From Blattamonas nauphoetae (taxonomy: Eukaryota; Preaxostyla; Oxymonadida), in contig JARBJD010000229.1 in NCBI GenBank assembly GCA_033064195.1, forward strand, positions 1-64,000: DNA of 64,000 nt, read 5' to 3'. A program made the position numbers and the translations under genes. Numbering within the stretch: the stretch's first letter is position 1; each line of letters begins with the position of its first letter. This document shows positions 1-64,000 of the stretch, piece after piece. The notes beneath the pieces are model-generated. The model saw only the letters and a list, made by a program, of their open reading frames with translations, was not told the origin of the DNA and did not search any database.

Positions 1-59
1 CAGGTCCACAAGTCCACAAGTCCACATTGTACATTGAACATCACATTAATGGCTTTTAC

Positions 60-345
60 ATTCAAATCAATATCTTTTATTTTTATATTTGTCAACTGTC
101 ATTATACAATATGAAGAAAATTGTGGCATCAAAGTAAAAAGTCCACATAATTAAAATGAGAAATGTAATATTCCAGCTGTGAGCAATGATCAAAATGACC
201 TCATACAATCAAACCAATATCTTCTTTATTATCTTTGTCAACAGTCAATCTAAAATATGAAGAAAATTGTGGAATCAAAAGTAAAAGTCCACAAACACAA
301 AACTGATTTATGTAATATGCCAGCTTTGAGCCCAAAAGTTCTTTC
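60..345. repeat. Tandem AT-rich repeat, ~146-bp unit, two copies
   Basis: Two diverged head-to-tail copies share the string ATATGAAGAAAATTGTGG (near 109 and 254), followed in both by AAAAGTCCACA and later by a CCAGCT(G/T)TGAGC block. The first 30 bases of the window carry the CCACAAGTCCAC motif, the reverse complement of the GTGGAC motif found to the right. No coding signal was seen. Confidence 0.7.
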
Positions 346-369
346 AAAAATATCCATCTAAATTCTAAC

Positions 370-1130
370 TAGTCAGTGGACATGTGGACCTGTGAATATT
401 TTGGTTGGCAGTTGAAAAAGAGACACATAGAGTATAATGATTTGTTCGTATATACCCATGTCTGTGGCCATGTGGACTTGTGGACCTGTGGACCTCCTAA
501 AAATAAATAAAATAAAATACCCGATTTTTCCATTGACACGTTGACACCAATAGCATTAGGAAACAACCCCAAATGATCGTGCCAATTGATCTGTCAATAT
601 ATTCTTTTCCAACAATAGCCTACTATTCTCCCATGCCCCTACCAATGTGGACATGTGGACCTGTGGATATTTTTATTGCCAGTTGAAAAGAGACACATAG
701 AGTATAGTGATTTGATTGTATATAGACATTTCTGTGGACATGTGGACTTGTGGACCTGTGGACCTCCTAAAAATAAATAAAATAAAATACCGATTTTTCC
801 ATTGACACGTTGACACCAATCGCACTAGTGAAGACTCATCAATTCCTTATGCCAATTGATCTGTCAATATATTCTTTTCCAACAATGTCACTCCATTTCA
901 CCATGCCTCTGCTCTGTGGACTTTTCTACCAGTGAGCATTTTTTCACAGTTGACAAAGATAAAAATAAAAATATTGATTTATTGTATTTAACCATTTTGT
1001 ACAAAGTGGACATGTGGACTTGTGGACCTGTGGACCTCCCAAAAATAAACAAAATAAAAGTCCTGATTTTTCCATTGACACGTTGACACCAATAACACTT
1101 ATGAACAACCACCAATTCCTCACACCAATT
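370..1130. repeat. GTGGAC-rich tandem repeat, ~270-bp unit, nearly three copies
   Basis: Copies begin near 376 and 647, with a partial third copy reaching about 1110. Each has a cluster of GTGGAC hexamers (for example TGGACTTGTGGACCTGTGG), then AAAAATAAATAAAATAAAA, then TTTTTCCATTGACACGTTGACACC. Copies one and two also share GATCTGTCAATATATTC. Frames through it give cysteine/valine-rich peptides with no conserved motif, so I read it as a satellite. Confidence 0.8.
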
Positions 1131-1199
1131 CCACTGTCAATGCTGTCCATTCAACAAATCCTGTTCACCTATTCCACCCCAATCCCCTTTTCCAAAACA

Positions 1200-1640
1200 C
1201 AAATCTCGATATGTAATACGCATCAGCTCCTGAGTCATCAATGTCCACACAATCATGTCTCCCTCAACAATGCCCACTCAACAATGTCAAATCAACACTG
1301 TCCACACAATCATGTCTCCTCAATCATGTCTCTTCACCAACCCACATTTCCACTCATGACACGTATTTCAACATCAATGTCTCCTCATCAATACCCCACT
1401 CAACCATGCCACCTCATCAATGCCACTCAACCATGTCCACACAATCATGCCCCCTCATCAATATCACTCAACAATGCCACTCATCAATATCCCAACATCA
1501 ATGCCCCTCATCAATGCCTCCTTCACCCTCCCAATCTCTTCACTATGCCCAATCATCCTTGTCTCTTCACCTCTTTCCCCAAACCTATCTTTTCACCTAT
1601 GCCCAATCACCCTTGTCTATGCCACCTATTTCCCTACACT
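1200..1640. repeat. Degenerate C/A-rich tandem repeat
   Basis: Irregular repeats of CAATCATGTC, CAACAATGCC and CATCAATG make up this stretch. The codon-like spacing keeps a 266-codon plus-strand frame open (1014-1814), but its Ser/His/Pro/Asn-rich translation looks like simple repeat rather than protein. Confidence 0.65.
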
Positions 1641-2855
1641 TATTCTTATCAACTACTCAACCACCACCCTATATCTCTAAGATCAGTCATCTTCTCGTCA
1701 TGGGAGACGATTGGATCAGTGATATCATCTCTATTCATCAAGTTTTTCTTCAAGGAGATTGGATTGAACACTTATAAGCAAAGAGAAACACAAAGAAATG
1801 ATAGCGAGACATGAGCGAAAATTGTTCTGGACCCAGACACAAAAAAGTGCACAATGGAAACTCAAAAAAGGAATTTTCACCATTTCACCTCTTTTTGCGA
1901 GAATAAGTTGTTTTCAAGAAAATATAGGTGAAATAGATGATATATCGGTGAAATGGGGGATATGATCAATTTGGGTGTGATCAATGTGATCACACTATTG
2001 TCCCTGATTATTTGAGTGTGAATGATCAACGGAATGACGAAAAAACTCTCTCTTTTTAGTGTAATCAGACAGTACGACATGATGATGATATTTCACTTTT
2101 ATTTGACAAATTCTCAGTGTATTCTCTTCGGTGGAGGTTCTGATCTGGACTATTTTTCAACAGATTCGAAAAAAAGCAAACCATCCAAATCGTCCACAAG
2201 CAAAGGACGATTTTTCTATCGCTTCTTCGGTAACAAAATATGTTGAATGAGGATACGATTTTTGAGGAATGAAGCTTTTTAAACAATGAAAAAAGAGGAT
2301 CAATCGGACACATTCTGCTTGTTCATTACTAATCTCGTCATACTGAGAGAGGAATAGTGAAGAATGAAAGACAGAGCTCCGAAATGAGTACAGTCGAGAA
2401 GAGTGAAAACTGGAAACAGATGACTGTTTGAGTTGTGATGACGAATGTTCAGAGAATGGTGAGATACCTCCATGGACCACCATTTTCCGGTTACGTTCTC
2501 CCAATGATGAGGACAGAAAACGTCATGATCATCCACAGCTCAGAAAGTTCACTCGTGCCTTCCACTCAATTGTTTCATCCAATTTATGAAATAATTCTTG
2601 AAGCTGTTCACCAAACCTAAAATCCGTTGATCAGCCCACATTCAGTTAATTTCTACACTCCAATCACTTTATCTCAATCAAGTCTTCTTTTGATGACTTT
2701 TGTTGTGTTACAAGGAGAATAACCTTCAGGCAAAACATTCGTGAAGTGAAAAGAAGACATTCGTTTCCGTCGACAAAACCAGTCTGATACGTCTGTTTTA
2801 GCATCTCACAGGACATTCCTGACTCGCAAAGCTGACCAAACGATCTCAGAACACT
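1641..2855. other. Gene-free stretch
   Basis: I find no exon chain or recognisable protein in either strand. A short imperfect hairpin with arms CGTCC and GGACG lies near 2190-2210. Minus-strand frames at 2157-2536 (up to 115 codons) have no start context, motif or partner exon that I can support. This may be the downstream region of the oxidoreductase gene that ends at 2856. Confidence 0.5.
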
Positions 2856-5047
2856 CTACATCAAAAGATTCTCAACGTGAATAGCTCTGCTCTTGATTCC
2901 AGCATCGAGAAGGATGCTGTTCCATTCATACGCTTGCTCCCCAACCAAGAAGCAATCTGTTCTGCTTTTATCGTCCAACAATTGATTTAATAAGGGCTCG
3001 TCCAGCTTGGAGTCGAACATATGACGATAGGATCCTGGTGGGATGAGACGGCGAAGCGCCTTGTTCTGCTTCACTTCCCTCGTCGATCCCTCCTCCAAAA
3101 AGATAATAAAAAGCCGCAGGGGCGAATCCGGTGAATTCTGCAGGCCGGCAAAATGCTTTTGCTGCGACAAGAACCGAGATTTCACGGACGGTGAGTCAGA
3201 AAAGGTGGACAACTGGGCTTGCGATATTTGGTCGTCTTGCTGGGCCAAGGCTGGTATATGCGCTGATGGAACTTCAAATTCCGCTTCTGAATCTGCGAGT
3301 GGAGTGGACAGTGAGTTCTGGAGATGTGTTGGTTCGTGTTCCTTCTTCTGCGGTGTCGAGTCATCGTTACTTGCTCCAACAAAGCCCTTTTCACCGTATT
3401 CTGTTGTATGTCGCCTTGAGATGAGTGGGGTATCATCTGTGAGTATTTCTGTATTTGTGTGAGGGGTCGGATCGTCCAAGATTTCGGATATGGTCTGTCT
3501 CAAAACTTCAAGCGTGGAGAGTTCTCGTCCGTTGGAGATCCAGATAATGACACGAAGACGGACAGAAAGCTGTCCGAGGTGCTGAAGGCGTCGCATAGTC
3601 ACGAGGAGCGAGGCGAGGTATCCAAGACTTGATCCACTGCATATAACGAGAGATTCTGGGATAGATGGGATCTGAGATGATAATACAGTCTGATTGATCG
3701 ATTGACGTTCATTTTCTTCCACCTTTGAACGATCTGTTCCATCGACTTTGAGACACGTCCGCTGGCTCTTCCAGCGAGCTCCATCCGATTCCTCATCCGG
3801 CTCCGTTGCATGCGTGGAGATTCCTGCAACTTCGGGCCCCTAATTCGATGCGGACCACTTAAGAAAAACGTCGATCCCGGTTGAGTGTTGTATTCAATCG
3901 CTGATGTGAACGATCCCCTTCCATTTTGCATAAAAACGGAGATAAAGTCTCGGTCTGTTGGGGCTCCTTCAAATTGGAAATTCGGAATCGAGAAGAAGTA
4001 CGCTGGCGGGAGAAAGAACGGCTTGTTCTTTCGCTTCATGCGGATGCTTACGAAACTCGGAGATGGGTCGCGATAGAAGAGGGCAGGAAGGTAATTGCGA
4101 TGAGTCAGGACTACATGAAATATCGACGGGGAGATATCGTTTGATGAGAAGACAGTCCAGTCTCTGGACTGGATCAGACCCAGAAGTAGGAGAACAGTTC
4201 GTGACAAGAAAGCAACCAAGAAATAGAAAAGATTGAAGCAGTGAGCAGTAAGGCCGAAGTATGGTGTGTACGAATTCTCGTAACTCCTCTGGGAGGCCTC
4301 GTTGATGTCGGTGAGTGTTTGCGAGATTGGGAGAGTCATGAAGAGAAGATAGCAAGGATAAAACAGAAGAGACTGGCCTCCACACGATCCGAGGGATTCG
4401 GAACCGTGAGGATGTTGGTGTGTGGCGGAAGGAGAGGATGATTGAGAAGACGATGAAGAGGATGAGGGTGATGCGATGGAGAGCTCCAACAAACGATTCA
4501 GAAAAATTGAAGAGATATTTGAAGAAAACGACGATTTCACCCAGAAAGGGCCGCGTGAAGAAGAGGACGATTAGATACGAGAAGAACATCAGAGCAAACA
4601 TGACTCCCGACTGAAAAAAAGGAAAAAAAATAGGAAAAATTACAATATGGATATGAACCACATCAAATTACGAAAAACGACATGAATAACGATTCTGACA
4701 AACTCTACGTGCGATTTTCACTAACAATGTCAGTCCAAAAGCTGCTTCGAAGGGGGCAAATTTCATTGAAGTCACCATAGTGAATGTAAGACACTGAGAG
4801 AGAGATGAAAAAAACAAGAGAAGAGAGACAGAACGGAAAAATGGAGATAAAAATGGGTGACTGAAAAATGACATACAGTGCAGTAGATGACTTGAAAAAA
4901 TCGAGAAGATTGGTAAGCATAATCGTCGTGAGGAGGGACAAACAGAGCGATGGCTAGAGCGATTGGAACGAGAAAGCTGATGATGAGAAGTGTGCGACCG
5001 CAAGGATTGAAACATTTGTGTTCAGGGTACTTGGTTCTGCGGGACAT
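2856..5047 (-). CDS. Ferric-reductase/NADPH-oxidase-like membrane flavoprotein (tentative)
   Basis: This is a multi-exon gene. The chosen ATG at 5047 opens MSRRTKYPEHKCFNPCGRT followed by a first membrane helix. Exon 5047-4877 joins 4793-4704 and then 4610 onward, all phase 0 with GT-AG introns. Further hydrophobic helices follow to about 4170, consistent with a multi-helix core. After that comes FFSIPNFQFEG...DFISVFMQNGRG, the place where ferric reductases and NOX enzymes have their HPFT/FAD strand. The C-terminus contains SLVICSGSSLGYLASLL (nucleotide-binding loop position) and DCFLVGEQAYEWNSILLDAG (the usual CGP region). The reading frame shifts near 4370-4490 and again near 3700-3880, presumably at introns I could not fix. 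Canonical glycines and the CGP cysteine are not conserved, and haem histidines are not obvious. Transmembrane electron transfer from NAD(P)H is therefore inferred from layout only. An FNR-fold protein of other function is the main alternative. Confidence 0.45.
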
Positions 5048-5322
5048 GGAGAGTAAAAGTTTGTGGAGTGGGGCGGATTGATGTAGATGAGTGTTTATCT
5101 CAGTTTGATGTGTCGATTTGGGATTAAGATCAGATACCCACACTGGAATCAATTCACTAGAATCATGTTTCTCAGGGATTCATCTGAGATATCGAGAACT
5201 CTGTCACAACTTATTCAGCTCTAACTAATGATCTGCATTAACTATTCCAAAAATGGAGAGCGACGACGTGAAGAAAAGATTTCTTTATAATCAAGGGTAT
5301 AGGAAATGATATCGAAGAAGGA

Positions 5323-5768
5323 TCACTGTCCCGAGGGATCTCTGACTGTGAAAATGGATTGAAACAAGTTAACAGTCGCTACAGAAAAGATTATGAGGCT
5401 GAGCGAAGTCAGAATGGAATAGCCAAGGATAGAAAGGGGCTTTCGTAAGATCGACGATAGGAGACTTTCAAAGAAATGAAAAATACTCAGAAACACATAC
5501 AGGAGAGAGAACGATACAGTTAATAGGAGGAGAGTGGTGAATGAGATCAACATGCTCTTTCGGACATTTGATATTTCGAGAGAACGTGCAATTCGCCAGT
5601 GGATGTTTTGTGGAAACGCGAGGTGCGGTGAACGCGGTGACGAAGAAGATAGAACCGGTGGATGATGTTGTGGGAGATGTCGACTTGAGGCGGCGAGAGG
5701 GGTTCGCTAACTGAGACTTGGGTCACACGAGGGTCCTGAGGACTTGATTGGAGTAGAGGAGAGGTCAT
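5323..5768 (-). CDS. Small two-helix membrane protein, 138 aa
   Basis: Exon 1 (5768-5586) encodes a polar Ser/Pro/Gln/His-rich N-terminus starting MTSPLLQSSPQDPRVTQ. A 29-nt GT-AG intron (5585-5557) joins in phase 0 to exon 2 (5556-5323). Exon 2 carries two strongly hydrophobic segments, LISFTTLLLLTVSFSLLYVF and a second one around ILTSLSLIIFSVATV, and ends DPSGQ-stop. The frame would otherwise break at the intron, which is why I call it. It lies 275 bp upstream of the oxidoreductase ATG on the same strand and could be an extra N-terminal part of that gene if the 5048-5322 gap is an intron. It diverges from the kelch gene across a 208-bp interval. I do not recognise the family. Confidence 0.5.
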
Positions 5769-5976
5769 GACACCCAGATAGTGCGAACTTCAACATTCGT
5801 AGGTGAACAAAATCGTCGAGGAGAGATGGGGAACTTGATTACTCGAGATTCTAGAATTTCGAGAGATGAAAGGTATAAAAGAGCTTGCAGAACCGATGGA
5901 AGATCAAATAATTCATTCAGGGCTGCGTGCAAACTGGACCATCTCAGAAATGTTTTTTTATGCATCGATCCAGAAA
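5769..5976. promoter_or_regulatory. Shared divergent intergenic interval
   Basis: The 208 bp between the ATG at 5768 (-) and the preferred kelch ATG at 5977 (+) must contain both start regions if the two start calls are right. I see no TATA box or Inr that I would defend. Confidence 0.3.
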
Positions 5977-8900
5977 ATGATCCAAAAGTTCGTCGTTCTG
6001 TGGGTCTTTCATCTCCTTCAATGCGGAGACATCACAATTGGTCCCACTCCAGAACAGCCCACAACCGGAGCCCCACCATACCCGCGACAGAAATCGATTT
6101 TCCACCGCCTCAACGAATCACATCATATCGTCTATGGCGGACTCGATCAAACTCGAAAGATAATGAACGATGTGTTCTTTATCAGCCTGAAAGACGACAT
6201 AAAGTGGGTGCCCATGATTATTCATGGCAGACGCTTCCCGGAACCTCGAACCGACTGTGCGCACTGGATGATCGATGAAAAACTGTACATATGGGGAGGT
6301 GCGAGTGCAACATCTCTACTCTCCGACCTTTGGGTACTTGATTTTGAGCAACAAGAATGGACCAAAATGACACAATCATCAACGATTCCATCTCCCCGAC
6401 AAGCACCAAGCATTGTGACGGATGGATCCACTATATATCTTTTTGGAGGAAGATCTAGAAGAGCTCTCCAGAACGATCTCTGGAAACTCGTAATTAGTGG
6501 GAATACAGGAACCTGGATGCTGATCGAACAGAATCCCACTGGCACAGCCCCCTCTCCTTTTGAGTCGAGCGGAATGTATTTATCTGGCTCGACCATCTGT
6601 GTTTTCGGAGGATCATCAACCGACAATCCAAATGAGTTTGCTGTCTTCTCACATCCAACGTCAGGAACTACTTGGACCAAGATGACTCTCCAATCCGCCA
6701 ACTTTCTTTCAACCTCTTCGATATTATCAAATCTTAATTATCCACATACTAACAACTCTAATGACGCTATCAACACTCAATATCCATCCCGAACAGATCC
6801 CATATCATTTTCTCCATCAGGCCAATATCCATTCAATTTTGACCCATTATTTTCCACACCAGAGCCAAACCAAATTACCGCCCTTGCTCCTCGTGCCTTC
6901 ACTGCCTGGACCTGTAACGCTGTCGATAAGCAGTGTTTTGGGTTTGGTGGTCATGCGCCAGGGAATCGTGAGAAGCCAATCGAAGAGATTCTTGCCTTGG
7001 ATTTCATCGATCTTGGTTCACATTCTGTTTCTTATCAAGTCAGAACTTCATTTCGAGAGAATCGTGTCGCGACATCGTCATCCAACAAAGATGATCTCGA
7101 CCATTCCTCATCGTCCACTCAGCAAATCTCAACCCTTTATTCTTCCTTTTCGAACGCTGATTCATCCCCATTGAATCGTTATTCGTGTGCTGTAGACTCG
7201 ACTTACGACTCCAAGACTTTCTTTCTTTATGGAGGCGTCCGTGAAGATTCAACTAATGGGGAGCTTGTTAAAGTTGATATGAACACTAATCCACCCACAT
7301 CAACTCTTTTAACCGATGCTATCTCCGACGTCCCGACTGCTCGTGTCAACCACCGATCTGTCGCCGCTTTTGGCAAAGTTTGGGTTTTTGGAGGCCAAGA
7401 CGAAAATGGGATGCTTTTGAATGATTTATATTCATATTCGCCAACAACAAAGACATGGCAACAGCATATTAACACAGATACAGTCTTCCCAACTCCGCGA
7501 GAAGATTTCTCCTTCTGCGAACACGCTGGCAACCTGATCGTCTTCGGAGGCCGCGGAGTCGACTCTGACGGAGGAATCTCACCTCTCCACGACCTTTGGA
7601 TGTACTCGATAGACAAGAACGAGTGGACGGAAGTTCACCCCATCGGAACCGACGCCCCGTTTGGTGTGAAGGGAGCAGCAGTCTTGATTCTGCACCAATG
7701 CCTCATCGTGTTTGGTGGACGGCTTGCTGACGAGTCTGTTTCCAACGAGATTTGGGAATACTCGATGGTCAAGACACGATGGACGAAACTTGAATCAACT
7801 TTCAAAACAAATGTTCTCGAAACGTCATCAACCACATTCTCCACCGAACCAGTGCTCACAGCACGTGAAGATGCTGTTATTTACACAAAATCGGTGATGA
7901 TTGATGAAGAGAAGAGGGATCTCCTTTTGATTTGTGGGGGAGTTGGAGAAGCGTATCAAACAATCCTTGATGTTGATCGTGTCATTCTCGCTTCGGAATC
8001 CGCAGCCGACCAACGATTCATTCTGACCACTCCCTTCACATTTGAGGCAGATCAGTTCACAACAACCCCAATCGGGTATCGTGGATGCTCGGTCTTGGTG
8101 GAAGATGGGATTGTCTCGATGGGAGGCTTGGATGGAGATGACTTGCGTATTTTCTGGACATATTGGAAAGTGGGGAGGTTGACACTTGGGTCGTCCGATA
8201 CACAGTTTGTCACAGAACCGGCGAGTGGAAGGATTTCGAGTGGGAGTGTGGCGTTGATTGGACGGGAAGTGTTCATGTTTGGGGGGAGTGTGTCTGAAGG
8301 CACTTCTGCATCCAACTCTCGTTTCCACAATCGACTCTTCGTCTCAACACTCCAACCCACATTCCCATGCTCACCGGGAACATATCAATCATCCTCATCA
8401 TCAACCTGCTCCCTCGCCCCTCGCGGCTCGTTCGTCTCGTCTTATGGCTCGTCTTCTCCGATACAATGCCATCCAGGCACTGTCAGTGTGTTCTCTGGTG
8501 CTTCTCGTGGGTATCACTGCGTGTCCTGTCCAGCAGGAACATATGCTCCAACAGCAGGTGCGACAGAATGCCTTCCTTGCTCTGATCCGAACGGCTGGTG
8601 TCCAGTGGGAAGTCGCACAAACAATGCATCCATTCCAACCGAACCAGACGGAATGTCAGCTCGTGTGAAAGAATTCCAAACACTCGACAACATTCAAGAC
8701 TGGCTCCTGATCGGCCCGTATTTGGGAGGGTTTGTGTTGGGCATCGTCGTCGCCAGCATCCTCCGCTGTTGTCCCTGCTTGAAGAAGTGGTTCTGGAAGC
8801 TGGATTTGCTTGATGGGTATCATCACACCCAGGTCAACCGTGTGACGAGAGTCAGCGAGAAGGTCCTGCGGAAGTCTGTGTTGGGAGCATGTGTGTTCAT

Positions 8901-10281
8901 TGTGTTTATCTGTTTCACTGTTGGAACAATCACGACAGTGCTTTTGGAGTTCTTTTTGAACAACAAAACAGAAACGATTTCAACACTTGTGGAGCTTTCG
9001 CTTCCTGCCAACGAAGAAATGAAGAAGATGGAGACAGATTTCGCGGAGATTGGCCTTGTTCTTCTTCAGATGAATCGCGCATGCACAACCGACGATGTGA
9101 AGGCTGTCGAAGACGGAAAAATGGGATTTGAAGTCGAGGGGAGCGAGTGTAACCCCGAAATAGGGGTGACGTTGAAGAGAATTAACACTGGTTTGGATTT
9201 GAGGGATTTCTGTGTTTTTTAGAGGAATTTTGATTTGATGATTGTTTTTCTCTCTTTCATCTTCATCGTTCATCATCTCCACTCTTCTCTTCTCCTCTCT
9301 CTCCTTCATCCTCATCATCTCCATCTCATTCTTCTCCTTCTCCATCTCCTCCCAGACGCAACTCCCAACATCACCTGCTCGCTCCTCTCCTCCAACACCA
9401 CCCTTCGCGACCCAACCGTCGACTGTCTCGTCCGTCTCAATCTCACCTCGCTTTCCTTCGCCTTCGACGGATCCAGTGTCGACCCATCCATCTCTTTCTC
9501 TGTCTCAGACGACGAAGCTAGTGCGTATGGCTTCGCAGCGTACATGCGAGCTGAAACAAACAGAGAAAAGAACCCGTTAGACGCGAACTCGTCCATCTCA
9601 GGGCAGGGCGCCTTTATTTTGGACGACAAGGGAAGGATGTTCAAAGGACCCGATCCCACTGTTTTCAATTTCGATCTCATGCGATCGCAATACAAGGCGG
9701 CTGACAACGAGCAGTTCTACGGCTTGTTCATCTCCAAAGTTGATGTTGAAGCTGGCACAACAAGCGATTTCGACGAGATTTATTCAAAATTCGGATTGGA
9801 AGTCCAGCTGCTCTTCGAGAAGGATCCCAGCGTCATTCTTGTTGAGCGTGTCTACCGTACAAAGGTCGCTGAACTCTTCGCCACACTCTTCTCCACCGCA
9901 ATGGGGTTCATGGGAGCCTTTGGAGCTCTTGTCGCTGGTGGGGAGAAGTTGCAGACGATCAACTTGAAGCCATGCCGCTGCTGCTGTCAATTGTTCAAAG
10001 AAGATATGGATTATTTGAAAGCGGACAATGAGCGATTGCTCGGATCGCAATCATCTGGATCGAGCAACAGTGAGATGGATGAACTCGCTTTCACTTCGAC
10101 CACACCAAGAAAGGAGACTTCTCTGCTCGGAAATCGAACTGTCGAGGACGATGATGAAGAAGAAGAGAAGCAGGAACGGGAAAACGAAACCATATTCATT
10201 AAAGCAGTGAATGACCCTCCGCCAAAGAACAGCATCTTATTTGGGACGTCGCAGTCAATTGTACCTCCTGGCCATTTTTAA
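5977..10281 (+). CDS. Kelch-repeat, GCC cysteine-rich, multi-pass surface protein (1379 aa)
   Basis: I choose the ATG at 5977 over an in-frame codon at 5866 because it opens a signal peptide (MIQKFVVLWVFHLLQCGDI). Exons are 5977-9190 and 9356-10281, joined in phase 1 by a GT-AG intron; a donor at 9212 is the alternative. Residues about 45-780 hold kelch repeats (YIWGGAS...DLWVLDF, YLFGGRSRRALQNDLW, WVFGGQDENGMLLNDLYSYS, IVFGGR, LIVFGGRLADESVSNEIWEYS), predicting one or more beta-propellers. Next come two or three GCC-type ephrin-receptor-like modules (CSPGTYQSSSSSTC, CHPGTVSV, CPAGTYAPTAGATECLPC). Membrane helices follow at WLLIGPYLGGFVLGIVVASIL, SVLGACVFIVFICFTVG and, in exon 2, LFATLFSTAMGFMGAFGALV. 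The tail is acidic (EDDDEEEEKQ). The propeller and cysteine-rich stalk should face outside or a lumen. Ligand and function are unknown. Confidence 0.8.
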
Positions 10282-10283
10282 TG

Positions 10284-10366
10284 TTCTTTTGGTAAGGATC
10301 GTCCACAAACGTTGGACACTTATTTTCTTTTGGCAAAGATCGTCCAAATGCGTTGGACACGATTTC
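10284..10366 (+). repeat. Tandem ~41-bp repeat with small hairpins just after the kelch stop
   Basis: Two copies of TTCTTTTGG(T/C)AA(G/A)GATCGTCCA...GTTGGACAC lie 3-80 bp after the stop at 10281. Each contains an inverted pair, clearest in GTCCAAATGCGTTGGAC. It may be part of the 3' UTR; a processing role is only a guess. Confidence 0.5.
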
Positions 10367-10534
10367 TTTTCCTTTTTGGCTCCTTCGCTTTTTCGTGTTA
10401 TCTATCAGGTATTGTCGGTTTGTTTGCAATGTACAGAGCTAGAAAGAATGCCTATTAACCGAGAATGACAACTCCGACTTCACAGTGCGAATTACGGGTT
10501 CATCCCATTAATCCAGATCTCTTGTAGATTCGAA

Positions 10535-11803
10535 ATGGCTGACATAACCCCTGAACAAACAAAGCCAACTGAGGTATGTTGTCATTCTATATCGCTTTCT
10601 TTCCTTATCCACGGGTTCACTGTTTCAAATCGACTCGCTTCTGTCGATCAGAAACCGCTTGATCTTACTCCCACTTTATCTTTTGAATCTCACTAATCAC
10701 CAACATCTGTTATCTCCCGATTTGTTTCCCACATCTAGGCACCACCCGTAGCCGCTCCTCCCACTTACTATTCTTATGTAACCCCGGGCACCACAGACGC
10801 AGTCCCTCAAGATCAAGCTGCACCTGATCAACTCACACCAGCTCTCGACCGCCAAGCCCTTCCCTACCCCCCAGCCATGCTTTTACAAGGCACTCCTCGC
10901 CAAACGCAAGGTTATCAAGAAGGTCTGACAGAGATGACACCCAATCTCCAACTCAGAAACATGCTCTTCGACGATTCGTATCTGTTTGCGTCTGGCCTCG
11001 GCTCACTTGAAGCTGATGCGATGTATCTTATGGGTGTCTCTCAACGCGTCGAACACGCTGAACCAGGGCCTGAAAACACTTGGGAAGGAGAAGAATGCCA
11101 AGAGCTCCCCCCAGGCAAGCACGGTGGATACATTGTGTCTGCACGACACAGACGATTCCGAATTATTCTCACCGTCCACGATTCGCGTGTCGGAACTGTG
11201 TATCTTCTCAATCGCGGTGACACAGAAACCTCATCTCACAAAGTTGGCCAAAACTCGGTCCCGAACAGATACAGAATTGCTGTCACCAATCTCCACAAGC
11301 TCTTCATGTGTGAGTATGAAAACAAGCGTTTTTACGTCCAGGCTTGCGAGGAAGGTGCACGTGCTTTCAACGGCGACACAACCACCTCCGCGTGGGTCGC
11401 CACGCTCAAATTCTACAGCCCTGGCCGGAAAAACCCTCGTCTGTCAGGCCCACTCTATTTTGGGATTGCATTGAGACCGATTCAGGAAGCGTGCCCCGGT
11501 GTTGAGTATATTCCGAGAAAGGCGGGAAGAAGAAGCACGACAAGACCGAGGGATGAGGATGAAGATGAACAAGATTTCGAGGGCCAACAGGGCGATTCAA
11601 CGCAGTTTGACGGACAAGGATTTGGGAAGCAAGATGCAGCGAGTATTACTGCTAATCAGCAGTTGATTCAACAACAGATGATTCAAATGCATTGGCAGGC
11701 TTATAATATGCAGGCTGCACAGCAATATCGACAACAGGCACTTCAAGCTCAGTCGGAGAAGGCCGAGGAAGAGAAAGGAGAGAAGGAGACGAAGACTGAG
11801 TAA
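10535..11803 (+). CDS. Conserved-looking soluble protein of unknown function (367 aa)
   Basis: Exon 1 (10535-10573) gives MADITPEQTKPTE. A GTATGT...CATCTAG intron (10574-10738) joins in phase 0 to exon 2 (10739-11803). The start is a Pro/Ala/Gln-rich leader. A dense, probably folded core spans residues about 60-260, with segments such as NMLFDDSYLFASGLGS, YIVSARHRRFRIILTV and GPLYFGIALRP. The tail is acidic (RDEDEDEQDFEGQQG), then Gln/Met-rich (QQLIQQQMIQMHWQ), then KEEK-like. There is no signal peptide or membrane segment. The core resembles a beta-rich domain, but I do not recognise it. The Gln-rich tail would suit a nuclear or RNA-associated protein; that is inference. Confidence 0.75.
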
Positions 11804-12614
11804 TGTTCATAATATTTTGATTTCCATTTCGGTCCCCACGTAATTTTAGTTTCGATTATCTGATGTTTTTGGATAATTGTTGATTATATGAGCGATGAGG
11901 GACGATCCGACTCACAAAGAAGATTTCTGGCGCGACAGACCTTCGTGATGTTTCGAGCAAGGTCGTAATGCGCATTATCTGCTTGGGTGTTTGTTATAGT
12001 TCGGCGTTCTCCTTCTATGCTGTCAAGGACTTGTTTATCCAACACAACAATAAAACAGTGTCTCTCCCACATTGTCATCCATCAAATCCTGTTCACACGT
12101 TCTGATGTCGCCACACATATATTTATCTGCTCATTTATGTCGTCAATAGTTTGATGAAGAGCAAACCACTCAGTCAAGTGATCGTCTTTTTCGATCCATC
12201 ACCAGTCCGCAGAAACGAGGTATATCGTGAGCTCCTTTCACGAACTGTTGCTATTCGATATCTTCCATGATTTTCGTGGAGCATATCCCGCTTTCATCGG
12301 ATGTACATTCATCAGTGAAGAGTCCAGTCACTGTCATAAAAGATCTTCGAAACATGACGTTAACCCTTAATTTCCATCTTCATTATCCAGTTTTCTCTGC
12401 CAGGGACAGTATTTTTTCTCTGTATTCTCCGAATGCTTCCACCATCGGCACTCTTTGTTCGTTGCTCATCTAAGTTATCAGTGCCATCTCGAGATTTCGT
12501 TCCAACAAAACTACAATCACTGTTGAAAAGGATGATAGTGTAATGTGTGGAACCCTGAACTCTCTCGGGGCGCGAGATGTTGGTGGAGAAAAAGGAAAAA
12601 CATTGGAGGTGAGA
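11804..12614. other. Gene-free interval between convergent genes
   Basis: About 0.8 kb lies between the end of the unknown plus-strand gene and the stop of the Ras gene on the minus strand. I found no exon chain, RNA gene or repeat here. It should hold both 3' UTRs. Confidence 0.5.
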
Positions 12615-13521
12615 TTAAAACAAAGAGCAAGGCCCTCTCTTCCTTTTGACTGTCGACGTCGACCGGATTTCTCGGACGAGCTGGCTGAACGAATCTGTCA
12701 CGTTTTTGCCAGTTTTGGCCGAGGTCTCGATGAAGAGGCAGTTCAGATCTTTAGCCTATAGACGAATGAAGAGAAGTATGGGAAGGGATGGAAAAGAGAT
12801 ATACAAGGTCTTTGCCTTCTTGAGACTTGACGTGATGGGCGCTTGGCTCCAGATCATCCTTATTTGCGCAGATGATGATGGGAACGTTTTTTTCCTTCTG
12901 GGTCTTGATTTGATTGTGTAGAATTTTGATTTCATCAAAGGAAGGTCTGGAGTCAACTGCATACACCAGCACGAATGCTTCACCGTCAGTTATGTACTAA
13001 TTGTTGTTTGGACGATGAGATGACGAGAGAAGGGAGAGCGAGAAATGAGAAGCTGTTTGGAGGGATGGGAAAAGGGAAACCTTATCGCGCATTCCGGTGA
13101 TGTCTTCTTGTCCGGCAGTGTCCGTGATGTCGAGATAGCATGCCGTGTTGTCGACAGTGAGTTGAGTGCGATAGACATCCTCTGACGGGGAAAGAAAGGA
13201 AGGATATGAGTGAACAATTTGTAGGAATTGTTTGAGATGAAAATGAAGAAAAGCGAACCGATAGTTGGATCATAAACAGAGACAAATTTGTTCTGATTGT
13301 GTAATCGAATTTGCGGGAGAGTTGTGGATCATAGGAGGAAGAAACGGTAGGGAAAGAATTTTTCAAGAAATAGCGGAAATACCATCGTCAATCGGATGCA
13401 TAATGAAGATTTACCAACACCTCCACCGCCAAAGATAATCTAATTCAGTGTTCCAGAAAACAGGGAGAAAAAGAAAAGAACTCGGTCAAGAAAGGAAAAT
13501 TGATACAATTTTATATTCCAT
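12615..13521 (-). CDS. Ras-family small GTPase (179 aa, six exons)
   Basis: Six exons join without a single frame error: 13521-13507, 13439-13383, 13292-13259, 13181-13081, 12996-12805 and 12755-12615. Introns are 49-90 nt and GT-AG. The protein begins MEYKIIIFGGGGVGKSSL, so G1 (GGGGVGKS) lies at about residues 9-16. It continues NKFVSVYDPTIEDVYR (switch I with its Thr), DITDTAGQE (G3), ICANKDDL (G4, NKxD) and ETSAKTGKNV (G5). It ends KRKRGPCSLF, a basic patch plus a CaaX box whose Cys should be prenylated for membrane attachment. YDPTIED and DTAGQE place it in Ras proper (Ras/Rap/Rheb) rather than Rab, Rho or Arf. The length is typical. Position 10 is Gly where Ras often has Ala; position 12 equivalent is Gly. 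It should be a GTP-controlled signalling switch; the effector is unknown. Confidence 0.95.
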
Positions 13522-13677
13522 ACTCTGATAACAAAAAAATGTCCAATATCAACCCATAAATTGGTTCTCTGGCGAGATAGGTTAGTGAACTTCGCAGTAT
13601 GGACGAATACTAAATGAAGACAAATTAAAATGTGCCGTGACTTGATGAATTCTTCAATTAAATGCTCAGACACTGGC

Positions 13678-15218
13678 TTACGCCTCTTCTCCCTCTTCGC
13701 CTTCAGCTTCACCTTCCCCTTCCTCCCCTTCGCCGTCCTCAGCTTCTTCTTCCCCTTCTTCTTCCTCAGCTTGAGCAGCCAGTTTCCGTTGCCTTTTTTC
13801 TTCTTCAATCTGCCTCTTCTCTTCTTCGAAATGCCACGCTCTCATTCCCTTTGGCCCTTCCTCAATTCCGTGTTCTTCGCCGAGGACAGCTTCTGGTTCC
13901 TCTTCCTCTTCTTCCTCAGGCGCCTCTTTAGGCTCCTCTTCTTCTTGTTCTTCTTCCTCAGACGACTTTTCGGCGAGCCTTAATTCTTTTCTTCGGAAGC
14001 ATCCCATCAATCGTAAATCCAGAGCAGCACAAAGCCATTTGTATAATATAATCCCTCCATACCCCGCCTTCACAACTTCATCTGGGTCGATGCTGGCAAT
14101 GGCACGAGCGCTCATCTTGTACCTTATTTTTCCGCTATCATCAGTATCGGTTTCTTCTGGGTGGATAAGTGCGCATTTCTTCGCAAGGTTAAAATCAATA
14201 AGTTTTTTGAGTTTTTCTGGGCTGTCCAGGTCTTTAGTTGGGCGTCCGAGCATGTGGAAGGTGCCTCGAAGAACTTGAACAAGAACCTCAGGTAAGGGCT
14301 ATATAAGATAATAACGAAGTGAATTTGTGAGAGAGAGAAAGAAGGAGAGCTATTGAACAAGAATAACGTCATACTTCCATTTTTTGCATTTCGTTGAAGT
14401 ATTGCTGGTCAGTTTTGAGAACGTCCTCAACTCTGTATTCATATGTCTTCTGCCACACAGTGAGAGGGTCAAGGGGTTCAACAACCTCGAGCGGCTGCTC
14501 CTCTTCCTCTTCAGCCTGTTCCTCGCCGGTTTTCTCTTCGCCGTCTTTCTCTTCGTCATCGGCCTTCTTGTCCTCTTCATCTTTCTCTTCGTCTTCCTCT
14601 TCCTTCTCTTCTTCATTTCCTTCCTCCTCTTCTTCGTTCTCCTCTCCTTCCTCTTCTTCACGTGCTTTCTTCTCTTCTTCTGCCTTCTGTTTGGCGAGGG
14701 CTCTTTCTTCGCGAGCCTTGACTTCAGAGAGATATGCATCCACAGCAGCAGTATTATCAGCAATTTCTTTTGCGATTACTTGAAGAAATAATTTGAAGAA
14801 TGAAAACAAACAATCATCGTTTTCTTGTTCTCGTTCCAAGTACGCCTCATAAAGAGAAACACGCTTTGAAACCAGAATTTCTTGTTCTTTGTTCTGTCTT
14901 TCTTTCCTAGCTTCTTCTGCTTGTCGAATTGCAGCCTCTCTCTTTGATTTTTGTGCTTCATATCTCTGGATTCGTTTGTCTGCTTCTTCAGCAATTAGAC
15001 GATCCTACAAAGGAAATAACGATGGTAAATAGGATAATGAAATGATTGGCTTGTATGTATACCTGTTGGACCCTCGTTTGATTCTTCACATGGTGAAGGA
15101 GGAAGAGACCGATCGCTTCTATTGGATCGGCAGGTTGGTGCAACACGGTATCAGCAATTGCGCTGCTAAGTACATCTCCGATGGTTTCTTTCAGATAATC
15201 TGAGTCTAACTCAGTCAT
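13678..15218 (-). CDS. Dpy-30-motif protein with acidic coiled coil and dynein-stalk-like domain (468 aa)
   Basis: Three exons (15218-15063, 15004-14375, 14298-13678) join in phase 0 with GT-AG introns. Residues 1-52 contain YLKETIGDVLSSAIADTVLH and DPIEAIGLFLLHHV, the Dpy-30/RIIa-like dimerisation motif. A basic coiled coil follows (RIQRYEAQKSKREAAIRQAEE), then a long Glu/Asp/Lys stretch. From about residue 262 the pattern PLPEVLVQVLRGTFHMLG, SPEKLKKLIDFN, IRYKMSARAIASIDPDEVVK and GIILYKWLCAALDLR parallels the dynein heavy-chain microtubule-binding stalk region (PPxVxxVMxAVxxLLG ... WxxAKKLL ... FxPExVxxxSxAAxxLCxWVxAM). The protein ends in another Glu-rich coil. Dpy-30 modules dock proteins in axonemes and in SET1 complexes; with the stalk-like part I favour an axonemal or cytoskeletal scaffold. 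A 33-nt in-frame segment near 14815-14783 could be a further mini-intron. Confidence 0.8.
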
Positions 15219-15428
15219 GAGCTCAGATTTTCAAACTCAACTGCTGACCCACAGTTCACACAATTCGTTGAGAAGTGGCATCTTTGTATAAAGAGTGATT
15301 CTTGAAATCGATGTTCAAGACTGACAACACCCAGTATATTCCTCATCTCAACCAATAATTTAAACACGTCTGAACGTGGAAATCTCGCTTGAAACCCATA
15401 AAGTTTGTTGATCGAACCATCTGAAGTT
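15219..15428. other. Short divergent intergenic interval
   Basis: 210 bp separate the Dpy-30 gene start (-) from the FLNW-family ATG (+). No element was recognised. Confidence 0.4.
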
Positions 15429-16508
15429 ATGAGTCATCTAAACTCTTCAACAAGTATCTCCTCTAACCAAACTCAATCTGTCCTGTGCAACGTTCGCGCT
15501 TCATTCCCTGCTGACTGTTCAGACTTCCTGAATTGGGATGGAGCACCCATCACAACAATACAAGACAAATTGGTTCTCTATCAGTCACTAATAAACACGG
15601 TGAAAAGTTGTCATGCATTTGATGATGCTTTGGAACAGAAATCACTCCAGTTACTTCAGCAAATGACACCGTCTCGACCACATGAAGTCAGGAGCATCAT
15701 CCTCGGCCTTGTTCCGTCATCACCAGACAAATCGATGATTGAATTCGTGAGATCAATCTCCCTGCTCGTTTCTTCACCTCGTCAAGCAATCATCAAATCA
15801 GCAATAACGATGCTAAACACCCTGCTCAAATGGTGTCCAATTGACATTCGATTAAACCTAATCAAGGCCGATCTCATCCCCCTCCTCATCGCCCATCTCA
15901 ATCCACTGTCTCTCTCATTCGCAGAAGTGTCATGTATTCACAGTTTTCTCATCGAGACCCTCTACAGATTTGTCTGGATGGCAACACCAGATGGCTTTGT
16001 CGCTCTTGAGTTTGATTATAATGGCATTGAACCACAAGTGATTCATGGCCTCATTTTGAAACACGTTTTGATGCCATCTGAAACTTTTATTGTCCATCTG
16101 TGCGCAAATCGCTACAACATCATCGATGAGAACCAGTCCAAGTTTTTTCTGTTTCTTCTCTCAGATCTCATCGGAACCTATCCACTATATCCTCCCACAA
16201 GGGATTTTATGACGAAAATACCACTATTTCTCACCATTATGAGCAGCCTGACGTTTTTCGAGCGTGGGTCTTCAATATATGACTTTTTGGAAGCAATTCT
16301 CCTTTCTCAGCGAGGATGGGAAGATGGTGATGAAGCCGTTCAACTGTCAGTTCAAGGATTGTTCCGATCTCTGAGAACGGAAGGGTTCTCCGATGTGATC
16401 GAACAATGGCATCCAGGTCAACAAGACGACATGTGGGGAGACCTTCTCGCTAAACAGTCGATCTGGATGAACAACTCACTGGGACTAAACCTTCCAGAAC
16501 CAACGTAG
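15429..16508 (+). CDS. FLNW-family HEAT/ARM-like protein, dispersed member (359 aa)
   Basis: Single exon. I start at the ATG at 15429 (MSHLNSSTSISS); the upstream in-frame codon is not ATG. Family signatures are DCSDFLNWDG near residue 45, VLYQSLINTVKSC, FVRSISLLVSSPRQAIIKSA, LIKADLIPLLIAHLNPLSLS, FIVHLCANRYNIIDENQSK, LRTEGFSDVIE and the terminal NNSLGLNLPEP. It is predicted all-helical, with no signal peptide or membrane helix. The same protein family occupies 52-64 kb in tandem, about 36 kb away and on the other strand. This copy is the most diverged and lacks the G-rich minisatellite and spacer that go with the array members. Function is unknown; I infer an armadillo-type binding scaffold. 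Confidence 0.8.
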   Translation: MSHLNSSTSISSNQTQSVLCNVRASFPADCSDFLNWDGAPITTIQDKLVLYQSLINTVKSCHAFDDALEQKSLQLLQQMTPSRPHEVRSIILGLVPSSPDKSMIEFVRSISLLVSSPRQAIIKSAITMLNTLLKWCPIDIRLNLIKADLIPLLIAHLNPLSLSFAEVSCIHSFLIETLYRFVWMATPDGFVALEFDYNGIEPQVIHGLILKHVLMPSETFIVHLCANRYNIIDENQSKFFLFLLSDLIGTYPLYPPTRDFMTKIPLFLTIMSSLTFFERGSSIYDFLEAILLSQRGWEDGDEAVQLSVQGLFRSLRTEGFSDVIEQWHPGQQDDMWGDLLAKQSIWMNNSLGLNLPEPT

Positions 16509-16983
16509 ACGTCATCACAACCATCAACGTTCAATGTACAGTATCATATTCCTGATCGGACTCTCTCTCAGGAAGACCTTAGAATTTGGACTTGGTGAGG
16601 CCGCAATTGTTGGCGCGGGATTTCTCTTCGGCATTTTTGGTGGCACAATCAGGAGCAGTTTTTTTGGAGGACGGGATTCAAGAAAGCAGTAAGAATGTGA
16701 TTTCCTGAATATGGACGAGATTTTCACAGATTTTCCATTTCACAAACTCTGTGTTTTGTGAACAAACTTCCGAATTCTCCTGGCTTTGCTTCTGGGTTTC
16801 ACTCGTGCTTGTTGAAGGCGGTGTTGTCGAGATGGGGATGTCAATTCGAGTAGGAAGCACTATTGAGTGCGAAAATATTGGTCTAGCCATCTCAGGCGAT
16901 GGACGGTGGGGATCGCCCATAAGCAACAACTGAGTCAATTCAGTATTTTCTGACTCGATCAAACCCTTACCTCTAGTGTTCAA

Positions 16984-18130
16984 ATGTCCGACGGTGTAGA
17001 ACCACGTAGTCTTGACGATATCATCAAGGAGCAGAACAAAAAGAAGCGTCACGTGTGTTAAATTCCGTTCATCATCGCAACTACTTTATCTCATCGAAAT
17101 CCATCACAATCTCTTTCAACAGCCACGCCAGAACCGTCAAAAGAAGGAACCAGGTCAAGCTCGCCGTCAACAAGCTAATCAACAACGTCGTCAGGTTCTT
17201 CAACAAAAGCGCCAGCCCAACAAGAATCCACAAAAACAAGTTCGCCAACCTCGAATGCAGCAGAGGGCTGTTGGAATGAGAGGACAATTTAACAGGCCAC
17301 AATTCATTCGGTATGAAAATACTCATTTTTGGGGTACACTGCCACTTAACGTGCCATTTCTCAACACACGACACCACGCTTTTCTGTCTCTTGAAATTCT
17401 TCCACATTATCATTTTGATCATCACAATTTCTCTTCATTTCCTCTTTTTCTTGCATAATCACATTTTCCTCCTTCTTTAAGTCCAATGGCAATGCCAACA
17501 CAAATGATGCAACAACCACGAATCGTCGTTGTTCCAATTGTCGCAGGCGGTCAAAACCAACATCAACGCCAAAACAGACCTATTTTGACTGTGTATGGTT
17601 TTAATCTCACTTCTAGCATCCTATGCTCCTCATTTGATGTCTCACATCTTGTCGATTGGATCATTTTTTCTTCGCTGATATGAACAATATTAATCCCGAT
17701 TCATCGCTATTTCTTTTCTTTTTAACATAGCCAACAACGCCGTCAACTTCGTTCAGAATTGAACAACATCGTTCGCCAACAACAGCCATCAATGCCCCGC
17801 CCCATCAATTATCTTCCCGCTGCTGTTCCGATGCGCCCAGCGCCTTTCGGATATGGCGGACAACAATTCAGATATCAACGCATGTACAGAAGAAACGAAG
17901 TTACCCCAGTCTTCTTCCAACAAAGAACACCAGGCGTTCAAGGAGGCCTGCGAGGAAGAAGGCGGACGTTCGGTGAAAATGGTCAAGCTGGTCGTGGAAG
18001 GAGACAGCAATGGAATGGACAAGTTTGTATTCTTTCTTTTCTCTTATTAACACTGTCAACCGCCTTCTTTTCTCTCTCCGTCCATTCTCGGTGATTCTTC
18101 TTGTAGCGTGGTGGATATCGACAGTTCTAA
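16984..18130 (+). CDS. mRNA-export adaptor-like protein with UAP56-binding motif (227 aa)
   Basis: Five exons (16984-17052, 17123-17310, 17482-17592, 17731-18022, 18107-18130) join in consistent phase. The N-terminus is MSDGVEPRSLDDIIKEQNKK. The SLDDIIK core is the UAP56-binding motif found in ALY/REF, UIF (FYTTD1) and related export adaptors, which tethers them to the DEAD-box helicase UAP56/Sub2. The rest is Arg/Gln-rich and low in complexity (QQRRQVLQQKRQ, GGLRGRRRTFGENGQAGRGR), ending RGGYRQF, as expected for an unstructured RNA-binding region. I see no RRM, so the layout resembles UIF/FYTTD1 more than ALY. It should be nuclear and act in mRNP packaging and export. The final exon is only 24 nt. 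Confidence 0.8.
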
Positions 18131-18479
18131 CTGTAAACATTTGGGACTAACTCTCAGTCATTCACAAGTTGTTCGTTCTTACTCCACCTCACTGTTTCAA
18201 TTATTTCAACTGTTTGCGTCATTCCGGTGAGGACACGGTTTTCCAATCTGGATGATGGATTATGGAAGCTCTTGATAATCCTTCTCTTTTCTAATATGAG
18301 ATCTGAACAGGGCATCTTGATCGAGCCAAAAGAAAACATTCGAGCATTCTCCACATCATTTTCGACGACTATCCATATTTAACCCCGATCACAACATCTC
18401 TCCATCTTTCCACTTTCCAGATCAACCCTTCTTCTCGAACCGTCAACACTGGACGCAGAAACGATAAAGACAAGTGAAA

Positions 18480-20688
18480 ATGACTAGATGTGCAAAGACC
18501 GTTCTTGAAAATCTCCACAAATATCCCCTGCTTGTGTGGCATGATCCTAAAGTCTTGAAAGATTCTGAATACTCTCTGTTTGAACAGCAAAACATCAAAA
18601 CATTATCATCCCTTATTACTTCGAAATGTGAAGTTGAAGAGGTAATTGAATGGAAAGTCTGCCATCTCTTTCTTGTTTATCATCGGATTCGTTGCTTCGG
18701 ATTATCTTTTCCCACTTTTGTGTTGTTTCAGGATTTGATGGAATGGTTTGTGTGTTCTGTGATTGGCCTTGAGTCAAAACTTTCGTGGTGCGGTGACTTG
18801 TTTCACTTCGATTGGGATGATGTTGTGGTGGATGGATTTGGAACAGCTCGCATTAGTTTGTCTCTTCATTCTCCCTTTCTTCAATTTCAGATTTGTTCAC
18901 CCCACTTTCCCGTTCATCTCCTCAAAATTTACCGCAATCATTCTCAACTACCATTTCCAGCCTCTCCCAGCTCTTTCTTGTCTCGATCGAGCAACTTTCC
19001 ATGTCAGACTGCCTCTCCGAACGCCTGGACGAACATTTTCAAGCCATTCTAATTCCCTCACTCCTCTTCCGTCTCATCAATCATCTCATCAACACGGGTC
19101 ATGTGGTCCCAACATGTGCCTCATCTGTTCTCGAAGGTCTTGTTTATCGAGCCGTTTCGTCCCATCATTCTTCCCTTAACGCTCCCAGTTTCTTCGATGC
19201 TGTATTGTGGATTGTCACGCACGCTTACATCATTGTTCAAGTCATGGAAAACCAGGGACTCGTCGACCACAAAGTTCGGCTGACAGACATTCCGTTCAAC
19301 GTTCATTCACCACAATTCACAGAATTCAGAAAATTGCTTGATCCTGAGCTTGTTGAGATCAGAAAACAGTACACTCCGGATTTATTTGAAGAGGCAAGAC
19401 AGATTTCATCGTGGATGGAGTTTTTGCAGGCAGTTGCATCAGGGGAAGTGATTCTGGTGTGATCTCTCCATCTTCTCAGTTTCTCCACATTCTTCAGACT
19501 GATTCATCGTTCCTCAAACAACCCATCTTCAAACCAACCCTACACTCGCTCGAAGCAAAGTTCCAACCAGTGGCTTCGTCACTGGATCGGTTAGTTGGAA
19601 CAACGACGTCGTCTTCCCGTTCATCTCGCTCTTCACCTCACACCTCTCTCAAAGGACACTTCAAACGAGAGTCTCTCAAACTGTTAAACATCCTCTACTC
19701 TCTCCTCACCTCTCCTCTCTCTCCCTCTCTCCCCAAACCGACTCAAACACGCTACTCCAACCGATTTCTCACACTCGTCCAACTCGATGACGCCGATCCA
19801 GCCGAGAAATTCAGACCTAACATATTCGACGAAGACGACGATGAGATTCTTATTCGTTCACTCGTTCGCTGTCGATCGGTCTGTGATATCGTTGGTGCTG
19901 ACGACTGCATTCGCGACGTTCCTAAATTCTTTGATCGAATTGTCTCTCTTCTCGGCAGTTCCAACTCTCTCGTCCGCCTTGCTGCACTGTCACTCTTCTG
20001 TCGTATCGAAGATTTGCCCTGTGACTTCTCTCGATTGCCTTGCCTGCGGAATCGACTCAATCTCACCTTTCACGATGGATGGCCAGAGGAACAGTTCGTC
20101 TTAATTCGGATTTCAACCAAATGGATCAAAACAACAATTGCTGGTTCGTCACTTGAACCATTCCCTTTTGCTTTCTTTGATTGGGATGGGCTTGCTAGAG
20201 CAGACTTGAGTGAAAAACGTCCATTTCTCGCGTCAATCGTTCTGATAATGTCCCTCCAGTTTTGTTCGATTGAAGATGTGACTGGGATTGTTGCCCCAAC
20301 TCGCGTCATCCTTTCATTCGAGCGACAACAGCATGCTGTTTTTCGAATCAAGTCTGATTTTGATAACATCGCCATTATTAACCTCAGCGATGACTTCGTT
20401 CTAGCAATCATTTTGTACTCGCTGTTGATGTCACTTCTCTTTAAATGTGACTCCCTACAATTCTCACACCCTTCCTCACAACACATCCTGATTTCGAGGA
20501 TCGCTCGCTTCTTATCTGTGTTGCCAATAATCTCCTCTTTCTCTGTCTCACCTCACTCAATCGACACAAGCCACAACAGCCTCCTCTCGACGTCGTCTTC
20601 GAACGGACACTCAGAATACACCCTCTTGGTTTCTTCATCCAGTCCAATTTGTCTTATAACACAATGTTACCCTCTCCCCTCGACCTGA
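18480..20688 (+). CDS. Unknown helical-repeat-like protein (683 aa, four exons)
   Basis: Exons 18480-18641, 18732-18855, 18891-19447 and 19480-20688 join in phase. Introns 2 and 3 are only 35 and 32 nt. The protein starts MTRCAKTVLENLHKYPLL and is rich in Leu, Ser and Phe. Segments such as FFDRIVSLLGSSNSLVRLAALS and FDAVLWIVTHAYIIVQVM suggest HEAT/ARM-like helices. A Ser/Pro/Thr-rich linker lies around residues 330-360 and an acidic patch (FDEDDDEIL) near 410. I do not recognise a catalytic motif or a named family. It sits 350 bp after the export-adaptor gene on the same strand. The last exon could be further spliced near its Ser-rich 3' end. Confidence 0.6.
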
Positions 20689-20837
20689 CTCCCATCTGGA
20701 GACCGACAAACAGAATGAAACACCCCAGCCGAGTTCAATGTGATGCTCACTGAGCCAGTGATTGCAGGAACTCCCTCCTCACACTTCCACTGCATTCGTC
20801 AATCTCCCTCTACGTTCCACCTCTTCCCCAAAGAAAT
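20689..20837. other. Interval before the segmental duplication
   Basis: No gene or repeat was recognised between the unknown plus-strand gene and the start of sequence shared with 26.8 kb. Confidence 0.4.
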
Positions 20838-23800
20838 GATAATTGTGGTTTGGGCAGTTGTTTCTCACACTTTGAACCAAAAGGATTGATGAAAGAGTGT
20901 AAGTTGGAAGTGGAGAAAAGACGAGAATTCTTCTGACTTGGCACAATCACGAGAAGAATGATTGTGAGAAACGAAAAGGAAACTATCGACAGAAATAGAT
21001 CAAGAAAAACGAAAAAAGTTGGTGATATGAGGAACGAAAACGAAATTGAGAGAGTTGAGACTGAAGAAATCAAGACAATTGAAAAAATGGATTGCGAATT
21101 TCATCTTTTACTCTGACACATTGATAACTGGTTCACCTTCCCTTTCAGTGTCAGGTTGATCAGAAACAGCTTCCTTCATCTCAGTCGTTGTGGTGTCGTC
21201 TGCATTTTCGATCGCGTCTTCTTTCTTTTCAGCTGGTTTCTTCGAGCGACATCTCCAAATCAGAATCAGAGCAACAATGACAGCTGCAATCACAACAACC
21301 ACAACAATGATCACAGGAATGAGCCACACCATGCTTCGGGGTTTGCCTTGCAGCACAAGATGTTCAGTTCCAATCGAGCTGTTCCCGTTGAGAAGGCGGA
21401 CTTTCCATTCTGCTTTCTTCGAAAGATTGGCAACATCGTTTGGTGTGACGATGAACTCAATTCTCGTTTCATTGAACAACGATGCCGTGTCTGTGTCAAC
21501 ATCCAGAACTGATGACTCTTCCGAGCTCTCGTCCTCCGAATCTGTGTACACTTCGACTTTCAGTCCGCATGGAAGGAACCCACTTCCAACCAGTTCCAGT
21601 TCGAAAGTTCCTGTTTTCTTGTCATGAGTGATCTTCGACTTGGAGATGTCCAGAGATGGATTGGACAGTGTCGTCGCTGTTCCCGACACGGAGCATCCCT
21701 CGCTCGAGATTCCGAATCCGGGCAAGTCATGGTTTCCACCATCTTTCGTCTGACCTCCAACTTCCAGCTTCCCATTTTCACTGCACATCACGTTTCGACG
21801 GGCGGATGGGAAATCGTTGTTGGCTGGTCCATTCGATTGGAACGAAACTTCTTTCAGCGTCAATTTCCCTCGTTTTTGAATGATCGCTCCCTGGGCGAGG
21901 TTGGTCAGAGTGCACGATTTCAGATTTGTTGTCGAGTTCACAAGTTCAATCATTCCTGTCGTCCACGAACACAGATCGCTGTCTGCGTTACCAATCGCCG
22001 AGTTCGCAGTGGAAGCTGGTTTGTACGAGATGACTCCATTGCTGAACTCGAAGGATCCTGATGTCACACGAACAAGCTTCAGGTTGAGTGACGATGAGTG
22101 AATCAGAGCATCCACGTCTGCCAACGTCAGCGAAGCTTTCGACACAGAAAGCACAACCAGTGGATTTGACGAGAAAGTTGAAGGCACTATCAGCGATGGA
22201 CGGGTTTGGCCTCCCCTCGTCACAACCATTTCACTTTGGTCCGAAATTGAAAAAGTTTTGGACAGTGTGTCAGAAACCATAAGATTCAGCTCGATCGACT
22301 TCAATCTCAACTTCGTCACTGTGTCCAGCGCAGCATCCATCGATCCACAACTGTTCTCCTCTCCTTGACACTTCCCATCTCCTCCCTCTGCCTTGTTCAC
22401 TTCGATCACTAATTGTGTTTCGGAGGGTGGAAAAACAATCGGGAATCCAACTGACTCCAACCTCACTTCCTTGTCATCGAATGTGATCTTCTCCACTGTG
22501 TACGACTCTCCGAATGCGAATCGTGTGTCTGTTCCACCTGGTCCAATTGACACAGACGTCGACGTCTGACTTTCCGACCCTTCTTCAAAGTCTTCGAACG
22601 AGACAGTCAGAGTGAGACTTGGACTCTCTTCGAAGTGGATTGTGTAGTCACCAGCTGACAACTGACGTCCTTCGAGTGAGAGCACCATCTCGCCGATCGT
22701 TCCTGGTCTGCCGAGGATTGTGCGGACACGTGGGGCATCAAAAGTGAAGATTGATGGTGGAGGAGAAGGGATGTCGAGAGGAGTGGTCGAGATGGATGCA
22801 GCGATGAGCGAATACGTGCACGAAGACTGCAGTCTTTCAAGATCGTCGAATGACATAACTTCGCTGATTCCAGTAGTGGAGGCATCGGGAAAGTCGACAA
22901 CGACAACACGAAATGTGGCAGGCGGAGATGAGCTTTCATCGATAGGAGTGTATGTGTCAGAGTTGTCGAGCAGCAGCAGCATCGTCCCTTCCACAGCAGC
23001 TGCTGTCGTCACTTTGATTCTCCCTTGAGTTCTGGAGCCAGAGAATACGATTTCGAGATTTGTGATTGTTGTCGCAGTTCCAAACTGTGCGATGATCCCT
23101 GTTTGGATCTCTTCACCAACGAAATACACACTTGTGCTGGGTTTGTCGGTATGGCAGTCAGAAACAAGCGTGAGCATCTCAGACGGAGTATTCCCTTTGT
23201 TAGAATAGAGATACAAATCACAGCCAAGTGGCGCTGAATTGCGTATGAACTGGATTGATGACAGTGTTAGCCCTGAGTCTCGAAGGCCAAGAGCTCCTCC
23301 ACGTCCATCTTCATCGCTGGCTGCACAGTCCATGAACACACAATCGCTGATTGTGACTGTGTTCACATCATAGCCATAAATACATCCACCACACGAGGAG
23401 GCCTTTGTGGTTTTCATGTCGTTGAAGATGCACTTCTCGATGCTGAGTACAACTGAAGTGTCATAATATAGGGCACCTCCATTATCATTTCCGCTACAGT
23501 TCACAAACGAGCAGAGAAAGATGATGATCCATGATTTTGGACAGAGGCTTTGCTCCTTGTGATGAAATTGTCAAAAGAATGAGCCACATAACGTTGATCA
23601 TTCTGAGATGAGTGATTGATTTATTTGAGAAATCAAACCCATTTTTTAAAAATGTCGAACTTAAATTGAATTTGCCTCACTCAATTTCGCATAGAACAGT
23701 TCGATGCCGTCAGATAGTATTGATGAAAATTGAGTAGTCTTCTGTGAGTTAAATAAATCCCTGAAGTCTGTCTCCTTATCGGATGACAATCCAGAAAAGG

Positions 23801-23870
23801 GGCCTGATCCTTGTGTTTCCATTTCTCTCCTAGAGTGGGATCAATTACCCTGAGCGGAACTAGGATGATC
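20838..23870. repeat. Segmental duplication, copy 1
   Basis: This stretch matches 26815-31980 in the same orientation. It includes the 3' flank (TTTGGGCAGTTGTTT...; GAAAAACGAAAAAAGTTGG), the last ~800 codons of a beta-helix gene and its 5' leader (GATGATGATCCATGATTT). The 3' part is near-identical between copies and the ectodomain is more diverged. This copy lacks about 1.2 kb of coding sequence present in copy 2. Confidence 0.9.
21108..23504 (-). pseudogene. Beta-helix membrane protein, internally deleted paralogue
   Basis: The open frame encodes the C-terminal two thirds of the protein at 28099-31749: beta-helix coils (SCGGCIYGYDVNTVTISDCV, GRGGALGLRDSG), a long Ser/Thr-rich ectodomain, the membrane helix LIPVIIVVVVVIAAVIVALI, stop-transfer WRCRSKK and an acidic tail ending VINVSE. 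Upstream of 23504 the DNA still matches the paralogue's signal-peptide leader (IMDHHLS), but the join skips the middle of the gene and is out of frame. The open frame itself begins on a non-ATG codon; the first internal ATG would lack a signal peptide. I infer an internal deletion that left a gene without a secretion signal. An unrecognised intron at the join is the alternative. Confidence 0.7.
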
Positions 23871-24118
23871 CAGAGCGAGAAGGGGATTGTTTCACAAGTT
23901 TACAATAAAGCGAAAGACACAGTAGGCAGGACAGAAAAGAGAAAAACACAAAACAATGTGAGTACTGACAATGCCTGAACTTGCGGTATATTGTACAATG
24001 TGTCAGAATGCTTCCTGACATATTTCCAATATCCGCAGAAGATGACAAAGCCAGAATAATCACAAAATGAACGATAAGTGAAGGGAGTTGGTGGAGGATG
24101 ACCCGAAATCCTTTCCAG
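23871..24118. other. Interval between duplication copy 1 and the HEAT gene
   Basis: About 250 bp with no recognised feature; it should include the 3' UTR of the minus-strand HEAT gene. Confidence 0.35.
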
Positions 24119-26685
24119 TCACCACAACCCTCTTCGTCGACCAGCCTGTTCCGCCCAAAGAAACATTGGAAGAATGTCAGTTGGTGAGGCAGTTCCGAGA
24201 ATTGTGGAAGGCTCGAAGAGAAAGGACGCGACAGTGCAGTTCATCCCATTTTTCATCGCAATCTCGGCGAGGGACTTCTTGAGAATCACATTCAGTAAAT
24301 CTTCCCATCCTTCCTCGCGAAGCACCAATCGCCATCTTTCTTCGCTGTCGGCCTCGTTTGGGGCAGCTCGCATCAAAAGGGCATTTATCAGGCAACAGAT
24401 TTCTCGTGCACACACAGGAGGCGATGGATTGTGTGCGACGATGATTGTGTTCTTGAGCGAGTGTACGAGTGCACTTGTGCCAGACGGGAGAGTAGGAAAG
24501 GACAGCAGCACTTCAATCACAGCTGAAGGAGCGAAATCATTCGTCCGATTCATCGTGGCCAGCAGATGCAGGAGGAGATGTTGTCGTGTCTGATCAGGCA
24601 TTGTGGGGTTCTTCTTTTGGATGAAAGCGGCTTTCTTCACTCCAAAGCATTTCACTTCGAAGTCCACAAAGTATTTCAGAAGAGGGATAGGGCGAGAAAC
24701 GACATAATCGGCACCAGTTGCGACGTCCTCCGTGGATGAAGGAGTGACGAAGACTTCGTGGTGTGTGATGTCGTAAGCATCCAGTCCTTGTGTCACCTCA
24801 TCCACTCGGAGGAAGAACTCCTTCAGTCGAGCATAATAATACGGGAGCTTGATCTTGTCAGGAGAACCAGATTGTTGGGTGTATTGGCTGGTGAGTGACT
24901 GTGGATGCCCATTCGATGGATGACAAATCCAGTGGAGGATGGACGAGACGAGGTGGACGAGAGGGAAGCAATCAATTGTTTTGAGAAGCGGGATCAGTTC
25001 CAAGCAGACACGCACGAGAGCAGTGAGCAGGATCCTCCTCATTGGTGTTGTTTGTCCATCTTGGCTCAAGATTGAGGTTCCTCTCTCCTTCATTCGCAGG
25101 AAGATCAGAGGATACAGCACGTGAAGCCTCTCCAATCCCGACGGCGAGCCAGCAAGTGAAGACACGACCATTCGCATCACTCGCCACACATCCACAAGTT
25201 CGTTCACACTCGTCCCAGTTCTGGCTGACGCACCAGCTTCCCCTTTTTCTTCGTCATGTGGAGATGGTTCCATTCCATCTGTGGTTGTCTTTCCGATGTC
25301 CTCTGCGTCCAGTTGGAGAGGATGTCGCTGCTCGATCTCCAACAGTCTTTCCACAATCTGCTGTGCCTCGTTTTCCTCGAATCTGCCTCCAGTTGAGTGA
25401 TTCGCAATCGTGCCAAGCATGGAGAGGAGGAAGGAGAGTTGTCGTTCGTCCAGGTCTTTGAGAACGAGTGAGGTGATTTTGGGCACAACACGAGGCTGTA
25501 CGGTCAACTTGGACTTCTCTTTTTGGTCCGTCTTGACGTTGACCATCAGAGACAGGGCGAGTGTGTTGGTTGGTTCAGTGTCGGACAGAAAATCAAACAA
25601 TGTGCTCGAGAGAGAGTTGACAAATGTCAAGCTGGTCAGAAGCTTCGAAAGTGTGACGATAAGCGGGTCATCTGAGTGGGTATCAGGAGTGATGATGGTA
25701 AAAATGTGTTTCAGGAATGGCTTCTTGATCTCGATTGAAATATTGGAATTTGTGAAGAATTCGAGGAATATCGTCAAGATTTGGAGACGGTGGGACGGTG
25801 GTGCAGCAGTGAGTGCCATTACGAGGAGTGTGAGGGGCAGGCAATTGGCAATGTTGTTGTCAACGTTCTCCAATGTCAGAAGGGATGAGACGATCCCAAC
25901 GAGAAGTCGGACTGTTTCAATACAAGGCGATGAGACAATAGGGTCTGCAAAAAGAGTTGAAAGGTGTCCGATCAGTGTCGAAGCAGCTGCCAAGTCGACC
26001 GGTGCTTTTGTCCTCATATGAGGTCTGAACAACTCGAAATCGGCCTGCAGAGCAGTACTGTCAACATTGCGTAAAATTGGGATGCATCCGTTCATCGAGA
26101 TAGAGGTAACCGAATGGAGGATGCGCGCAGACTTTTCTTGGATGGTCGAGTCCGACGAAGTAACAAATTGCAGAAGATACGGCAAAAGAGGATCAATCAT
26201 GTTCAAGGGATATGTGGAAGTCTGCACAGAAGGAAGCCGTCCCATCTCGATGAGGACGAAATCGAGCAGATGAATTGTCGCTTGTTTGAGTTGATTGTTT
26301 TTTCGATACTCAGAAGTATTCTCCAACGCGGCTGGGCCTAATAACGAACTGATTTGTGTCAGTGTTGCTTTCACGGTGCGTTCGATATTTAATCTCGTAT
26401 GCACGTTGTGATCGAATGAGAACTGTTCCACAAGTGTTACGAGCATTGACCACATTATGTCCGTTTCAAACATGAAAAACCGATTGAATAAGCCGGTGGT
26501 ATAGTGATCGTCTCCTGGCAATATATAAATAGGATGGACACACTTTTAAGAACGTCGATGATTCGGTCTGAATAGGCTGCTCGTTCAGGGTTCTGTGAAG
26601 AGATAAAATTGCTCACCAGTCGATAGTAAGAGGTTTCATTGGTTTCAACGAGACGGCGGGACTGTCTAGGAAATAAATACGTCAT
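24119..26685 (-). CDS. HEAT/ARM-repeat protein (845 aa)
   Basis: Exon 1 (26685-26544) starts MTYLFPRQSRRLVETNETS. A 29-nt GT-AG intron (26543-26515) joins in phase 1 to exon 2 (26514-24119), giving VLKRDDHYTTGLFNRFF across the join. The body is a long run of amphipathic helices (LLDFVLIEMGRL, LLPYLLQFVTSSDSTIQEKS, IVSSLLTLENVDNNIANCLP, LQILTIFLEFFTNS), typical of HEAT/ARM superhelices that act as protein scaffolds. A charged linker (DEEKGEAGASARTG) lies near residue 465. No membrane helix or signal is seen. The gene lies between the two copies of the duplicated beta-helix region. I cannot assign a named family. Confidence 0.75.
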
Positions 26686-26979
26686 AATTCAGGATCCGAA
26701 TGACGAAGAGTCTTTCTAAGGGCGGGAACGATCTTTAGTCATGAGCTTGAAAAAACCAAGCCAATGCCTCTTAACGCTGCCGCATTGCTCTCTGATCCCA
26801 GGAAGAGATGAAAATTAAGGTTTGGGCAGTTGTTTTTCACACTTTGGACAAAAAGGATTGTCGAAAGAGTGTTCATTGGAAGTGAAGAAGAGACGAGAAT
26901 ACTGCATACTAGTTGGCACAATCACGGGAAGAATGACTGTGAGAAACGAAAACATGAAACGATGAAGACCTGTGATATA

Positions 26980-27987
26980 GGGGGTGCATTAATTACGTCC
27001 CCTCAGGTTTTTTCAATATCTGTTAAGTTAACCTTACTGGATTTTTCGTGAATGTCTTAAACATTGGTAAGTCATGTTTCTGTTCAAATTTTCGATATTT
27101 TGTGTGATAGATCTCTCAATTCACTCATTTCTGATGGTGATTGACGAATATTTTCAGCTATGAGAAACACTTCCAGAAATCATTTCATTATCAGAGTTCT
27201 TTTCAACTCTTTTATCGTGCAGTGTTCTAAAAATGTAAAATAAGAGCCTCATTCACATGTGTGGTGGAAAAATGAAAAGTCATTCGTTTTTCATTGGAAG
27301 GTATGAAAGTTGAGTTTTATCACCGATATCACTTATGTCATCTTCTTCTAATCTTAGAAAGACGTAAAAATGTTCAAAATGAGACTTGAATCGAATCACT
27401 TTCAAGATCCACGAAGAAGTCAGTGAAAACTCTAACCATGGTTGAAAATTCCATATGTTGAGGAAACGTGTATTTCTTCCCCTATTTCCAGAAACGAAAA
27501 CTGATTTTGAGAAATGAAAATCGCAATACCTCTTTCGAGAGGATCGATTGATGAAGCGAACGAAAAGATGCATGGTTTCGTTGAAATCGACTGTCATTGA
27601 CTTTAATCATCTTTGAAGCATGTTTTGAGAGTGTCTTTCGGAATGGAGATGTGGATGGACATATGGGAATCTGTGTTGTTGACGGTGGTGTGGATCCTCC
27701 ACTTACCTTCCAATGGGAAGATATTTGTTTATTCTTCAACAATTTGTGTCTTTTTCATGTATTTGAATCCGTAGAATGGACATCCTCTTAAAATAATGTG
27801 ATAGTTGATTGGGATTCGTGTGTCTGAAACAGGAACTCTGCTGAAAATCGTAAATTAAGAAGTATCATTGTGAAAAGTGTTCACTAATCTGAGCATCACA
27901 GTTGTTTATGACTCATATCGGTATTGGTCATTGTCTTCATTCATCATATATCGAGAAAACCTGAGGGGACGTAATTAATGCACCCCC
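26980..27987. mobile_element. Non-autonomous inverted-repeat DNA transposon, 1008 bp, TATA-flanked
   Basis: The ends are inverted copies beginning GGGGGTGCATTAATTACG and continuing TCCCCTCAGGTTTT, 32 bp identical and then weaker to about 42 bp. TATA lies directly outside both ends, so the target duplication is TA or TATA. The duplicated 3' flank at 20.9-21.0 kb has no insert, giving a related empty site. Inside there are only short frames (the longest about 105 codons) and no transposase motif that I recognise. TA-type targets suggest a Tc1/mariner relative, but the terminal sequence alone does not prove it. Confidence 0.85.
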
Positions 27988-28098
27988 TATAGACACTGTT
28001 CAAGAAAAACGAAAAAAGTTGGTGATATGACGAACGAAAGCGAAATTGACAGAGTAGAGACAGAAGAAATCAAGAAAACTGAAAAAGTGGATTGCGAA

Positions 28099-31000
28099 TT
28101 ACATTTTTGAATCTGACACGTCGATCACTGGTTCACCTTCCCTTTCCGTGTCAGGTTGATCAGAAACAGCTTCCTTCATCTCAGTCGTTGTGGTGTCGTC
28201 TGCATTTTCGATCGCGTCTTCTTTCTTTTCAGCTGGTTTCTTCGAGCGACATCTCCAAATCAGAATCAGAGCAACAATGACAGCTGCAATCACAACAACC
28301 ACAACAATGATCACAGGAATGAGCCACACCATGCTTCGTGGTTTGCCTTGCAGCACAAGATGTTCAGTTCCAATCGAGCTGTTCCCGTTCAGAAGGCGGA
28401 CTTTCCATTCTGCTTTCTTCGAAAGATTGGCTACGTCGTTTGGTGTGACGATGAACTCAATTCTCGTTTCATTGAACAACACTGCCGTATCTGTGTCAAC
28501 ATCCAGAACTGATGACTCTCCCGAGTTGTCATCCTCCGAATCGGTGTACACTTCGACTTTCAATCCACATGGAAGGAATCCACTTCCAACCAGTTCCAGT
28601 TCGAAAGTTCCTGCTTTCTTATCATGAGTGATCTTCGATTTGGAGATGTCCAGAGATGGATTGGACAGTGTCGCCGCTGTTCCCGACACGGAGCATCCCT
28701 CGCTCGAGATTCCGAATCCAGGCAAGTCGTGGTTTCCACCATCCCCTTTCGGGCCTCCAACTTCCAGCTTCCCATTTTCACTGCACATCACGTTTCGACG
28801 AGCTGATGGGAAATCAGGGCTGCGGGGTCCATTCGATTGGAAAGACACTTCTTTCAGCGTCACTTTCCCTCCTTTTTGAATGATCGCTCCTTGGGCAAGG
28901 TTGGTCAGCGTGCAAGATTCAAACATCGCTGTCGAGTTCACAAGTTCAATCGTTCCTGTCGTCCACGAACACAGATCGCTGTCTGCGTTGCCAATCGCCG
29001 AGTTCGCTGTGGAAGCTGGTTTGTACGAGATGACTCCATTGCTGAACTCGAAGGATCCTGATGACACACGAACAAGCTTGAGGCTGAGTGACACGGAGTG
29101 AATCAGAGCATCCACGTCTATCAACGTCAGCGAAGCTTTCAACACTGAAAGCACAACCAGTGGATTTGACGAGAATGTCTCAGGAACAATCAGCGATGGA
29201 CGGATTTGGTCTCCATTTATCAACAACACCTCGCACTCGTCCGAAATCGAATGGGCGTTGGATAGTGTGCCAGAGCGAACGAGTTTCAGCGTTGTCTGTT
29301 TCATCGCTATCTTCATCACTGCTTCGAACGCAGCATCCAACGATCCACAACTGTTGTCCTCTCCTCGACACCTTCCATCTCCTCCCTCTGCCTTGTTCAC
29401 TTCGATTTCAAATTGTGTTTCGAAGGGAGGAAGGACGACGGAGAGTCCGACGGTTTCCATCAGCACTGGTACATCGTTGAATGTGATCATGTCAACGTTA
29501 TACGTCTCTCCAAATATGAATCGTTCGTCTCTTCCACCTGGTCCAACCGATCCAGTTGACGAGAATTGATTTGGAGATCCTTCCTGATTTTCAGTGAACG
29601 TCACAGTCAGCGAGAGACTGGGACTCCCTTCGAAGTGGATAGTGTAGTCACCCACTGTCAATTTGTGTCCTTCCAGCGAGATCAACATCTCTCCGATCGT
29701 TCCTGGTTGGCAGAGGATTGTCCGGACACGTGGTGCATCAAAAGTGAAGATGGATGGTGGAGGAGAAGGGATATCGAGAGGAGTCGCCGAGATGGATGCA
29801 GCGATGAGCGAATACGTGCACGAAGACTGCAGTCTTTCAAGATCATCGAATGACATAACTTCGCTGATTCCAGTTGTGGAGGGATCGGGGAAGTCGACAA
29901 CGACAACACGAAATGTGGCAGGCGGGGAGTCGACCGAACTTGGAGTGTACGTTTCAGAGTTGTCGAGCAGCAGCAGCATCGTCCCTTGAACTGCGTCTGC
30001 TGTCTCAACTTCAATGGCCCCTTGAAAGTCAGAGCCAGAGAATATGATTTCGAGATTGGTGATTGTTGTCGTTGTTCCAAACTGTTCGAAGATCCCTGTT
30101 TGGATCCCTTCATCACGGAAATACACACTTGTGTCTGGCTGGTCGGTGTGGCAGTCCGAAACAAGCGTGAGTAACTCAGACGGAGTATCTCCACTGTCAG
30201 CAGCGACATCCAAGTCACTTCCAAACGGTGCTGAATTGCGTATGAATTGCGCTGATGTCAGTGAAAGCCAGGTAGTCACAATCCGAATCGCTCCTCCACG
30301 TCCACGATCATCACATGCAGTCCCATCCATGAACACACAGTTGGTGATTGTGGCTGTATTCGTATGCGCGATTAACACAGCCCCACCAACTGATTGTGAA
30401 ACTGTGGTGGTCGTGTCTTTGAAGAAACACTTGTTGATGGAGAGTTCTTTGGAATCCGCACAATAAAGTGCACCAGCAGTTTGTGCCTCGCAATTCACAA
30501 ATAATGAGAGTGAGACGGATGATATGCCTTTCGCCACATCCCTGCAATTTGCGTAAATTGCCCCACCATATTTCCCTTTTGTGTTGTTGAAGGAGCATTC
30601 AGTTATCGTCAAGAAGTTCGTTGCTACAAGAGAGATGCAAGCACCGTATATGTCAGATGTCATCGAGTAGAACGTGCACAGGTGGAAGGTGAGGGTGATG
30701 TCGAGGTTTTTCTCAAACACGTACCTCTCGCCCTGTTTGAAGTGTTTGCGAGTGAATGAGTCTTCGGCATTCGACGAACAGTGCGAGAATGAGGTGTTCA
30801 CACAACCAACACTCCCGAATGTGTTGATGTCCAGACACCCTGTTCCGTACAAATGCGATGTGCTCAACGTCACTGACGTCGCAACCAACTTTTGAGAAAG
30901 GCCTTTGGGAAGAACAAGTTCTGAACGAGAGCATCCACGCGACGTCACATTTCGAAGAACACTCCCAACGAGCAGTGTCGAGATCTCCCCGAAACTGTTC

Positions 31001-31749
31001 TCATCTGATCGTGTTGAATGGTGGGAGAACAATCCAAAGTCCAGCAGAGGGCCTGTTCCGAGAATGAGTTCGACATCAGACAAAACAAGTCCATCCACAC
31101 TCACTGATAGAAATGGGGACACGTCGTCTGAGTGGGGTGTGTGCATTGATGATGAATCGCGTGGAGAGGTTGGGGGAGAAGTGGATGTGCTCACCAGTGG
31201 AAGAAGAACGATGGAAGAGGATGAGATGTGAGAACTATCAAAAACATTGATCGAACTCCCAACCTCGTCCAGTCCTGTTCCCACCACAAATGCTGTCTGT
31301 TTCGAGTTCGAGACGATCTGGCTCGATGACACAACCACTTCGGACGATCTCACTTTCGCCAGAGCGATCCCATCACATCCACAGTCAAATATCAGCTTGT
31401 TCAGTGACACTGTGGAGTTGTCAAACAGGAACAGTGAATTGGATGCGTCTGTATGACCTTTGACAAAATGGTTGAGATGGTGCGAATGATCGTTTTCGAG
31501 TTCGTTCATCAGAGCTTGTCTCTCAGGGTTTGCATGAGAGATTGTAGAAATGTTACCCTCCAGTTTCAGCATCGTGGACACCACTGGGTAATCGAGGAGT
31601 TCGAAGACACCCGGAGAGAGATGGAGGACATCATCGCTTTGTTGCTTGTTTCTGTTGTCGCGAGAAAGATGATGATCCATGATTTCAGACAGAGGCGTTG
31701 CTCCATGTGATGCAATTGTTAAAATCAAGAGCCACAAAGCTTTGATCAT
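28099..31749 (-). CDS. Signal-anchored right-handed beta-helix surface protein (1216 aa)
   Basis: I start at the ATG at 31749 because it opens a signal peptide (MIKALWLLILTIASHG); the frame stays open 70 codons further upstream. The N-terminal half is Ser/Thr-rich with repeated short coils. Classic beta-helix turns follow at residues about 390-520 (GGAIYANCRDVAKGISSVSL, GALYCADSKELSINKCFF, VGGAVLIAHTNTATITNCVF, GRGGAIRIV). A second repeat region follows, then a membrane helix (LIPVIIVVVVVIAAVIVALI), WRCRSKK and an acidic Thr-rich tail. This is the layout of oxymonad and parabasalid surface adhesin-like proteins. Type I topology, with the helix domain outside, is inferred. The paralogue at 21.1-23.5 kb shares the C-terminal part almost exactly. 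Confidence 0.8.
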   Translation of the reverse strand: MIKALWLLILTIASHGATPLSEIMDHHLSRDNRNKQQSDDVLHLSPGVFELLDYPVVSTMLKLEGNISTISHANPERQALMNELENDHSHHLNHFVKGHTDASNSLFLFDNSTVSLNKLIFDCGCDGIALAKVRSSEVVVSSSQIVSNSKQTAFVVGTGLDEVGSSINVFDSSHISSSSIVLLPLVSTSTSPPTSPRDSSSMHTPHSDDVSPFLSVSVDGLVLSDVELILGTGPLLDFGLFSHHSTRSDENSFGEISTLLVGSVLRNVTSRGCSRSELVLPKGLSQKLVATSVTLSTSHLYGTGCLDINTFGSVGCVNTSFSHCSSNAEDSFTRKHFKQGERYVFEKNLDITLTFHLCTFYSMTSDIYGACISLVATNFLTITECSFNNTKGKYGGAIYANCRDVAKGISSVSLSLFVNCEAQTAGALYCADSKELSINKCFFKDTTTTVSQSVGGAVLIAHTNTATITNCVFMDGTACDDRGRGGAIRIVTTWLSLTSAQFIRNSAPFGSDLDVAADSGDTPSELLTLVSDCHTDQPDTSVYFRDEGIQTGIFEQFGTTTTITNLEIIFSGSDFQGAIEVETADAVQGTMLLLLDNSETYTPSSVDSPPATFRVVVVDFPDPSTTGISEVMSFDDLERLQSSCTYSLIAASISATPLDIPSPPPSIFTFDAPRVRTILCQPGTIGEMLISLEGHKLTVGDYTIHFEGSPSLSLTVTFTENQEGSPNQFSSTGSVGPGGRDERFIFGETYNVDMITFNDVPVLMETVGLSVVLPPFETQFEIEVNKAEGGDGRCRGEDNSCGSLDAAFEAVMKIAMKQTTLKLVRSGTLSNAHSISDECEVLLINGDQIRPSLIVPETFSSNPLVVLSVLKASLTLIDVDALIHSVSLSLKLVRVSSGSFEFSNGVISYKPASTANSAIGNADSDLCSWTTGTIELVNSTAMFESCTLTNLAQGAIIQKGGKVTLKEVSFQSNGPRSPDFPSARRNVMCSENGKLEVGGPKGDGGNHDLPGFGISSEGCSVSGTAATLSNPSLDISKSKITHDKKAGTFELELVGSGFLPCGLKVEVYTDSEDDNSGESSVLDVDTDTAVLFNETRIEFIVTPNDVANLSKKAEWKVRLLNGNSSIGTEHLVLQGKPRSMVWLIPVIIVVVVVIAAVIVALILIWRCRSKKPAEKKEDAIENADDTTTTEMKEAVSDQPDTEREGEPVIDVSDSKM

Positions 31750-32027
31750 TCTGAGATGAGTGATTGATTGATTTGAGAGATCACACCCATTTTTTACAAT
31801 GTACAAACAAAAGTTTTTAATCAACTCATTCATTTTCGCGAAGGACAGACTAATTTTCTCTGACGCTGTGGATGAAATTTGAATAGACTTCTTTAAGTTC
31901 AATTCATTCCCAAACTCCGTCTCCTTATTGAACGGCGATCCGGAATTGGGTCTGATCAAAATATTGTTCCCCTCTCTCGAATCGTGAAATCAATTCCTCT
32001 TTCCTATTTTCAAATCAAAGCACGTTG

Positions 32028-33070
32028 ATGTCGAATGTGGTATTTCTGGCGTCGGATGCGTTTGGGAACTACGTTGTGCAGCGCATGTTGGACTGCGAGG
32101 AGCGAAGGATGGTGGACGCAGTGTGCACGCACCTGACCGGCCATCTGCACATTCTGAGCCGATCGAAGTTTGGGAGCAACGTGGCAGAGCGAGTGGTGGA
32201 GGTTGTGAGCAACGAGGGCTTCGTGTTTGTTGTGCTGGACATGTTTGGGCTGTTCGACGAGAGTTTGGGATTCCGCAGCTTCCGAATGAACATGTACGCC
32301 TCAACCACACCCTCCCCTCCACTCTCCCTCACCCAACCTCCTCTCCTTCCCTCCCACCAGACCCCACTCTCTCGCTTCGACTCAATGACAGTGACTCCAG
32401 CTGTGGCAGGACCGACATTCACATCTGGCCAAGCAGGATCCTTCACGCCTCTGTTCCACCCGCCGAGCCGCGCGTGGGACGGGCAGAAGCTGATGGAGAA
32501 GGACTCTCGCGAGCACTTGCTTGGGATGGTGAACAAGCCGCAGCTGGCAGGACTGATTTCAGACCGATTTGCGAATTACGTGTTCCAGCGAATGATTGAG
32601 CGAGCGGAAGGGAATGTGTTTGAGTTTGTGTTGGGAGGGATTGAGAAGGTGTGGAGCGAGTTGGAGTCGACGCTGCATGGACGACACGTGAAGACGACGA
32701 TTGAGAAGGTGCACAAAGACAAGACAGGGCGAGAGAGGAAGATGGAGAAGAGGAAGGGAGACGAGAAGGAGCGAGGGCGGAGGGAAGGAGGCCGAGCGGG
32801 AGGAGCGCCTCTTCTGTCACTCCCGTCGGAATCAGCACGCATCCCTCGGTCTCGCCGAAGACACGGCTGGGACGAATGGAAACCCGGAATGGATGCGACG
32901 AAGAACGAAGCGGACACAACAAAAGAGACGAAGGAATCGATCCTGCCCACAATTCAGTCATCGCAAGCTCCGACCCAGCCACCATCACATCGCGAAGTGC
33001 CGCTCTCCGTGCATCCCCAACCATGTCGCGACATTTCAATCAAAACACGAGCGCAGCTGAACACGAGTCC
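32028..33070 (+). pseudogene. Pumilio (PUF) repeat protein, 5'-truncated fragment
   Basis: PUF repeats are clear: LASDAFGNYVVQRML, LSRSKFGSNVAERVVEVV and, after a Pro/Ser/Thr-rich insert, LISDRFANYVFQRMIERAE with HGRHVKTTIEKV. The S/N-Y/FxxxxQ and SKFGSNVxERV helices read the RNA bases in this family, which normally has eight repeats; only about three to four remain. The frame begins abruptly 40-50 bp after the end of the duplicated region, with no upstream exon I can find. At its other end it runs into the DIRS-like element at 33071. The tail is Lys/Arg/Glu-rich (RKMEKRKGDEKERG). The fragment is more GC-rich than its neighbours. I read it as the 3' part of a gene cut on the left by the duplication and on the right by the element; a short functional gene is possible. 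Confidence 0.65.
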
Positions 33071-33129
33071 GGGCATCCTGTGGGAGTGCCCATAACCAAA
33101 CTAGGGCTCTCCCACTCCGTATGAGTGAT

Positions 33130-33519
33130 CAGTTGGTTTCGATGGGTCAGCAAATTAAAATGAACACGAAGAAAGGGGAGATCATCATTCCACCAAGTAT
33201 TTTATCCACAGTATGCTCTATTTCCTTCTCAGATTACTCATATTATCCCAACTTCATCAGAAAAGCATAGCAATTAGTGAAGTGACACTTTGGAGAAGAG
33301 AATTCTGATCCTCCAGTTTCTGTCTGTTTTCAGTTTCCGGGAAAGGTGAATCACTTCACTTGTTGCTATGCTTTTCTGATGAAGTTGGGATAATATGAGT
33401 AATCTGAGAAGGAAATAGAGCATACTGTGGATAAAATACTTGGTGGAATGATGATCTCCCCTTTCTTCGTGTTCATTTTAATTTGCCATTTTAATTTGCC
33501 GACCCATCGAAACCAACTG
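33130..33519. mobile_element. Foldback (MITE-like) element, 390 bp, nested in C1
   Basis: Two arms of roughly 150-160 bp are inverted copies (outer ends CAGTTGGTTTCGATGGGTC and its complement) around a loop of about 80 bp. The arms differ by a few bases and a 13-bp duplication of GCAAATTAAAATG in the right arm. It splits the left terminal repeat of C1 after GAGTGAT. The right terminal repeat of C1 keeps GAGTGATATGG uninterrupted (complement near 38245-38255), which is the empty site. The target duplication is AT, or TGAT if the outermost TG belongs to it. It has no coding capacity. Confidence 0.85.
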
Positions 33520-34000
33520 ATATGGTCTGTGAATATAATGTTGTGGGTTGGTCCCGCCAAATCTCACCAATGGACAATCTTATTGTGATTCCATTGACTT
33601 CTTACATCCATCTATGTACTAAGGAGGATGATACTAGGGAGAACTGGTTGTTTACTAGCCGAGAGATACTCCATTTCGAATCCACAAACTCAGCTGCTGG
33701 AATTCGTTCGGCTCCCACTCTTTCGCAATCAAAAGCATCTTGCTCCCTAAAACACCTCAATTTGTCCACCTCACCACTGGTTTGGAATGACAAGCGACAT
33801 TCCTCTGTAACTTACAGCCATCTATCAGGATCAACTTGCGACACTTCATTACTCCAGAATCTAGTTGAAAATCGTCAATGGAATCATTATTCTCAATCAA
33901 GATGCATAAACGAAGAATACCTTTCCACGCCTTGCGTTAACCGTCGTCATAGACGGACTTATCTGAGACAAAAGATGAAGGTGACGGAAACATTTGCAAA

Positions 34001-34135
34001 CCTCCCCGACCCTCGCGAGACAGGTCTGCCAGCCGATCCAGACATCGGCGGGGCGGAAGTGGCGAGGATCAGTCCCACGGAGGGGACACCTCAACCACTT
34101 CGCGCCCTTCAACTTGGCGACGTCGCTAGGGCGGA
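34001..34135 (-). repeat. ~135-bp dispersed repeat in C1, copy 1 (diverged)
   Basis: This is related to the pair at 36.6 and 37.0 kb. On the minus strand it reads DVAKLKGAKW...RHFRPADVWIGWQ, matching the peptide of the other copies at DxAxLKGxK and FxPADVxIGW. Confidence 0.6.
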
Positions 34136-36574
34136 AGTGAGAGGAAATTGCTCATAAATTACAGAAGAGAAGACTACGACGGACTCAATGAATCAGTCCA
34201 TTCACATTGTCACTTGAAATAGTTTTGATTTCACTCGGGCAAGATCTCTCCTCAAAACTCTGGCTGCCTCCCGGGCCAATTAACCCTTGACGTCCATCAT
34301 GACAATTATTTCCATGTAAATTACTGTTTAGTTCGCTTTCTCGTGAAGAAACAATCAATATCTCACGACGCGGGAAACTACCCGACCAACCGCAGAAATT
34401 CAGATTAACAACGCATATCTCGAGAAAGACAGTGAGAATGATCACACGAAAGACATTTCTCCATACAATCAGCAACCGAGACTGAAAGGCACATTGCAAT
34501 CACACCAGGCCGGAAATGTCGAAGAAACAGTTTATGAAGGGAATTGAAGGAGCCCGAGGACAAAAGGAGAGAAATATACAGCACTCTTCCGAATAAAAGA
34601 GGAAGGAAGGTGCCTTCAGAAGTTCAGGCTCCAGACCAGCGTCCATGATGGTCACTGAAACCCCCACTCGCACTTCGCCTCGGGGGTCAGCAGTATTGGA
34701 AATCATCTCCACTTTGAACTTTTCACACGAAGTGGAGGCTATTTAATCAACAAGAATCATGTCACGTCAAGTATACGAGAGAATCGACTCCAAACCGTGA
34801 CCGGCTCACATCACCCAAGCTTCCACGATGCTGGCATCAGTTCGTGTTGAATTACAGTGTTCCCCGTCACGGCAAGAGTGTGACATATCTTTTCTACTTG
34901 AGGCCCTGAGGGAAACATCGGTACGAGCCTCCGGCTCGGCTTCACCGTCAAATGTTGGAAAAAGATCATCCAGGGGAGGCGAGAAACTTGTTGGACTCGA
35001 TCATCAAGTTGCAAGGTACTCAGACAACCCTGATGGTCGAGTCTGCCGTCCTGGAGCCTACCTAAAAGACAACATGACGTTTGTCAACGGAACAATTCAT
35101 TTCGGGGCGGACTGTGAGTCAGCAAGGAACAGCGATCACCAGAACGATCTCTGTGTACAACACCTCATCAGTCCACGCGTCGAAGCTGACCTGATTCCCC
35201 AACTGCACTCGTCTCCGAGTTCCAACTGATCACTCAACCACAGCGACAGCATCTACCCGCCACCCGCGGCAGATTTATTGACATTTCGTCTTCACTATTA
35301 ACCGTTCGGACTGGCTTGCTTCGAATGAATCTTCGACAGATAGGATGGATGACACAGTTCGACTGCCTTCTCCGAAATTTGAAGACCCGCTTCTGATCGC
35401 GGCACATGTCTCGTCTGTGTCACCAGAAGGCTACCCTGGTACTCGCCGGTTTCCAAGAAGAGCCCCATTTCTTGCTCAGCTCCCACTCTTCATCCTCCAT
35501 CTGAGAGGGACGATAAGGAACGCACATGAAAGATACCCGACTGACCAAGCCTCGCTTTTTGATCCTGCCTTCGAAGCCGACTCTTCTCAGCAATCGCTCG
35601 ATCATCGTCAAATGTGGGCGAGCTGACCTGACACACCTTTTGAAACAGTCCTTCCAACACCACTCTCTGAGTCTCCTCCGCTCGCTCTTCAGCGACGATA
35701 ACCAATGTTTACGACACAGCGAACATGAATGAATTGGAATGCATCGTGTTAATGTTTCGGCTTGTGATGGCAGTAGGTGTTGATGCGACAATGACATTGT
35801 CTGGAATGTGTGCGTGAGTGGACGGCACTTATCATTCCCTCGTGTCAGAAGAAAGATTACCCTCGCTTCGATTGGTCACGGTGGGTCACAACTCCAGGTT
35901 CATTCGCGAGATCTGCGAATCGTCCATTCAAACACACTCCCCGTTGCTTTCCCTCAGTAATCAACGGTGCTGGTAGCAGTGTCTGTTTTCTCACTTCCAA
36001 ACGGGAATCATTCATGATTCAATTCTCTCACCTCATTGAGTAACGAACATGGTGGCTGCACCCATCCAAGAAGAGAAAACATCGAATCTCACCTGAACCA
36101 GACTAGCTGCCCGGATAGAATCATTCCAGGGAACCTGAACTCCATGTCTACTCCACGGAGCTGGGCAAGGAGGACGTGACATGAAACCGTGCGGTGCGAA
36201 TGTTTTCTCCTGAGAGTGGATACACTCCAATTCACACCGAAATGAACTCGCACCATCGGCCCACGACGAGGAGGTACCATAATCGACTCCTAGTCTAACT
36301 AAGGGACTTGATGTCTTTCAATTGCCATTCTGCTCTTTGTTTCGGTCGATCTCCGCCTCATCCTTCGTGTCAACTCGAAACAGAAGAAGCGATTGAGACA
36401 TATCCTCACAATGACACAGCATATTACGAAGGCCATTCAAGAACTATTGCCCAGCACTACCTTAAACAGAGTCTTATCAAAAAAGAAAGAAAGAAAGAAA
36501 CCCTTCAGGGAATCGGTTAAAGATCCACCAGACGCCAGGTTCTGAGGGTAGACGTCATTTTCGTTCCGGTTTCT

Positions 36575-37060
36575 CCTGACCCCCACGTGGTAATCCAGCC
36601 AGCCGATCAAGACATCGGCGGGACCGAAGTTACGGAGACCTGTCCGATGGAACGGATACTCCGTGGATTTCGGGTCCTTCAAATGAGCGGCATCGTCGAG
36701 GGCGGGATGCTTTGGAACCGAGACAAAACGAACCATTTAGCTTCAATCATTTGACCTGTTTTCAACTCTGTCGATGGGACACTCCATCCACCGACTCGCA
36801 ACGACGTCAAATTCACACAACATGTCGATCACCACGATTGTTGTTTATTTTATGTGTACCAGGGAATTGAATGGCAAGACATAATCATAGCAGCAAAACA
36901 AGGAACAGTTCAAGGCTCTCCTCGACCCTCACGTGGTAGTCCAGCCAGCCGATCAAGACATCGGCGGGGCCAAAGTTGCGAAGACCAGTCCGTTGGTTCG
37001 GACACTTCGCGTATTTTGGGCCTTTCAAATGAGCGGCATCGTCGAGGGCGGGAGTCAAGC
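36575..37060 (-). repeat. ~135-bp dispersed repeat in C1, copies 2 and 3
   Basis: Copies at 36575-36712 and 36925-37060 share GCCGATCAAGACATCGGCGG and AATGAGCGGCATCGTCGAGG. On the minus strand both read PALDDAAHLK and TGLRNFGPADVLIGWLDYHV. In the 20-residue block the DNA differences I can see fall at third positions and are silent, as for a constrained peptide. Both lie inside the DIRS-like fossil; I do not recognise the peptide. Confidence 0.65.
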
Positions 37061-37847
37061 CAGACAACAGAACAGATTGCAAAAATTGCAGCTCAGTTGG
37101 ACAAACCATACACAACCCTGCTCCAATCATCATCAAACAAAAAAAAAACGGACACGTGAACATCAAACAGACCCTCTGAGATTGGTATCCGGGGAGAGAG
37201 GTACTCCGACATTCTCTTCTTAGGAGGAAAGAGAAACAGGGTCATCACGGATTGGATTGTGTGACACTCTCGAATCGGAGAGTGAAGATTTAGCTGCTGA
37301 ACATGAAGGAAATCCAGGTGGTTCTCCAATCAGGAGACAACTTGGCAAGCACATGACGCCGGTAAAGTCAGCTGAACGGTTCGACTCGTCGACTATTCTC
37401 CATCGAGCTGGCGAAGATATGAAAGGGAGAGACGAGTCTGCTGAGGTTCATGTTGCAATAGAGACACCAAGTTCTCTTCCAAATCTGAAGGGGACGATGC
37501 AATGATGATGAGGAGGAACCACACACCCCTCGTTTGGAGCACAATCAAGTTGTTGAAGTCATTGCATCCCTCTTGACCTCCACCCACTCCAACAGCATGT
37601 AAAACCGGACGGATTTTTCCCGGTCTTCTGTCGGAGTGACTCACTCGGACCAGGTGAGTGCGTGGAGGAAGCCTCTCGCTCTGAAGGTCACAGCCAGTCG
37701 TGCAGAGACTCCACGACTGTGCGAGCGCCTTTTGTAAGCCTCAGAGAGGGCACGGTCCAGCAGAGCAAGCTCTGGAAGAATGAAAAGATATCTCTTCTTT
37801 TATTTGTTTATTCTTGGTTGCTCTGTATTCTAGGTTCCTTTCAACTC

Positions 37848-37929
37848 CTCATACGGAGTGGGAGAGCCCTAGTTTGGTTATGGGCACTCCCACAGGATGC
37901 CCTGTTTAAACAAACTAGTGCTCTCCCAC
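37848..37929. repeat. Internal complementary region of C1 (82 bp)
   Basis: The first 55 bp are the perfect complement of the element's left edge (33071-33125). The next 27 bp are the perfect complement of its right edge. Together they equal the complement of a circle junction of the two ends, the template feature that DIRS elements use to restore their termini. Confidence 0.8.
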
Positions 37930-38285
37930 GAGTAGCTCTTCTTAAAAAGGGCGCTCGTGGATTCTGATGGGAATCAGATCCAATGATGATCGTGCTCTGC
38001 GCTTTCGCAGGCACAAGCCAGTTTTTCTCCGCCCATCCGCGCTTTTCTGGTGCTTGGGGCTGATCCCCCCAAGAGTTATTTTTCTTTTTTTGCTCTCCTT
38101 TCTCCCGCCCTTTGGGCTGATTGTCTCATTATGATTTTATATCTAGTGAGAAATATAATTGATAATTTTATGATTTGGCGTTATATTGTCCATGGGTTCG
38201 GTTCATTAACGGGACCAACCCACAACATTATATTCACAGACCATATCACTCATACGGAGTGGGAGAGCACTAGTTTGTTTAAACA

Positions 38286-39018
38286 AAACTGGGAGACCTC
38301 GCTTCTGCAGCCGTCTGCACTGGTTGGTGTTGTGCGAGAGAGACCGAACGGGACAGGACACCCGTCGGCAGACACGCAGAACGAGAACATCGTGTCTCTT
38401 CCCAAACAACCCCGTTCGGAAGAGACGAGCAACACAGGAGCTGGTCTTCTCAAATCACCACAAACGAAGAACAGAACTCTATCGACCGACTCACCATTCG
38501 CTTTTACGCCTCTCCCAGCGATCTGCACTCCTCTTCTGTCACCGGCAGTGACAGCTGGGTCGCAGCTTACTGGGCCTTCGATGGCAGCTGCTTCGCACGT
38601 GGGACAGCGACGGAGCGGGCGAGGGCGAGGACGAGGAAGAGACAAGTGAACGACAGACGAGTTCTCGTGGAAGCCTCAGACAGACTGGACTGGTCATGGA
38701 GAGAAGAAGGAGGACAGACGAGCTCAATCACAACATCGACAAGAAGAAGCGACACCGACGACAGATGCACACCGCGCGGATGACGGAATGAAGTTGGCGA
38801 CTGGCGAGGTGTCGAATGCGGCACAGCTGTCGGTGACGTTGGAAACAGACTGGATGGGGGAAGAACCGACAGTAGCTGCACCGACACCAGCGAAGCCATC
38901 CGCACAGACACAGCCAGACGAGAGAGAGTGGACTCAGGTGTCGTCGTCGTTGTTTGGAGGAGAAGAGCTGACGCCGAACACGAAGACTCCAAGCGAGGGA
39001 GAGGTGGAGAGAGAATGA
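38286..39018 (+). other. Possible displaced 3' part of the Pumilio-like gene
   Basis: Directly after C1 the sequence returns to the GC-rich composition of 32.0-33.1 kb. Plus-strand frames (to 38649 and at 38788-39018) are Pro/Ser/Thr- and Arg/Gly-rich (for example RRSGRGRGRGRDK), like low-complexity tails of RNA-binding proteins. There is no PUF repeat here, so the link to the fragment before C1 rests on composition and position only. Confidence 0.25.
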
Positions 39019-39223
39019 GGGCGAGTCAGGAACAACGCTGTGAATCCTGTTCTTGGAGCTGATGACGAAGGTGTTTGGCTGTGTTTTGAAATTGATTTCA
39101 GGATTTCTGGGAATTGAGTCATCTTTCTATTTTCATCCTGTTCGTCTGTATCACACACTCTTCATTCACTTGTTTCCAAAACAACTTCAAAGCGAGAGGA
39201 GAAATGGGTGAGCAATGAAGGAA

Positions 39224-41663
39224 TTAGTCCCAGAACTCTGTGAGCTCCACATTTGCCCCATTCTTGTAAAGAATTTCAGCTGTCCACAGTTCGGGTGACA
39301 CCCAGCACCGAGTCCCGACAATGGGGAGTCTGGTCTCCAGAGCGTCTTTCCAACCATTTTGCGAAAGAAGCGTTCGTTTCCTCTTTACACTGTGGGGATA
39401 TTCGAGAACCTGGCTGCCAGTCCATTTTTGCATCACTCTGAGTCTGGGTATGAGAGCTTCCATGGATTCCAAGTTCACAATCCATTCCACTTCCCATTCT
39501 GCCATCCTCTCCTCGAACTCCGTGTCCAAGCCAACAGTAGTTGAGAGAAAACACAATCCATCGTAACAGAGACACAGATATGTCAACACATATTGCACAT
39601 CCGAGCTACTTTCCATTCTGACGAGTTTTTGTTCGTTTCGGAGAATGTCCAGAAGGAAGAGGCGGGCAGGAGTGAAAACTGCATCTTTCATCAATTGTGG
39701 GACATTCCGAGTGGATGTCGGAGATGAACGAAAAGATTTTCCAAACATCATTGAAAGAAGACGGAGAAAATAATTTTGACAGAACGGTGAAAGTTGAGAG
39801 AAGTCGGGTTGGCACAAAGCGAAGATCTGTTCGATCCAACGCTCTTCCATCATCATGTAATGTCTGTCGTGATTGAATTCGACAAATTCGGTGAGAAAAA
39901 AGAGAATCCTGTTCTTGAGAGACTGGTCAGGGTGAGAGAGGACGCGAAGACACGTTGGGAGGAGAGTGGCATAGTCGTCGAAACCAGCATCGACAAGGGG
40001 CGTCACGAGGGATGAACTGCACCCAACAAAACATTCTTCAAACGCCCACACAATTTGAATGAAATCATGAACTTCTTTTCGAAGTCTGGAGAGAGTTGTG
40101 TGAGGTTTTCTTGCTTGGAAGGCCACGTTCCCCCAAGTCACCGTCTCATCGTCTGGTCCTGCTGCGAGAGGCTCTTCTTCGAGGGCCTCAACCATTTCGA
40201 TACTCACATCTCGGAGATCCTTCATCAGAGAGTAGATCCCAGTTTGAGCGAGGAGCTGAGAATGAAGACAGTGAAACAACTGTCACTCCTGCTTCCGGTT
40301 CTTGGGTCTTGCCAAATTGATGTAAGGTTAGATCGTCGGTGTTTTGCGAATTGAAATTAATGTTGAAGGAAAACAAGTTACAAAAATGAGATAGGAGAAA
40401 CAAGGGACATTATTTGAAGTGAAAGCTGTTGTGAGGTCTGAATGTTGTGATGATCGGAGTGAATTATGGGTTCGCTAGGAGCTGTTCTCACCAACGATAG
40501 CTGAACAACGATCACCAAATCATTGATTCAACTAGAGAAGTTTAGAACTGCAGTTTTATTGAATAGTGAAAAACTGAAATGGAGTTGAATAAATGTGTTG
40601 TCTGATCGCACCCTTTATTCCTTGTTGCAAGACTTAAGAACCGGAAGTCGGAGTGACAGAAGTGAAAGTGTAAGAAATCACGAAAAGAACATAAAAAGAA
40701 CATAAAAAGAACATAAAAAGAACATAAACAGAACAGAGAAGGGAAAAAAGAGGATACATCAACCAGATTCCATGATTCTGGAGTATTATCTCGAAATGTC
40801 TGTAATTCGATGTGAAGGAAGGAGATCTGTGTGGTCAGTGAATCTATCATCTCCTCTGAATGTTCAGAAATATCTGTTTCTGTGCTTCTCAACAACACCC
40901 ACTTCTGTCGGATGTCATCAAAGTGATTTTTGATTCTTTTCGCCAGAATCACAAGAAACGGAGCAGAATTCGTGTCAGGTGTGTTGAAAGGTGATCGATC
41001 TGAGATTAGTTGGATTGGATGGTCAGTGGTGCCCCATCTCCGAACAAGCTCATCGTAGAGAGTCAGACTTTGAGCAGCCAATTGTGGGATGTCTGAAAGA
41101 GAAAGGGCAGCGAGCGTGGAGCGAATGCAGTTCGGAGGTTGTGTGTTGGAATAAACGGAAGCCACAGTTTGAAAGATGGGTTGGGTGAGAGTGAAGAAGC
41201 TCAACGAACTGATTCGGTCTCGAGCGATCGATGAGAGGCACAGACAGACCTGAGTGAAATCAGAAAGAGACTGTAAGAACAGTGATGAGCACACAGCCTC
41301 AATGTCTGGACAGTCTTTCCAGTACATCATCGACGAGAAGAGAAAGACAGAAAGAGGCGACGATGAGACTGAACGGCACAAGGAAAGAAAGAGGGACACT
41401 GCGAAAGGAACCACAGGATTGTGAAAGAGGGTTTACGAAAAAAGATAAGCATACTGTTGTTGGCTAATTCCCTCAGAAATCGAATCTGACAAGATGACGG
41501 AAGTGTGACGGCAAACCTGCTCTTCATTCGATGTATGTTCATCACACAGAGGAAGATAGTTCTGAAGAGTAATATTGCCTTGGTTGATGTCTGTCGAACA
41601 ATTTCCATCCAAGATTGTTTCACTGTTGTTTTCACGAGGTTCGAGTAGGTTTTTGAGATCCAT
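39224..41663 (-). CDS. HEAT/ARM-like helical protein, multi-exon
   Basis: Exon 1 (41663-41517, MDLKNLLEPRENNSETILDG, 49 codons, phase 0, donor GTTTGC). A middle exon runs from about 41276 or further upstream to about 40765 and includes SLSDFTQVCLCLSSIARDR, CIRSTLAALSLSDIPQLAAQ and ISEHSEEMIDSLTTQIS. The last exon (40255-39224) begins LLAQTGIYSLMKDLRDVSIE after CATTCTCAG. It holds helical repeats (LVDAGFDDYATLLPTCLRVL, NRILFFLTEFVEFNHD, FLRLLSMMFGKSF) and ends VELTEFWD. The layout suggests an ARM-like scaffold. The interval 40256-40764 is treated as an intron but is unusually long for this window and could hide another exon. The start of the middle exon has two possible acceptors. No named family was recognised. 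Confidence 0.6.
40684..40738. repeat. 12-bp tandem repeat in a putative intron
   Basis: About 4.5 copies of AAAAGAACATAA lie within the presumed intron of the HEAT-like gene. Confidence 0.85.
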
Positions 41664-42107
41664 CGAAGCTTCTCACGTGATACGGACCTCTGAAATGGAG
41701 GGATGTTTCTCAAGAATACTTGTTTTCACGAAAGGGAGGTAAGTGAGTCTGATCTGACCCTCAACGAGATCATGAGATTCGATCTTCTTTCTTGTGCCAC
41801 TTCACTTGTGTTGTACATTCACTTGGTCTCTTAAACTCGATCAATAGATGAAAATTCCTCTGGAAAGTCGATTGTGTCTTTTGAGACAGGAAAAGGAAGT
41901 CAGAATGAAGATTGAAGGGGAACAGGATATAAAACGTCAAATCTTCGTTGGCGAGAGGGAAGTGAGTGAAAATCAAGATAATGAACGTGTCGAACCACCT
42001 TAAGAACTTCGTAATCCAAATAGTGATGATCCAGAAGCGAGAAAAGAAGTAAGTAGTGAGAGTGAGCAAGATGAAATGAGAGTGAGGCTCTGAGGTTGTC
42101 TATTTTC
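41664..42107. other. Intergenic interval
   Basis: About 440 bp lie between the SPRY gene stop and the next minus-strand start. The frames are hydrophobic and AT-rich without motifs; nothing is called. Confidence 0.4.
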
Positions 42108-43121
42108 TCACCAAGCAACAGTTTTATCATCAGCACCTGTTTGAAATGACGTGCGTGCGAGTTGTTTGAACGTCACCAGTTCCATCGAGGCCTCATTCTT
42201 TTCATACAATGACACAGCTACCTGCACTTTGGGTGGAATCGCTGTGAAGATGGTTGGCTGTCGCTTTCCATTTTTGAAAAAGAGTGCTCGCCTCTGTTGC
42301 ATGTCCACTTCCACACCCACAACATCTCCCGCTGCCCATTCGTCTCCCTTTCCACATTTTTTTAATCCTAAAGCATGAAAGAATGATCCATCTTTGTTGT
42401 AGTCGACGCTGTTTGGATCATTCCCGAGACACTTCGACCAATCCTGATCCCACGGTGTCCGAAAGAAACCAAGTGCATATCCTATCACTGGACCAGCTTT
42501 CACTTCCACGAGCCAGACTCCCTCTGTCAGAACTGCAGCGAGAGGGATCGTGACCCATGATGTGGTTGTTGAGATGATTTTGGTTCCTTCGACACGACTG
42601 GTCAGCTTTGGCTCCCAGACAGCAGTTGGGATGATCGGTGCTTGTTCCATTGCTTTCCTTCGTTCCTCCTCCTCTCTCTCCTGTCTCCTCCCTTCAATCG
42701 CCCCCACTCGCTCTGCCCTGCCTCCTCCAACTGTCTCCGCAAAGAATTCAATCAGAACTCCCCCAACCATCTGGTTCAGCCTCGTTCGGCGTCGTCCCTC
42801 CTCTTCCTCCACATCGTCCTTGCCTGTTCGCATCCGAGACACAAGTTGCAGAAGTGTCTGTTTCGCCATTTCCAGTGCGTGGCCACTTCGCACAAAGATT
42901 GAAAAGCTGTCGTTGTCCTCGTTTGTGTGTTCAGCTTCGTCTTTTCCCTCTTTTGGTTGTTTGGCTTTCTTCTTCGCTTCTTCCGAACGACGGAAGCCAG
43001 CGATTCCTCTGCACACATTTCCCAGCACACCCACAAGTGAGGTCAGGGCAGCTGTGTCTGAACAGGACTCGATTTCGCGGCAGATGCGCTCCACAATCCC
43101 TCCACTCAGCACACTCTCCAT
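42108..43121 (-). CDS. SPRY-domain protein with helical N-terminus (337 aa, possibly the 3' part of a larger gene)
   Basis: The C-terminal ~170 residues match the SPRY/B30.2 pattern: GVWLVEVKAG, IGYALGFF, DGSFFHALGLKKCGKGDEW, AAGDVVGVEVDMQQRRALFF, KNGKRQP and VQVAVSLYEKNEASMELV. SPRY domains bind peptides or proteins. The N-terminal part is helical (IVERICREIESCSDTAALTS) with a Lys/Glu linker and may continue HEAT-like repeats. The ATG at 43121 is only 92 bp from the end of the DIRS-like fossil C2 at 43213. On the far side of C2, minus-strand exons at 48.1-48.7 kb carry similar helical repeats. I therefore suspect one HEAT-SPRY gene split by the insertion, but a start at 43121 is also possible. 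The protein ends ADDKTVAW. Confidence 0.7.
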   Translation of the reverse strand: MESVLSGGIVERICREIESCSDTAALTSLVGVLGNVCRGIAGFRRSEEAKKKAKQPKEGKDEAEHTNEDNDSFSIFVRSGHALEMAKQTLLQLVSRMRTGKDDVEEEEGRRRTRLNQMVGGVLIEFFAETVGGGRAERVGAIEGRRQEREEEERRKAMEQAPIIPTAVWEPKLTSRVEGTKIISTTTSWVTIPLAAVLTEGVWLVEVKAGPVIGYALGFFRTPWDQDWSKCLGNDPNSVDYNKDGSFFHALGLKKCGKGDEWAAGDVVGVEVDMQQRRALFFKNGKRQPTIFTAIPPKVQVAVSLYEKNEASMELVTFKQLARTSFQTGADDKTVAW

Positions 43122-43212
43122 TTCGGAGGGCGAGCGGACGGAGCAGCAGAGAAGACTGGGCGAGGGCGAAGGCGATGAAAGGAGAAGGATGGAGAAGAAG
43201 GAAGAGCAGACC

Positions 43213-46200
43213 CTTTACACAAACCAGTGCTCATCAACATGTTGAGTGAGTGAGACCCTGGGTCCATCAAAGACGGTCCATGGGTTGGCCGATCAACAAA
43301 TACAAATAAGAAGTTTTATCTGTTGAAAGTTAAAATCCCAACTCGAGAGGTTAATCATCGAGCCGGTTCTGCCCAAGTGGGGGCGGTTGATAAGCAAAAA
43401 GTGGGATCTAGCCCATAATTCCAGAAAAGCCCCAACGGGGATGAAAAACTGGAGAAACCGAAAAGTCAGAATGACTAATGAAATGAAAACCACCAAAAGG
43501 TTACAACTTAAAACGCCGCAGTGCTAAAGACATACCGATGTCCTCTTTCAACTGCTGTGTGTCAGAGAAAGAGGTTGATGAGCACTGGTTTGTGTAAAGG
43601 ATGTCGCAAGCTCCATCCGACACATAACCAGGGCTCATCAACATGTTGAGATTTGAAAAGGACTAAAATCAAGTGGAAAGTGAAAATGAGAATAAGAAAA
43701 GAAGAGATCCTGAATGACTCTACCCATTTGCTCACTTCCACCAAGACTACGGCCGTGCTTCCTCATAAGCTGGCACCAGCAGTTGGCGAGCGAGGAGTCT
43801 TATCGACCGATGACGATTGGAGCTGAGTAGTAGTCGTCAACAGGGGGCAGACTCGACTGACCAGTTGTAGTATCCTTTTCCACTCACTCCCCGAGGTTGA
43901 GGAGAACTCGACTCATAATTGTCGGACGAAGAGAACTCGACCCGCAGAAGAGATTCTCGAATGTAGGCTCGCGAGTCGTGGTCACGGGCGGGAGGGGAGA
44001 GTGGATTCATAGCCTGTTTCCGCTGATATGTAGCTCAGCTTTTCTTCTAAAACCATCTCTCTCTCCCCTCAAGTCACTCCTTCCATGTGAGTTTTGCCTC
44101 TTGTGTCTCTACCCGCTGACTCACATCGAGTGTTGTCTCCTCCATTTCTGTCTCTTCCGACCAGTCGCGTCTGCACTGTTGACATGTCCCTCTCTCCTCT
44201 CAATCAACACTCCCTCCGGACAACAAGATGACGATGTAAATCGTCTTTCATCGCTCATCGGCACTCCCTGCCTCTTTCACTCCCACTTCTTTCACCAATC
44301 TTTCCATTTGGAGATTTGTCTCGGTATTGACACTAATCGTCGATCAGCTCAAAGTAGCAGCTACTGATGTCGAGGTTACGTTGAAGCATCAGGACTCGAA
44401 AGGTTGTCAAAAAGTCATTTGAGGGAAGGTTAACTGCAGCTCTCTACTTCGACGAAGGCGGTGGTTGAGAGGAATATGCTGAGGAAAGTGCTATGCATGC
44501 CCGTATTTAAACAGTCCTCTTTCCCCAGAGATGTCCAAAAAACATCTCGCATTCCCTCCCAACTCCGCCGATCCCGTTTCCGTTCCGCTACCAATTGTGC
44601 TGGTGCTGTGGGAGATATCCATTCTGGAACCATATCCGATGATGTTGACTTCTGCCCGACCAGATTCTTCATTCCTTCCTTCGGGCCCCAAGTCCAACAT
44701 GTTTCTAATTTGACTGTACTCATCTCTGACAACACCTTCCGACCACGATGGAAATAATAGGTTGACGGTTCCGATGGTGAGTTCAGAACTGTTTCTCAGA
44801 AGTATTTCCTACAATGCGGGATGATCTGCGCTGTGACTGGTTCGCGATTGGCCGTCAAGTCCTTGTCAGCCAATCAGTAGAAAATGATTCACGTTCGCTT
44901 TGATTTGCATTGAGGACCGTCCCCTTGAAAGGCACTCTGATGTTGGTCAGAGTAGGTCATGCTGATGGTGTGAACTACCGACCAGCGAATATGCCAGTTA
45001 AGTTTTCTGGATTACTACACAATCACATCCAGTCTGACTCTTCCCCTTCTCCAAAGGTGACTTTGTGCTGGTCTGTTGAGATGCCGCACTCTTCACATCA
45101 ACGTGTATGGTTGAACTGTATGGCGAGAGACCAGTAGAGCTTGGATCTCCAACCCAATCTGTCTTTTCCTGTGCGATGACATGCCTTTCATGCGTGTGAG
45201 ACAGAGAATGTTTAGCCCATTCAGGGTGAGGGGTTCAGAATGAGAAACGTGTTTCTCTGATTCTCGATGATTCTGTTGAATGAGTGGGGTTCGACGATGC
45301 CTGGTGCGAGCAACCTGTCTCTCGGCTTTAGCCTGTCTTGTTCTTGAGATGTCGTTGAAGAGAGTTTAATTTGATTCGTCGTCGACTTGTGACCAGGGAA
45401 ACACATTGCTCTTGTTGGAGAGACTGGTCGCGTCCTCTTATTGGCGGCAATCAGAACGGATAGTGCGAGAAAGCTGGACTTGGACGTTCTCCGGACTGTC
45501 CTTCTTCTTCAATTTTGCCTTTCGCTGTCAACTCTCTCCTGGGCATCATGACAGTTTACAGTCCCACAATTTCGTTGCTCTGGACGATTGAAGAGTCGTG
45601 GACAATGCGGAGGAGATTTCTCTCACTCTCCTTCTTCTCCGCGCCTGGTACGTTCAGTAGTGTCCGTTTCGAGAATCCTACCATCGTTTCACTTCAAACT
45701 CCGGATAATTTTGAGTCATGGTCTTGTAATTTATTCCATTCTTTTCAGCGAGTGTTTCAACAAAGAGATTCTTCACGCCGATTATCATGCTGAGTTCATG
45801 ATCTTCATTGGCTTATTGGACGAGTTCAAATGTCCTCGGATTTGTACGTGGTTCTTCAAAGTGATCAAAAACAGTCGTGAAGATTTCGAGATCATCTGTA
45901 ATGTGATATAATCCTTTTGGAGGACCTGAGCGTGAACTAGAATCAGTTCAAGTGTCGACGTCGTCGAGTTCAGCCTGTCCCACTGGTGGGACAGAAGGTG
46001 CTTGTTCGAGGATGGGGCTGGAGGCTGATACAATCCTGAAAGGTGACGACGGAATTGGGAACTGACGATTGTCGTCGAAATGTGCACATTTTGTGATTTT
46101 CTGAGATTGGTCATTCCTATCCTTGTTTACAATCTCAACTTCGTTGTCGTTCCCAAAAGAGGTTGTTTGCATGTCAGCACTAAATAATTTCACTTGTAAT

Positions 46201-48088
46201 CGATCATATTTCAGTCCTTTGGTCGTTTTGAGGTAAGTTCATCTGCCGTGAAACTTTGAGTCTGCCGGGGGGATCAGTTGTCCAATTGAGCTTGAGACGG
46301 TATTGATATCGAATCAATGAGAGATGTGCGGAGATGAAATGATCTGTTGAATCACGATTGTTTGTCAATTGAGGTGATCGAGGCGTTGATACGTTGATTA
46401 CCGACCAAGTCATGGTGGAACTCCGTTGTTCTTTTGGCTCCCTTCGCAGGATGCTCTTGTGTTTCGTTGCTGATGCAGACAGGCGTGATGTTGGCGATAC
46501 TCGAGTCCAGAGAATGTCCATCAACAGTGTATCCCAAAAGGAAGACCATTTCTTCCTTGCAAGGGGATCAAGGGTTCAGGTCTGACATGTTTGGCTCCGA
46601 GCCAAGATGCGCAAGATCGCCGTGATACTGTCGTCGGAGACGTGATCAAATTGATGTAAATGGTGAGTTATACGAAATGGTGACAGATTTTGAGATGATA
46701 GTGACGAGTGTTGATTCGCTTTATGTCCGGTATTGGATGGTGCGTGGTTTCATTTTACCCCGCTGCTGGACGGGATGAAATCACGCAACCAAGGTCACTA
46801 ATTGCTGATTCTAGCAATTCAGAGGTGCCTTTATCTTTCATTGGCTTCGTAGGTAGAGTTTGATCCTTCTACATGGCAGAGTCCATCTAACGAGATTATC
46901 TTGTAATCATCTGTCACGTTTCACCCTGTTGGATATCAGAATACTATTGAGTTGAGTCGTAATGCTTTTCTTGCAGTTTACAGCCAATTTTAGTCCGAGC
47001 AGAGCAGGCGGAGTGATGCTTCTCAAATCTGGTAGAAAAGCCTCCGCATGATATTGAAATGCTGTGGATAAACTGTTTGACCTTCTTTTTATTGTCCAAG
47101 TCTCCTCCTCGCTCGCAAGTCCAAGTTCCTTGAGTGCAACGGTTGGCACGAAAAAGTGGTCGCTTGATTGGACGAATTTCATGATGAATCCTGTCACTTC
47201 TGGATCTGTTGTTCACTTCGCATGCTAATCATGATACTTCTGAATCTGGTGATCGTTCGGATGTAATACCGAGATACTTTTCCTTCGCCCTCCTTTCTAT
47301 GATCCGTGGAGAGTCTTGTTGTTATTATGAATGATATCGGCAGTCAATACTCCAACGTTTGCACTGTCTTGAGTGCTGAGGAACGTTATTACTGCACAAT
47401 TATCCATTCGTGGTTGTACTGAGACGCAAGTATGATTGGTGTGTAATGCAAAGGTATTGTCTGGTTCAGATTCCAAGCTTGTAAAACAGACGGATTATCT
47501 CATCCTCGGTATGAACTTTCAACCTTGTCACGATCCTTCGCTTGAGAGAGGATAAAACTGAACAACTTGAAATTGATGTCGTGAGGCATCGTGTGAATTA
47601 CTTTGCTGATTTCAGGGCTCACAAGATCGGAGAGATTGTCGATGCCTGTATCCTCCTCGTCGTCCAACTTTCGAATCGGGTCATGGATCTTTAAGAGTGA
47701 TCGATCCTCTTCAAGTTCCCGGTCTTGCTTGTCGACTTGTAAAACATTCATATTGAGAGATCTCAATTGAATCCACTTGTTACCCCTGTCTTGAGTGGGT
47801 AGTTGAAAGAAGTGAGGTGATGCTGCCATCGGGAGATACTTGTGCGAGCCTTTTATGGCGAGATTGAAGAGAACGACTGAGTGAAGAAATTGTATTTCTG
47901 TTTGATCAGTATGAATTAAGTGATGATCAAAGAATGATAGTTCGTTAAAAATAGACGAGGAGGTCAATTTGTTTCGATTGGTATTTTAGATCGGCCAACC
48001 CATGGACCGTCTTTGATGGACCCAGGGTCTCACTCACTCAACATGTTGATGAGCCCTGGTTATGTGTCGGATGGAGCTTGCGACATCC
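43213..48088 (-). mobile_element. DIRS-like tyrosine-recombinase retroelement fossil (C2), ~4.9 kb
   Basis: The architecture is the mirror image of C1. A 66-bp inverted terminal repeat core is identical at 43229-43294 and 47989-48054 (includes CTCATCAACATGTTGAG). Outer edges differ: CTTTACACAAACCAGT on one side, GGATGTCGCAAGCTCC on the other, both read inwards. The internal complementary region is at 43574-43650, about 350 bp inside the short-edge end as in C1. Length without nested inserts (4.88 kb) is close to C1. The repeat sequences of C1 and C2 are different apart from a shared ATAACCA...GGGCTC and CAAAC(T/C)AGTGCTC theme, so these are two families with one design. No intact polymerase or recombinase frame was recognised; the longest minus-strand frame (47500-47967) is of unknown type. 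Exact edge copies suggest a young insertion. Confidence 0.6.
43574..43650. repeat. Internal complementary region of C2 (77 bp)
   Basis: The first 26 bp complement the element's left edge exactly; positions 43599-43650 complement its right edge (48037-48088) over 52 of 52 bases. The two blocks meet with a one-base overlap, as expected of a complement to a circle junction. It contains the 14-bp palindrome CTCAACATGTTGAG at one end. Confidence 0.8.
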
Positions 48089-48746
48089 AACAGAGTGTGT
48101 GGCCGATTCGGCGATTGTGGGGTTTGTGTGCTGTCGGAGAGGAGCGAGCGAGACGGTCAGAAAAGAGAAGAGGCCAGACAGTCGAGAGAGTGACGAGAGG
48201 AGCAATCAGATCCGTCGGACGGACAAACACGGGCAGCACTGCAGCCGCCACAACTTCATGAAGAAGACCATCCACCAACGCCTGCGAGAGAATCGGGGAA
48301 GACGGCGAGGGAGAGGGAGAGACAAGAGAATGGAAGAAAGTGGTGGAAGTGAAGAGGAACATACGAAGAGATGGGGATTGGTGGTTGTGGTCACAATTTG
48401 GACAAGTGGCTCCAAACACCCACATTCAAGGCTAAGTTGCGAAATAACTCCGATTCCAGTTCCGGCTATATACGCGATAAATCAACAAGATAAACATGAA
48501 ATCATGAAAAAGATTTAACATAAACAAACATTCTTCCAGATGAGTCCGAAGTTCTTTGGAACCAGCGAGTTGTTGCTCACAGTTTTCAGATTTCAACTGT
48601 TCCAAAGCCTTTTGTATTAATATTTTCTGCCAAGCGAGAATCAAATGTTTAAAAGTGATATTAGGAGAGTTAGAGGGAATAATTACTTCAACCACGAACA
48701 AGAACCGAAAGTATTGGGATGAATGAATGGCGTCAATGTCACTCAT
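48089..48746 (-). CDS. 5' exons of a HEAT-like gene, cut by C2
   Basis: Minus-strand exons are visible: MSDIDAIHSSQYFRFLFVVE, a GTAATT...TTGGCAG intron, KILIQKALEQLKSENCEQQL...ELRTHLEE, then PELESELFRNLALNVGVWSH after TATATAG, and ALVDGLLHEVVAAAVLPVFV after CTCGCAG. These look like HEAT/ARM helices. Coding signal runs up to the edge of C2 (RRIGHTLC), where the element begins. The natural continuation would be on the other side of C2, where the SPRY gene lies on the same strand. Exon ends between 48380 and 48540 are approximate. Confidence 0.5.
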
Positions 48747-48870
48747 ACAACAGCATTCACATCAACCTGAGTTGGAGCATGCAGAAGCTCATGGGGAGCA
48801 GACAAACCAGGGAACATATCTATCAAAACAGATAAATCCAGAGATCAAGAAAGTCGATCGAGCCAGTATA

Positions 48871-50320
48871 CTGCCCGACACGACGTCTTGATCCGGCTGT
48901 AAAACGGTTTTATTTTTCTGAATAAAGAGACAATATGTTTTAATTTTCTATCAATGATAATTAAGAGAGTTCAACACCTTGTGACAAAAAATTGGACACC
49001 AAAAAATTCTGAATGACGTGAAAACTGTAAAACAAAATTAATGATGGACATGCTCTTCGCGACATGACACGTGATTCACTTCATCCTGTTCGATCCCTCG
49101 AACTTTAAATTGTTTTACCTTTACGAGAGTAACTCTGGAGGAGGCTGTCACTGAATGAGAGAACGCTGATTCCATTACTTTCTTGTGGGATCGAGTTCAC
49201 GCCTCACATGATTTTTCGACAAAGGAAGTCCAATGTGACGTAAATCGCATAATTTTGAAAAAAAATTGAAACGAGGGTTCACGAAACGTGTTTGATGAGG
49301 TTAAAGTCTGTCAAGATAGTTTGAAGGTATTTCTGACCGATATTGACCTGTTTGATTCTCTGAAGTTTCATGTTTTTTCTTGTTTCATCCAGTTTTATCT
49401 CTGAGAAGGATCCGTGTGTGGTGGAGAGGGTCTATCTTTCCCTCAGTGAGAAATTGGACAAAGGAACATGGCATTGTTTACCTTCATTGATCTCTTCCAC
49501 CACGACAAGTTTACAGTTTCAACTAAACCTAGCACATCACCAAATCCCGAGTTTACTTTGATGATCACACAACCTTGATTCTCAGCGTGGTGTGTCTTTT
49601 CTCTTTGTGACTTCTTCAATTGCTCTCGTCCTCTCTCTCGCACGTTCTTCACATCGCCAAACAGACAAAGCTTATGAATAAAACATTTTGAAAAAGTGCC
49701 ATTTCCGAAGGCGCAGCGATTTTGAAAATCATGACTAAGAATGCAAGGAACTCTGTGCGATTCATGGAGACCGAATCGACTCCCATTGAGGAAGGGTTGA
49801 AAGAAACGGTGTGATTTTGTGATTTTGATTTCTCTCTTTCGATGAACGGCTGAACTGTATGACAGGGTTTTGAATCCGATTTGAACTAAATTCAATGTCT
49901 TGATGGTTTCCAACTGTAGCTGGCCTTTTCATTTCGCTTCTCACTGTTGATCGTCGGTATTCAGCGCATCGGTGTCCTTTGATACTGCATTGACAGAGAA
50001 ATGGAGCGAGCGAGTTGACACGTGTCTTCCTTTTCCTTTTCTTCATTCAATCTGCTTCTATCTATCACTTGACATTCACAATCTTGGATCCTTTCAGGAG
50101 GGATATCTGTTGTGAATCACGTGTCATGTCGTTCGAAGTATGTCCCCCTACAGTAGCATTTCATGTCATACTCTCTTATTTTTCACTGTTGTTCTTCCAA
50201 AAATTTCACAGAGATGTATAACTCAAGGTAGCTGAAGTGTGTGTAAAATGAACTCTCAACTCTCTCTTGTTCTGTGAAAAAATAAAAATTACAGCCGGAT
50301 CAGGACGTCGTGTCGGGCAG
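48871..50320. mobile_element. Non-autonomous inverted-repeat DNA transposon, 1450 bp, TATA-flanked
   Basis: The terminal inverted repeats begin CTGCCCGACACGACGTC and continue through TTGATCCGGCTGTA, about 32 bp with one mismatch. TATA lies immediately outside both ends (48867-48870 and 50321-50324), as for the 27-kb element. Inside there are short frames in both strands (longest about 156 codons, minus, 49443-49913) without a transposase motif I recognise. It sits between the HEAT-like 5' exons and the SPFH gene. Confidence 0.8.
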
Positions 50321-50641
50321 TATACAAAATAGTTGGACATTTCATGCCCTAACTATTCGTCTCATCTTGGCCTTCTGGGGTTTTCAGTTTTGAATGATCT
50401 CGACAGAGAGTTGTGAGTGAATTGGGCGTTGTTTTCAGGAGATCAGTCAGAGCACACTTTAGATATGGGGTAGAAGGTTTCCATCCATTTTCTCGCCAGG
50501 GATAGAAGAAAACGGAATATGATCCCCATTACCTGCGGATATGGTCAGTCTCTCATGTTTTCTTTCCGTTTTATGAGAGGGTTTACCTTTCTTCGGAGAA
50601 AAGACGAAACAAACTGAAAAACATTAGTATGGGTTAACAAA

Positions 50642-51670
50642 ATGTACTCATCTTTCAGAAGCACCAGTGAAGTCGAACAACTGCCCCCAACTGTCTATGT
50701 TCAAGGCACCTCCAAACAACCCACGGACACAGCTGACCAGAAAGAGATGCAACCGATGACTCTCCAACATGATCTCCCACCAGCCTACCCATCGATTGCA
50801 CAAGACATCGCCGAGCACTTTCTCAACCCAATGAATGCAGGCATCATGTGTATTGTCGTCTGGCTCCTACTGCTTGCAGGAACCGCAATGATCGTGGTTT
50901 TCGCGCTCTTCTGGTGGTACGGAGTCTTCATCGGGCTCGCGTGCGCCTTTGTCGCTTTCTTCTTGATGAATGGGTTTGTGACGAATCAGCCGAACAATGG
51001 CCGAGTGTACATGCTCTGCGGTAAGTATTACGGGACGCTGATCAAAGCGGGCTATTTCTGGATGAACCCGCTCATCTCGACCCATCGATCGTTCAGTCTG
51101 AAGGCAACGACTCTCGAAAACAACAAGCTCAAGGTGAACGATGTTTTGGGGAACCCAATCGAAATTGGAGTGATTGTTGTCTGGCGAATTGTGAACACCG
51201 CAAAGGCTGCCTTCTCCGTCAACAACTCGTCCCAATATTTGTCCACCGTGGCTGACTCGGCGATTCGGAATGTTGCTCGCCAGTTCCCATACGACGTGAG
51301 CGACGAAGGGGAGGAGATGTCACTCCGAGGAAGCAGCGTCCAGATATCACTGCAGCTGCAGAAAGAAATCCAGGAAAGAGTGGAGATCGCGGGAATAGAA
51401 GTGTTGGAGGCTCGGATCAGCCAGCTGAGCTACGCACACGAAATAGCAGCGGCGATGCTCCAACGCCAACAGGCGGTTGCGGTGGTTGCAGCAAGACAGA
51501 AGATTGTGGAGGGCGCGGTTGGAATGGTGCACATGGCACTGGCGCAGATCGAAGATGAGGGCAAGATTGTGTTTACACCCGATCGGAAGGCCCAAATGGT
51601 GGCGAACCTTCTTGTGGTCCTGTGCGGGGGCAGAGATGCCCAACCGACACTCAATGTTGGGGAGGGCTGA
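50642..51670 (+). CDS. SPFH/band-7 (stomatin-prohibitin-type) membrane protein (342 aa)
   Basis: Single exon from the ATG at 50642. Residues 1-65 form a polar Pro/Gln/Thr-rich N-terminus. Two hydrophobic segments follow, MCIVVWLLLLAGTAMIVVFA and VFIGLACAFVAFFLMNGFV. Then comes the SPFH core: GRVYMLCGKYYGTLIKAGYF, NPIEIGVIVVWRIVNTAKAA, QYLSTVADSAIRNVARQFPY and EIQERVEIAGIEVLEARISQ, with the AAAMLQRQQAVAVVAARQKI coiled coil and a hydrophobic close (MVANLLVVLCGG). This layout matches the SPFH subfamily with an N-terminal double helix found in many protists and bacteria. Such proteins oligomerise into membrane microdomain scaffolds. Cellular membrane and partners are not shown by the sequence. 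Confidence 0.92.
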   Translation: MYSSFRSTSEVEQLPPTVYVQGTSKQPTDTADQKEMQPMTLQHDLPPAYPSIAQDIAEHFLNPMNAGIMCIVVWLLLLAGTAMIVVFALFWWYGVFIGLACAFVAFFLMNGFVTNQPNNGRVYMLCGKYYGTLIKAGYFWMNPLISTHRSFSLKATTLENNKLKVNDVLGNPIEIGVIVVWRIVNTAKAAFSVNNSSQYLSTVADSAIRNVARQFPYDVSDEGEEMSLRGSSVQISLQLQKEIQERVEIAGIEVLEARISQLSYAHEIAAAMLQRQQAVAVVAARQKIVEGAVGMVHMALAQIEDEGKIVFTPDRKAQMVANLLVVLCGGRDAQPTLNVGEG

Positions 51671-52105
51671 GCGGGCCTTGGATTATGTGTTTGTGGAGAT
51701 AGTTTCGGCGTCTTATCTTTTGGCCGACTTTCTTCTCTGTTTCTTTTTGTTTGCCTGAACCCAGTTTTTCTAAAGGTAATAAATACACTCTCTGAAGTAC
51801 AGACTGAGGTAGTGTTTGTTTCGGCTTCAAATGGACAGAATGACGGTGTGAAGATGAAGCGGTGGCTTTCTGTGATTATTGTCCTGTTCGGCTTGCTGTT
51901 CCAGTTTCTGATTGAGGTATTGTTGAATTGTCACTGAGAATGTTGCTTATCTTCTTGTTTTCTGGTTTGGCTTGGATGTCCGGCATGTTTGGTGACGATT
52001 GATCGTCACGCAATGGAATGGTATCGTTGGTGTTTCGGGAAACTTTTCACTCACAATACAGTCGGAAAATAGTTCACACAAACAATGTGTGTTGTCCAAA
52101 AGAAG
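51671..52105. other. Gene-poor interval after the SPFH gene
   Basis: One short frame at 51854-51916 (MKRWLSVIIVLFGLLFQFLIE, then GTATTG) could be a first exon with a signal or anchor helix, but no following exon was found. From about 52060 the DNA matches the 3' flank of the FLNW-family genes. Confidence 0.35.
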
Positions 52106-52648
52106 TCAGAAACAGCTCGGAAGGATCGCTGGTTCCTGTTTGATTCTATTCCTCTTCTGGAATGAAATAGACAATGGATTGTGAGTGATGACGATTTGAG
52201 GGATAAGACCAGCTTTGACGAAGGCAAGGCGGACTTGAGCTGAAGAGGTAATAATCACTTTACCGACCATTTTCATTGCTGTAGTGGTGAGGACCTGACT
52301 GGGCGAAGAAATGAGTACCACAACCGATTGGACGAAGTCTCTCAAATCTTCATCAGTGGTTAGCCAAAGGTCGCTGAGAAAAGCAGTTGGTGACCATCGA
52401 CAAATTTGAGTCATAGATTCCAGAAATTGGACGGCTTTCGCTCCCAGCGAGTCATTAAGTGCAGGTTGGGACTTAATGGTGGCAACGAGAGACTGAAAGA
52501 GAACTCCTTGTTTATGTTCAGAGGTTAGAGTCTCTCCATCCCAATTCAGGAACGGAGAACAATCTGTTGAGAATGGCAAATGAGATGAAGACAAACCAGA
52601 ACATTTATTGTCTAGAGAGGTAACCGGATCTGGATTTAAATTTGTCAT
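52106..52648 (-). pseudogene. FLNW-family copy 1, internally deleted (180 codons)
   Basis: It starts MTNLNPDPVTSLDN and keeps the N-terminal signatures DCSPFLNWDGE, LFQSLVATIKSQPALNDSLG, DFVQSVVVLISSPSQVL and LAFVKAGLIPQIVITHNPLS. After SISF it jumps directly into sequence that in other copies lies just past the stop codon (the GTTTCTGACTTCTTTTGG block). About 200 codons of the second half are therefore gone. The short product ends PAILPSCF. It is probably a deletion pseudogene at the end of the array. Confidence 0.85.
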
Positions 52649-53769
52649 TCAGATTGACAGGCAGAAATGAGTCTCAAAATGGGTCAACAATTGACACAAG
52701 GACTTTTCTTCACAGATTTTGACACAGAAAGTAGGGACGAACACTTTGAACACTGATAGAAACAAAGAAATATTGATCGAAGTGAAACAAGAACAAACGC
52801 GATGAACAAGTGAATCAACCACGAAAGAGGTCAGGAGGAATGAGTCAGAGGATCTACGACCTCACCCAATCATCTCTTCCTCTTCTTTTCGGTCCATGTC
52901 CTCCATTTCATCAGTCGGAGACACAACCAGCTCCTCCTTCGTCCCGTCCCCCTCGTCACTTTTCACTCTGAACCGCCAGTGCCAATCTCAGACTCCACAC
53001 TCGCGCTGTCAACAGGGACTCCAGTGTCGCCAGCTGTAATTGGTGTCACGAGACAGCACCGATGCATGGAGTCAGCGAAAGCGACGATGTCATGCGTCCA
53101 GCCAGAATCGCGGTGATTGTGGAGACGATATGGCAAGCCGCGAGGTCAGTCGTGTCGGTGTTCTGTCGATCGGTTTGCACACCGCCCAGTTCGCTTGGGC
53201 AGGTTCAGCTGATGTCAACCAACATCAATCTCGACCATCCCTCGAGTGCGGTTGAGGTTGGTTTGGCGAGGAGTGAGATGGCAGCTGGTCATCAGTTGAA
53301 GTGTCGTTGGCGAGAGCGACGAAATGTGAGGTCGAATATCGTCATCCGCGGCGGAGACAGGAAGAGAGATGTGCGGGAGGGGAGTCGTGTACTGATTTCA
53401 CTTCGCCTCTTCTGCCTCTTCTCACTCTTCTTGCTTCTCTCCCTCACATCCATGTCTGGGGATCGGTTGTGCTTGTCCAGCATCCACCCACTTCGAGTGT
53501 CTCTGCTGCTCTTCCTCGTCTTCCTCTCGCCTTCTCCGTTTGTCTCTTGCTCGCCTTCCTTTCTCCTCTTCTTCCTCCATCTCACCTTTCCACTCCTCCG
53601 ACTCTCGCCCTCGCAAGTCCTCTTCGGTGTCCCATTCCTTCTAGACATCGCTGGATCGTTTCTTGTTCCTCTTCTTCCCTTTCGAATCTTCTTCCTTCTC
53701 TCGTCCTTCAGAGTTTTCTTGTCATGTTGTTCTCAATTTATCGATTTCCTAATCTTTGGAGTGGCAGAT
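52649..53769. repeat. Array spacer, copy 1
   Basis: This is homologous to 57.9-58.3 and 61.26-62.2 kb. Shared blocks include AACTGCCAGTGCCAATCTC (or a close variant), ATGTCATG(C/A)GTCCAGCCAG and CACATCCATGTCTGGGGATC. Short frames are open on both strands, with a minus-strand end ESEIGTG(G/S)SE shared between copies. I cannot decide whether any of it is coding. Confidence 0.7.
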
Positions 53770-54379
53770 GGGAGTAGGAGGGTGTGGGTGGTGAGGGAGA
53801 GGCAGAGGGGTGTGGGAGGGTGTGGGTGGTGAGGGAGAGGCAGAGGGGAGTGGGAGGGTGTGGGTGGTGAGGGAGAGGCAGAGGGGAGTGGGAGGGTGTG
53901 GGTGGTGAGGGAGAGGCAGAGGGGAGTGGGAGGGTGTGGGTGGTGAGGGAGAGGCAGAGGGAGAGGGAGGGTGTGGGTGGTGAGGGAGAGGCAGAGGGAG
54001 TGGGAGGGCGTGGGTGGTGAGGGAGAGGCAGAGGGGAGTGGGAGGGTGTGGGTGGTGAGGGAGAGGCAGGGAGTGGGAGGGTGTGGGTGGTGAGGGAGAG
54101 GCAGAGGGAGTGGGAGGGCGTGGGTAGTGAGGAGAGGCAGAGTGGGAGGGTGTGGGTGGTGAGGGAGAGGCAGAGGGGAGTGGGAGGGCGTGGGTGGTGA
54201 GGGAGAGGCAGAGGGGAGTGGGAGGGTGTGGGTGGTGAGGGAGAGGCAGAGTGGGAGGGTGTGGGTGGAGAGGGAGAGGCAGAGGGGAGGGTGAGGGAGA
54301 GGCAGAGGGGAGTGGGAGGGTGTGGGTGGTGAGGGAGAGGCAGAGGGGAGTGGGAGGGTGTGGGTGGAGAGGGAGTAGG
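53770..54379. repeat. G-rich 39-bp minisatellite, array A (~15 units)
   Basis: Unit: GGGAGTGGGAGGGTGTGGG followed by TGGTGAGGGAGAGGCAGAGG. Length variants occur between units. The plus strand is almost purely G/A/T, with GGG runs. The unit is 13 codons long, so minus-strand frames stay open as Pro/Ser/Thr/Leu/His-rich repeats. Confidence 0.95.
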
Positions 54380-54596
54380 AATCGAGAACGACCTTGAATT
54401 GGGCGACAGTATATGCCAATAATTTCGAATCGGCGTCGGAAGGATTAGCTGATGAGAGAGGGTGATCAAGAATCGTTTGGACAAACGAAACCATGATGTG
54501 ATGTGAGAGCCGACGAAGATCACACACAAACAGTGTTTGTTGTCTAAACGAAGCCAGAAACTGTTCGAAATGATCGATAGTTCTTCCCCATTTTTA

Positions 54597-55668
54597 TTAA
54601 TCGAGGGAAAGGTTCATGCCCAGCAAGTTGTTCCATTTGATCGATTTGGCAACAGCACATTTTCCGAAATATGCATTTTGGTCGTTTTGCAGCTTTTCCA
54701 TGATCACATCTTCGAAGCCCTCCATTCTCAACATTCGCTGAGTTTTCTTCCACCTCTGTCGATATTCTCCGCTTTGTTCGTTCCAGCTTTCTTGGGCATC
54801 GATCATTTCCCACAGAAAAGACCAGATTGAGCTATCATCTTCGAAGAATGTGAGACAACTTGGGATCGTCACAAAGACGGGCATATTCAAGAACTATTTC
54901 CATTGTTCGATGATAACAAGGAGAAATGTGGAGGAGTCTGGCAAGGAGTTCCAGAAAAATCTTGGATTGCTCACCATCGATGATCAAGAATCGGTTCACA
55001 CACAAATGGCAAATATACTTCTCCAAAGGTGTCACAACTTCCGTCAAGATCGTCTCGTGAACAGTTTGTTGTTCATTGCAATCTGAAATTTCGAGTTGTC
55101 CGAGACCTAACGGAGTTGAGAGCCAGAGAAAGATGTGCAGGATGCTCAAGAGGTTGATGTGGATATCTTCTGCTTCTGCGAATGAAAGTGACAGTGGATT
55201 GAGAGTGGTTATGAGTTGAGGAATCAGATCATTCATGATGAGGGCAACATGGACTTTCATTGAACAGTATTCGAACAGAGATTCGAGCATCGTCAGCGTG
55301 GCTGTGGTGATGGCCTGACTGGGCGAGGAAAGGAGCACCAAAGCGGACTGCACGAAGTTGGTCGAAGATTCATCAACGGTTCGACCAAATCTGATGAGGA
55401 AAGTATCGGCTGATTCTTCAGTATACAGACCCACAGATTCGAGAAATCCTACAGCGTCAGCTTCCAGGAAGTCATCAAGTGCAGGCTGGAACTTCACAGT
55501 GGCGACGAGAGACTGAAAGACAAGTGCCTTATCTTGTTTAGATTCATGTCGATGATTGCTCGAATTCAGGAAAGCAGAACAGTCTACAGAAAATGGAAAA
55601 TCAGGGGAGGACAATTCCGAGCGTGTCGTAGCTGAGGATGTTGGTGTTTTATCGATTCTCGTGTTCAT
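54597..55668 (-). pseudogene. FLNW-family copy 2, frameshifted
   Basis: The first frame (55668-54835) starts MNTRIDKTPTSSATTRSELS and keeps DCSAFLNS, LVFQSLVATVKFQPALDDFL, LLSSPSQAITTATLTMLE and CHLCVNRFLIIDGEQSKIFL. It shifts at EIVLEYA, where related copies read FVLNMPVFVTIPSCLTF. The missing part continues in the next frame (NMPVFVTIPSCLTFFEDDSS to GMNLSLD, ending 54597). Comparison with the 56.5-kb copy shows one extra T near 54890. FLNW has become FLNS. It is likely a recent pseudogene or a sequencing error. Confidence 0.8.
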
Positions 55669-56245
55669 TATTCGTGAGTTCGAGAAATGTCACTCGTTAT
55701 GGGTAAAAACGAAAGTGCGAAATAAGGATATTGAGATGAAACAGACGTCCAAAAGGAAGAGATTGATCCGTTAATTCATCGTTGATGGATTCTTCGCTGT
55801 GATAAAGCGAGCATCGATGATGTTTTCCAGAGATTCGTTCTTCAACGAAGAGTCAGACAATTCATGAAAGAAGAGGAAGCTGATAAACTATATTCTGTTG
55901 GTTGAGAACGAAGTGACATTCGGAGGATCAGTGCAAGTCAATCCAACGAACAGCGTTCGACTCTGAGATTGTTCAACTTTGAGAGAGACTTGTTCGAGTG
56001 GGAGAGCGGGGAGGGCTTCCTTGATGCGCAATGAAGTATTTTGGGTCTTCCGTCTCTCCGAAGTGTCTTGGATAACGGGAAACATGGGGTCGATTCGGAA
56101 TCCCATCTCATCATTGCAATCAATCATCAAATGAACACCATTTGAGAGATCATCACTCGAGAGCCGACAAAGATCACACACAAACAGTGTTTGTGTCCAG
56201 AACAAGTCAGAAACTGTTCCGAAGAATTGCGGTTCTTGTCTGTTT
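55669..56245. other. Interval between FLNW copies 2 and 3, without minisatellite
   Basis: A minus-strand frame (56253-55888) begins over the copy 3 stop and reads through the conserved post-stop block into TLFVCDLCRLSSDDLSNGVH and on to STNRI. The LFVCDxCR segment recurs after copies 4 and 5. It may be a downstream exon or a conserved 3' UTR. There is no G-rich repeat here. Confidence 0.4.
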
Positions 56246-57319
56246 CTATCCACGCTGCGGGAGATTCATGCCCAGCTTGTTGTTCAATTCGATCGAGCCG
56301 CCAACAATATGTCTTCCATATGATGCACTTCTGTCGTTTTGCAGTTTTGCTTCAATCACATCTTCGATGCCCTCCATTCTCAGCATTCGATCGACTGTCT
56401 TCCTCATTGGTCGCTTGGGTCCCCTTAGTTCATTCCATTCCTGCTGCATAACAACCATTGAATTAAATGAAGACCATATTGAGTAATCATATTCGAAGGA
56501 TGTGAGACAACTTGGGATCGTGACAAAGACAGGCATATTCAAGACGAAATCCATTGTCCGTTGATAATATGGACATATTCGGAGGATTTGGGTGAGGAGT
56601 ATCAGAAAATACACTGATTGCAGATCATCGATGATCGAAAAGCGGTTCACGCATAAATGACAAAAATACTTCTCCGAAGGGATGAGACCTTGCTGCAAAA
56701 CTGTCTCGTGAACCGCATGTTGTTCATTCCCATCTTCAATTTCGAGTTGTGTGAGGGCATCTGGTGTTGCGACCATGACACAGCAAATGATAATTCTCAT
56801 GATGGTGACGTGGAAATCGCCTGTTTCATTGAATGAAAGAGACAGTGGATTGAGAGTGATGATGATTTGAGGGATTAGATCAGCTTTGACGAGGGCAAGT
56901 CGGACTTTCGGAGAACACCACATGATTTGATAGTCGAGCATCTTCATTGCAGCTTTAATGATTACCTGACTGGGTGAAGAAATGAGTACCACAATCGATT
57001 GGACGAAGTCTGCCAAATAATTATCAGTGGTTCGCTCAAAGCTGTTGAGAAAATCATCTCCTGTACTTCGATTCTGTGGAGACACAGATTGGAGAAACAT
57101 CAAGGCTTTCGTTTCCAGTGATTCATGAAACACAGGCTGGAACTTCACAGTGGCAACGAGAGATCGAAAAACAACGACCCTTTCGACTTCAGAGGCAAGA
57201 TTCCCTCCATCCCAATCCAGGAACGGTGAGCAATCCGTCGAAAATTGAAATGGACGAGAGGGCAAATCAGAGTGTGTTTCACCCGAGAAAGTGTCTGGTT
57301 TCTTGTCAATTTCGGTCAT
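56246..57319 (-). CDS. FLNW-family HEAT/ARM-like protein, copy 3 (357 aa)
   Basis: Single exon. I start at the ATG at 57319 (MTEIDKKPDTFSGETHSD) to match the 357-aa length of copies 4 and 5. Signatures are DCSPFLDWDGG, VVFRSLVATVKFQPVFHESL, DFVQSIVVLISSPSQVIIKA, LALVKADLIPQIIITLNPLS, CHLCVNRFSIIDDLQS, LNMPVFVTIPSCLTSFEYD, LRMEGIEDVIEAKLQND and LNNKLGMNLPQRG. All helical, no signal peptide or membrane helix. The order of helices fits an armadillo-like fold, probably for protein binding. Function is unknown. Confidence 0.85.
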   Translation of the reverse strand: MTEIDKKPDTFSGETHSDLPSRPFQFSTDCSPFLDWDGGNLASEVERVVVFRSLVATVKFQPVFHESLETKALMFLQSVSPQNRSTGDDFLNSFERTTDNYLADFVQSIVVLISSPSQVIIKAAMKMLDYQIMWCSPKVRLALVKADLIPQIIITLNPLSLSFNETGDFHVTIMRIIICCVMVATPDALTQLEIEDGNEQHAVHETVLQQGLIPSEKYFCHLCVNRFSIIDDLQSVYFLILLTQILRICPYYQRTMDFVLNMPVFVTIPSCLTSFEYDYSIWSSFNSMVVMQQEWNELRGPKRPMRKTVDRMLRMEGIEDVIEAKLQNDRSASYGRHIVGGSIELNNKLGMNLPQRG

Positions 57320-58292
57320 TCTTTCAGATTCTGAGTTCAATCACTCGTTATGGGTCGGGAGAATGAATCAGTGAGTCAAAGATAATGAGATGAAACAGAC
57401 ATCCAAAAGGGACAATAAAAAGTAGTCAACCAAGAATGAGACAAATCATGAATGATGAAAGAGCTTGCGAACGAGAGAAAAAGAATGGAAGAATCAGAAT
57501 GCAGTGGGTGTACAAGAAGAGAGACTCTCGTTGTCAGACTAACGGAGAAACGAAAAGATGGACAATGAGAACGAAATGGTGAAGCGCAGATGAGAGACGA
57601 TGATTGGAGCGAGCAAAAAGGAAAGCACGACTTGGCGAGAATTCGCTTCCGACGGAGGGAAGAGAAGCGTTCACAAAACTGTCAATGAGTGTGCTTGGCA
57701 TGTCTGCAAAGTGAATTGAATCGATCGAAGGCAACAGCAACTTCTGTCTGGTCCTGCTCGGATCGACGAGTCGATGAGGAGCAAGAAGTGTTGACAGAGA
57801 TGGGCAAGCACTTGCGGAAGTGAGAGATGATGGCAATTTCGTGTCCCCAGTGAAGTCTGCTTTCTGAGTCTCGCTTTGAAGGGAAAGTGTTCAGTCGTAT
57901 TGTGATTCGATCCTTGTCCTCCTTTTCATCAGTCGGAGACGAAACCATCTCCTCGTTTGTCCCGTCACCCTCGGCACTTTTCACTCTGAACTGCCAGTGC
58001 CAATCTCAGATTTCACTCTCACGCTGTCAACAGGGACTTCAGTGTCTCCAGCTGTTCTTGGTGTCACGAGACAGTACCGACACATTGAGTGAGTGAAGGC
58101 GACGATGTCATGAGTCCAGCCAGAATCGCGGCGACTGTGGAGACGACGTGGCAAGCCGCGATGTCGGCGGTGTCGGTGTTCTGTCGGTCTGATCTTTTGT
58201 ACACCGCTGGACTGGCTTGTGTTGGTTTCGCTGAAGTCCGGAAACAGCAATCTCGCCCTTCTCTCGAGTCCGGTTGGGGTTGGTTTGGCGAA
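57320..58292. repeat. Array spacer, copy 2
   Basis: From about 57890 this matches the spacers at 52.9 and 61.3 kb (CATCAGTCGGAGACGAAACC, ACTTCAGTGTCTCCAGCTG, ATCGCGGCGACTGTGGAGAC). The region 57345-57880 is less conserved and shows only short frames. A minus-strand frame runs from 58955 through the minisatellite and this spacer to a stop at 57981. Confidence 0.65.
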
Positions 58293-58829
58293 GAGGGAGA
58301 GGCAGAGGGGAGTGGGAGGGTGTGGGTGGTGAGGGAGAGGCAGAGGGGAGTGGGAGGGTGTGGGTGGTGAGGGAGAGGCAGAGGGGAGTGGGAGGGTGTG
58401 GGTGGAGAGGGAGAGGCAGAGGGGAGTGGGAGGGCGTGGGTGGTGAGGGAGAGGCAGAGGGAGTGGGAGGGTGTGAGTGGTGAGGGAGAGGCAGAGGGAG
58501 TGGGAGGTGTGGGTGGAGAGGAGAGGCAGAGGGGAGTGGGAGGGTGTGGGTGGTGAGGGAGAGGCAGAGGGGAGAGGGAGGGTGTGGGTGGTGAGGGAGA
58601 GGCAGAGGGGAGTGGGAGGGTGTGGGTGGAGAGGGAGAGGCAGAGGGGAGAGGGAGGGTGTGGGTGGTGAGGGAGAGGCAGAGGGGAGAGGGAGGGTGTG
58701 GGTGGTGAGGGAGAGGCAGAGGGGAGTGGGAGGGTGTGGGTGGAGAGGGAGAGGCAGAGGGGAGTGGGAGGGTGTGGGTGGTGAGGGAGAGGCAGAGGGG
58801 AGTGGGAGGGTGTGGGTGGTGAAGGAGAG
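58293..58829. repeat. G-rich 39-bp minisatellite, array B (~14 units)
   Basis: Same unit as array A, with two alternating sub-variants (TGGTGAGGG and TGGAGAGGG). It is flanked on the gene side by CACCGAAGGAGACTGGCGAG and on the other by TTGGTTTGGCGAAGAGGGAG. Confidence 0.95.
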
Positions 58830-58991
58830 TGCAGCGACCACCGAAGGAGACTGGCGAGAGAGAGTCACAATCCTTCTTGCAAACGAAACCTTGAGGGGAT
58901 TCCAGTGCCGACAACGATCACACGTAAACAGTATGTCTTGCCCAAAAGAAGTCAAAAAGTGTTGGAGATGGTTGCTCGTTCTTGCCTGTTT

Positions 58992-60065
58992 CTACAAAAG
59001 CTTTGGAAGGTTCATGCCCAACTGGTTGTTCCATTCGATCGATTTGGCAACAGCACATTTTCCGAAATATGCCTTTTGGTCATTTCGCAGCTTTGCCTCG
59101 ATCAAATCTTCGATGCCCTCCATTCTCAACATTCGATGCACTTCCTTTGACGTCTGCCGTTCCTCACCCCTTGTTTTGTTCCATTCCTGCTGCATAACGA
59201 TCACTGAAGCCAGAAACCAATAGATTGACTCATCAGTTTCAATGAATGTGAGACAACTTGGGATCGTCACAAAGATGGGCATATGAAGAATAAATTCCAT
59301 TGTTGGTTGATAAGAAGGACATATTTGGAGGAGATTGATGAGGAGTAACAGAAAATACTTGGATTGTTCACCATCTATGATCGAGTAGCGGTTCACACAC
59401 AAATGCCAAATGTATTTCTCCGAATGGGCGAGAACTTGCTTCAGAACCGTCTCGTGAACATTTTGCTGTCCATTCCCATCTTTAATTTTGAGTCGTGAGA
59501 GACCATCCGGTGTTGCGATTGTGACAGAAGTGTCAATGATTGTGATGAGACGAGTGTGGATATCGACAGCATCTGCGAATGAAAGTGACAGTGGATGGAG
59601 AGTAACGATGAGTTGAGAGATCAGATCAGCTTTGACGAGGGCAAGCCGAGATTTTTGTGAACATGACACGATCAGATATCTGAGCATCCCCATTGCAGCT
59701 TTAATGATTGCCAGACTGGGTGAAGAAATGAGCACCACAATCGATTGGACGAAGTCTGCCAAAGATTTATCAGTGGTTAGCCCAAGGTCGCTGAGAAAAG
59801 CATCTCCGGAATATTGATAAATCTGAGTCATAAATTCCAGAAATTGTACGGCCTTAGCTTCCAGACAGAGATTCAATGTAGGCTGCAACTTCGCAGTGGC
59901 AACAAGAGATCGGTAGACAACGGCCATTTGTCCTTCAGATTCACGTCGGCCAGGACGCCAATTCAGAAAAGCAGAAAAGTCTACAGAATATGGAAAATCA
60001 GGGGAGGACAAGTCCGAGCGTGTCGTAGCTGAGGATGTTGCTGTTGTATTGATTCTCGTGTTCAT
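58992..60065 (-). CDS. FLNW-family HEAT/ARM-like protein, copy 4 (357 aa)
   Basis: Single exon, MNTRINTTATSSATTRSDLS to GMNLPKLL. Its N-terminus is nearly the same as copy 2, so these two are close relatives. The family motif reads DFSAFLNWRPG. Other signatures are VVYRSLVATAKLQPTLNLCL, DFVQSIVVLISSPSLAIIKA, LALVKADLISQLIVTLHPLS, WHLCVNRYSIIDGEQSKYFL, LHMPIFVTIPSCLTFIETDE and LRMEGIEDLIEAKLRNDQKA. Minisatellite array B begins about 160 bp past its stop. Expressed function is unknown; intactness and length suggest it is under constraint. Confidence 0.85.
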   Translation of the reverse strand: MNTRINTTATSSATTRSDLSSPDFPYSVDFSAFLNWRPGRRESEGQMAVVYRSLVATAKLQPTLNLCLEAKAVQFLEFMTQIYQYSGDAFLSDLGLTTDKSLADFVQSIVVLISSPSLAIIKAAMGMLRYLIVSCSQKSRLALVKADLISQLIVTLHPLSLSFADAVDIHTRLITIIDTSVTIATPDGLSRLKIKDGNGQQNVHETVLKQVLAHSEKYIWHLCVNRYSIIDGEQSKYFLLLLINLLQICPSYQPTMEFILHMPIFVTIPSCLTFIETDESIYWFLASVIVMQQEWNKTRGEERQTSKEVHRMLRMEGIEDLIEAKLRNDQKAYFGKCAVAKSIEWNNQLGMNLPKLL

Positions 60066-61260
60066 TATTCGTGAGTTCGAGAAATGTCACTCGTTATGGG
60101 TGAAAACGAAAGAGTGAAATGAATGATGACATCATTTCGTCGAAGAACAACGAATGAATCTGTGAAGCAACACAAAAATGCCGAAGAAGAGGCGAATGTG
60201 TCAAGACGAGTGGTTTCGCTTTCTTGATTGTTCATCCACTCGAATCTTTCGCTTCAACAACTCGGGAACAGTGTGCGGTTGTAAGGGGCACGCGAATCCA
60301 ATCGAAGACGAAGGAGTGGCTGGCAGTCAGTGTTCGCATGTTCTCGTCCCTTCTGCTCCTCTGCGTCAAGGCTTCCCGACGCTTGCTGTGACGTTTACGT
60401 CTCGTTCAGTCTCTTCGATCGATCAGAGGGTGAGTGGTTCGTCGGTTGAGAACAAAGTGGATTAGTGACGAAGGAGAGCGGGAGAGGCGGAAAAGCGTGG
60501 GAGAGATCGACTCTGTTCCATCACACACCGCAGAAGAGGCAATGTGTTGAGAAGGGGAAGTCCATCGAATCAACGACGTCGGGTCCTCATGAAGACGTGA
60601 CGGCACTGACGAGACAGGCCAAGCGATCAGAAGCGGGTGTCGACCACGATGCAACTTGGCTGATCACAGTCGTCATCCATCCAAACCGTCGAACGTTCAG
60701 TCCAGCCAAGTGGCTCAACACAATTGAGTTCAGCACAACTCCTCCTCCCCAATCTCCTTTCCGATCTTTCAGCAGCCTTCCTTCGAGTGTCTTCCAAGTC
60801 TTCCATTCTCGTCTTTCGAAGAACGATCTTCACCGACTCGCATCGTTCCTGACTGTTCAGATCCCGTGCTCGCCCCATCCTGATTCTGTCACAACAGAAG
60901 CTTCAATCGACACGGTGGATTCTGAAGTCGGGACATGGCTCGAGAAAGGGAGGACGATGGGCAGGGCACAAACAGCAGCGAGAGGGATGGTAGAAGGGAC
61001 TGATTCGGAGGAGTTGGGAAAGACGAGATCCAAATCCCTCCGATCAGGATGTCTGGATGATCAAAGTGAACGGCGCGGTCGCGGTCGAGTCTTCGCTGGT
61101 TCTGGGCTGGCTCTTCTGAAGACGCAGAAGGTTTAATCTTTGCTGAACGGACTGTTCGATCACAGCAGAATGAACGAGAACAAGCAGAACAGACGAGTCA
61201 CGGAAGAGTGTCAAGACGGATTCATCAACAGTTCCTGTCTCCTTCACTCTCTCTCATCAT
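60066..61260. other. Interval upstream of FLNW copy 4
   Basis: The first 60 bp match the 5' flank of copy 2 (TTCATTATTCGTGAGTTCGA, TCACTCGTTATGGGT). Beyond that, plus-strand frames at 60178-60465 and 60465-61136 are open; the latter includes HDATWLITVVIHPNRRTFSP. I see no motif, start context or repeated copy, so no gene is called. Confidence 0.35.
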
Positions 61261-62210
61261 CTCTCTCTTCGTCTTCTTTTCGATCCATGTCCCACATTTC
61301 ATCAGTCGGAGCCACAACCATCTCCTCCTTTGTCCCGTCACCCTCGGCACTTTTCACTCTGAACTGCCAGTGCCAATCTCAGATTTCACTCTCACGCTGT
61401 CAACAGGGACTTCAGTGTCGCCAGCTGTTCTTGGTGTCACGAGACAGCACCGACACATGGAGTCAGCGAAGGCGACGATGTCATGAGTCCAGCCAGAATC
61501 GCGGCGACTGTGGAGACGATGTGGCAAGTCGCGAGGTCAGCCGTGACAGTGTTCTGTCGGTCTGATCTTTTGTACACCGCTGGACTGGCTTGTGTTGGTT
61601 CTGCTGATGTCAGCCAACAGCAATGTCGACCGTCCCTCGAGTGCGGTTGGGGTTGGTTTTGGCGAAGAGGGAGATGGCAGCTGGTCATCAGTTGAGGTGT
61701 TGATGACGAGAGCGATGAAAAGCGATGCCGAGCTTCGTCTTCCATGGCGGAGACAGGAAGAGAGATGTGCGGGAGGGGAGTCGTGAACTGATTTCACTTC
61801 GCCTCTTCTGCCTCTTTTCACTCTTCTTGCTTCTCTCCCTCACATCCATGTCTGGGGATCCGTTCTGCTTGTCCAGCATCCACCCACTTCGAGTGTCTCT
61901 GCCACTCTTCCTTGTCTACCTTTCGCCTTCCCCGTTCGTCTCTTGCTCGCCTTCCTTTCTCCTCTTCTTCCTCCATCTCACCCATCCGTTCCTCCGACTT
62001 TCACTCTCCCAATTCGTCGACGGTGTCTCGTGGTTTCTCATCGACTTGTTTCTTCCGTCTGCTCTCCCCTTCCACTCTTTGTCCACATTCCGCCTCCTTC
62101 TTTCATTGACGAACGAGCCTGGAGTGGAAAATGCGAAGGAGGAAGACAGTTGAGGCGAGCATAGCTTTGGTTTCGAACGAACAGCTGCCAGAAGGTACAA
62201 CATCGAGTGA
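61261..62210. repeat. Array spacer, copy 3 (most complete)
   Basis: It matches copy 1 over most of its length and copy 2 over the first ~350 bp. Shared strings include AACTGCCAGTGCCAATCTC, CAGCCAGAATCGCGGCGACT and CACATCCATGTCTGGGGATC. The tail segment near 62030-62200 is unique to this copy. Confidence 0.7.
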
Positions 62211-62645
62211 GGTGAGGGAGAGGGAGAGGGGAGTGGGAGGGTGTGGGTGGAGAGGGAGAGGCAGAGGGGAGTGGGAGGGTGTGGGTGGTGAGGGAGAGGC
62301 AGAGGGGAGTGGGAGGGTGTGGGTGGTGAGGGAGAGGCAGAGGGGAGTGGGAGGGCGTGGGTGGTGAGGGAGAGGCAGAGGGGAGTGGGAGGGCGTGGGT
62401 GGTGAGGGAGAGGCAGAGGGGAGTGGGAGGGTGCGGGTGGTGAGGGAGAGGCAGAGGGGAGTGGGAGGGTGTGGGTGGTGAGGGAGAGGGGAGTGGGAGG
62501 GTGTGGGTGGTGAGGCGGAGGCAGAGGGGAGTGGGAGGGTGTGAGTGGTGAGGGAGAGGCAGTGGGGAGTGGGAGGGTGTGAGTGGTGAAGGAGAGGCAG
62601 AGTGGAGTGGGAGGGTGTGAGTGGGGAGGGAGGGCGTGGGTGATG
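62211..62645. repeat. G-rich 39-bp minisatellite, array C (~11 units)
   Basis: Same unit as arrays A and B. Units at the gene-side end are more diverged (GTGTGAGTGG, GGCAGTGGGG), consistent with homogenisation at one end. Confidence 0.95.
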
Positions 62646-62869
62646 ACGGAGCAGGTCTCGAGAACGGCAATGAATTTGGCGACGACATATTTCGATCCTT
62701 CCGAATCAGCGTCGGAAGCGTCAGCTGATGAGCGAAGGAGATCAATAATCATTCGGGCGAATGAAAGCATGAGGGGATTCCAGCTCCGACAACGATCACA
62801 CACAAACAGTATTTCTTGCCCAAAAGAAGCCAGATACAGTTTGAAATTTGGGCTAGTTCTTGCCTGTTT
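62646..62869 (-). other. Conserved post-stop segment with LFVCDRCR frame
   Basis: On the minus strand, downstream of copy 5, the DNA reads ILFVCDRCRSWNPLMLSFAR and then SSADASDADSEGSKYVVAKF before entering array C. The counterpart beside array A reads LFVCDLRRLSHHIMVSF and NPSDADSK. It could be a second exon leading into a Pro/Ser/Thr-rich repeat tail, or a duplicated 3' region. I lean to the second but cannot exclude the first. Confidence 0.35.
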
Positions 62870-63943
62870 CTACAAAAGCTTTGGGAGATTCATGCCCAGC
62901 AAGTTGTTCCATTCGATCGATCTGGCAACAGCACATTTTCCGAAATATGCCTTTTGGTCATTTCGCAGCTTTGCTTCAATCACATCTTCGATGCCCTCCA
63001 TTCTCAATATTCGATTCACTATCTTTGACGTCTGTCGTTCCTCACCCCTTAGTTCGTTCCATTCCCGCTGGGCCTTGTTGATGTCATACAAAAAACCCCA
63101 GATTGATTCATCATTTTCGAAGAATGTGAGACAACTTGGGATCGTCACAAAGATGGGCATATGAAGAACAAATTCCAGTGTTGGTTGATGATAGGAACAT
63201 ATTCGGAGGAGTCGGGTGAGTAGTAACAGGAAATCTCTGGATTGCTTCCCATCGATGATCGAAAATTGGTTCACGCAAAAATGCCAAATATACTGCTTCG
63301 AAGGAATGAGAACTTGTTTCAGAACCGTCTCGCGAACAGCTTGTTGTTCATAGCCATCTTCGATTCTGAGTTCGTTCAGTCCATTCTGAGTTTGGAGCCT
63401 GAGAGAGTAGTTGATGATATTCATGAGGTGCATGTGGATATCGACAGCTTCGGCAAAGGAAAGAGACAGTGGATTGAGAGTAATGATGAGGTGATGGATT
63501 ATATCCGCTTTGACGAGGGCAAGATGGACCTTTGGAGAACACCACAAGATCAGGGTTTCGAGTATCTTCCTTGCAGCTTTAATGATCGCCTGACTGGGTG
63601 AAGAAATGAGCACCACAATCGATTGGACGAAGTTTGTCAACGATTCATCAGCGGTTCGCTCAAAGCTGTTGATAAACGCATCGGCTGACCCTCGACACAT
63701 TGTAGTCACAGATTCCAGAAATTGCACGGCCTTCGTTTCCAGAGAGACATTCAATGGAGGCGGTATCTCCACTGTGGCAACAAGAGACCGGAAGACAACT
63801 GCCTTTTCGGATTCAGATTCATATGGTTTTTCGTCCCAATTCAAGAAAGCAGAACAGTCTGGAGGACCTAAAAAGTTGTGTGAAGAGATACCAGAGTTCG
63901 GGGAATCAGAGAAAGAGGATATCTTCACGTCTGATGTTGTCAT
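62870..63943 (-). CDS. FLNW-family HEAT/ARM-like protein, copy 5 (357 aa)
   Basis: Single exon, MTTSDVKISSFSDSPNSGIS to GMNLPKLL. Signatures are DCSAFLNWDEK, VVFRSLVATVEIPPPLNVSL, NFVQSIVVLISSPSQAIIKA, LALVKADIIHHLIITLNPLS, WHFCVNQFSIIDGKQSRDFL, LHMPIFVTIPSCLTFFENDE and LRMEGIEDVIEAKLRNDQKA. Its C-terminal third is close to copy 4 while the N-terminus is unique, suggesting partial exchange between copies. The array may continue past the window edge. Confidence 0.85.
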   Translation of the reverse strand: MTTSDVKISSFSDSPNSGISSHNFLGPPDCSAFLNWDEKPYESESEKAVVFRSLVATVEIPPPLNVSLETKAVQFLESVTTMCRGSADAFINSFERTADESLTNFVQSIVVLISSPSQAIIKAARKILETLILWCSPKVHLALVKADIIHHLIITLNPLSLSFAEAVDIHMHLMNIINYSLRLQTQNGLNELRIEDGYEQQAVRETVLKQVLIPSKQYIWHFCVNQFSIIDGKQSRDFLLLLTRLLRICSYHQPTLEFVLHMPIFVTIPSCLTFFENDESIWGFLYDINKAQREWNELRGEERQTSKIVNRILRMEGIEDVIEAKLRNDQKAYFGKCAVARSIEWNNLLGMNLPKLL

Positions 63944-64000
63944 TCTTGAGGAGTCTGAGGAAATACACTTGTTATGGGTCAGAAAACTGGTTGAAACAAA

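Follow-up and report, generated by a model that had tools for sequence, protein, structure and literature searches.

The window analysed here, a 64,000-nucleotide stretch of the genome of the oxymonad gut flagellate Blattamonas nauphoetae, carries two elements, C1 and C2, that combine the ends of DIRS-type retroelements with no recognisable polymerase. The question is what such elements are and how they could have spread. C1 and C2 are very likely non-autonomous DIRS-like retroelements of different families, and have probably been spread in trans by the enzymes of their relatives.

Anatomy of C1 and C2

Both elements have inverted terminal repeats (ITRs) with unlike outer edges, a feature that re-derivation from the coordinates reproduced. 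Their parts are as follows.

33071–38285, + strand: C1, hollow DIRS-like element, 5215 bp spanned, net ~4.82 kb
33071–33091, + strand: C1 left extension (lE), GGGCA/TGCCC 5-bp stem, 11 nt enclosed
33130–33519, no strand assigned: nested palindromic MITE-like insert in the C1 left ITR, AT at either side
37721–37844, + strand: C1 relic from the 3' end of the recombinase, matching the coding relative L019 at 69% over 129 bp (weak)
37848–37929, + strand: C1 internal complementary region (ICR), 82 bp (55 + 27)
38210–38285, + strand: C1 right ITR
43214–48088, − strand: C2, hollow DIRS-like element, 4875 bp
43214–43843, − strand: C2 3' module, made up of stub, UTR, ICR, and right ITR, 85% identical to C4 (coding)
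43574–43650, − strand: C2 ICR, 77 bp (52 + 25)
43752–43841, − strand: C2 recombinase stub, 30 codons around a DYYSAP motif, one in-frame stop
43844–47985, − strand: C2 interior, varying among subfamilies, without visible coding function
47986–48088, − strand: C2 5' block, common to subfamilies with unrelated interiors
48069–48088, − strand: C2 left extension (lE), GGATG/CATCC 5-bp stem, 10 nt enclosed

C1 spans 5215 bp because an insert of ~390 bp lies within its left ITR; the net lengths first proposed, 4.82 kb for C1 and 4.88 kb for C2, agree with the values listed. The C2 end had been placed at 43213 and is corrected by one base: the 3' terminal base is 43214, and any base occurs at the place equivalent to 43213 among the listed copies.

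Each ICR is an exact complement of the circle junction, as the sequence-only reading had claimed. In C1, residues 37848–37902 complement the 5' end (33071–33125) and 37903–37929 the 3' end (38259–38285); in C2, residues 43599–43650 complement the 5' end (48037–48088) and 43574–43598 the 3' end (43214–43238). The longest exact inverted repeats are 55 nt in C1 and 66 nt in C2, as compared with maxima of 13 and 14 nt in 40 dinucleotide shuffles of each element.

Coding remnants and coding relatives

None of the 10 open reading frames (ORFs) tested in C1 and C2 gave a Pfam match over the cut-off, the best signal being a sub-threshold one to PhoD_N (E 0.096), and tblastn detected no homology to reverse transcriptase (RT). 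Because no RT/RNase H is encoded, C1 and C2 are non-autonomous derivatives and not full DIRS-like members. An intact tyrosine recombinase (YR) was likewise found in neither; C2 keeps its stub (DDYYSAPIVIGR*DSSLANCW, aligned against DDYYSAPVLIGRSDSSLANCW) and C1 its weak relic.

The C2-group interiors were considered as a gene and rejected: where subfamilies share patches, the likeness extends to both strands and to several frames, and samples from the middle of elements contain frameshifts and stops. Capture of a spliced host mRNA was likewise discarded for the C1 stretch ~35415–35830. The gaps in its genomic matches resembled introns, but they differ in length (212 and 130 nt) and are not bordered by matching splice sites, and no reading frame is much more similar than the others. 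From its sequence, this stretch, with several genomic matches, is taken as a non-coding dispersed repeat. Separately, a patch of ~75 bp (~46716–46796 in the window) is kept between otherwise unrelated C2-group interiors.

The same genome contains coding DIRS-like elements with RT/RNase H and YR and with the design of C1 and C2. The ITR/ICR design is present at all 10 YR loci fetched (L049–L058). L069 has a gag-like ORF, RT, RNase H, and YR (RT scoring over its profile cut-off, RNase H and YR below theirs) and ends in the same design, although its 5' end was not found. A methyltransferase domain after RNase H had no match in L069; some homologues carry PF05869, the Dam methylase family. A search for solved structures for the recombinase frame found none, and ARAGORN finds no tRNA gene beside L069, where one had been suspected by eye. 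The coding relatives carry no DDE enzyme. The DDE ORF in the C2 copy L073 lies within a nested insertion, and another is found in the C2 copy L076, where the insert limits are unmapped.

The 20-nt lE of C2 occurs exactly in the coding elements C4, C49, and C189, which also contain its 3' arm save for one inserted base; RT, YR, and ends were assigned by position in these three, the YR piece of C4 scoring over the cut-off. In C4, the only one of the three read for this comparison, the last 655 bp, starting inside the recombinase, show 85% identity to C2. For C1, the similarity is to L019 (76% over 303 bp), which holds an 88 aa recombinase fragment with 52% to the L049 family, and the only coding relative seen (C282) is decayed. 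C1 and C2 represent different families with one design. There is good support for C2 as a passenger of a DIRS-like relative elsewhere, as had been suggested, and less for C1, whose sole coding relative seen has decayed.

Copies, ends, and element length

C2, L071, and L072 are 99.6–99.7% identical over the 4.88 kb element and their flanks are unrelated; therefore, the hollow form itself moved. C1 has a single close copy, L070, at another site with the same ends and with interior blocks of 91–93% identity. These copies bear on the possibility that C1 and C2 inserted as ordinary DIRS elements and that their genes then decayed in place, as might be supposed from the stop-bearing stub that persists in C2 and from the 10 ORFs without a Pfam match over the cut-off. 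Since near-identical C2 interiors lie at unrelated sites, C2 multiplied after gene loss, which refutes decay in place for C2; the subfamily interiors, which differ above one sharp boundary, argue in the same direction. For C1, the contradicting observation is L070 only. Overall, decay in place is very improbable.

The boundary is shared: C2-group interiors switch between subfamilies at the same point, where the 3' module, including the stub, is mostly 75–100% identical between subfamilies (60-column bins) and the sequence just upstream is unalignable. This pattern, together with the stops in the stubs of C2, L044, and L048, would be expected if the module were kept alike not by selection but by elements repeatedly recombining or switching templates with one another; a single ancestor with rapid interior replacement would, however, also account for the shared boundary in the subfamilies read. 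Exchange of this kind is a credible explanation that we place a little short of an even chance. It concerns the origin of the hollow forms, not their identity, and is compatible with C1 and C2 being non-autonomous elements that spread in trans.

At the 20 C2-group loci fetched, the 3' end falls at the identical place in all, with differing flanks, and reads TGTAAA in 19 and TGTGAA in one; the internal block is present in all 20. Three checks set beforehand, on the ends, the internal block, and DDE-encoding relatives, were all run, and none refuted the DIRS-like reading. The 5' end is GGATG in the six C2-group elements read, and the 5' tip matches the block in 37 of 40 elements with both listed (mismatches in C257 at 269053–275198, C279, and C617). 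Block and 3' end covary across the lineages, as TGTAAA, TGTCAA, TGTCAAA, and TGTGAAA in the C2 group and as TTTAAACA, TTGTACA, and TATACA in the C1 group. The 3' end and block differ in L033, L045, C110, C155, and C277, and at the 5' tip L032 disagrees with its block through a 1-nt deletion. That block and ends match across lineages offers natural evidence for the block templating the ends. In the five families read, the 5' tip is able to form a hairpin, with stem letters that differ among families, and these families lack the 3-bp overlap that is usual at the junction. At the 20 C2-group loci, the base following the 3' end is G in 10, A in 5, C in 4, and T in one.

Read by eye, a target site duplication is absent at C1, C2, and seven of the eight elements with both flanks read (six C2-group and two C1-group elements). 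In the exception, L075, GATCTGC adjoins both ends, and GATCTG recurs in that flank. DNA transposons with inverted repeats, of DDE or Crypton type and resembling DIRS elements by chance, would share the inverted termini and the lack of a recognisable polymerase in C1 and C2, but not the exact circle-junction block, the missing target duplication in seven of eight elements, or the 3' module common to an RT/YR element. This identification is scarcely credible.

Both ends were seen in 39 C2-group copies; 34 of these measure 4.7–5.0 kb, none is shorter, and coding elements are ~4.79 kb long. The hollow C2-group elements might be held to that coding-element length despite their unrelated interiors, pointing to a step of the DIRS cycle that measures size, an idea that we advance tentatively and consider rather unlikely. 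If true, this step might be particle packaging or the closure of a fixed-size circle, and the interior would be a swappable stuffer between a 5' end with a hairpin tip and a 3' module that stays fixed. A strict size rule was rejected for the C1 group, in which shorter copies of ~3.43, 3.47, and 4.12 kb occur at C133, C170, and C309.

Proposed cycle and known systems

The spread of C1 and C2 probably relied on enzymes supplied by intact relatives in the same genome. The RT of an intact relative would copy the element RNA, the two unlike ends would be restored and joined on the internal block as a template or splint, and the YR of the relative would insert the circle without target duplication. 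Required in cis would be the hairpin-tipped 5' ITR and the ~630 bp 3' module, the interior being replaceable. The RNA intermediate, the circle, and the enzyme supply in trans are features that we infer from the DIRS-1 model. For DIRS elements themselves, end rebuilding and insertion are largely a model. The hollow elements may reveal what suffices in cis, i.e., the ~100 bp 5' block and the 3' module, and the hairpin tip, whose stem letters differ in five families, is a concrete candidate for the recombinase site.

Dasheng, with RIRE2 as its helper in trans, is a large non-autonomous LTR element with a long non-coding interior between functional ends; it depends on LTRs and integrase chemistry, whereas C1 and C2 have an ICR and would depend on a recombinase. 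A search of literature listings and of passages from selected papers, largely outside subscription journals, turned up no ICR-bearing DIRS-like element with a non-autonomous partner, and TOC1 of Chlamydomonas is a possible earlier case.

According to the accessible part of PMC6681497, SIRE of Trypanosoma cruzi, where it is a truncated partner to VIPER, is likewise a non-autonomous YR retroelement that keeps the ends of its coding relative. However, it is only ~0.43 kb long (185 + 30 + 220 bp; PMC6681497), as opposed to ~4.8 kb with a replaced interior in C1 and C2, and it has the split direct repeats of VIPER (A1...B1 A2 B2), which are absent in C1 and C2, where the repeats are inverted and accompanied by an ICR. 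DIRS-1 of Dictyostelium resembles C1 and C2 in its ICR and inverted repeats, and the available text of PMC5633606 describes a proposed ICR-templated repair of ends, a circle, and YR integration; unlike C1 and C2, it encodes its own enzymes (PMC5633606) and has a right extension and no left one (PMC3266345, as far as its accessible text goes).

There is also a close likeness to the lE-only DIRS1-like elements, AmDIRS1 of Allomyces and AcasDIRS1 of Acanthamoeba, which in the accessible portion of PMC3266345 have unlike-edged ITRs, an ICR near the 3' end, and an lE without a right extension; AmDIRS1, at 4801 bp, is also similar in length. C1 and C2 differ from them in lacking genes, a constant shared terminal trinucleotide, and the 3-bp junction overlap, which is usual, not universal, among DIRS1-like elements. 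Their lE can form a hairpin, a structure that the same portion does not mention for lE-only elements, and their host is a metamonad, whereas that text records the lE in fungi and amoebozoa only (PMC3266345).

Structure of C1 and C2

C1 and C2 are large, gene-free DIRS-like elements that have multiplied recently and are unusual within the known kind. Elements of this hollow type, i.e., without RT/RNase H and recombinase genes of their own, combine an interior that can be exchanged with a constant 3′ module and a hairpin tip. The features are as follows:

33071–38285, + strand: C1, inverted repeats at both ends, outer edges unlike
33130–33519: palindromic MITE-like insert of ~390 bp in the left inverted terminal repeat (ITR) of C1, AT on both sides
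43214–48088, − strand: C2, inverted repeats at both ends, outer edges unlike

Joining the 3′ edge of either element to its 5′ edge gives a sequence whose exact complement is found as a block near the 3′ end. The longest exact inverted repeat is 55 nt in C1 and 66 nt in C2, compared with at most 13 and 14 nt, respectively, in 40 shuffles per element. The DIRS-like design proposed in the sequence-only reading, i.e., unlike ITR edges plus a complement of the joined edges, is real and was correctly read. The MITE-like insert has 136-nt arms that are 99% complementary. It is frequent in the genome, with 84 match rows, many of which are the two strands of a single place.

C1 also contains three copies of a 130-bp unit (34008–34137, 36578–36707 and 36924–37053; 65–100% identity), partly present in locus L070 too, and its interior at 35415–35830 is ~78–80% like a dispersed, apparently non-coding repeat (C834, C390, C350, C440 and others). 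A piece of the C2 interior, 45452–45695, is 72% like a stretch that scores equally at ten further places, one of which was read (L082). At 31956–33095, a PUF-repeat ORF ends where C1 has its 5′ end, and at 42108–43214, a gene with a SPRY domain has C2 immediately upstream; the four named relatives of the latter gene are all Blattamonas nauphoetae proteins.

Coding relatives in the genome

The assembly searched comprises 88.31 Mb in 837 contigs (published assembly, 88.54 Mb in 879 contigs; PMC10703272). Words starting with transpos or dirs have 0 occurrences in the main text of the genome paper (PMC10703272), and dirs and retrotranspos as word beginnings are absent from the Monocercomonoides exilis genome paper (PMC8767320). 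The phage integrase family gave 50 matches, and 40 of these exceeded the cut-off. For RT of any kind there were 392 candidates, with scores listed for 150; among the matches listed, RT and recombinase pairs ~2.1 kb apart are recurrent. One coding locus, L069, has a gag-like ORF (no match in a Pfam search), RT/RNase H, a recombinase in an overlapping frame, and then an internal block and 3′ end resembling those of C1 and C2; its 5′ end was looked for and not found. The same 3′ design is present in all ten fetched recombinase loci L049–L058, which are near-identical members of one family.

For C2, the proposal of a coding DIRS-like relative elsewhere is well supported. Its ~630-bp 3′ module (recombinase stub, UTR, internal complementary region (ICR) and right ITR) had 206 candidates in the genome, 40 of which were scored, and its 3′ arm pattern had 52 matches per strand, while the reversed pattern, used as a control, had no match in the genome. 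Among the matches listed, the 3′ ends of C4, C49 and C189 lie just beyond same-strand recombinase and RT frames, and their 3′ arm is longer than the C2 arm by one base. A 38-nt 5′ tip pattern taken from the C4 internal block matches exactly in these three elements and with one mismatch in C2. The lengths computed for the three are 4790, 4787 and 4795 bp, or 1 bp more in every case with the final A included. Within the 1251 bases read, C4 is 85% identical to C2 across 655 bp, and this match starts at the tyrosine motif of the recombinase, inside the gene; the C2 stub (~30 leftover codons) encodes a peptide nearly identical to the C4 counterpart, plus a stop. A recombinase profile search found the stub in 6/6 C2-group loci tested.

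The best coding relative of C1, L019 (C282), is decayed. It is 76% identical to C1 over the last 303 bp and 69% over 129 bp at the recombinase gene end, and retains a recombinase fragment of 88 aa, with 52% identity to the L049 family. Among 13 C1-group loci, it alone gave a confident recombinase profile match. Of the listed C1-type 3′ ends, not one lies just beyond an RT–recombinase pair among the matches listed, which for RT cover 150 of the 392 candidates.

Ends, modules and interiors of the copies

None of 20 C2-group loci ends elsewhere: all share the 3′ end (19 TGTAAA, 1 TGTGAA) with different flanks. Judged by eye in eight elements with both flanks read, seven have no target duplication; the eighth, L075, has GATCTGC at both sides, and GATCTG recurs in its flank. 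The 3′ end is followed by G in 10/20 loci and by GG in 6/20 (rough binomial values, tested post hoc, 0.011 and 0.0009), which hints that insertion may favour the letters with which the left extension begins.

The 5′ tip and internal block agree in 37 of the 40 elements with both among the matches listed, the exceptions being C257 (269053–275198), C279 and C617. Most of these agreements involve letters that are common and identical. More informative are the coding elements C4, C49, C189 and C767, all four of which differ from most hollow elements at the same base in tip and block. At the 3′ end, several lineages have variant arms in both block and end, with exceptions in L033, L045, C110, C155 and C277. 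In a model from the DIRS-1 literature, the ICR restores lost ends (PMC5633606).

Nine sequences were compared pairwise (seven C2-group loci, L079 and L069). Module identity between C2-group subfamilies is mostly 75–100% per 60-column bin, with one bin down to 65%, and immediately upstream of the stub it is no higher than background; L069 is only ~32–70% like the C2 group in the module. L071 and L072 are 99.7% and 99.6% identical to C2 over 4.88 kb, and L074 and L077 are 99.6% identical to each other over 4.75 kb, yet the latter pair has only the ends and a 71-bp patch in common with C2. Mid-element samples L083 and L084 are of the L074 type, with no convincing RT homology (best E 0.024). About 1.4 kb in the 5′ half of L075 is also present in C2, and L076 and L074 have diverged patches in common. 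This pattern suggests perhaps four interior lineages, not dozens. A ~75-bp patch (46716–46796), 75–79% conserved between otherwise unrelated C2-group interiors, is a possible cis element. An ORF with a Peptidase_S74 (endosialidase chaperone) domain (L078:1636–2547) lies near a C2-group copy.

Among the rows listed, 39 C2-group copies have both ends paired, copies missing one or the other end being left out. Of these, 34 measure 4.70–5.01 kb, none is shorter, and five are longer (5.18, 5.30, 6.15, 6.55 and 7.00 kb; C778 is 5177 bp); the 7.00-kb copy has a nested DDE element inside and the 6.55-kb copy a DDE ORF. Since interior lineages are few, this agreement may be partly due to common descent. 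Shorter copies are present in the C1 group.

Hairpin tips and comparison with DIRS1-like elements

The 5′ tips of five families (C1, C2/C4, L049, L069 and L034) have a potential stem of 5–6 bp around 10–12 nt, with stem letters that differ between families. The fifth was found by a scan of fetched loci:

L034:3039–3358: fifth DIRS-like family, represented by its 3′ end plus internal block, adjoining a C2 copy

When the element end is assigned manually and 2 nt of tolerance are allowed, all five families follow the stem rule, compared with 2–3% of shuffled tips each (product about 1e-8). The scan gave no stem for 3 of its 14 distinct junction strings (the main string of C2, plus L017 and L018), owing to too short an arm length, and a different stem for L079, owing to one that was too long. 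The L019 junction, from which only 36 nt were taken, gave no stem.

Of 28 annotated DIRS1-like elements, 23 start and finish in NTT, a 3-bp circular junction is common to almost all, and a left extension without a right one is confined to AcasDIRS1 and AmDIRS1 (PMC3266345). The B. nauphoetae families resemble these two, the rarer kind with only a left extension, and differ from most annotated DIRS1-like elements in being without a constant overlap.
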